This document shows positions 1 to 36,795 of a stretch of 36,795 nucleotides of DNA, piece after piece. The translations under genes were made by a program, and so were the position numbers. The stretch lies in NCBI GenBank assembly GCA_026416055.1, contig JAOAFX010000011.1, positions 1-36,795 of the forward strand, written 5' to 3'. Numbering within the stretch: the first letter of the stretch is position 1; the number at the start of each line of letters is the position of its first letter. This DNA is from Caldifarciminota bacterium (GTDB lineage: Bacteria > Hydrothermota > Tepidihabitantia > SM23-42 > JAOAFX01). The notes under the pieces are model-generated. The model was not told the DNA's origin, did no database searches, and saw only the letters and a program-made list of their open reading frames with translations.

Positions 1-19
1 AGATGTGTATAAGAGACAG
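1..19 (+). other. Tn5/Nextera mosaic-end adapter remnant (not genomic)
   Basis: The first 19 bases, AGATGTGTATAAGAGACAG, match the Tn5 transposase mosaic end used in Nextera libraries exactly. Read in frame from base 5 it adds a false start and the residues YKRQ to the first gene. It should be trimmed; real sequence starts at base 20. Confidence 0.97.
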
Positions 20-3000
20 ACAGTGAACCTTGCCCAGAGACTCCAGAGTGCTGCACCGAAAGGCAAGATATATGTAAGCGAGGAAGTCTACAGGCATACC
101 CATCGAGAAATTGTTTATAAAAGACTTCGCAAGATCCGGGTAAAAGGGAAAAAAGAGGCAATCCCAGTCTATACCCCAGTGAGGATAAAACTGCCTTACA
201 GCCAGAGGAAAATCCTTGAAATCCCTATGATTGGAAGAATTGAAGAAATGGGGATGCTTAACAAAATCTTTCAGGAAGTGAGAAGTGGTAAGGGACGGGT
301 TGTGGCAATTGTCGGTGAGGCTGGTATCGGTAAGACAAAACTTGTCTATGAATTCAAAAGGCAGTTAGGTGGGGATGTAACCATCATTGAAGGAAAAGGG
401 ATTGAGTATCATATCAATTCTCCATATTTTGTGTTAAAAGATACCATCAAAAAGATTTTTGACATCAATGATACTGATAGTGCCCAGGTGATCACCAGGA
501 AAATTGTTAAAACTATTGAAAGATTTGATGATGCGGTACTGAAAACTAAACTTTCTTTTTATAAATATTTTCTTTCTGCTGAATTAAATGAATCAGAGCG
601 GTTACATCTGGAGTCGATGCAGGTGGATGATAGAAGCAGGCTGATGCTCGATGCGATACATTCTTTGATCTTAAAATTTTCTCGCCTCCGGCCTCTGGTA
701 ATTATTTTTGATGACTGCCACTGGGTTGATAAGGAGACTGTAAGCTTTATGCATAATCTGGCTGACTCCATCGGTTACAAGCCAATAATGCTCATCATGT
801 TATACCGTCCTTCTTTTGACATCGGCCGTACAAGCCAGCTCCCTTATTTTAATAGAATAAACCTGAAACCCCTTGCTGCTGATGAAACAATCACCCTTTC
901 AAAGAAAATAATAAATTGCGATGAGATTGACAAAGGATTGCTCAATCTATTGTTGAAAAAATCCGGTTCTATTCCTTTCTATTTGAGCGAACTGGCTTTA
1001 AATTTATTGAGCAATGGTATGATATTTATAAAAAATGGTATTGCCCGGCTAAAACCGGATTCTTCACTCTCCTTACCCCGTAGTCTTGATGAACTCATCA
1101 TGACAAAGATTGACCGGCTTTCACCTGAATTGAGATATATTGTGAATACTGCTTCAGTTATCGGTGAAGAGTTCTCATTTAAATTGTTGAGCGCCCTTTT
1201 ACCGAATAAAGAGCGCCTCCAATATAATCTTGAACAACTCATCCAGCAGAATGTTTTCAAAGTTATAGAGATTTCAAAATTCCCCGATGAAGAAAAATAT
1301 AGTTTTACCCATAGTATAATCCGTGATGCAGTCTACAATTCCCTGCTAAAAAAAGAACTGAAAGAACTCCATCAGAAAGCGGGTTTTGCTATAGAGAAAA
1401 CTTTTAGTGGCAATATTGAAGAATACTTTGAAGCCCTTGCCCATCATTTTTACCTCGGTGGCGAGCTCCTTAAGGCAGTGGAATACTTGGAAAAAGCGGG
1501 TGATAAGAAAAAAGCCTTCTATCTTAATAATGCAGCGATAGAAACCTATAGAAAGTGTCTATCAATAATGCCTTCTCCCATGGTGCGGGAAATTGCCCGT
1601 ATTAAGGAAAAACTCGGTACGGTTTATGAGCTGATCGGTGACTACAAGAACGCATTGAATACCTATCATAGTATAAAGAAATATAGAGAAAGTGATAGGA
1701 TCATATGGGCACGGAGTTTAAAGAAACAGGCACTCATCTTCTACCGGCAGGGTATTTATGATAAAGCGTTCAAGCACCTGTTTGACGCAAGAAAAGAACT
1801 GGCGAGAATACCAAACAGAAAAGCGACTGAGGTATTAAGGGAACTCTCTGAGTTATCAAGCTGGGAAAGCTGGTTTTACCGTATAAAAGGCAGGATGGAA
1901 CTGGCAGAAAAAAAGGCTCTGGAGGCGATAAGTATTATAAAAAAGGTTAAAAATTGGCAGAATGATATAAATCTTAAAAAAACAATGTCGGTTGCATATA
2001 ATAACCTGGCTATCGTCTACCAATCAAAAGGGGATCCTGCAAAGGCACTCAGTTTATGCCAGGAAGCACTTTCAATTGCAAAAGAACTGGGTGAGCTGCG
2101 TAACCAGAGGTCAATATATAATACCATGGGTGTAGCATACCGGATGCGGGGTGAATATGATAAAGCAATAGAATCATTTACAATGTACTTGAAAATCAGT
2201 GAAGAATTAGAGGATAAACATAATATAGGGATAGCATATTGCAATCTGGGCAATGTGTATCAGGACAAGGGTGAATCTCTGATTGCCATTGATTTCTATC
2301 GGAAATTTTTAAAAATCTCTGAAGAACTAGGTGATAAATCCGGTATCGGAACAGCGATAAATAACATCGGAATTGTTTACTTCAATGAAGGAGACTATCC
2401 CAGGGCGATTGAATCGTTTGAACAATATCTAAAAATAAGCAAGAAACTCGGTGAAAAGCGTGGCGAAGCGATCGCCTATGGAAATCTGGGTGAGATATAT
2501 TACAACAAATTCGATTTTAAAAAGGCAATACAGCTGTTTAAAAAATATTTAAAAATAGCAAGACTGCTTAACGCCCAAAGGGATATTGCAATGGCATCAT
2601 ATAGTTTGGGAAGGGTCTATGCCGAAATCAATGGACTGAATTCTGCCCAGAAATATCTTGAAGATGCAAAAAAGGGATTTGAACAACTGGGGAATAAATT
2701 TTTTATCGGAATGGTATTGAACAGCCTTGCTTATTTGAAATTCAAACAAAAAAGACTACAAGAGGCAAAAAGATTCTGGCATTCAGCCGGCGAGATTGTT
2801 AAACAGATAGACTCTGATGAATTGAAGGTGTACCATTTGTTAAATTGTGGAATAATCTTTAATAAATCCGACCCGGCAAATGCCGAAAAGAGCTTTCAAT
2901 CAGCAATAGCACTCTGCCAGAAGAACAGGTATCAAAAACTCCTGGCAGATGTTTATTATGAATATGCAAAATTTTTAGATTGCATCTCTAGGAAAACCGA

Positions 3001-3064
3001 AATGAAAAGGTATTACAATGAAGCGATGAAAATCTACCGGAAAATGGGCATTCAAAGAAAGTAA
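20..3064 (+). CDS. Class III nucleotidyl cyclase (C-terminal remnant) - AAA ATPase - TPR signalling protein, 5'-truncated
   Basis: The gene is cut at its 5' end by the contig edge; residue numbers here count GTG at base 5 as 1. The first native residues, TVNLAQRLQSA followed by GKIYVSEE and VKGK, match the end of a class III adenylate/guanylate cyclase domain, so the catalytic part lies off the contig. An AAA_16/STAND-type ATPase follows, with Walker A GEAGIGKT at 104-111 and Walker B LVIIFDD at 231-237. From about residue 500 to the end there are TPR-like repeats. Those near 660-860 have a period of about 40 residues with the pattern A-x-x-N-L-G-x-x-Y-x-x-x-G. Such proteins are cytosolic signal integrators that may make cyclic nucleotides, although cyclase activity cannot be judged from this piece. 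Aldolase follows 12 nt downstream and is probably cotranscribed. Confidence 0.9.
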   Translation, partial: TVNLAQRLQSAAPKGKIYVSEEVYRHTHREIVYKRLRKIRVKGKKEAIPVYTPVRIKLPYSQRKILEIPMIGRIEEMGMLNKIFQEVRSGKGRVVAIVGEAGIGKTKLVYEFKRQLGGDVTIIEGKGIEYHINSPYFVLKDTIKKIFDINDTDSAQVITRKIVKTIERFDDAVLKTKLSFYKYFLSAELNESERLHLESMQVDDRSRLMLDAIHSLILKFSRLRPLVIIFDDCHWVDKETVSFMHNLADSIGYKPIMLIMLYRPSFDIGRTSQLPYFNRINLKPLAADETITLSKKIINCDEIDKGLLNLLLKKSGSIPFYLSELALNLLSNGMIFIKNGIARLKPDSSLSLPRSLDELIMTKIDRLSPELRYIVNTASVIGEEFSFKLLSALLPNKERLQYNLEQLIQQNVFKVIEISKFPDEEKYSFTHSIIRDAVYNSLLKKELKELHQKAGFAIEKTFSGNIEEYFEALAHHFYLGGELLKAVEYLEKAGDKKKAFYLNNAAIETYRKCLSIMPSPMVREIARIKEKLGTVYELIGDYKNALNTYHSIKKYRESDRIIWARSLKKQALIFYRQGIYDKAFKHLFDARKELARIPNRKATEVLRELSELSSWESWFYRIKGRMELAEKKALEAISIIKKVKNWQNDINLKKTMSVAYNNLAIVYQSKGDPAKALSLCQEALSIAKELGELRNQRSIYNTMGVAYRMRGEYDKAIESFTMYLKISEELEDKHNIGIAYCNLGNVYQDKGESLIAIDFYRKFLKISEELGDKSGIGTAINNIGIVYFNEGDYPRAIESFEQYLKISKKLGEKRGEAIAYGNLGEIYYNKFDFKKAIQLFKKYLKIARLLNAQRDIAMASYSLGRVYAEINGLNSAQKYLEDAKKGFEQLGNKFFIGMVLNSLAYLKFKQKRLQEAKRFWHSAGEIVKQIDSDELKVYHLLNCGIIFNKSDPANAEKSFQSAIALCQKNRYQKLLADVYYEYAKFLDCISRKTEMKRYYNEAMKIYRKMGIQRK

Positions 3065-3076
3065 AGAAGGAACAAA

Positions 3077-3997
3077 ATGATTGTCAAATTGAACGATATT
3101 CTACCTGCAGCCCGGAAGAAAGGATATGCAGTAGGACATTTTAATACATCCAATCTTGAAATAACGCAGGCAATCATTAAAGCTGCAGAGGAATTGACTT
3201 CACCGGTGATTGTTGGTGTGAGTGAAAAGGCAATAATTTATGCAGGATTGGTTACAATCGCAAAAACGATTAGGAGCCTTGGACAAAGTTCAAAAATCCC
3301 TGTTGTCCTTCATCTTGACCACGGAAGAGATTTTGATATTGTGCGCAAATGCATAGATGTCGGTTTTACATCGGTAATGATAGATGGTTCTTATCTACCA
3401 TTTAAAGAAAATCTGAAATTAACAAAAAGAGTTGTAAAATATGCCCACAAAAGAAATGTCTCAGTAGAAGCAGAAATCGGCAGGCTTGCAGGAATTGAGG
3501 ATGGTGTAGAATCGGCTTCGGGTATTTATACAGATCCAGAAGAGGCAGAAAGATTTGCCGATGAAGCCCATTGTGATGCTCTGGCTGTGGCTATCGGTAC
3601 CAGCCATGGTGCATATAAGTTCAAGGGCAAACCCAGATTACGCATCGATATTTTAAAAGAGATTGCTAAAAGAGTAAAAATTCCTCTTGTCTTACACGGT
3701 GCTTCAGGAGTGAAGTCGAAATGGGTAAATTATGCCAATAAATACGGAGCAAAAATAGAAAATGTCAGTGGTGTGCCTGACCATTTAATAAAAGAAGCAA
3801 TAAAAAATGGTATATCAAAAATAAATGTTGATACTGATTTAAGAATTGCATTCACTGCAGGAATTCGTGAGTTTTTATCCAAAAATCCCGAAGAATTTGA
3901 TCCAAGAAAAATTCTAAATCATGGCAGGCAGATGGTGATTAAAACTGTCAGAGAAAGGATACTCCTTTTCGGTTCAGCAGGCAAAGGAAGTTATTAA
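3077..3997 (+). CDS. fba: Class II fructose-1,6-bisphosphate aldolase
   Basis: This 306-residue protein is a zinc-dependent class II aldolase, which interconverts fructose-1,6-bisphosphate with dihydroxyacetone phosphate and glyceraldehyde-3-phosphate in cytosolic glycolysis/gluconeogenesis. Visible family motifs are GHFNTSNLE near the N-terminus, HLDHGRD (catalytic Asp and metal His), EAEIGRLAGIEDG, GTSHGAYKFKG and LHGASG (metal-binding His residues), and NVDTDLRIAF near the C-terminus. The length is normal. The start is supported by AAGGA 7 nt upstream. The tight spacing after the signalling gene suggests one transcript. The related tagatose-bisphosphate aldolase cannot be excluded, but the sequence fits the general FBA type. 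Confidence 0.95.
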   Translation: MIVKLNDILPAARKKGYAVGHFNTSNLEITQAIIKAAEELTSPVIVGVSEKAIIYAGLVTIAKTIRSLGQSSKIPVVLHLDHGRDFDIVRKCIDVGFTSVMIDGSYLPFKENLKLTKRVVKYAHKRNVSVEAEIGRLAGIEDGVESASGIYTDPEEAERFADEAHCDALAVAIGTSHGAYKFKGKPRLRIDILKEIAKRVKIPLVLHGASGVKSKWVNYANKYGAKIENVSGVPDHLIKEAIKNGISKINVDTDLRIAFTAGIREFLSKNPEEFDPRKILNHGRQMVIKTVRERILLFGSAGKGSY

Positions 3998-4035
3998 AAA
4001 TATAAGAACCAAAATTGGTCGTTAAATTTTACAAA

Positions 4036-5622
4036 TTAAAATATACTTGTCAAAACAGCCTTTATGCCTCGGAATGGTTCTTCAAATCGGCAAACTCCAC
4101 CTGAACATACCAATCCTCCTTTTTCACCGCCAATTCTCAATCTGAGATTATGCCTGGTCGTCAAATCAAGGCTCAATTCAAGCATCGGCCAGAATGTCTC
4201 TTTACCTAGTTTCTCTATTAACCATCCAGGAACACGATTCCTCTTTTCCACCCGCAGGGTTAATACGAATCGCTCCGGTTTACCAACTGATACAGATGCG
4301 GCCCGGTCATTATATTTACTTGTATCACTGGTAGTGAATGTTTGTTCAAGCCCGAGTTCAATAAAGAATGTACCAAAGTCATATTGCAAATCCAGATAAG
4401 GCTTGGTCTCAGTTTTTTTGTTGACCGGTAATTCAATCTTTTGCTTGACGAGATAATCTACACCGATTGTGATTTCAGATAATTCTGTGGGATGGGTTAT
4501 TGCCTTGACACCCTGTTCCAAAACACCAGCCATGCCATCCATCAAATAAAAAAGTTCTTTGAATCTACCCAGTCCCGGGTCATGGGTTGAAACTTTATTG
4601 TTATCAATCTCCAGTGAAATGAAATCAAATGGTGAAGTGACGACCGCTATACCATAGCCAATCTCATCTACACCACGATTAACTGAAATTCCAGATTTTA
4701 TCGGTGTTGGTGGCTCGTTATAACGATACCCGTCTTCACTGAATACACCGAGATCATTGTAGTCCATATACTGCAAAGAGAGACCGAATCCTGTTAGTGA
4801 TAAGGCAGAAGTGAATAGATAGCCATCGCCCTTCAGTCTGCCACCTACTCTCGGAATCGTTCCCAGGCGTTGGGCATATTCAAGATAGTTCTCCCATGGT
4901 CCAAGTTTGAAATTGATACCACCCCCGAAGAGCTCAGTAAACGCCTTTGGCGTCATATCCTTTTTCCGATTTATCCGTACATACCTTCCACCCAGGCTGG
5001 TATTAAATCCCCAGGGATTATCGAAGTTCAGAATGCTGGTCTCAAAATTAACACCCCGTATCTGGTCGGTTGTATCATTTTTTATTTTGTATTGCAATTC
5101 TTCGAAAAAGATATTGCGGGGTTTGCCGGAAAGAAGCGTAACCCGACTCTTGAAACCACTCAAGTCCACCTTCACACCAAAGAGTGAATTGTCATTGTTA
5201 AAATCCTCATCAAGGAACTGATTCAAACACAGCCCCCGACCAAATGTAGCATAATATCGCCCATAGAGTAACAGAACTGGATCTTTTTTGTACTGCGCAG
5301 AATAGTCGATATATGAAAGTCTGCCTATCGTCCGGAGCGAGGGCTCCCAGAAGAAAAATATTCCACGCATGGTCAGTTCTTTGTAATCAAGGGATAACTT
5401 CAATTTTTCGGTAAGGTGGTCTTTATAATTAGTTGTGTCAAGATTGGGATCGACAAAAAACCAGTATTCAGCACGATTAGAACCACTGAGCCGCAAATCC
5501 TGACCATGGGCAGGCAGTATCAGTAATACAAATATGCAGGTGAAGATAAGTTTTAGAAATCTTTCTGAATTTTTTATCTGGACTCCTGATTTCCAGAATT
5601 GCAGGTTTATCGATCTACTCAT
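4036..5622 (-). CDS. Predicted outer-membrane beta-barrel protein (DUF6029-like)
   Basis: The protein has 528 residues. The first ~40 include a hydrophobic stretch (FLKLIFTCIFVLLILPAHG) followed by QD, a plausible export signal, although its N-terminal region is long for a signal peptide. The rest is rich in alternating hydrophobic/polar strands with Gly and aromatic residues (for example LSGSNRAEYWFF and LYGRYYATFGRG), as expected of an outer-membrane barrel. It ends in an aromatic residue (TSIF), which is typical of barrel sorting signals. It resembles DUF6029 proteins as I remember them; I cannot confirm this without a profile search. The start overlaps the redoxin stop by 8 nt, making it the third gene of the envelope redox operon. 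It may be the membrane partner or client of the two thioredoxin-like proteins, which is inference. Confidence 0.7.
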   Translation of the reverse strand: MSRSINLQFWKSGVQIKNSERFLKLIFTCIFVLLILPAHGQDLRLSGSNRAEYWFFVDPNLDTTNYKDHLTEKLKLSLDYKELTMRGIFFFWEPSLRTIGRLSYIDYSAQYKKDPVLLLYGRYYATFGRGLCLNQFLDEDFNNDNSLFGVKVDLSGFKSRVTLLSGKPRNIFFEELQYKIKNDTTDQIRGVNFETSILNFDNPWGFNTSLGGRYVRINRKKDMTPKAFTELFGGGINFKLGPWENYLEYAQRLGTIPRVGGRLKGDGYLFTSALSLTGFGLSLQYMDYNDLGVFSEDGYRYNEPPTPIKSGISVNRGVDEIGYGIAVVTSPFDFISLEIDNNKVSTHDPGLGRFKELFYLMDGMAGVLEQGVKAITHPTELSEITIGVDYLVKQKIELPVNKKTETKPYLDLQYDFGTFFIELGLEQTFTTSDTSKYNDRAASVSVGKPERFVLTLRVEKRNRVPGWLIEKLGKETFWPMLELSLDLTTRHNLRLRIGGEKGGLVCSGGVCRFEEPFRGIKAVLTSIF

Positions 5623-6166
5623 GGCCCTTTCCCTTGCATTCTCCTTTACACTTTTTGCCGATAAGACAGCGAACCTTATCCACTATAATTTCCTCATCAC
5701 CGGGTTTGTATCCCTGATGTACAAAAACGATCTTTTTGTCCTGATTGATGATAAAACTCGTCGGCATCGCCTGAACATTATATAACTCCCGCAAAATATT
5801 ATCCGGGTCAAGAACCACAGTATATTTCCATTTATGGCTTAATGCAAATGGTTTAACCTTGGGCACAGCCCGTGCCTTATCTTGACTGATTGCAAGCATC
5901 TGTAAACCCAGGGAATCAAACTCATCGTAATATGGTCTGAGGGCATCGAGTTCTTTTATACACATCTTACACCACAATGCCCAGAAACTCATAAAAACCG
6001 GACCTTTTTTCAATAATGAATCGAGGCAGACGACATTACCATCCACATCCTGAAGTGTAAAATCAGGAGCCGTGGGCAATTCCTTTTCCTGGGCAAATAC
6101 AAAATTTACAATTAATAAAAACAGACTGCTAATCGCCAACAATTTAAATCTTATTTCTTCCTTCAT
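5615..6166 (-). CDS. Exported TlpA/ResA-like thiol-disulfide oxidoreductase
   Basis: This is a 183-residue thioredoxin-fold protein of the redoxin/TlpA group. Residues 1-25 form a signal peptide or membrane anchor (LLAISSLFLLIVNFVFA-Q). The redox centre is W65-C66-K67-M68-C69 within FWALWCKMC, and the cis-Pro loop is AMPTSF. It should act in the periplasm, reducing or exchanging disulfides. The start overlaps the stop of the upstream selenoprotein-like gene by 4 nt (ATGA), and its stop overlaps the barrel gene, so the three are translationally coupled. An unusual C-terminal tail contains additional cysteines (KCKGEC) and lysines. The neighbouring Sec/Cys protein may be its redox partner; no membrane DsbD-like electron donor is encoded in the window. 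Confidence 0.88.
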   Translation of the reverse strand: MKEEIRFKLLAISSLFLLIVNFVFAQEKELPTAPDFTLQDVDGNVVCLDSLLKKGPVFMSFWALWCKMCIKELDALRPYYDEFDSLGLQMLAISQDKARAVPKVKPFALSHKWKYTVVLDPDNILRELYNVQAMPTSFIINQDKKIVFVHQGYKPGDEEIIVDKVRCLIGKKCKGECKGKGHE

Positions 6167-6879
6167 TTTGCCTCCTCAAATTTTGTTGATATGGTCTGCA
6201 TAACTTCTTTGGTACCTTTATTCTGGATAAAGACTGTCGCCCGCATTTTTGATGCGGGAATGTTGTGGCTGAATTCAAAGTATTTAATCATGCTGTCAGG
6301 ATATTGGAGTTCCACAGGGAACTCATATAAAGCCCTGCAGACACGATAGAAGGTTCCATATGCACCACGAAGACTATCTTCAGTAATGGCAACGAATGCA
6401 TTTATCTCCCCTGATGGTATTGAATCGGCTGCCACTATCTTTAATTTGAATCGGGCGATTGAAGGCTCGGTAATAGCACTATCAATAGTGAGATTATAAT
6501 AGGGTGTATTGGTCCGTGCCAGCTGATAATGAATATTGTAGATGCTGTCGTATTTGTTAGGATCAGGTTCAAATACTGCATCAGTACCATCAAAGACAAC
6601 AAAGGGCTCGGTATATCCAGTATTGTAAAAATCCTCTCGCTCCTTTGCTTTAGGTATCATATATGGTCCGCTCGCATGATAACACACCACGACTAAGGTG
6701 TCTCCAGTCTCGTTTGCCACACTATCAATCAATGCCCGCTCCGCGAGCACGCAGAAAAATCAGCCATCCTCGGTAAACATTTCTGCAAGAACTATTCGGC
6801 TTGTGGGTTCAGGAAATTTTACGACCGGCGCATCTGAACAAAATATAAATAATAATGTTAAAAGGTATAATTTTTTCAT
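6163..6879 (-). CDS. Omp28/thioredoxin-like exported protein with in-frame UGA, candidate selenoprotein (UxxC)
   Basis: I read this as one 238-residue protein starting at the ATG at 6879 and passing through UGA at codon 40 (6762-6760). Codons 1-15 give a hydrophobic export signal (MKKLYLLTLLFIFC). Codons 30-43 read VLAEMFTEDG-U-FFC, which aligns with the E-x-F-T-x-x-x-C-x-x-C motif of Omp28-related thioredoxin-like proteins, with U in place of the first redox Cys. Frame and family resemblance continue after the UGA (VVVCYHASGPY, then TEPFVVFDGT, the likely cis-Pro loop). A gene called from the GTG at 6750 would lack both the signal sequence and the whole redox motif. A consensus promoter ends 6 nt before the ATG, supporting this start. 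UGA is a normal stop elsewhere in the window. Alternatives are a nonsense mutation or a base error of TGT/TGC to TGA. It is the first gene of the three-gene redox operon. Confidence 0.8.
6732..6750 (-). promoter_or_regulatory. Putative bacterial SECIS hairpin
   Basis: Immediately downstream of the in-frame UGA the mRNA can fold as GUGCUCGC-GGA-GCGGGCAU, eight pairs including two wobbles with a GGA loop. The apical loop begins 17 nt after the UGA and starts with G. As I recall the bacterial SECIS consensus, the loop lies 16-37 nt after the UGA with a G in the first two loop bases, so it fits. The region is strikingly GC-rich for this gene. An alternative fold (GCUC-GCG-GAGC) exists. Confidence 0.55.
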
Positions 6880-6885
6880 GGAGTA

Positions 6886-6913
6886 ATTATATCCCTGTAT
6901 TTCATAAAGTCAA
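6886..6913 (-). promoter_or_regulatory. sigma70-type promoter of the redox operon (leaderless)
   Basis: On the minus strand TTGACT (6913-6908), a 16-nt spacer and TATAAT (6891-6886) lie directly before the ATG at 6879, with 6 nt between -10 box and start codon. Transcription would begin at or within a base of the ATG. No Shine-Dalgarno is present, consistent with a leaderless mRNA. Confidence 0.8.
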
Positions 6914-7186
6914 TAGCCAGTGCAAAATTTTCAGTCATTCATGTCTATCCTGAAATAATATTCGTGATTGGGAAGATAAATAGAGCAAAAATCTTTGAAA
7001 ATTTCCGGAGCATCATAAAATATTTACTGAACTTTATCTCTTTTCATAATAGCATAAAAATATTCAGGCAAATAAAAAGATGCAACATTGATTCGTCTGT
7101 CAGATGAGAAGTGTATAGCAGTTATTTTAACAATTGAAATTCAATTTCGTAAGGAAGTTCCAAACAGGAGTCAGCACACCGGTATA
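6914..7186. other. Divergent intergenic region with one short palindrome
   Basis: AT-rich spacer between the redox-operon promoter and the metG promoter. I see no gene or RNA in it. The only clear structure is an inverted repeat at 7132-7146, AATTGAA-A-TTCAATT, 40 nt upstream of the metG -35 box, which could be an operator but may be chance in AT-rich DNA. Confidence 0.4.
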
Positions 7187-7214
7187 TTGACATTTAGCAC
7201 AGTTTATTTATAAT
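7187..7214 (+). promoter_or_regulatory. Consensus promoter of the metG operon (leaderless)
   Basis: TTGACA (7187-7192), 16-nt spacer, TATAAT (7209-7214), then 5 nt to the ATG at 7220. A start site about 7 nt past the -10 box coincides with the ATG. A TTG at 7214 lies in frame but overlaps the -10 box, so it is not the start. Confidence 0.88.
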
Positions 7215-7219
7215 TGATT

Positions 7220-9190
7220 ATGAAAATTCTTGTCACAAGTGCCCTGCCTTATGCCAATGGGGATATACATTTAGGCCATCTTGCCGGTGCCTACCTGCCG
7301 GCAGATATCTATGTGCGCTATCAGCGGTTAAAAGGAAGGGATGTTATACATATCTGCGGAACAGATGAACACGGTGTTCCGATAACCGTCCTTGCTGATC
7401 AGCAGAAAAAGACACCAAGGGAGATTGTTGATTACTATCATGAATCAATCAAGAAATCCTTTATTGAATTTGGTATTTCCTTTGATAATTTTTCTCGCAC
7501 CACAATACCCCTCCATTACCGCCTTGCCCAGGATTTTTTCTTAAAAATTTATAACAAAGGATATATTTACGCAAAAGAGAATGAGCAGTTTTATTGTCCG
7601 AAATGCCAGAGATTTTTGCCCGACCGATATGTCGTGGGAAAATGTCCCCGCTGTGGCATTGATGGTGCCAAAGGTGACCAGTGTGAAGCCTGCGGCAGGT
7701 GGCTGGAACCTTTTCAGTTGATTGAACCCCGCTGTTTGATCTGTAATGAAAGGCCAGTAAAACAAAAAACAAAACACTGGTATTTCCGGTTATCACAATT
7801 CCAGAATCAACTCGTCTGGTGGATCGAAGAAAAAAAACACTGGCGTGAGACAGTCCTGTCCTCTGTCAAGGGCTGGTTAAAAGAGGGGCTTCAAGATAGA
7901 CCGATCACAAGGGATATGTCCTGGGGCGTACCGGTTCCTCTTGAAGAAGCACGGGGGAAGGTTTTATATGTCTGGTTTGATGCACCGATCGGATATATCT
8001 CATCAACGATGGAATGGGCAATAAATAAAGGTGAACCTGATTTGTGGAAAGAATACTGGTTTAATCCAGAAACCAAACTCGTCCACTTCATCGGTAAGGA
8101 TAATATTGTCTTCCACGCCCTTATCTGGCCTGCCATGCTCATGGCCTATGGTGATTATATACTGCCATCCGAGATTCCTGCAAATCAGTTTTTGAATCTG
8201 GAAGGTGAGAAACTTTCTACATCCAGGGGCTATGCCATCTGGCTTCCTGAATATCTTAAAGAATTCCCTGCTGATTCATTGAGATATGCCCTGACCCGGA
8301 ACCTTCCCGAGACCCGTGATTCAGATTTTACCTGGCGTGATTTCCAGGCCTGGCATAATAATGAACTTGCTGACATCCTCGGTAATTATATCAACCGCAC
8401 ACTAACTTTCATTGAGAAATACTACAATTATAATGTTCCTTCGGCTTCCGCGTTTACCGAAAGCGAAAACAGAATCCTTGATATGCTCCATAAGGCACCA
8501 GGGATAATCGGCGAGAAAATTGAAAATTTCGAATTCAAAAATGCACTTCAGGAAGTGATGAAACTTGCCCAGGAAGGTAATCGTTATTTTGATAAAGAAG
8601 CACCCTGGATAACCCGCAAAACAAATCCTTTGATCGGTGAAAGGACGATGTATATCTGCATGAAAATAGTAACATCACTTGCCGTCCTCATTGAACCATT
8701 TTTACCCTTTACAGCACAAAAACTCAAGAAGATGATAAACTTCACCGAACAGAGCTGGGACCATATCTCAACACCGATCGTTCCGACCACAATCGGTAAA
8801 CCCGAGATTCTGTTTAAGAAAATTGAAAATCAGGTGATTGAGGTCCAGATTGCAAAACTGAAAAAGAAGGAGTGCACCATTGACGATTTCAACAAATTAG
8901 AATTGCGCACCGCCAGGGTTGTCTCGGCAAAAAAGGTTGAAGGAAGTGATCATTTAATCGTTTGTGAAATTGAAATTGGAGACAAGAAAAAACAGATTGT
9001 TGCAGGCATTGGAAAGTATTATCAACCAGAGGAACTCATCGGTAAGACGATTATTGTGGTAAATAATCTCAAGCCAGTTACCCTTAAAGGTGTCCTTTCT
9101 GAAGGAATGCTCCTTGCAGCACAGGATAAAGAAGGATTGGTACTTTTGACGACCGATAAACCGATTTCACCGGGTGCAACAGTGAAGTGA
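7220..9190 (+). CDS. metG: Methionyl-tRNA synthetase
   Basis: This 656-residue cytosolic class I aminoacyl-tRNA synthetase charges tRNA-Met with methionine. The HIGH motif is H17-L-G-H20 and the KMSKS-type loop is K331-L-S-T-S335. A zinc-binding insertion carries four Cys pairs (CPKC, CPRC, CEAC, CLIC). An anticodon-binding helical domain follows, and about 105 C-terminal residues form an EMAP/Arc1p-type tRNA-binding domain (FNKLELRTARVV, then NLKPVTLKGVLSEGM). This fused C-terminal domain is common in dimeric bacterial MetRS. The start is fixed by the adjacent -10 box. The stop overlaps the tatD start by 4 nt (GTGA), heading a four-gene operon. Confidence 0.97.
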   Translation: MKILVTSALPYANGDIHLGHLAGAYLPADIYVRYQRLKGRDVIHICGTDEHGVPITVLADQQKKTPREIVDYYHESIKKSFIEFGISFDNFSRTTIPLHYRLAQDFFLKIYNKGYIYAKENEQFYCPKCQRFLPDRYVVGKCPRCGIDGAKGDQCEACGRWLEPFQLIEPRCLICNERPVKQKTKHWYFRLSQFQNQLVWWIEEKKHWRETVLSSVKGWLKEGLQDRPITRDMSWGVPVPLEEARGKVLYVWFDAPIGYISSTMEWAINKGEPDLWKEYWFNPETKLVHFIGKDNIVFHALIWPAMLMAYGDYILPSEIPANQFLNLEGEKLSTSRGYAIWLPEYLKEFPADSLRYALTRNLPETRDSDFTWRDFQAWHNNELADILGNYINRTLTFIEKYYNYNVPSASAFTESENRILDMLHKAPGIIGEKIENFEFKNALQEVMKLAQEGNRYFDKEAPWITRKTNPLIGERTMYICMKIVTSLAVLIEPFLPFTAQKLKKMINFTEQSWDHISTPIVPTTIGKPEILFKKIENQVIEVQIAKLKKKECTIDDFNKLELRTARVVSAKKVEGSDHLIVCEIEIGDKKKQIVAGIGKYYQPEELIGKTIIVVNNLKPVTLKGVLSEGMLLAAQDKEGLVLLTTDKPISPGATVK

Positions 9191-9942
9191 TTGACACCCA
9201 TTGCCATCTAATCGACCCCCAGTTTAATCACGATTTACAAAAAGTATTAGAGAGGGCAAAAAAAGCCCGTGTAAAATGTATAATAAATATTGGCTATGAT
9301 CTGGACACGAGTAGAGATACCATAAGAATGAGCGATGAATACGATTTTTTACTACCGGTTGTGGGCATCCACCCCAATGAGCTGGCCGAAGAGTCTTTGC
9401 ACCAGATGGACGCGATTGAAGAATTGTGTAATGATAGAAGAGTAATCGGTATTGGCGAAACCGGCCTTGATTATTATCGAAATTATTCTACCCGTGCCGC
9501 CCAGCAAAATCTATTTCGCGCTCATATCAATCTTGCCCGAAAATATAACCTGCCATTAATCATCCATACGAGAAATTCTATCGACGATGCAATCGGAATA
9601 CTTAAAGAGGAAAAGTATCATAAAGGTGTTTTCCATTGCTACAGTGGAACTTATGAACAGGCTAAGGAAGTCATGGATATGGGTTTTTATCTGGGTTTCG
9701 GCGGAGTTCTGACATTTTCCAGGAATGCTCGCGAGGTCTTTACCCGTGTATCACTCGATTTTGTCCTTTTTGAGACCGATGCCCCGTTCCTTGCACCTGC
9801 GAGCCACCGTGGACAGCGGAATGAACCATCCTATCTTCCGGAAATTTTGAATTTCGCCGCATCTGTAAAGGGCTTACCGGTGGAACGGATCGAGGAAGTC
9901 ACAGATAGAAACGCCCAAATATTATTCACCTTGAGAATTTGA
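9187..9942 (+). CDS. tatD: TatD-family metal-dependent deoxyribonuclease
   Basis: The protein has 251 residues and starts at a GTG that overlaps the metG stop, giving VIDTHCHL, the usual TatD N-terminus with the metal-binding H-x-H. Other family motifs are GETGLDYYR (metal Glu), LPLIIHTR (His), GVFHCYSG (His) and FETDAPFLAP (Asp). TatD enzymes are TIM-barrel hydrolases with 3'-5' DNA exonuclease activity; some homologues have other hydrolase roles. The order metG-tatD-rsmA is common in bacteria and supports the assignment (ycfH/yabD type). The length is typical. Confidence 0.93.
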   Translation: MIDTHCHLIDPQFNHDLQKVLERAKKARVKCIINIGYDLDTSRDTIRMSDEYDFLLPVVGIHPNELAEESLHQMDAIEELCNDRRVIGIGETGLDYYRNYSTRAAQQNLFRAHINLARKYNLPLIIHTRNSIDDAIGILKEEKYHKGVFHCYSGTYEQAKEVMDMGFYLGFGGVLTFSRNAREVFTRVSLDFVLFETDAPFLAPASHRGQRNEPSYLPEILNFAASVKGLPVERIEEVTDRNAQILFTLRI

Positions 9943-9946
9943 AAAG

Positions 9947-10696
9947 ATGCCGAGACGTCTGGGGCAGCATTTTTTGAATAGCCTGCACATCGCAAAAAGG
10001 ATAGTAGAATTTGCCGAAATAAATAATGAGTCGGTCATCGAAATCGGTGCTGGCAAAGGGATGCTCACCCGGGAGATTGCAAAAAGGGCAAAGATTGTGT
10101 ATGCGATTGAGATTGACCAGAAATATGCGGAAATGCTGCGTGATAAATCGCTACCGAATGTCCAGGTGATTAATGCTGATTTTCTTGAAACTGATTTGAG
10201 CCTTTATAAAGGCTCAATCGTGATTGGCAATATCCCTTATGGAATCACAACCCGAATAGTAGAAAAACTTGCACAGGAAAAAGAATATTTTAAAAAAGCA
10301 GTATTAACCCTGCAAAAGGAATATGGAGAAAGGATACTTGCCCGGCCTGGTTCTACTAATTACAGTTCCATCACCTGTTATGCAAATTATTATTTCAAAG
10401 TGTTAAAGGGCTTTTCAATTAAACCAAAATTCTTTACCCCTGCACCCAGGGTTGATTCACTCGTTGTTTGTCTCGTTCCCCATAAACCGCCTTTTTTCTT
10501 AAACGATGAATTACAATTCTTCAATTTTATCAAGGGTCTATTCCGTTACCGGCGTAAAACACTCAAGAATGCCTTAATTCACCATCTCGGATATCTACCA
10601 GAAGAACTGAATGGAGAAATTCTCTCTCGGCGGCCACAGGAGTTAGAATTAGAAGAATTCTATAAATTATACTGCAAAACAGAGGTTAGAATCTGA
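9947..10696 (+). CDS. rsmA: 16S rRNA dimethyladenosine transferase RsmA/KsgA
   Basis: This 249-residue SAM-dependent methyltransferase dimethylates two adjacent adenosines near the 3' end of 16S rRNA during 30S maturation. The N-terminus PRRLGQHFLNS is the KsgA signature. SAM motif I is IEIGAGKGMLT, the acidic ribose-binding position lies in YAIEIDQ, the catalytic motif IV is GNIPY, and APRVDSLVV lies in the C-terminal part. It is slightly shorter than the ~265-270 residues of many homologues but complete. It lies 4 nt after tatD and 1 nt before the next gene. Loss of this enzyme classically gives kasugamycin resistance. Confidence 0.96.
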   Translation: MPRRLGQHFLNSLHIAKRIVEFAEINNESVIEIGAGKGMLTREIAKRAKIVYAIEIDQKYAEMLRDKSLPNVQVINADFLETDLSLYKGSIVIGNIPYGITTRIVEKLAQEKEYFKKAVLTLQKEYGERILARPGSTNYSSITCYANYYFKVLKGFSIKPKFFTPAPRVDSLVVCLVPHKPPFFLNDELQFFNFIKGLFRYRRKTLKNALIHHLGYLPEELNGEILSRRPQELELEEFYKLYCKTEVRI

Positions 10697-10697
10697 G

Positions 10698-11744
10698 ATG
10701 AAAAGCAGGGTATACATCATATCCGCGGAAAATTTAAATAGCGCAATAGAGACTATATTCAATCAATTTTACAAAGAACCTTTAAAAAATAAAAGAATAT
10801 TTGTCAAACCGAATATGCTGAGGGCAGCCCAACCCGAGGATTGTATAACAACCGACCCGAAGCTTGTGGAAGCAGTCGTCGACTACCTGCTGGAAAAATC
10901 AGCTCTGGTCACGGTTGGTGATAATCCAATTCCCCAGAGGGTGAATGAAATTGAGACTGCAAAACTCTGTGGTTTTTATGAAGCAAGCAAAGGTTACTTT
11001 AAAAATGTAGGCAGGTTTATAAAAAAACTAAAAATCAAACACCGCTTAATAAAAGAGCTATATGTCTCAAGGGATATAATCGATAGCGAGATGTTGATTT
11101 CGCTACCGAAATTCAAGACCCATGCATTAACATTTTTGAGCGTTGCAATCAAAAATCAATTTGGCATCATCCCCGGCGGGTTAAAATTAAAATTACACTA
11201 TCAATGTCCAACACTCGATGATTTCTGCAATCTTCTAATTGAAATTTACAACCTTAAGAAGCCCGGACTGATAATCGTTGATGCACTGAATGTGGTCGAT
11301 GCCCGGGGGAGAAGATACCGATTAAAAAAACTGATTGCCGGTACCGATGGATGGGCTGTAGATTACGTTTGTGCACTCATCGCCGGTTTAAAACCTGAAT
11401 TGAGTCCTTTATTAAGGATCGGTTTGAAAAAAAATTTATTTGATCCCAAAGAGATAGAAATTATTGGCGAATTGAGTCCCATAAAAGGGTTTGCAATCCC
11501 ATTCACAATTCCTTTTAAAGACTTCCTTGCTGGTATCGGAAGTAGAATGTTTGCCCAAATTCAGAGTCTCTGGGTACCAGCGTTTGAATTGAATCTTTGC
11601 AATCGTTGTAATTCCTGTGAAAATGTCTGCCCAACGCGGGCAATCAAATATTATAAAATCGATTATAAAAGATGTATAAAATGCTACTGCTGTTTTGAGG
11701 TCTGCCCGAAAAATGCAGTAAAGAGAAAAATTAAGATTGTCTAA
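10698..11744 (+). CDS. DUF362 protein with C-terminal 2x[4Fe-4S] ferredoxin domain
   Basis: The protein has 348 residues. The N-terminal ~280 match the DUF362 pattern: FVKPNMLRAAQPEDCITTDP, VGDNPI, SLPKFKTHALTFLSVAIKNQFG and a VDALNVVDARG block. The C-terminal ~45 residues carry two ferredoxin-type motifs, CNRCNSCENVCP and CIKCYCCFEVCP, each able to ligate a [4Fe-4S] cluster. The family is widespread in anaerobes with poorly defined function; a cytosolic electron-transfer or redox-enzyme role is likely. The ATG lies 1 nt after the rsmA stop, so it closes the metG operon. Its last 4 nt overlap the 3' end of the convergent peptidase gene, leaving no room for a terminator between them. Confidence 0.88.
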   Translation: MKSRVYIISAENLNSAIETIFNQFYKEPLKNKRIFVKPNMLRAAQPEDCITTDPKLVEAVVDYLLEKSALVTVGDNPIPQRVNEIETAKLCGFYEASKGYFKNVGRFIKKLKIKHRLIKELYVSRDIIDSEMLISLPKFKTHALTFLSVAIKNQFGIIPGGLKLKLHYQCPTLDDFCNLLIEIYNLKKPGLIIVDALNVVDARGRRYRLKKLIAGTDGWAVDYVCALIAGLKPELSPLLRIGLKKNLFDPKEIEIIGELSPIKGFAIPFTIPFKDFLAGIGSRMFAQIQSLWVPAFELNLCNRCNSCENVCPTRAIKYYKIDYKRCIKCYCCFEVCPKNAVKRKIKIV

Positions 11745-12619
11745 TAAAAAGATTTCATATTGCCATCTTTTATATAACACCAGGACATTGCCTCAGTGTT
11801 GTTGACGCATAAAATTCTACCATGTCGATCGATGCCAATCAACCCTGCACGGCATTTATTTCTTGTTGCATACTCGATTGCCATCTTACCCGCCACTGGT
11901 GCTGAATACTTCTCCATGTACATTACCGTACGGAAGGCAAGGAGCGTCTTCATAATCATCTCACCATGACCGGTTGCAGAGACACCGCCGTATTTATTGG
12001 CATAAGTACCAGCACCGATTATTGGTGTATCACCCACCCTTCCTGGGAGATGGAGTGAGATTCCACCGGTAGATGTGCCCACTGAAATCATTCCGTTTTT
12101 ATCCATTGCCACAACCCCCACTGTTTCATAGAGTTCTTTTAATTTATAGAGTTTAGGAAAATAGGTGCTTTTCATCTCCTTTTTTGCCCGCAACCACATC
12201 CTTTCTTTTTCCCTGGTCTTGGGGTTGTGGTATTTAATTCCACAAAGCCGGGCAAAGCGGAGTGCTCCATCGCCACAAAGGAGTAGATGGTCAGTCTTTT
12301 CCATGACAAGGCGTGCAACCTGGATTGGATAACGAACATTTTTTATTGCTGCAACTGCTCCATAATCTCCGTTGGCAGTCATTATTGATGCATCCATTTC
12401 TATTTCCCCGGTCAGACCGAGGGTTGAACCGGTTCCGGCATTGAAGATGGTGGTATCTTCCAGAATCATTATCGCCTTCTCCACCGCATCAAGACTCGAG
12501 CCTCCATTTTTTAAAATCTCATAACCAATGCTTACAGCTTTCTTCAAGCCCTGGGCACGGCGGTGAGGAAAATTTATCCCGCCGGCTCCACCATTAGCAA
12601 TTATTACAAGATTTTTCAC
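11741..12619 (-). CDS. Isoaspartyl peptidase / type III L-asparaginase (Ntn hydrolase)
   Basis: This 292-residue member of the plant-type asparaginase (peptidase T2) family is made as a precursor that cleaves itself before the catalytic threonine. That residue is T166 in E-T-V-G-V-V-A. Substrate-binding segments are GRVGDTPIIGAGTYA and SATGHGE, and the alpha subunit has FNAGTGSTLG and EMDASIM. It hydrolyses beta-aspartyl dipeptides and asparagine, helping degrade isomerised aspartyl residues. No signal peptide is seen, so it is probably cytosolic. It starts at a GTG overlapping the protease stop by 4 nt (GTGA), so it is coupled to that gene; peptide breakdown is a reasonable shared theme. Confidence 0.93.
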   Translation of the reverse strand: MKNLVIIANGGAGGINFPHRRAQGLKKAVSIGYEILKNGGSSLDAVEKAIMILEDTTIFNAGTGSTLGLTGEIEMDASIMTANGDYGAVAAIKNVRYPIQVARLVMEKTDHLLLCGDGALRFARLCGIKYHNPKTREKERMWLRAKKEMKSTYFPKLYKLKELYETVGVVAMDKNGMISVGTSTGGISLHLPGRVGDTPIIGAGTYANKYGGVSATGHGEMIMKTLLAFRTVMYMEKYSAPVAGKMAIEYATRNKCRAGLIGIDRHGRILCVNNTEAMSWCYIKDGNMKSFY

Positions 12620-14679
12620 CTCTGCCTCGCTATCTTTCCAATGCTATTAAATGTCTTGCTTTTTATCATTACAAAGTAAAGCCCTGAACCTGCAGGGTGT
12701 CCATTTTCATCATCACCATTCCAGTAGATTCTTTTGTTGATAATTTCTGTAGGAGAAAACTTTTTAATCAGACGGCCTGTTATCGAATAAATATAAATTT
12801 CGGGATTGACTCCTGCAGGATAATCGAGAACAATTTCACAATTATCTACAAATGGATTGGGAATAGAATAAGGCACCGCATAATTTTCTAAATTTACCAG
12901 AACAAGATTTGAAAGATTGCCTTCATTATTGTATTGATCACGGGGATATACGCCATAATAATAATTACCCCTTAATTTGTTAAAGATATAAATTGTAGTA
13001 TCGGTCAGATTATATCTTACAAACCTTCCAGCTGAGAGATTATAAAATCTAATCCGGTCAATATAGACACCACCATTGTTTACACTGCCATTAGTGCGAT
13101 AATAAAATCTTAATGGTGAACTCCCGGGTGGCACGATAATCCTGATATTCTGCCAGCTTTCTGACCTGCCATAAAAGAACCAGCGCTTCGACCCGAACTC
13201 CACAATGAACGAATCAACCATATCTTCGGTATTGTAGTATAAATAAAAATCGAGAAGTCCGAGTTCTTCAACATAAAAATCATGTTTTGTGTAAAGGGAA
13301 TTATTGAGGTTACTGCTGTTACCAGAAAAGAATGAACGATTTCCTTCATAGGCAATGTTGTTTACAAGCGTAAAGCCGCTTGATACCCAGTTTGTTGAAT
13401 CTTCACAGTTATCTGCAAACAACAAAATAGTATCCCGGCATTCAAGGACACTATAAAAAACTGGTGCGAGATCAAAGGATTTTGTCCAGTAGAGGCGGAA
13501 ATCATTATTTTTACCCGTATTGCCTGTATAGAGTGTAGATTGTGCAGGCCTTATGTCATCTTCACCATAAAACCAGTTTAAAAAATTTATCCATCGGGTT
13601 TCGCTATACTTCAACAGGTAATACAGTTCCGCAATATTCTTGAACTCAATATATCGGTCTGGAAACCAGATCGTAATCCCACTCAATCGGCGAAAGCTTG
13701 TTCCCCAGGCTTCAGCTTTGACCACAGTTTTATTATAGGTATCAAATAATTCCTTCGTGTCTTCGTTATTAAAATATTGATTAACCAGTCTCAAAAAATC
13801 ACCAAGATCAATATAATCATCCTGTGGCCCAGGACTAGAATCGAGTAACGAGACCGTCTGGACCTGTTTACGAATCTCTTTAAAATCCGGTGTGGGTGGA
13901 TTTTGGGTGATTGTTTCGATATTTTTCTTCAAAGATCTTTTTAAAACTTCTATTTTTTCTAAGTCAACAAGTGAAATCGCCGATGGTTGTGAGGAATAAT
14001 ATTTCCGGCAGAACTCTACTATTCTTTTTCCCAGTTCAACTTCATTTATTCGTGGTTCAGTCTTAAATATATAAAAGATATGCTCATACGGAAATCCATT
14101 TATTGGCCAGATCGTCTGGGGTGCAATACAGACCTTTCCATAATCTTTTATTTCGTTTATAATTTCAATCTGCTGCATATTACAGGCATCAAAACCGATT
14201 ATATTGAATTTCCTTCCTGTGATTTCATAAAATCCTTTCAATGCCTTATTAAGATCGCCATTTGCGATACTCATCTGGGTTCCGGCTGACCAATCACTGC
14301 CGAACGTCCTTTTTGGTGCCAGGGTCCAACCTGTGCCATGATCCCAGAGAATAAGAAAATATCTTTTCGCGGGAAGGAGTGATATGCCCCACAACATGAA
14401 ATCTTTCAAAGTGTGCCAGTCACACATATCAACCATTCCCATTTCCGCGAGTTTATAAAGGGTATCCTTACCGACATAATAGCGATAGGCACCGATATGG
14501 GGTTTATCAACCTGGACAAGAACTCCAAAATTTTCATCTGAACCGATATTTTTCATCTCAACCAGGTCTGAATCAGCAAAGTCGCTCAATGAATTATCTG
14601 CCACCATATATACAAGCACTGTCCATTCCCGGGCTGATAGAACTACAGGTAATATCAATAACAATAAAATATTACGCAC
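12616..14679 (-). CDS. Exported clostripain-like (C11) cysteine peptidase with FlgD/T9SS-like C-terminal domain
   Basis: The protein has 687 residues. A signal peptide covers residues 1-16 (LLLLILPVVLSA). The C11 catalytic domain follows: WTVLVYMVADNSL, the catalytic His in LILWDHGTG (H114) and the catalytic Cys in GFDACNM (C166). The middle region (about 400-580) looks like beta-sandwich or jelly-roll domains, with paired Cys in a DNCEDSTNW segment. The last ~80 residues, with IYIYSITGRLIKKF and WNGDDENGHPAGSGLYF, form an FlgD-Ig/Por-secretion-tail-like module used for surface sorting in several phyla. Family members cleave after Arg or Lys. It starts at GTG 14679, 5 nt after a TAAAAT -10 box, and is followed by the peptidase at 12619. 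Confidence 0.88.
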   Translation of the reverse strand: MRNILLLLILPVVLSAREWTVLVYMVADNSLSDFADSDLVEMKNIGSDENFGVLVQVDKPHIGAYRYYVGKDTLYKLAEMGMVDMCDWHTLKDFMLWGISLLPAKRYFLILWDHGTGWTLAPKRTFGSDWSAGTQMSIANGDLNKALKGFYEITGRKFNIIGFDACNMQQIEIINEIKDYGKVCIAPQTIWPINGFPYEHIFYIFKTEPRINEVELGKRIVEFCRKYYSSQPSAISLVDLEKIEVLKRSLKKNIETITQNPPTPDFKEIRKQVQTVSLLDSSPGPQDDYIDLGDFLRLVNQYFNNEDTKELFDTYNKTVVKAEAWGTSFRRLSGITIWFPDRYIEFKNIAELYYLLKYSETRWINFLNWFYGEDDIRPAQSTLYTGNTGKNNDFRLYWTKSFDLAPVFYSVLECRDTILLFADNCEDSTNWVSSGFTLVNNIAYEGNRSFFSGNSSNLNNSLYTKHDFYVEELGLLDFYLYYNTEDMVDSFIVEFGSKRWFFYGRSESWQNIRIIVPPGSSPLRFYYRTNGSVNNGGVYIDRIRFYNLSAGRFVRYNLTDTTIYIFNKLRGNYYYGVYPRDQYNNEGNLSNLVLVNLENYAVPYSIPNPFVDNCEIVLDYPAGVNPEIYIYSITGRLIKKFSPTEIINKRIYWNGDDENGHPAGSGLYFVMIKSKTFNSIGKIARQR

Positions 14680-14684
14680 GGATT

Positions 14685-14713
14685 ATTTTATTGAAAAATA
14701 AGCAGACTGTCAA
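14685..14713 (-). promoter_or_regulatory. Promoter of the C11 protease operon (leaderless, GTG start)
   Basis: On the minus strand TTGACA (14713-14708), a 17-nt spacer and TAAAAT (14690-14685) are followed by 5 nt and the GTG start at 14679. There is no Shine-Dalgarno. It is notable as a predicted leaderless transcript with a GTG start codon. Confidence 0.78.
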
Positions 14714-14754
14714 TATGAGTGTATACTGGAAATTTTAAAAATTCTGTTCTGAAA

Positions 14755-15963
14755 TCATTCTTTCAATTTGAACTTCACAAGGAGTGCATTGATGGCGCTA
14801 TCAAGATATTTTTTCTTTAAAAAAATATTGATCGATAATTCTGAGGTCGTGACGGCTTCGATATGGAGTTTTGCCTTTGACAATTCTTTAAAAATTTCCG
14901 CAAGGATTTTATGTTCTGAACCGATGCCAAAACCGATTACGCTCAAAGAGCAGATATCGAGTGATTCTTTTATTTTTTCTATTTTTAGTTTTTTTGCCAG
15001 TTTTCCGATTATTTTCTTCACAAGTTCCCTTTCCTCAAGCGGAGTTATGAAAGAGAGGTCGAAATTGGGTGCATCTGATATCCCGTGGAAGAAAAATTTT
15101 AAATGAACACCGGCGTCGGTCAATTCTGCAGTAATCTGGGAAAGATAAGCTGGATTTTTGGGGACCTGGACAAGTGTTATCAAATACAAATTTTCACTGT
15201 GGGTGATTGCCTTAGGCTTGGGGTGCTCCATGCCATTGATATGGGTGATAAGAGTTCCTGGTTTATTATTAAAACTGTTTCTTACTTCAATCGGAACACC
15301 GAATCTGGCACCGATTCCGGTTGCCCGTGGATGTAAAACCTTCGCTCCGCGGCTCGCGAGTTCAAGCATTTCTTCGTAAGAAATCCTTTTTATCCTTTTT
15401 ACTCCTGCAAATCGGTTTGGATCTTCAGTGAATACACCATCAACATCGGTATATATTATACACTTTTCAGCTTTCAATGCCGCAGCGAGTGCCACTGCGG
15501 TTGTATCTGAACCGCCCCTGCCCAGGGTCGTTATCTCCTTTTCAAAACTCACTCCCTGGAATCCGCAGACTACTGGGACATAACCCTGATTTATAGCATT
15601 AATGAGTCTTTCACCACGGATCTCGATAATCCGGGCGTCAGTATGGCGATTGTCTGTAATGATACCTACCTGGGAGCCCGTAAAGGAGATTGCCCTTATA
15701 TTAAATCTATGGAGTGCCATCGTGAATAATGCTACGGAAATTCTCTCACCGGCGGTGAGAAGCATATCCATTTCCCTTGCCCGTGGATTTTCAGTAATCT
15801 GTTTTGATAGCTTAATCAATTCATCAGTTGTATGCCCCATTGCAGAAACGACCACTATCACATCACCTTTTTGTTTAAGGCGTGCAACCCGCTGTGCGGC
15901 TTTCATAATAAGTTCTGCATTTGCCACCGATGTACCGCCGAATTTCACAACATTCAATGCCAT
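14755..15963 (-). CDS. lysC: Aspartate kinase
   Basis: This 402-residue enzyme phosphorylates aspartate, the first step toward lysine (or diaminopimelate), threonine and methionine. The N-terminal kinase domain shows VVKFGGTSVAN, VVVSAMG, GRGGSDTTAVALAAAL and YTDVDGVFTEDP. The C-terminal ~150 residues form the regulatory ACT pair that usually binds lysine and/or threonine. The length matches monofunctional aspartate kinases. It is the last gene of the long minus-strand run, 6 nt after fabH. Placement after rpmF-plsX-fabH, where fabD would be usual, is uncommon. No other lysine-pathway gene is nearby. Confidence 0.95.
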   Translation of the reverse strand: MALNVVKFGGTSVANAELIMKAAQRVARLKQKGDVIVVVSAMGHTTDELIKLSKQITENPRAREMDMLLTAGERISVALFTMALHRFNIRAISFTGSQVGIITDNRHTDARIIEIRGERLINAINQGYVPVVCGFQGVSFEKEITTLGRGGSDTTAVALAAALKAEKCIIYTDVDGVFTEDPNRFAGVKRIKRISYEEMLELASRGAKVLHPRATGIGARFGVPIEVRNSFNNKPGTLITHINGMEHPKPKAITHSENLYLITLVQVPKNPAYLSQITAELTDAGVHLKFFFHGISDAPNFDLSFITPLEERELVKKIIGKLAKKLKIEKIKESLDICSLSVIGFGIGSEHKILAEIFKELSKAKLHIEAVTTSELSINIFLKKKYLDSAINALLVKFKLKE

Positions 15964-15969
15964 CGCTCA

Positions 15970-16947
15970 CTACATCCTCATCAATAAACCACCCCAGGTA
16001 AATCCGGCACCGAAGGCAACCATCAAGACATAATCACCCTTTTTTATTCTGCCTTCAGCCCGTGCCTCAGCAAGGGCAATGGGTATTGAGGCAGCCGATG
16101 TATTACCGTATCGATCAAGGTTTACATAGACCTTTTCCATCGGTATATCGAGCCTCTTGGCCGTTGCCTCAATTATTCTTATATTTGCCTGATGAGGTAT
16201 TAACAATGCAATATCTTTTGGTGAAAGATTGGCTTTTTTTAACGTTTCTATTGCCGATTCAATCATGGCACGGACAGCAAGCTTGAAAACCTCATTCCCT
16301 TCCATTTTAATGTAGTGCAGTCTTTTTTTAACAGATTCTTCTGAAGCTGGAATCCTTGAACCGCCTGCGGGTTGATGTAGAAGTTTCCAGTCTGATCCAT
16401 CCGAAGCAAAATAAGAAGAGATTATTCCACTTTCATCATCATTGTTCTTCTTCACAACTGCAGCACCGGCTCCATCTCCGAATAATACACATGTCGCACG
16501 ATCAGTAAAATCCATAACCTTGCTCAATGCCTCAGCGCCGATGACCAGGATATTGTCATACCCATTTTTGATCATGGCATCAGCGATCCCCAGACCGTAT
16601 AAAAATCCACTGCACCCCGCTGAGATATCAAATGCCATGACCTTGCGGGCACCGATTTTACTCTGAACAATACATGCGGTTGAGGGAAAAAGCATATCAG
16701 GTGTGGCAGTTCCCAAGATGATGGCATCGATTGCCCCGGGTTTGACACCCGCATCTTCTATAGCCCTTTTTGCAGCAATAACCGCAAGGTCGCTCGTCGC
16801 AGTATTCTCATCAACAATACGCCGTTCCCTTATTCCGGTGCGGGTTCTTATCCATTCGTCTGAAGTCTCAACAATCTTCTCCAGATCAAAATTGGTTAAA
16901 ACTTTTTCCGGAACATAAATGCCGATACCGGCAATGTAAGCCTTCAT
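15970..16947 (-). CDS. fabH: Beta-ketoacyl-ACP synthase III
   Basis: The 325-residue condensing enzyme joins acetyl-CoA (or another short acyl-CoA) to malonyl-ACP, starting type II fatty-acid synthesis. The catalytic triad is visible: Cys112 in DISAGCSGFLYG, His in LLIPHQANIRI and Asn in YGNTSAASIP. The N-terminus AGIGIYVPEKVLTN and DEWIRTRTGIRERR are typical. The length is normal. Its start overlaps the plsX stop by 4 nt (ATGA), as expected for the rpmF-plsX-fabH cluster. It is cytosolic. Which acyl-CoA primer it prefers cannot be read from the sequence. Confidence 0.97.
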   Translation of the reverse strand: MKAYIAGIGIYVPEKVLTNFDLEKIVETSDEWIRTRTGIRERRIVDENTATSDLAVIAAKRAIEDAGVKPGAIDAIILGTATPDMLFPSTACIVQSKIGARKVMAFDISAGCSGFLYGLGIADAMIKNGYDNILVIGAEALSKVMDFTDRATCVLFGDGAGAAVVKKNNDDESGIISSYFASDGSDWKLLHQPAGGSRIPASEESVKKRLHYIKMEGNEVFKLAVRAMIESAIETLKKANLSPKDIALLIPHQANIRIIEATAKRLDIPMEKVYVNLDRYGNTSAASIPIALAEARAEGRIKKGDYVLMVAFGAGFTWGGLLMRM

Positions 16948-17912
16948 TTTTTCATCACCTTTTTTATCTCTTCGATTATATTACACTCAACACAACACCT
17001 CGCCATGAGAAGGGCGTTTTTCAAAGCCAGAGGTGAAGAATGGCCGTGGCAGATGATTACTACACCATTTACACCGAGCAAAATTCCACCGCCATATTCT
17101 TCGTAACTGAATTTAGCCTTTAAATCCTTCATTGCCGGTTTCACAAGAAATTGTCCAAACTTTCTGCGCATTGCCGCATCCACAGTTTCTTTAAGCATAT
17201 TCCAGAGTGCATCCACAATCCCTTCAGCATATTTTAAAAGAACATTTCCTGTAAATCCATCAGTGACAATCACATCGACAAAACCTTTCATCAAATTGTT
17301 TCCTTCAATATTGCCCACAAAATCTGGTATTCCTTCTTTCAGCAACTGATATGCCTTCTGTCTTATTTCATCACCCTTTACACTTTCTGAACCCACATTC
17401 AATAATCCAACCCTTGGATTTTCCTTTTTCAGAATAATCTTTGCCAAGACCGAACCCATTATACCATAATACAGTAAATCAGGAGGTTTTGGTTTGATGT
17501 TGGCTCCGACATCGATCATTATTGAATATCCAGATTGAGTGGGCAGCGTTATTGCGAGCCCGGGTCTGGCATTTTCTTCAATCGTGCCTAGGTCGAAGAA
17601 ACTGAAGCCCATTATCGCACCTGTATTACCGGCACTGACCAGTCCGTCTATTTCTTTTTTCTGGAGCATAGAAAAAAGCACACCCAGCGATGAGTTTCTT
17701 TTCTGCCTTACGGCCACTGTCGGAATTTCATGCATTCCGATGACCTCTTCAGCAATTCGGTACTCAAAGCCAAGATTCTTTACTTCCTTCTCATAATCAC
17801 CTTTACCAACCACTATGATTTCACTTTTAATTTCATCTTTTATAAATTTAAGCGCCTCAATTTCAATATGGGGTGAATTATCTGACCCCATTAAATCAAA
17901 ACCAATTTTCAT
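16944..17912 (-). CDS. plsX: Phosphate acyltransferase PlsX
   Basis: This 322-residue peripheral enzyme converts acyl-ACP and phosphate to acyl-phosphate, the donor for PlsY in phospholipid synthesis. Family features are the start MKIGFDLMGSDNSPHIEIEA, AVRQKRNSSLGVLFSML, GLVSAGNTGAIMGFSFF, MIDVGANIKPKP and VTDGFTGNVLLK. The length is slightly below the usual 330-350. The start lies 38 nt after rpmF without an obvious strong Shine-Dalgarno, an in-frame stop upstream excludes a longer form, and the 3' end overlaps fabH by 4 nt. Confidence 0.96.
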   Translation of the reverse strand: MKIGFDLMGSDNSPHIEIEALKFIKDEIKSEIIVVGKGDYEKEVKNLGFEYRIAEEVIGMHEIPTVAVRQKRNSSLGVLFSMLQKKEIDGLVSAGNTGAIMGFSFFDLGTIEENARPGLAITLPTQSGYSIMIDVGANIKPKPPDLLYYGIMGSVLAKIILKKENPRVGLLNVGSESVKGDEIRQKAYQLLKEGIPDFVGNIEGNNLMKGFVDVIVTDGFTGNVLLKYAEGIVDALWNMLKETVDAAMRRKFGQFLVKPAMKDLKAKFSYEEYGGGILLGVNGVVIICHGHSSPLALKNALLMARCCVECNIIEEIKKVMKK

Positions 17913-17950
17913 TTTTAGTTAGCTGGATTTACGCCCCATGATTAAATTTG

Positions 17951-18139
17951 TCAGGATTTTTCCTCTTTTGGGGCAAAAACCAGGGTCCCTTTATATGTTC
18001 CACAGACCGGACATACCCGATGTGGCAGCCTCGGACTGTGGCATTTCGGACATTCAGTATATTGAATCGGTTCCATCTTAAATTGAGAACGCCTTTTGTT
18101 TTTTCTTGAATGGGAATGTCTTCTTTTTGGGACAGGCAT
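17951..18139 (-). CDS. rpmF: 50S ribosomal protein bL32
   Basis: A 62-residue basic ribosomal protein with the family start MPVPKRRHSHSRKNKRRS and a zinc ribbon formed by CPKC and CPVC. The zinc-binding (C+) form is therefore present. AAGGAG lies 9 nt before the ATG. It precedes plsX and fabH in the classical order and follows the MutL-like gene by 15 nt. A slightly longer frame overlapping it has no homology and is not a gene. Confidence 0.96.
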   Translation of the reverse strand: MPVPKRRHSHSRKNKRRSQFKMEPIQYTECPKCHSPRLPHRVCPVCGTYKGTLVFAPKEEKS

Positions 18140-18154
18140 AGATCTCTCTCCTTT

Positions 18155-19948
18155 TTAACGTGGATACATATTGACGGCACTGAACCATTTATTCAAGAGT
18201 TCAATACGCCTTTTCTTATCTTCAGGGAGCGAGAAAGGCCGTCCTCGACAATCGATGATTATTCCCACCACACCGCCTTGCAGTTCTGCATCAACAACCT
18301 TACCTTTACCATTACCTACATCGAAGCCACGCTCGGGATGTAGTATTATCTTTATCTTTTTATCAACCGGCACCGGAATCAGTTCAATCTCTCCATACTT
18401 AATTACTTTCTCGCTCACCCCCTTTTCATCTTCAATCTTTACCTTTAATACATTGATTCCTTCACGACCTTCACCTGCCGGAGCGATGCAATATCCCAAC
18501 GGAACGAGGCAGTCCTTATTGAAGACCTCGGTTGCCGAGCGTTCATGCACCGTCGAAAGCACTCCGAGATGTGGCATCATGAAGATGGAGTCCACAGCCA
18601 GTTTAGTAATACCCTGTGGAAGGAATGCATCAATCATCATCATTGCTGCCTGATTCCTCCTCGGAGCATGAGACAGGATGCCACCAGAGCCGATTAAAAG
18701 ATTTAATGCCATAAGATCGATGAGGGTTTCACCAGTCATTGTCTGGGCGAATGTATCCGAAATCGTTCTTTCCTGCTGTATTCCTTTTAACCCCACTGCC
18801 ATTGATTTGTGCTGTTCAAATGCAAGACTGAGTGCCTCACGGGCAATTGCCTGTTCAATCTTTAGATCTTCAAGGGTATGGGGAATGGTCGTCGGCCTTA
18901 TCATTTTATTTCTAATTCTATTCCGCAAATCCCGTTCCTCAATCTCAAACGGTAGCCAGCGCATTATGTTCTCAATTCCGGTTTCGGCGAGCACATTACT
19001 GATTGAATATGACATACCAAGATTGGCGCTCACGGTACGGTTAAATACACCCTGGAAGACTGAGAAGACATCGGTCGTGGCACCACCGATATCCACCCCT
19101 ATGACTGTAATATTCTCTTTTCGTGCAACCGTCTCTACGAGCAACCCGACCGCACCAGGAGTGGGCATAATTGGAACATCGGTCATCTCCATGAGTTTCT
19201 TGTATCCTGGAGCATGTGCCATCACATGCTCCATGAACAGGTCATGGATCTTGTGGCGTGCCGGATTGAGATTCTCACGCTCTAAGACCGGACGGATATT
19301 TTCCACGATGACGAGGGCAGTATTCTCTTTTAGGATATCGAGTATTGCCTGGCGGGCATCTTTATTACCTGCATATATCACCGGTAATTTATACCCGATA
19401 CCAAAACGGGGTTTGGGATCGGCTGCCCTTATCAATTCTGCAAGTTCAACCACATGGGAGATTGTTCCGCCATCAACACCACCTGAAAGAAGTATCATAT
19501 CTGGTCTTAAATTTCTAATTCTTTCTATCTTCTCATGTGGTAATCGACCATCATTGGATGCAATAACGTCCATCACAATCGCACCTGCGCCGAGTGCGGC
19601 ACGAGCCGCACTTTCAGCAGTCATGGTGAGAACGACCCCTGCCACCATCATCTGGAGACCGCCACCGGCAGAAGAAGTAGATACATAGAAATCAACCCCT
19701 TCTGAACCCTTTACACCTTTGATGATATTTTCTCCATCAAGGATTTTAACATTGGCAAGTTCTTCAACTTCCCGCACTGCGTTTAGCACACCCTTTGTTA
19801 CATCTTCAAACGGTGATTCGACAGTGGTAGGCGCCTCACCACGAACAATGAGGCGATATTCATCACCCCTTTTTTCAATCAAAATCGCCTTGGTAGTCGT
19901 GCTTCCACAATCTGTAGCCAGAATTCTTTTAGGATCTTTTATTTCCAT
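18155..19948 (-). CDS. MutL/GlmL-type ASKHA-fold ATPase (glutamate mutase-associated family)
   Basis: This 597-residue protein is of the GlmL/MutL family, found beside adenosylcobalamin-dependent aminomutases such as glutamate mutase and thought to act as a reactivating chaperone or accessory factor. It is unrelated to the DNA-mismatch protein MutL. Two actin/Hsp70-like phosphate-binding signatures are seen: ILATDCGSTTTKAILIE at the start and VIGVDIGGATTDVFSVF near residue 290. The ATG at 19948 is chosen because GAGGAGGAG lies 4 nt upstream; ten further codons upstream are possible but lack such a site. It overlaps the preceding small gene by 20 nt. No aminomutase subunit is encoded in the window, so its partner is unknown. 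Confidence 0.88.
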   Translation of the reverse strand: MEIKDPKRILATDCGSTTTKAILIEKRGDEYRLIVRGEAPTTVESPFEDVTKGVLNAVREVEELANVKILDGENIIKGVKGSEGVDFYVSTSSAGGGLQMMVAGVVLTMTAESAARAALGAGAIVMDVIASNDGRLPHEKIERIRNLRPDMILLSGGVDGGTISHVVELAELIRAADPKPRFGIGYKLPVIYAGNKDARQAILDILKENTALVIVENIRPVLERENLNPARHKIHDLFMEHVMAHAPGYKKLMEMTDVPIMPTPGAVGLLVETVARKENITVIGVDIGGATTDVFSVFQGVFNRTVSANLGMSYSISNVLAETGIENIMRWLPFEIEERDLRNRIRNKMIRPTTIPHTLEDLKIEQAIAREALSLAFEQHKSMAVGLKGIQQERTISDTFAQTMTGETLIDLMALNLLIGSGGILSHAPRRNQAAMMMIDAFLPQGITKLAVDSIFMMPHLGVLSTVHERSATEVFNKDCLVPLGYCIAPAGEGREGINVLKVKIEDEKGVSEKVIKYGEIELIPVPVDKKIKIILHPERGFDVGNGKGKVVDAELQGGVVGIIIDCRGRPFSLPEDKKRRIELLNKWFSAVNMYPR

Positions 19949-20231
19949 GTCGCTCCTCCTCAAGATGCTCGATTGCACAGATCAATTTCTCTATGTTGTT
20001 TCGATCTTCAAGCATTGCAGCGATTTCTTCGTACTCCTGATATGAAAAAAAGGCACGGTAAAATGGTTGCATAAATATCATCAATTGATTTCCTAAAAAT
20101 GCTAATGGTTTTGATGATTCCAGAAAGACAATGGCGATTGGTGATAATCTTAAATCCACAATCTTTTGTGCAATCTTATTTATCAAAAAATTCTTACGCT
20201 CTTCAGTTATTTCAAACCTTATTTCTGCCAT
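19929..20231 (-). CDS. Conserved-context hypothetical protein, 100 aa
   Basis: I do not recognise this 100-residue protein. It has no Cys or obvious metal motif, no signal peptide, a central hydrophobic stretch ([20 protein letters not shown]) too broken for a confident membrane helix, and a charged helical C-terminus rich in Glu. The ATG overlaps the gcvPB 3' end by 13 nt and its own 3' end overlaps the MutL-like gene by 20 nt, so it is squeezed into the operon and probably translated by coupling. The overlaps argue that it is real. A role linked to the MutL-like protein or glycine metabolism is possible but unsupported. Confidence 0.65.
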
Positions 20232-21646
20232 CTTAATTTTAGCTCCTTTGCCGCTTTTACCTCATCAAGGCGCCTCACCGGAGTTTTATGGGGCGCGCTT
20301 TTTAGAATTTCTGGATTTTCTTTTGCTTCTTTTGCAATCTTGATCATAGTTTCAATAAACTCTTCAATCGTCTGGAGTGATTCGGTATCGGTTGGTTCAA
20401 TCATCAATGCTTCACTGACGATGAGCGGGAAATAGATCGTTGGTGCGTGGAAACCATAATCTAAAAGACGCTTTGCTACATCAAGGGTTCTAACTCCATA
20501 CTCTTTCAAATTTTTTCCTGAAAGTACACCTTCATGCATGCAAAATTCCGGATAAGGGAGATGGTAGTAATCTTTTAAAGACTGGATAATATAATTGGCA
20601 TTTAATATTGCAGCACGTGAAACTGACTGGAGTCCCTCCTCACCAATAATTCTGATATAGGTATAGGCACGGACGAATATAAGAAAATTGCCATAAAAAG
20701 AATGGACCTTGCCTATAGAGTCCGGGCGTTCATAATCAAAATAAAATTTACCGTTCTCTTTTCTAAGCACCGGAACTGGCAGGAATGGCTCAAGTATTTT
20801 GCGAACTGCCACCGGACCCGAACCAGGTCCACCACCACCATGGGGTGTGGAGAATGTTTTATGAAGATTGAAATGAACTGCATCAAAACCCATGTCGCCC
20901 GGCCTTGCAAGCCCCAGGAGGGCATTCAAGTTAGCACCATCGAGATATAAAAGACCACCCTTGGAATGGACAATCTCGGAAATGGTCTTGATATTCTTTT
21001 CAAATAAACCGAGGGTATTGGGATTTGTGAGCATCAAACCTGCAACTTCTTCGTTCATCACCTGGGCTAATTTTTTGATATCAACGAGCCCCTGATCATC
21101 GGAATTAATGGTCAAGGGTTTGAATCCTGAAAAATTGACACTGGCTGGATTGGTACCGTGTGCTGAGTCAGGAATTAAAATATATTTTCTTCTTTCTCCT
21201 TTTTTGTTAAAATAAGCCTTAAACATGCTTATTGCCGTAAATTCACCCTGGGCTCCAGCTGCTGGCTGTAAGGTTATGGCATCAAGATTTACAATCTTCT
21301 TCAGGTATTCTCCGAGTTCGTACATCAATTGAAGGGCACCTTGAACAGTCCTCTCGGGTTGCAATGGATGGAGCTGGGTAAAACCAGGGTAACGGGCGGT
21401 CTCTTCATTTATTTTCGGGTTGTATTTCATAGTGCAGGAACCAAGGGGATAGAAACCTTTATCAACATGGTGATTTAGAATGGAAAGATTTATAAAGTGG
21501 CGCACAACCTCGGGTTCACTTAACTCTGGGAGTTCTGCAGGTGTTTTCCGCCGGTATTTCGAAGGAAGTTCAGATTCAGGCACGTCCAATCTTGGCAGTG
21601 AAAATCCTTTTCTTCCTGGTCTTGAACGTTCAAATATGAGTTCCAT
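20219..21646 (-). CDS. gcvPB: Glycine dehydrogenase (decarboxylating) subunit 2
   Basis: This 475-residue PLP-dependent subunit of the P-protein of the glycine cleavage system decarboxylates glycine and passes the aminomethyl group to lipoyl-GcvH. It shows [18 protein letters not shown] at the start, [13 protein letters not shown], the PLP lysine in [18 protein letters not shown], and [10 protein letters not shown] near the C-terminus. The ATG at 21646 is preferred over an in-frame GTG at 21661: it matches the family N-terminus and overlaps the DUF6485 stop as TGATG, a coupling junction. The partner subunit gcvPA and the genes gcvT and gcvH are not adjacent, which is unusual for the two-subunit form. 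Confidence 0.95.
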
Positions 21647-21840
21647 CAGCGTTTTAAACACATCACAAATCTTTCAAAAGACCTGTCATAGGTTTTTTCC
21701 ACTTCAGGAGGAAAAAAACAGCCAGGCAATTCTCGATGGCTCAGATGATACTTAAGGCACTCACAGCACTTGCCTTTCCTTGAACAGGGTTCGTATGTGC
21801 AGGTACAACTTTTTTTATTTTTCTCTATTATGCATTCCAT
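21646..21840 (-). CDS. DUF6485-type small cysteine-rich protein
   Basis: This 64-residue protein has nine Cys: C3, C12, C14, C19, C25, C26, C28, C41 and C61. The core [17 protein letters not shown], then [11 protein letters not shown] and [10 protein letters not shown], matches the DUF6485 family as I remember it. It probably binds zinc or an iron-sulfur cluster; the function is unknown. It has no export signal. It is the first gene of the eight-gene minus-strand run, starting 5 nt after a TATAAT box, and its stop overlaps the gcvPB start by 1 nt. Confidence 0.82.
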
Positions 21841-21845
21841 ACTGA

Positions 21846-21873
21846 ATTATATCCATTTTCAGAATAGTGTCAA
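21846..21873 (-). promoter_or_regulatory. Promoter of the DUF6485-gcvPB-mutL-rpmF-plsX-fabH-lysC run (leaderless)
   Basis: On the minus strand TTGACA (21873-21868), 16-nt spacer and TATAAT (21851-21846) lie 5 nt before the ATG at 21840. It is a perfect consensus promoter and the only clear one seen for the downstream eight-gene run. It is divergent from the promoter at 21917, with 43 nt between the two -35 boxes. Confidence 0.85.
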
Positions 21874-21916
21874 TAACACACTTAAAACTTCCTACAGAAA
21901 AATTTTTACTCTACAC

Positions 21917-21945
21917 TTGACTGGTGTTGCTCAATTCTGTATAAT
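21917..21945 (+). promoter_or_regulatory. Promoter of the RNA methyltransferase gene (leaderless)
   Basis: TTGACT (21917-21922), 17-nt spacer, TATAAT (21940-21945), then GTCTT and the ATG at 21951. The 5-nt gap places the transcription start at the start codon. Confidence 0.85.
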
Positions 21946-21950
21946 GTCTT

Positions 21951-23321
21951 ATGACTATTGAAGAAATTTATTCCCGATATGAAAAAATAATACCTGATTT
22001 TAAAGAATTTTTAGAAATTTTACACCAGCCGCAACGGATTTCTATTAGATTAAACACCATCAAGTGCAGAAAGGAGACGATTTTAAACCTTTTTAAAGAT
22101 TATGAGTTAATACCTTTAAAATTTTATGAAGATGGCTATATTGTAAAGAATGGCTTCGGAATAGGAAATCATTATCTTCATCAACTCGGCCTGATATATG
22201 TCCAGGAGATTGCTTCAATGATTCCTGCACTCATTCTTGAACCGAAACCAGGAGAAGTGATCCTTGATCTCTGCGCCTCTCCTGGATCAAAGACAACCCA
22301 GATTTCGCAACTCATGGGAAACAAAGGTTTACTAATTGCCAATGAGATAGACTATAAAAGACTTTCCAGCCTTATCCATAATGTAAAAAAATGCGGCCTT
22401 TTGAACGAAGTTCTGATTTCTATACCAGGAGAAAAGATCGGCGATGTCCTGCCGAATTATTTCGATAAAATCCTCCTCGATGCACCATGTTCTGCAGAAG
22501 GTACAATCAGGAAATCAAAGAAGGTTCTCTACCACTGGGGTATAAAAAACATCCAGAAGATGGCACGAATACAGAAAGGGTTGATCGTTTCTGCATTCCG
22601 TGCACTCAAGCCCGGTGGTATAATGGTCTATTCAACCTGCACGATTGCTCCTGAAGAGAATGAAGGGGTCGTTGATTATCTTTTAAAAAAATTCCCTGAG
22701 GCTGAAGTGTTACCAATAAATCTGAACGGATTCAAATTCCGTCCTGGTGTTACCAACTGGGAGAAAGAAAACTATGATCCGAGGGTTAAAAACTGCGCGC
22801 GGATACTGCCCCAGGATAATGACACCGCACCCTTTTTCTTGACGAAGATTACCAAACTCGGCCTACCGCAGATGCGTCCTGGCTACCATGGAAGGATTGA
22901 ATATCAGAATAAAATCATCGATATGCTCAATCGCCAGTATGAATTACCCGACAATAGATTCAGTGATTTTGCGGTATTCCAGAGGGGTGATAAATACTTC
23001 ATATCCACACCCGAAGCGTATGCTTTCATTGAAATCCCTGCAATAAGAAAGGGTCTGGAAGTGGGGAGGGTCTATGGATCTAACCTGAAACCGGATAATG
23101 ACTTTGTCCAAATTTTTGCTTTAGGCGCAAAGAAAAATACCGTGGAATTAAAAGATTGGGAACTGAAAAGAATTTTGCGAGGAGAAAGTATAAAAAAGCA
23201 AAACGATTTAGGTGAGTTTATAATATTTACATTTAAAGGCTTTCCTGTGAGTGTCGGTCATGTTAATAACGATGAAATAAAGTCTACTGTAAAAAGGGCT
23301 CGCAGGATAAAAGAGGACTGA
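21951..23321 (+). CDS. NOL1/NOP2/Sun-family RNA m5C methyltransferase (RsmF/RsmB-like)
   Basis: The 456-residue SAM-dependent enzyme is predicted to form 5-methylcytosine in rRNA or tRNA. Motif I is LDLCASPGSKTTQ. The two catalytic Cys motifs are present, DAPCSAEGTIRKS (motif IV) and STCTIAPEENEGV (motif VI). The ~150 C-terminal residues, including SDFAVFQRGDKYFI and KGFPVSVGHV, resemble the PUA-like extension of RsmF/YebU. The N-terminal RsmB NusB-like domain is absent, so RsmF-like (or a tRNA enzyme) fits better than RsmB. It is a single-gene unit with its own promoter. The exact target base cannot be assigned. Confidence 0.9.
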   Translation: MTIEEIYSRYEKIIPDFKEFLEILHQPQRISIRLNTIKCRKETILNLFKDYELIPLKFYEDGYIVKNGFGIGNHYLHQLGLIYVQEIASMIPALILEPKPGEVILDLCASPGSKTTQISQLMGNKGLLIANEIDYKRLSSLIHNVKKCGLLNEVLISIPGEKIGDVLPNYFDKILLDAPCSAEGTIRKSKKVLYHWGIKNIQKMARIQKGLIVSAFRALKPGGIMVYSTCTIAPEENEGVVDYLLKKFPEAEVLPINLNGFKFRPGVTNWEKENYDPRVKNCARILPQDNDTAPFFLTKITKLGLPQMRPGYHGRIEYQNKIIDMLNRQYELPDNRFSDFAVFQRGDKYFISTPEAYAFIEIPAIRKGLEVGRVYGSNLKPDNDFVQIFALGAKKNTVELKDWELKRILRGESIKKQNDLGEFIIFTFKGFPVSVGHVNNDEIKSTVKRARRIKED

Positions 23322-23573
23322 ATCCAGGAATCTTTCGTCTGCCACCCTCAATTCATTCAATCGTATCGTCCGATTTCAGTAGAACGAATTTCAAATATGA
23401 CAAAATTCATGTTTAAATTTTTTTCATATAGGTAGGGACACACAGATAACCTCTTGATTAACCAGTTAAAATTGCAAAGATACGACCACGCAACTGCTAA
23501 AGGTCCTTTTCTTTCGAAAATTTTGTCCGATTAGGAATTAAATTATGAGTAAGACTAAGGCACAGAAATGGTC
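23322..23573. other. Intergenic region, no gene recognised
   Basis: About 250 nt of AT-rich DNA between the methyltransferase stop and the fusA promoter. I see no coding frame, tRNA or clear terminator. The octamer GTCCGATT occurs twice (near 23367 and 23525), which may be chance. Confidence 0.4.
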
Positions 23574-23602
23574 TTGCATAAAGTTTATTATCTGGATATA
23601 AT
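23574..23602 (+). promoter_or_regulatory. Promoter of fusA (near-leaderless)
   Basis: TTGCAT (23574-23579), 17-nt spacer, TATAAT (23597-23602), then 8 nt to the ATG at 23611. The expected transcription start leaves at most 1-3 leader nucleotides and no Shine-Dalgarno. Confidence 0.72.
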
Positions 23603-23610
23603 AATATCTT

Positions 23611-25638
<2,028 letters not shown>

Positions 25639-25643
25639 TAGAC

Positions 25644-25671
25644 TTGACTTAGAATATTTTTATGATAAAAT
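25644..25671 (+). promoter_or_regulatory. Promoter before the M23 peptidase
   Basis: TTGACT (25644-25649), 16-nt spacer, TAAAAT (25666-25671). The -10 box ends 11 nt before the GTG at 25683. GGAG at 25673-25676 would be at or upstream of the expected transcription start, so its use as a ribosome-binding site is uncertain; AAGGA abuts the GTG. Confidence 0.6.
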
Positions 25672-25682
25672 TGGAGTAAGGA

Positions 25683-26546
25683 GTGCAATTGGAGATTATT
25701 GTAGTTAACGAAAGGGATAATAGAACTTTGAATTTTTCTGTGAATTGGGGTGTTCTATGCCTGATAATCTGTTTTATTATAACGATCGCCTTCCTCTTTG
25801 TACATGGGGTAGTAAATTTTGCACGCGGCCGGACTGATTATAAAAGATTACACCAGCTGACCCGCGAAAATTCGATCGTGCAAAAAGAGATTGAAAAAAT
25901 GGAATTGGAGATAAGGACTTTGAAGGTTATGCTTGATACCCTGATTAAAAAAGACACAGTGATGAAATATTTTTCAGGGCTTATCCCACTTGAAAGTCTA
26001 ATCATAAATCACATCCATGCGAAATTAGAACAAGGTTTTACAACCGGTTCACCTGAAAATATTGATGAACTGCTAAAGATAGCTGAAAACCAATACCTTA
26101 CCCGGAAGGCGATCATTGATTATCTGAATCATAAAGAAGATTTTAAACAATCCATTCCATCAATACCACCAGTTAATGGCTGGTATATACGAGGGTTTGG
26201 TTATACCCACGATCCTTTCACCGGACAACTCTGGATGCATGAAGGAATTGATATTGCAGCTCCTGAGGGCACCCCTGTTTTTGCCCCGGGAGACGGGGTA
26301 GTAAAAAATATTCAGCATAATCGCGACTTCGGCATTGTAATCGAAATCGATCATCAAGAAGGCTGGAAAACTGTTTATGCCCACTGCCAGCGTGCCGCGG
26401 TCCGTGTAGGGCAACTTGTGAAAAGGGGTGATTTAATAGGATATGTGGGCATGACCGGTAAATGCTCGGGTCCCCATCTCCACTATGAGATAAGGCTTAA
26501 CAATATTCCGGTAGACCCACTCGACTATATAATATTCAACTTCTGA
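25683..26546 (+). CDS. Membrane-anchored M23-family metallopeptidase (LytM/NlpD-like)
   Basis: The protein has 287 residues. A single N-terminal transmembrane helix (about 17-45, VLCLIICFIITIAFLFV) is followed by a coiled-coil-like stretch (about 55-90) and a C-terminal zinc peptidase domain facing the periplasm. Zinc and catalytic motifs are HEGIDIAAPEGTPV (H-x3-D) and PHLHYEIR (H-x-H), with YAHCQRA supplying the third conserved His. Such enzymes cut peptidoglycan cross-links or, if inactive, activate amidases; all key residues are present here, so activity is likely. The start is GTG. nadA follows 3 nt downstream, so the pair is cotranscribed. Confidence 0.9.
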   Translation: MQLEIIVVNERDNRTLNFSVNWGVLCLIICFIITIAFLFVHGVVNFARGRTDYKRLHQLTRENSIVQKEIEKMELEIRTLKVMLDTLIKKDTVMKYFSGLIPLESLIINHIHAKLEQGFTTGSPENIDELLKIAENQYLTRKAIIDYLNHKEDFKQSIPSIPPVNGWYIRGFGYTHDPFTGQLWMHEGIDIAAPEGTPVFAPGDGVVKNIQHNRDFGIVIEIDHQEGWKTVYAHCQRAAVRVGQLVKRGDLIGYVGMTGKCSGPHLHYEIRLNNIPVDPLDYIIFNF

Positions 26547-26549
26547 CCG

Positions 26550-27452
26550 ATGCATGAACTGATAGAAAAAATTGAAGAACTAAAGAAAAAAAGGGATGCT
26601 GTCATTCTTGTGCATAATTACCAGCTTCCTGAAGTCCAGGATATCGGAGATTATGTAGGCGATTCCCTTGAGCTCGCCCGATTTTCCAAAAACACTCAAT
26701 CAAAGGTCATCGTTTTTTGTGGAGTCCATTTCATGGCTGAAACTGCAAAAATTTTTAATCCAGATAAAAAAGTCCTGATGCCCGATATCCATGCTGGATG
26801 TCCTATGGCAAATATGATCGATCCGATACGCTTGATTAAAGAAAAAGAAAAACATCCTGAAGCTGGGGTCATAACCTATATAAATTCTACCGCAGAAGTA
26901 AAAGCCCTTTCTGATATCTGCTGTACCTCGGCAAATGGTGTCAAGGTTGCCAAGAAAATGGAAAAAGATGAAATAATATTCGTGCCTGACAAATACCTTG
27001 GTAGTTATGTAGCACGCCGGGTTCCAGAGAAGAAATTTTATCTTTATAATGGCTATTGTCCGACCCACATGCTCTTCAGCAGAGAAGAGATTCTCAGGTT
27101 GAAAGGGGAATTCCCCGATGCTCTGGTTCTTGCCCACCCAGAGTGTAGAATTGAAGTGCAGGAAATAGCAGACGAAATCTGTTCTACCTCCCAGATGCTA
27201 ACCTTTGCCAGAAATAATCCAGCAAAACGATTTATCATCTGTACCGAGATTGGTTTAATCCACCGTTTAAAAAAAGAGAATCCAGAAAAAGAATTCATTC
27301 CTGGCAACCCCAATGCAATCTGTCCTAATATGAAACTGAACACCCTGGAAAAAATTCTCTGGTCTCTTGAAGATATGAAATATGAAATAAATGTGGATGA
27401 AGAAGTAAGAATAAAAGCACTTAAAGCAATAGAGCGAATGATGGCTATTTAA
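26550..27452 (+). CDS. nadA: Quinolinate synthase
   Basis: The 300-residue [4Fe-4S] enzyme condenses iminoaspartate with dihydroxyacetone phosphate to quinolinate in de novo NAD synthesis. Family motifs are AVILVHNYQLPEVQDIGDYVGDS, FCGVHFMAETAKI (first cluster Cys), NSTAEVKALSDICCTSAN, AHPECR (third-domain Cys region) and NAICPNMKLNTL (last cluster Cys). The length matches the NadA form of ~300 residues. It is oxygen-sensitive, in keeping with an anaerobic lifestyle. nadB and nadC are not in the window. It is encoded 3 nt after the M23 gene. Confidence 0.96.
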   Translation: MHELIEKIEELKKKRDAVILVHNYQLPEVQDIGDYVGDSLELARFSKNTQSKVIVFCGVHFMAETAKIFNPDKKVLMPDIHAGCPMANMIDPIRLIKEKEKHPEAGVITYINSTAEVKALSDICCTSANGVKVAKKMEKDEIIFVPDKYLGSYVARRVPEKKFYLYNGYCPTHMLFSREEILRLKGEFPDALVLAHPECRIEVQEIADEICSTSQMLTFARNNPAKRFIICTEIGLIHRLKKENPEKEFIPGNPNAICPNMKLNTLEKILWSLEDMKYEINVDEEVRIKALKAIERMMAI

Positions 27453-27462
27453 TATTTTATTC

Positions 27463-27490
27463 TTGACATCCGATAAAATCTGAATATAAT
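27463..27490 (+). promoter_or_regulatory. Promoter of the rho operon
   Basis: TTGACA (27463-27468), 16-nt spacer, TATAAT (27485-27490), a full consensus. Unlike most promoters here it is followed by a leader of about 99 nt before the start codon. Confidence 0.85.
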
Positions 27491-27496
27491 TGTTTA

Positions 27497-27595
27497 AATT
27501 GTGAGTTCAGTAAACAATATTTACCTTAACCTTTACGACTTATTCTCTTAAGCCGAGCTTAAATAAATAGTGGTTACAAAGGAGGCTTTAAAACT
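27497..27595 (+). promoter_or_regulatory. rho mRNA leader with hairpin and strong Shine-Dalgarno
   Basis: The leader contains a perfect inverted repeat TTAAGC-CGA-GCTTAA (27548-27562) and AAAGGAGG (27578-27585), 10 nt before the rho ATG. A short CCTTT (27530-27534) could pair with the Shine-Dalgarno. A leader on rho is interesting because rho is autoregulated by attenuation in Escherichia coli; regulation here is inference. Confidence 0.55.
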
Positions 27596-28852
27596 ATGGA
27601 AATTACCGAGCTTAAAAAGAAAAAGGTTACCGAACTCCACCAGATTGCCAAAGAACTGGGTTTGAGTAACTATACGGATCTGAAAAAGCAGGATCTGATT
27701 CATGCTATTATAGAAGCGGAAACGAAGCGGACCGAACTCGTTCCAGTAGAAGGAGTCCTTCAGATCCATCCAGAAGGATATGGATTCCTTCGTTCACCAA
27801 ATTTTAATTATCTCCAGAGTCCGGATGATATATATCTTTCAATCTCTCAGATACGCAAATTCAATTTGAAGGTGGGTGACAGCATAAAAGGACTCGCCCG
27901 TCCACCAAGGGAAGGTGAGCGCTATTTTGCTATGATCAAGATTGAATATGTAAACGATATTCCGCTTGCTGAATTCACTGAGAGGGTTCTTTTTGACAAT
28001 CTCACACCCCTTTATCCTAATGAAAGGATTCACCTGGAAGTCGAAGGAAAAAACGATCTCTCAATGCGGATAATAGATCTCTTTACGCCAATCGGTAAGG
28101 GGCAGAGGGGACTTATTGTGTCGCCGCCACGGGCTGGTAAGACTGTCATTCTCCAGAAGATTGCAAATTCTATCACCATCAATCATCCGGAAATAAAATT
28201 GATCGTTTTGTTGATTGACGAGCGTCCTGAAGAGGTAACTGATTTTGAAAGGTCAGTACAGGCTGAAGTCATTTCTTCCACATTTGATGAAACACCAGAG
28301 CGTCATACCGAAGTTGCGGAAATAATTCTGGAAAGGGCAAAAAGACTTGTGGAATCAAAAAAGGATGTGGTAATACTTTTGGATAGTCTGACCCGTCTGG
28401 CACGGGCGTATAATGCTATTGTGCCGCATTCTGGAAAGACACTCTCCGGTGGCCTCGATTCCACCGCATTACAGAAACCGAAAAAATTCTTTGGTTCGGC
28501 ACGCAAGATAGAAGAAGGGGGAAGTCTGACAATCATTGCTACTGCCCTTATCGATACCGGAAGCAGGATGGATGAGGTGATCTTTGAAGAGTTTAAAGGG
28601 ACGGGAAATTTAGAAATGGTGCTGGACCGCCGCCTTTCTGACCGTCGCATCTTTCCGGCTCTTGACCTCTACAAATCAGGAACGAGAAAGGAAGAGTTGC
28701 TTCTGAGTGAATTTGAATTAAATCGGTTATGGATATTGAGAAAACTCCTTTCTGAAATGAATACAATTGAACAGATGGAATTCATTATTGAAAGGATGCA
28801 GCGGACAAAAAATAATAAAGAATTCCTGGAATCAATGAGTGATGCTACATAA
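27596..28852 (+). CDS. rho: Transcription termination factor Rho
   Basis: This 418-residue hexameric RNA-dependent helicase ends transcription at many genes. The N-terminal Rho_N (SAP-like) domain starts [20 protein letters not shown], and the cold-shock-like RNA-binding domain has the RNP1-like GYGFLR. The ATPase core has Walker A SPPRAGKT (176-183), [13 protein letters not shown] (Walker B region) and [12 protein letters not shown], with Q/R-loop segments [30 protein letters not shown]. The length matches the E. coli protein (419). It is first in a rho-rpmE-prfB unit, an order found in many bacteria for rho-rpmE. Few intrinsic terminators are visible in this window, so Rho may carry much of the termination load. 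Confidence 0.98.
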
Positions 28853-28867
28853 CGCAGGAGGTTTATA

Positions 28868-29098
28868 ATGAAAAAGGGGATTCATCCCAAATATGTTCCG
28901 TGTGTGATTACCTGTGCCTGTGGCAATCGGGTGGAAACATACTCTGTAAAGGAAAAAATATCTGTGGATATATGTTCCCGTTGCCACCCCTATTTTACAG
29001 GTAAACAGAAGATAGTTGATTCAGCCGGCCGGGTCGAAAGATTTATCAAAAAATATCAACAAAAGCCAAGGTCTTCTCCAAGGAAGAAAACCGAATAG
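28868..29098 (+). CDS. rpmE: 50S ribosomal protein bL31
   Basis: A 76-residue ribosomal protein starting [11 protein letters not shown]. Four Cys (C12 and C16 in CVITC, then CSRC) indicate the zinc-binding C+ form. [20 protein letters not shown] is the family signature. AGGAGG lies 6 nt before the ATG. The gene is 15 nt after rho and 8 nt before prfB. Confidence 0.96.
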
Positions 29099-29106
29099 GT
29101 TTTAAC

Positions 29107-30229
29107 ATGAAGAAACCGAATAAGTTTGTATCTCTTACACTCAATGAGGTAAAGGAATTGAGGAAAAAATACAATATTCTAAAGGAGCATCTTTGACCCC
29201 AACAGGATTATACAACAATTAAAGAAACTCCAGGAAGAAGCAAATCAACCGAATTTCTGGGCAAATAAAGAAAGGGCCCAAAAAGTGATGGCTGAGATTG
29301 ATGAGAAGCAGGGTTATCTCGATCGTCTGAAAGAGATAGACAACGGGATAACATTTTTAAATGAACTCCTTGAACTGACTGATATTGATGATGAGATACT
29401 GAAGGACGCAGAACAGGAATTAAAGAATATCACACAGAAAATAAAAGATTTAGAAATTCAATTACTGCTGGGTGGGGGAGATGACAGCAAAAATTGTTTG
29501 ATAACAATCCATCCTGGTGCCGGAGGTACTGAATCATGTGATTGGGCTGAAATGCTTTTGAGGATGTATACGCGTTATATTCAATCCAAAAATTTTTCCT
29601 ATCGAATAATAGACTTGCTCCCAGGTGAAATTGCGGGTATAAAGGATGCCACGATTGAGGTGAATGGCAAGTATGCCTACGGACTTTTGAAAGCCGAAAC
29701 CGGTATCCACCGCCTTGTCCGTATATCACCTTTTGATGCCAATCAGAAAAGACACACTTCATTTGCCTCGGTATTCGTCTATCCCGAGGTTGAAGAAGTA
29801 AGTTTTGAAATAAAAGATGATGATTTAAAAATTGAGACATTTCGTGCAGGTGGCCATGGTGGGCAGAATGTAAACAAGGTTTCTTCAGCAGTAAGGATAA
29901 CCCATATCCCGACCGGAATCACTGTTCAGTGTCAGAATGAGCGGTCTCAGTATTTGAATAAAGTGACAGCGATGAAGATTCTAAAATCTCGCCTTTATAA
30001 TTATTACAAGCAGCAGGAAGAAGAAAAATTGAATAAACTTGAAGCCCAGAAAACGGAAATTGCCTGGGGCCATCAAATCCGCTCTTATATTTTTCATCCC
30101 TATAAACTTGTAAAAGACCACCGCACTGGATACGAAACGACTCAAATTGAACGGGTGATGGACGGAGAAATTGACGACTTCATCTATGCATATCTTAACA
30201 TGATTGTAAGGAAATCATCCAGTAGTTGA
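29107..30229 (+). CDS. prfB: Peptide chain release factor 2, expressed by programmed +1 frameshift
   Basis: The product is read as 29107-29193 joined to 29195-30229, 373 residues. The first frame encodes 29 residues ([20 protein letters not shown]...) and ends at UGA 29194-29196; a +1 shift at CUU-U gives [14 protein letters not shown] and the normal RF2 body. Stop-codon recognition S207-P-F209 identifies RF2 (UGA/UAA), and the peptidyl-hydrolysis motif is G251-G-Q253 in [10 protein letters not shown]. The length matches E. coli RF2. A call starting at 29285 would lose the N-terminal domain. Presence of RF2 and its UGA sensor shows that UGA is a stop in this organism. Confidence 0.95.
29182..29197 (+). 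promoter_or_regulatory. prfB: prfB +1 recoding site (internal Shine-Dalgarno, CUU UGA C)
   Basis: AAGGAG, a 3-nt spacer CAT and CTT TGA C form the classical RF2 autoregulatory site: when RF2 is scarce the ribosome pauses at UGA, the internal Shine-Dalgarno pulls the mRNA and tRNA-Leu slips from CUU to UUU. Spacing and slip codon match the E. coli site. Confidence 0.95.
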
Positions 30230-30253
30230 CAGAACTTATAATTACAGTATAAT
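30226..30253 (+). promoter_or_regulatory. Promoter of the TPR membrane protein operon (leaderless)
   Basis: TTGACA (30226-30231), 16-nt spacer, TATAAT (30248-30253), 5 nt, ATG at 30259. The -35 box overlaps the prfB stop codon (30227-30229). Confidence 0.87.
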
Positions 30254-30258
30254 TCATC

Positions 30259-31980
30259 ATGGTGTTTATTCTCATCTTTATTCTGAGTTTCAACCGTGAA
30301 TATCAAAATTTTATAAATTCACCTCAAAGTGAATCAATATTTGTCCATCTGATGCGTGATAAAACAAAGTTGAACGAGTATAAAAACAACCCAATCATTT
30401 TATGGTTCTGGCGTAGTAAAACAAATGATACAAAGGTTGATTCTTTTCTAAAAAACTTAAGTATTCCAAGGAATCCATATCTTTCTGGGGTATTGAGGTG
30501 GGAAGCAAAGGAATCAAAAGACCTGATTGAGAAATATAATAAAATAAAATTGGCAATTCATTTTGATTCGCTATCAATAGAAAACTTTCTGTCACTAATA
30601 AACCTCGGTATAAGTTCGCGAAATTCTAATTTTTTAAAAGAAGCCCTCACCCTGCCTGTCTTTTCTGATTTCCGCAATCAAATATTCCTTTTAGGAAATT
30701 TATCTATTCTTTTAATCATTGCCCTCTTGGTTAACTTTTTTGTGTTTATTATAGTAAAATTTATAAATTATCTGCCAGTTTTGTGTCACAAACTTGACCC
30801 GATGGGTCATAATCTGCTAAAAGGGATGCTGGGTTTTGCCCTTTTGTTAATTCCAATTCTGGTGTTGAGAAATCTTTATCTAACTTTGATTATTTATAGC
30901 ATTATTCTTACATTCATAATGAATAACCGGGAAAGAAACTGGCTCAGAATTAATTTAATCCTTGTGGTAACGATTGCTGTTATCATGTCAATGTTTAACT
31001 TCGTTTCTTTTCTCAAAGGGCAGGACAAAACGTATTATCTCTATCAAATGGTGGCAATGGATGGTGACATTAGAATCAATCCCGAATCAAGATTAGAAAA
31101 AGAGGTGCTTGCTTATGCCCTCAAAAAACAGGGGCAATATGATGAAGCCCTGGCGTTATATGAAGATTTATATTACAACCAGAATCTCCGGAGTGTGGAT
31201 ATTTTGAATAATCTCGCCAACCTTTATGCAATATACGAGGAAGATGAAAGGGCTGAAGAACTTTATCGTAAGGCGATGCTGAGCGACCGTGGTGAACCCT
31301 ATTTCAATCTCGCGCTTCTTAAATACCGAAAGATTGAATATCTATCGGCAGGGGAACTCATGGAACAGGCAAGGCAACGTGGTTTTATCCGTGCCCAGAG
31401 TGAACCGGTGGATATAGCTCCAGGGACAAAATGGCTTTATAATCTTCTCATAAAACCCGGTTTAAACTTCTCCGGTCCTGTTAAAATTCCATACCTGCTG
31501 ATCTTATTGCTGATATTTTTCTTTACCTTTATTCCTTTTAAAATTCCACCGCCCTATCGCTGTGCAATCTGCGGAAAACCGGTCTGCCGAGCGTGTGCTG
31601 AAGAAACTGGTGATGAATTCCAATGCCAGGGATGTGCAAAAAAATTGAATGCAACCAAAAATGAGGAGATCGAAGAAGAATTAAAAGAATCCCTGGGCAG
31701 GTTCCACAGATTTATCAAAAGGGCACTTTCAGTTGGTTTAAACATCATCCTGCCTGGAGCAGGATTGATTTATAAAAACAAAAACTTTGCGGGATTGAGT
31801 ATTACCTTCCTGGCGGTAATGGCATATACACCGATCCTTATGAAATCCCATTTCGTCAGACCATCAGGATGGATATGCCTTTCCCTGACACCGATATTAT
31901 TACCTGTGGCAGCGATCGTCCTTCTCTTCTGTTATGTTCTTTCTTTCCTCTTCTTACCAGGAGGTGGTGATGCCGATTGA
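30259..31980 (+). CDS. Polytopic membrane protein with TPR segment and cysteine zinc-finger
   Basis: I do not recognise this 573-residue protein as a named family. The N-terminus is hydrophobic (VFILIFILSF). Helices near residues 150-175, 190-215 and 220-250 form a membrane block (LLIIALLVNFFVFIIVKF, then others). TPR-like repeats follow at about 285-385 (EVLAYALKKQGQYDEALALYEDLYY, DILNNLANLYAIYEEDERAEELY). After another helix (YLLILLLIFFFTFIPF) comes CAICGKPVCRACAEETGDEF with CQGC, a three-pair Cys zinc finger like a B-box. The end has two to three helices, the first with the glycine-rich LSVGLNIILPGAGLIY. It starts at ATG 30259, 5 nt after the -10 box. The 3' end overlaps the DUF4388 gene by 11 nt, suggesting joint function. 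Confidence 0.75.
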   Translation: MVFILIFILSFNREYQNFINSPQSESIFVHLMRDKTKLNEYKNNPIILWFWRSKTNDTKVDSFLKNLSIPRNPYLSGVLRWEAKESKDLIEKYNKIKLAIHFDSLSIENFLSLINLGISSRNSNFLKEALTLPVFSDFRNQIFLLGNLSILLIIALLVNFFVFIIVKFINYLPVLCHKLDPMGHNLLKGMLGFALLLIPILVLRNLYLTLIIYSIILTFIMNNRERNWLRINLILVVTIAVIMSMFNFVSFLKGQDKTYYLYQMVAMDGDIRINPESRLEKEVLAYALKKQGQYDEALALYEDLYYNQNLRSVDILNNLANLYAIYEEDERAEELYRKAMLSDRGEPYFNLALLKYRKIEYLSAGELMEQARQRGFIRAQSEPVDIAPGTKWLYNLLIKPGLNFSGPVKIPYLLILLLIFFFTFIPFKIPPPYRCAICGKPVCRACAEETGDEFQCQGCAKKLNATKNEEIEEELKESLGRFHRFIKRALSVGLNIILPGAGLIYKNKNFAGLSITFLAVMAYTPILMKSHFVRPSGWICLSLTPILLPVAAIVLLFCYVLSFLFLPGGGDAD

Positions 31981-32941
31981 AGGTAATTTAAAAAGCATAA
32001 ATTTTGCAAGCATACTTCAATTAATCGCCCAGGAAAGGCTGACCGGTGTTTTAAAGATAAAAAGAAAAACTGAACTTGTGGACATTGGATTTATAGAAGG
32101 GCAGATTACAGGTGCATTTTTTGAAAAAGGTGAAAAGGTCGAACGACTGGAAAATTACCTCGTCCGTTCCGGATTTATCAAAAAAAATCTCTACGATATG
32201 ATAAAAGAAATACATGAAGAGACAAAGCGTCCAATAATGAATATCATCATCGATGATAAGTATCTCACTATGGAAGAAGTGGAACGCATCATCAAATTCA
32301 AAATTCAAGAAGTGATTGATGAAGTATTTACCTGGCAGGATGGTGAATTTAAATTTGAAGAAGGCGCAATAATTTATCCCAAAAGTCTTATTAAGATCAG
32401 ATTGAATACTGAAAATATTGTTCTGGAATCTGCACGCCGGTTTGATGAATGGCCACGAATTGTAAGCCAGATTCCTTCACCAGATCTGGTATTTAAAAAA
32501 GTGGAACGTCCAGAATTAAAACTAAAATTACCTGAAGATGAATTACGAGTTCTTTCACTCGTTGATGGACACCGGAGTGTGAATGACCTTGTGGATATAT
32601 CAGGATTAGGGAAATTTCACACATATTCCTGCCTTTATCATCTTTTAACAACAGGGCAGATTGAACTTGCCTATGCAAAACCCACACCAAAAGTAACAAA
32701 ACCAAAAAAAGAGATTTCTTTAAAATTTCTCACCACCCCGGCAACGATTCTTTTATTCTTTTTAATAATATTTTTAGAAATTCTGATCGGCAATGTCTTT
32801 GTTAAAAAGATTAATCTTGACATCGATTTTTTAAATATTGACTATATGGAAGAAGATTTGTATGATTATAAAAAAGTATTCTTCTACAAAAACAATCGCC
32901 TTCCTTCAGATTCTGAAGTGAAGAATATTTTCAAAAAATGA
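31970..32941 (+). CDS. DUF4388 (PatA-like N-terminal) protein with C-terminal membrane helix
   Basis: The 323-residue protein begins MPIEGNLKSINFASILQLIAQERLTGVLKI, the DUF4388 signature (GNL-x-x-I-x-x-x-LLQ-L plus TG-x-L-x-I), a domain found in gliding, twitching and signalling proteins of many phyla. A middle helical region resembles the type II secretion GspE N-terminal-like fold (YLVRSGFI, MEEVERIIKFKIQEVIDEVFTW), and a winged-helix-like segment (ELRVLSLVDGHRSVNDLVDISG) follows. One transmembrane helix lies near residues 250-270 (ATILLFFLIIFLEILIG), with a short tail. The ATG at 31970 is chosen for AGGAGG 5 nt upstream; an upstream in-frame ATG lacks such a site. A link to the pilM gene 4 kb away is possible but speculative. 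Confidence 0.82.
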   Translation: MPIEGNLKSINFASILQLIAQERLTGVLKIKRKTELVDIGFIEGQITGAFFEKGEKVERLENYLVRSGFIKKNLYDMIKEIHEETKRPIMNIIIDDKYLTMEEVERIIKFKIQEVIDEVFTWQDGEFKFEEGAIIYPKSLIKIRLNTENIVLESARRFDEWPRIVSQIPSPDLVFKKVERPELKLKLPEDELRVLSLVDGHRSVNDLVDISGLGKFHTYSCLYHLLTTGQIELAYAKPTPKVTKPKKEISLKFLTTPATILLFFLIIFLEILIGNVFVKKINLDIDFLNIDYMEEDLYDYKKVFFYKNNRLPSDSEVKNIFKK

Positions 32942-32953
32942 AAAGGGCTCGTT

Positions 32954-33925
32954 ATGTTATACAAAGATGCGGGCGTCGATATTAACCGTCTGAATAAGTT
33001 AAAAAAAGGGATTGGTAAGCAGATAGAGAAAACCCTGCCCCGGGAATCCCTTTTTGGATTGTTTGGAGGCATCTATCCAATGGGTGATAAGTTTATAATC
33101 GCCAGCGTTGATAGCGTGGGAACCAAGATTCTCATTGCCTGTGCCACCGGCATCCATAAAACTGTAGGAATCGATATAGTAAATCACTGCGTCAATGATA
33201 TCCTCACCACCGGTGCATTACCTTTATTTTTTATGGATTATATAGGATTTTCAGAAGTAAGTAATGGTGTTCTCAAAGATGTTATGAAAGGGCTGGTCAA
33301 CGCCTGCAAAAAAGAGAAGATGGCATTGATAGGTGGCGAAACTGCACAACTCAAAAGATTTTATCCAAAAGGTGTTTATGACCTTGTCGGTTTTATAGTA
33401 GGAATAGTGGACAAGCAGGATTATATCAACCCCCAGCGAATAGAACCCGGTGACATTCTTCTGGGGTTAAAATCCTCAGGCCTCCACACCAATGGTTATA
33501 CACTGGCACGAAGGGTTCTATTTAAAAAATACAGTCTTTCATCATATATTCCCGGTCTCAAATGCACACTTGCCGAAGAGCTTCTAAAAGTCCATAAATC
33601 GTATCGTCGGGAACTTGAGCCACGATTGAAATATATAGATGGCATTGCCCATATCACGGGTGGGGGTTTTTATGATAATATTGAAAGGATATTACCTCCT
33701 GGAACTTCGGCGATAATAAGAAAGAAATCATGGAAGGTTCCTGTGATCTTCAAGATTATCCAGGAAACAGGAAAGATTCCAGAAGAGGAGATGTATCGCG
33801 TATTCAATATGGGCATTGGTATGGTGGTGATAATAAAACCACAGAATTTAAAATTTTTCAAGCCAGTAAATCCAGTTATAATCGGTGAGATTGAAAAAGG
33901 TGAGAAAAAAGTTAAAATAGAGTAG
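32954..33925 (+). CDS. purM: Phosphoribosylformylglycinamidine cyclo-ligase (AIR synthase)
   Basis: This 323-residue ATP-dependent enzyme forms aminoimidazole ribotide in de novo purine synthesis. The N-terminal MLYKDAGVDINRLNKL, the ATP-binding DSVGTKILIA, VGIDIVNHCVNDILTTGALPLFFMDYI, GGETAQL and HITGGGFYDNIERILP are family hallmarks. The length is somewhat below the ~345 of E. coli, mainly at the C-terminus, but all motifs are present. It follows the DUF4388 gene by 12 nt with no other purine gene nearby. Its stop is 1 nt from the stop of a convergent gene. Confidence 0.96.
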   Translation: MLYKDAGVDINRLNKLKKGIGKQIEKTLPRESLFGLFGGIYPMGDKFIIASVDSVGTKILIACATGIHKTVGIDIVNHCVNDILTTGALPLFFMDYIGFSEVSNGVLKDVMKGLVNACKKEKMALIGGETAQLKRFYPKGVYDLVGFIVGIVDKQDYINPQRIEPGDILLGLKSSGLHTNGYTLARRVLFKKYSLSSYIPGLKCTLAEELLKVHKSYRRELEPRLKYIDGIAHITGGGFYDNIERILPPGTSAIIRKKSWKVPVIFKIIQETGKIPEEEMYRVFNMGIGMVVIIKPQNLKFFKPVNPVIIGEIEKGEKKVKIE

Positions 33926-33926
33926 A

Positions 33927-34127
33927 CTAAAGAGTAAAAGGCTCCTGACCTTTTAATCGGTTGTCAATGAAAATATTGCTTAATCCGTACAACTGCATTA
34001 TTTCTTCGTAAAAAAATGTTGAATCACATTGGGGGCAGATGTAATCACCATCCTGATTAATTATCAAATCGACATACCTTGAAGTGAACAGACAGTAAGG
34101 ACAAAGTATTTTGTCAAACTTTGCCAT
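33927..34127 (-). CDS. Small zinc-ribbon protein, 66 aa
   Basis: This hypothetical protein, MAKFDKILCPYC followed about 20 residues later by CPQC, forms one zinc ribbon, then a short helical tail. It may bind nucleic acid or another protein, but nothing identifies its role. The ATG at 34127 is chosen because a TATAAT box ends 5 nt upstream; an in-frame TTG six bases upstream touches that box. Its own promoter and intact Cys pairs support it as a real gene. The 3' end is 1 nt from the convergent purM stop. Confidence 0.78.
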   Translation of the reverse strand: MAKFDKILCPYCLFTSRYVDLIINQDGDYICPQCDSTFFYEEIMQLYGLSNIFIDNRLKGQEPFTL

Positions 34128-34132
34128 ACTCA

Positions 34133-34160
34133 ATTATATAGTAACTCAACCATAAGTCAA
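34133..34160 (-). promoter_or_regulatory. Promoter of the zinc-ribbon gene (leaderless)
   Basis: On the minus strand TTGACT (34160-34155), 16-nt spacer, TATAAT (34138-34133), 5 nt, ATG at 34127. It sits in the 34-nt gap after the isomerase stop. Confidence 0.85.
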
Positions 34161-34167
34161 TAATAAA

Positions 34168-35877
34168 TTATTCAAAGAATTTATCCCGATTGTCAATTAT
34201 CTGCCTGGGCGTAAAAATTGACTGACTCAAACTCTGTAAGCGTACCTGACGCAGATGCTGGATGTATTTGACCATACTCGTATCAAAGGGCGCAACCCTT
34301 TTATTATCACATCTTATAATATAACCAGCCCATTCAGTCAGCAATGGCCTTGATACCTGACCAGAATCTAATGAGCCAAGTACACCTGAAAACTCTGGTC
34401 CATATCTCGCTTCTACATCGCTGAGGGTTAAGTCACGCAATCTGGGCTGGAAGAATAATATAGTATCTATCTCGGCAATTTTTTCCAGCATTCCTGTGGT
34501 CTGGAGTTCGCTAAATACCTTTTCAAGATACTCCTTGACCGCAGTTTTCAATCTTTCTCTTTCATATCGGGAACGAATTATATTTTTTTCTTTTTCGTTG
34601 TCCAAGCTCAATGTCCTGGCAGGGATTATTGAGTCGAGAATGAAAACATAATAACCACCAAAACTGCTGAAAGGGCCGATCACTTTTTTGGCCTTTAATT
34701 TTTTTAATTCCTTTGCAAATCCTTCCTGGTTGCGCACCGGAAAGTTGAGTTTATCAGGATTCAGTGGAAGTGTTCTGTTTGTGGTCAGGTTATATTCTTT
34801 TGCTGCCTCATCAAAGCCCAATTCTTTCACTGAATTCTTAAAAGACTCAATTCGGTCATTTAGTTCACCGAGGGTTGTAGAAGAAACATTTATCTTTACC
34901 TTTGCTGAGTATATCAATCCTTTACCTGCACGTTTAATTACTTCATAACCCCGGGATGTAAGGATTATTTCCGACACCTCACCATCCTTTAATTTTTTGT
35001 AAACTTCCACTTCATAGGGTAATAGTTCTTTCTCGTCCTTGAATTTTTTCTCTATCAATGTATCATCTGAGATCTCACGGGCAACACTCAGAAAATCCTC
35101 ACCTTCTTTTACCCTTAATAAAAGGTCCTCAAGCCTTTCCCGGGCTTCCATTGAATCTGCGCTTGAAGGAAGTCTTTCAAAGAATACATATTTGAGAATC
35201 TTCATTTCTGGATTTGTAAAATCTTTAATGTGCCGGTTATAGTACTCTTTCAATTCATCCTCAGTAATCTCAAACTTGCCTTTCAAACGGAACAGGGGTA
35301 GACTCAGAAATGAGAAATCATACAATGTACCAAACTTAGATATTGTAACGCTATCTTCAAAAGGCGAGACCCAGGCCATTGTAGATATTAAAGAACGGAG
35401 TTTTTCACGAGGTAAACGTCTTCTCAAATTGAACTCGTATTCCATAAGCCAGGGACGGCTCTGGGGTGATTTTATTAGTTCAAGATATTTATTGTAGTCA
35501 AAATTGCCAGCGCTATCCTTCATATGTTCTGATTCATAAATTTCCCGTGGTGGATTGCTTTTTATAATTGCCCAGAGCTCTTCATCAACCACGCGGATAT
35601 TCTCTTTTTTTATGAGATTATTCCAGATAACTTCCTCAATCATTAAATTCCAGATATCTTCACGGTCAATGTTCTTCATCTCCCTTTCTTTACTCTGGGC
35701 AAACCTTATATAGTCAGCATATGCAACTGGAACACCATCAATTCTGGCAATATTAACTTCTTCCTGCTGGGTAATACCAGTGACATTAAGCCCCCATTCA
35801 AAAAATATCAATAAAACAAAGGCAGCGACAACGATAAAGAGTATTAGTCGGGTATTTCTTCTAAAATTCTGCATCAT
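34168..35877 (-). CDS. SurA/PpiD-like membrane-anchored peptidyl-prolyl isomerase
   Basis: The 569-residue protein starts MMQNFRRNTRLILFIVVAAFVLLIFF, one N-terminal membrane anchor with the body in the periplasm, like PpiD. A SurA_N-type chaperone region follows (GVPVAYADYIRFAQ, then EVIWNNLIKKENIRVVDEEL). Around residues 225-310 lies a rotamase-type PpiC domain (EITEDELKEYYNRH, ILKYVFFERLP, ISDDT, VSEIILTSRGYEVIK). A second, degenerate repeat may lie near 370-400 (VIGPFSSFGGYYVFILDSI). It would help outer-membrane or secreted proteins fold. The ATG at 35877 has GGAG 6 nt upstream; a longer reading from 35946 would start upstream of its own promoter and is rejected. Confidence 0.86.
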   Translation of the reverse strand: MMQNFRRNTRLILFIVVAAFVLLIFFEWGLNVTGITQQEEVNIARIDGVPVAYADYIRFAQSKEREMKNIDREDIWNLMIEEVIWNNLIKKENIRVVDEELWAIIKSNPPREIYESEHMKDSAGNFDYNKYLELIKSPQSRPWLMEYEFNLRRRLPREKLRSLISTMAWVSPFEDSVTISKFGTLYDFSFLSLPLFRLKGKFEITEDELKEYYNRHIKDFTNPEMKILKYVFFERLPSSADSMEARERLEDLLLRVKEGEDFLSVAREISDDTLIEKKFKDEKELLPYEVEVYKKLKDGEVSEIILTSRGYEVIKRAGKGLIYSAKVKINVSSTTLGELNDRIESFKNSVKELGFDEAAKEYNLTTNRTLPLNPDKLNFPVRNQEGFAKELKKLKAKKVIGPFSSFGGYYVFILDSIIPARTLSLDNEKEKNIIRSRYERERLKTAVKEYLEKVFSELQTTGMLEKIAEIDTILFFQPRLRDLTLSDVEARYGPEFSGVLGSLDSGQVSRPLLTEWAGYIIRCDNKRVAPFDTSMVKYIQHLRQVRLQSLSQSIFTPRQIIDNRDKFFE

Positions 35878-35899
35878 AATTTTCTCCAGCGCATGCCTT

Positions 35900-35927
35900 A
35901 TTCTATTTAAAATCAATAAAATGTCAA
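35900..35927 (-). promoter_or_regulatory. Promoter of the PPIase gene (short leader)
   Basis: On the minus strand TTGACA (35927-35922), 16-nt spacer and TAGAAT (35905-35900). The expected transcript start leaves a leader of roughly 16 nt that contains GGAG, so this is a conventional, not leaderless, start. Confidence 0.75.
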
Positions 35928-36158
35928 CAGAAGATTTAATCAGCATGTATCTTATTGAAATTAAATCTATGCTCTCTTAAGATCCTAAATCGGCATTAAA
36001 TCAAGTTTTTATATCTGTCAATTTTTTTGAATTTATGGACATTTTTGAAAGTGAAAATGGCAAAAACTTGTGGAATTTCATATAGTTTTTAGAAAATCAT
36101 GCCCAAAATTCAAAAATGCAATTTTCCATTATAAACCGATTTTTTATTAATTTTTAAC
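35928..36158. other. Divergent AT-rich intergenic region, no gene seen
   Basis: About 230 nt between the PPIase promoter and the pilM promoter. It is strongly A/T-rich with several T- and A-runs. I see no coding frame, tRNA or convincing palindrome. Confidence 0.4.
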
Positions 36159-36187
36159 TTGTACTTCCAGAATTTTTTGATTAAAAT
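36159..36187 (+). promoter_or_regulatory. Putative promoter of pilM (leaderless)
   Basis: TTGTAC (36159-36164), 17-nt spacer, TAAAAT (36182-36187), 5 nt (GGCTC), ATG at 36193. It is a weaker match than the others but has the same -10 to ATG spacing. Confidence 0.65.
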
Positions 36188-36192
36188 GGCTC

Positions 36193-36795
36193 ATGAATTC
36201 TGTAGTTGGGCTTGATATAGGTCAGGAATGGATTAAAGCTGTGGAGATTACCGAAGATTTAAAAATCAAGAAAGTTGGTAGGATAAAGGTTCCAGTAGAT
36301 AAAGAACAAGAAGAGGCTGAACAACAGATATACATAAAAAAAATCAAAGAATTGTTTGACACCTTTAAATTTCCACTAGAGAATGTGGTGATAAACTTCC
36401 GTGGCTCGTACATCCTTACCCGCACTTATCTATTACCATCTCCAGTTAAAGAAGAGTTTGAAACGTGGTTTATAGAAAACATCCAGGAATTGGTTCCTGG
36501 AACACCCCTTGAGGAAGTTGTTTATTCTTATCAAATTCTTAAATCAAGCCGCGCAATAATAGCTTTTGCTGAATTCAAAGAAATAGAGAAACAACTAATG
36601 ATGCTCCAAAATTGTAATATCATACCATCAATGATTGATGCCTCTTGCCTTGCCCTTTATGACACATTTATCTTACACCCCTGGGTAAAGGCAAAAAAGA
36701 ACCTTGCGATACTGGATATGAGCAATAGTCAGGGAGATTTATTGATTGTCAAGGAAGGTGATCCAATAAGTGCGAGTGTTGTCAATTGTCATAGC
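36193..36795 (+). CDS. pilM: Type IV pilus assembly protein PilM, 3'-truncated by the window
   Basis: The reading frame stays open for 201 codons to the window end. MNSVVGLDIGQEWIKAVEI is the ASKHA/FtsA-like phosphate-1 motif typical of PilM, followed by a strand-rich region, ILTRTYLLPSPVKEEFETWF, IQELVPGTPLEEVVYSYQIL and a second phosphate-loop-like LAILDMSNSQGDLLIV. PilM is a cytosolic actin-like ATPase that binds the PilN N-terminus at the inner-membrane platform of type IV pili or related type II secretion systems. The expected pilN, pilO and pilQ would lie beyond the window. General secretion GspL-like protein is the main alternative. Confidence 0.85.
   Translation, partial: MNSVVGLDIGQEWIKAVEITEDLKIKKVGRIKVPVDKEQEEAEQQIYIKKIKELFDTFKFPLENVVINFRGSYILTRTYLLPSPVKEEFETWFIENIQELVPGTPLEEVVYSYQILKSSRAIIAFAEFKEIEKQLMMLQNCNIIPSMIDASCLALYDTFILHPWVKAKKNLAILDMSNSQGDLLIVKEGDPISASVVNCHS

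Follow-up and report, generated by a model that had tools for sequence, protein, structure and literature searches.

The window, a stretch of 36,795 nucleotides, carries on its minus strand a gene (6163..6879, hereafter the Sec gene) of 238 codons that has one internal UGA and ends in TGA. Between the ATG at 6879 and the terminal TGA at 6165-6163, the frame meets a single internal stop, the TGA at 6762-6760, which is codon 40. The read-through product has 238 residues; it starts MKKLYLLTLLFIFC-SDAP... and later reads VLAEMFTEDG-U-FFC. Codon 40 (6760..6762) aligns with a column that is Cys in paralogues and is predicted to encode selenocysteine (Sec). Three further positions on the same strand characterize the product: (i) Cys43 (6751..6753), the resolving Cys of the UxxC motif, which is invariant; (ii) Pro92 (6604..6606), which is near invariant and, judging by the fold, would occupy the cis-proline position of a thioredoxin; and (iii) Cys14 (6838..6840), the lipobox Cys of FIFC-SDAP in a predicted lipoprotein signal, which is invariant in Sec and Cys homologues. 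Ordinary gene callers would shorten the gene to 195 aa, with loss of both the signal peptide and the active site.

A promoter, TTGACT-16-TATAAT (6886..6913, minus strand, 11/12 matches), lies directly before the ATG, and a leaderless mRNA is therefore implied. In the relatives that we inspected the layout is the same: a promoter of TTGAC type whose -10 box lies a few bases ahead of the ATG. At its 3' end the Sec gene overlaps, as ATGA, a gene for a TlpA/ResA-like thioredoxin (5615..6166, minus strand), whose motif, WCKMC, keeps the ordinary WCxxC form. The third gene of the operon (4036..5622, minus strand) encodes a DUF6029 protein (PF19494, 84.3 bits), which is probably located in the outer membrane. 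A preliminary description of this DNA had reported the continuous frame from the ATG at 6879 with its one UGA, the coupled downstream gene, and the leaderless consensus promoter, which we located at 6913-6886; our analysis agrees on each.

We made three other observations on the window and its genome. The pattern TTGAC-N16-18-TATAAT followed by an ATG within 3-12 nt has seven matches in the window, at six sites (6877-6913, 7187-7222, 21833-21873, 21917-21953, 30226-30261, and 34125-34160), versus 0.02 expected, which suggests that leaderless transcription is common in this genome. At 25683-27452 and 31934-33925, pairs of full-length genes share one frame, with nothing but a TGA and a few codons between the two; these are probably ordinary coupled tandem genes rather than Sec genes. 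A short dispersed palindrome, GCAAGGCTAAAGCCTTGC, occurs at L154:2379-2411 and on many contigs of the same genome (G000), with several copies on contig C98.

Conservation of the UGA codon and of the operon

We searched 100 related genomes by tblastn with the read-through protein, and almost all close orthologues had one in-frame TGA; a profile search of 65 genomes of the class contributed further UGA orthologues. In all, 38 genomes of WOR-3 type, single-contig chromosomes among them, share the UGA form, with the codon in one alignment column. Because the TGA recurs at one column in the orthologues of 38 genomes, chance and sequencing error are excluded; the base error that would have refuted the preliminary description is thus ruled out. 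In the sequences that we extracted, this column is the first position of CxxC in stop-free paralogues, for example ARCVYCP in the same genome. The proposed placement of the UGA on the first Cys of CxxC thus held, with Cys or Sec at that column in the homologues. One apparent UGA gene, in G025, was rejected, as its TGA sits at another position. An extra copy in another genome (L009, in G023) has GGA (Gly) instead of UGA and lacks tlpA and the DUF6029 gene behind it.

In named records, the carriers of the UGA form are MAGs of candidate division WOR-3 / Candidatus Stahlbacteria. These WOR-3/Stahlbacteria records were reached by a scan with the TlpA alignment; a scan of genome contigs with the window protein as query found no relatives. 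Among the tlpA-bearing records, one is labelled TA06 and one Latescibacterota.

Coding constraint does not end at the TGA. The dN/dS ratio was 0.15 before the UGA and 0.11 after it for one pair of genomes (G000/G002), and 0.13 before and 0.16 after for another (G013/G015), with some pairs saturated at synonymous sites. Purifying selection persists beyond the TGA and is as strong there as before it.

The operon is conserved along with the codon: tlpA follows the Sec gene in 37 of the 38 orthologues, and the DUF6029 gene comes next in 35/38. The exceptions lie where a contig ends or where the sequence is masked. Among the TlpA matches from Ignavibacteriae and Myxococcales, no close orthologue of the Sec protein stands directly before tlpA; the two Ignavibacteriae tlpA loci have a distant Omp28-like stretch further on.

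A candidate SECIS hairpin downstream of the UGA

A candidate bSECIS hairpin (6732..6750, minus strand) starts 9 nt past the UGA and spans columns 13-31, counted from the U of UGA. It has an 8-bp stem and a GGA loop (6742-6740), with a UGA-loop spacing of 17 nt. The published bSECIS model calls for a loop of 3-9 nt with G in the first two positions, a stem of 4-16 bp, a spacing of 16-37 nt, and an energy of at most -7.5 kcal/mol (PMC13188914). At -10.4 kcal/mol, the window hairpin fits this model in its loop, its stem, and its spacing, and 33 of 38 orthologue hairpins are at or below -7.5 kcal/mol. As a single sequence, the window hairpin has a modest thermodynamic z-score of -1.86, and the SECIS argument therefore rests on comparative evidence.

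Laid over 28 orthologues, the hairpin had 92.0% of its cells paired, versus 22-50% in slid controls. Cells with a double change numbered 35, versus 10.8 +/- 4.0 after shuffling, and double changes were present at six of the eight pairs. Covariation is clearest at pair 18-26, where 14 sequences have CG and 13 have UA; this exchange couples a CGG/CAG (Arg/Gln) codon difference to the third position of a codon further upstream. The hairpin is absent from the Cys paralogues, in which no more than 1-5 of the 8 pairs can form.

Selenocysteine machinery in the genome and its class

The window's genome encodes selA (543 bits), selB directly after it (343.8 bits), and, beside selB, a tRNA-Sec with anticodon UCA (79 bits), all in one cluster. 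We found no selD match above cut-off in this assembly, an 84.6% complete MAG of 163 contigs. The search for Sec machinery that the preliminary description had called for was therefore positive for selA, selB, and tRNA-Sec, and negative for selD in an incomplete assembly. Among relatives, selD scored above cut-off in 24 of 31 genomes, and its gene context varies between sister species. In one sister, selD adjoins serS; in the window's genome, serS lies mid-contig without selD. We rejected a local assembly gap beside serS as the cause of the missing selD, as the serS contig runs on without it. A second sister has selD in a different gene setting, a 6-kb block that has no convincing DNA match in the window's genome. 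The SelD of relatives (L050-L055) is itself encoded with one in-frame UGA.

Across the class, 47 genomes have selA over cut-off, and 35 of these carry the Sec form, versus 3 of the 18 without (Fisher p = 3.8e-5, a figure inflated by shared ancestry). In G018, G027, and G051, the Sec form occurs although selA gave no full match.

Predicted export and fold of the Sec protein

The sequence Cys14-Ser-x-Ala-Pro (C14-S15-x-A17-P18), which follows a hydrophobic stretch, is nearly invariant. Signal and lipobox both fit an exported lipoprotein, which is what we predict the Sec protein to be. In the sorting-domain search, the window protein had no match to the T9SS models TIGR04183 or PF18962.

We modelled the protein with AlphaFold2, with U40 as Cys (mean pLDDT 92.5). 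In the model, U40 stands just before helix 41-61, and Pro92 just before strand 93-96. The elements of a thioredoxin fold are thus all in place: a beta-strand, UxxC at the start of a helix, and a cis-Pro before a strand. From N- to C-terminus, the model predicts a thioredoxin domain, which bears UxxC and cis-Pro, and an Omp28-like beta domain. Among PDB structures, the top match was Porphyromonas gingivalis HBP35 (5y1a; E 6e-10, TM 0.70 on the query); the Omp28 domain structure 2r2c was matched as well.

Relation to known families

The preliminary description had considered an Omp28-like Sec protein to be undescribed. This was too strong: NCBIfam already lists NF045500, 'Omp28-related selenoprotein', which is GOS_C, first reported in 2008 (PMC2398784) and included in a 2026 inventory (PMC13188914). 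The window protein shares with NF045500 a Trx-like fold, UxxC, an Omp28-related region, and prediction as a selenoprotein. They differ in that NF045500 is a model of 377 positions, whereas the window protein has 238 aa and is a predicted lipoprotein in an operon with tlpA and the DUF6029 gene. The window protein scored 21.9 bits against NF045500, below the cut-off of 200, and is therefore not filed there; its Cys paralogue scored higher, at 71.9.

The assignment to an Omp28-like fold stood in part. It is supported by the structural model and by the Cys paralogue in the same genome, which is 36% identical to the Sec protein and belongs to PF11551 (55 bits), but the Sec protein itself has no Pfam Omp28 (PF11551) match and scored 28.1 against NF033782, whose cut-off is 150. 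On these curated cut-offs, we rejected placing the Sec protein in either NF045500 or PF11551. With the Omp28 family (PF11551; NF033782, Omp28 family outer membrane lipoprotein; 2r2c) it shares the lipoprotein character, the Trx-like N-terminus, and the Omp28 beta domain; the family has Cys where the window protein has Sec. HBP35 (5y1a) likewise combines a thioredoxin domain with a beta domain in the cell envelope; it differs in its identity of 9%, its CxxC, and its C-terminal surface-attachment domain. HBP35 binds hemin and, in vitro, shows a thioredoxin activity for which both of its cysteines are required (PMC2907840). The redox-motif logic is also that of the TlpA/ResA/DsbE envelope thioredoxins, to which the overlapping downstream gene belongs; the Sec protein, with its C-terminal beta domain, falls outside that family.

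The 2026 inventory (PMC13188914) lists 119 families, and none of them names the tlpA-linked Omp28-like Sec form; in the literature collection that we searched, no paper mentions both selenoprotein and Omp28. In a tree of 77 domains, most tlpA-linked Sec forms split from the Cys clade (97/95 support); a single clade of these forms is not demonstrated, because the placement of a few long branches is unsure. Two longer Omp28-like families also separate in this tree, each with Sec members. The window protein scores far below the NF045500 cut-off, and the 2026 inventory does not name it; by these sequence comparisons, the tlpA-linked Sec protein is therefore a distinct new subfamily of the catalogued Omp28-related selenoprotein type.

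Other Omp28-like Sec candidates

The same genome holds a second candidate Omp28-like selenoprotein, of ~350 aa, with the active site EDUSTC (L078; G000:C72:18823-19518). Nine relatives have orthologues with UGA, and these group in one clade. Omp28-like proteins of ~600 aa with a C-terminal T9SS sorting domain also occur (L059, L064, L058, L151); this form has Sec in G005, G009, G016, and G023 and Cys in G000-G002 and G004. Several of the ~600-aa proteins are encoded near selD, selA, or tRNA-Sec. Within the Cys clade of small Omp28-like lipoproteins, one member (L025, in G020) has UGA in the corresponding position (NARUTYC); its gene lies ~1.3 kb upstream of selA, and this is apparently a separate Sec/Cys switch. 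WOR-3 bacteria might have a radiation of Omp28-type selenoproteins, namely the tlpA-linked lipoprotein, the ~600-aa T9SS-tailed form, and the ~350-aa form. Together these would constitute a dedicated selenium-based redox system of the envelope, with some of the genes next to selD, selA, and tRNA-Sec, and might also supply selenium to the Sec pathway; we consider this proposal doubtful.

Discussion

We put the probability of our explanation as a whole, which has a selenoprotein at its core, at roughly 0.9. That core, namely that the gene encodes a true selenoprotein, we hold to be nearly certain from the sequence evidence. The machinery, the UGA in 38 genomes, and the Cys/Sec column all support the exported UxxC selenoprotein that had been proposed in the preliminary description. 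Against our explanation count the negative selD search in this assembly, the Sec form of G018, G027, and G051 with no full selA match, and the modest z-score of the window hairpin.

With a pseudogene, a nonsense mutation, or a base-calling error, the TGA would truly be a stop, in a gene that is dead or was misread. The source is a MAG in 163 contigs, and the G023 copy with GGA at the site might be read in this way; however, the TGA keeps its column across genera and families, dN/dS is low after it, and the hairpin covaries, and we regard such an origin as extremely unlikely. Termination at the TGA followed by re-initiation, for which an open reading frame from GTG 6750 exists, would yield a 195-aa protein lacking the signal peptide and the first redox residue. 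This is very unlikely: the orthologues have no start codon position after the TGA in common, three have no start codon at all within 39 codons, the signal, lipobox, and first strand ahead of the TGA are no less conserved, and paralogues have Cys at the UGA column. If instead this lineage read UGA as a standard amino acid, for example Trp, the frame would be open, which is all that speaks for the idea. Since 13 of 26 window genes, the Sec gene included, end in TGA, the codon is still a stop in the window's genome; moreover, the column is Cys rather than Trp, and tRNA-Sec(UCA), selA, and selB are present. The chance of such a reassignment is negligible.

A different question is what the selenoprotein does. 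It may be real and yet catalyze something other than disulfide exchange, as a seleno-peroxidase-like detoxifier, an HBP35-like heme binder, or a selenium- or metal-handling protein. The best fold match is the hemin-binding HBP35, and in several relatives Cys-clade and long Omp28-like paralogues are encoded near selD, selA, or tRNA-Sec. On the other hand, thiol-disulfide exchange agrees with both the UxxC plus cis-Pro and the conserved TlpA/ResA-like partner, and the Sec form adjoins tlpA and not the sel genes. We treat these other chemistries as a minority possibility that deserves to be kept in mind.

For the selenoprotein with thiol-disulfide chemistry, we propose the following sequence of events. 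SelB and Sec-tRNA(Sec), guided by the hairpin after the UGA, would decode codon 40 as selenocysteine, a step to which the sequence lends strong support. The product would be exported as a lipoprotein, with its predicted N-terminal thioredoxin domain and C-terminal Omp28-like beta domain. There it would most likely act as an envelope thiol/selenol-disulfide oxidoreductase, in which the selenol attacks and Cys43 resolves. It would probably exchange electrons with the TlpA/ResA-like thioredoxin of the overlapping gene, which may serve the DUF6029 protein or envelope disulfides. The conservation of the operon points to such a TlpA-linked disulfide relay, which we favor with some reserve.

These results add a well-supported selenoprotein subfamily, with its SECIS element and operon, in an uncultured phylum. 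They show the sparsely catalogued Omp28/GOS_C selenoprotein type to be conserved and diversified within one lineage. The Sec lipoprotein, together with TlpA and the DUF6029 protein, offers a concrete system in which to study the reasons for selenium use in envelope redox proteins.
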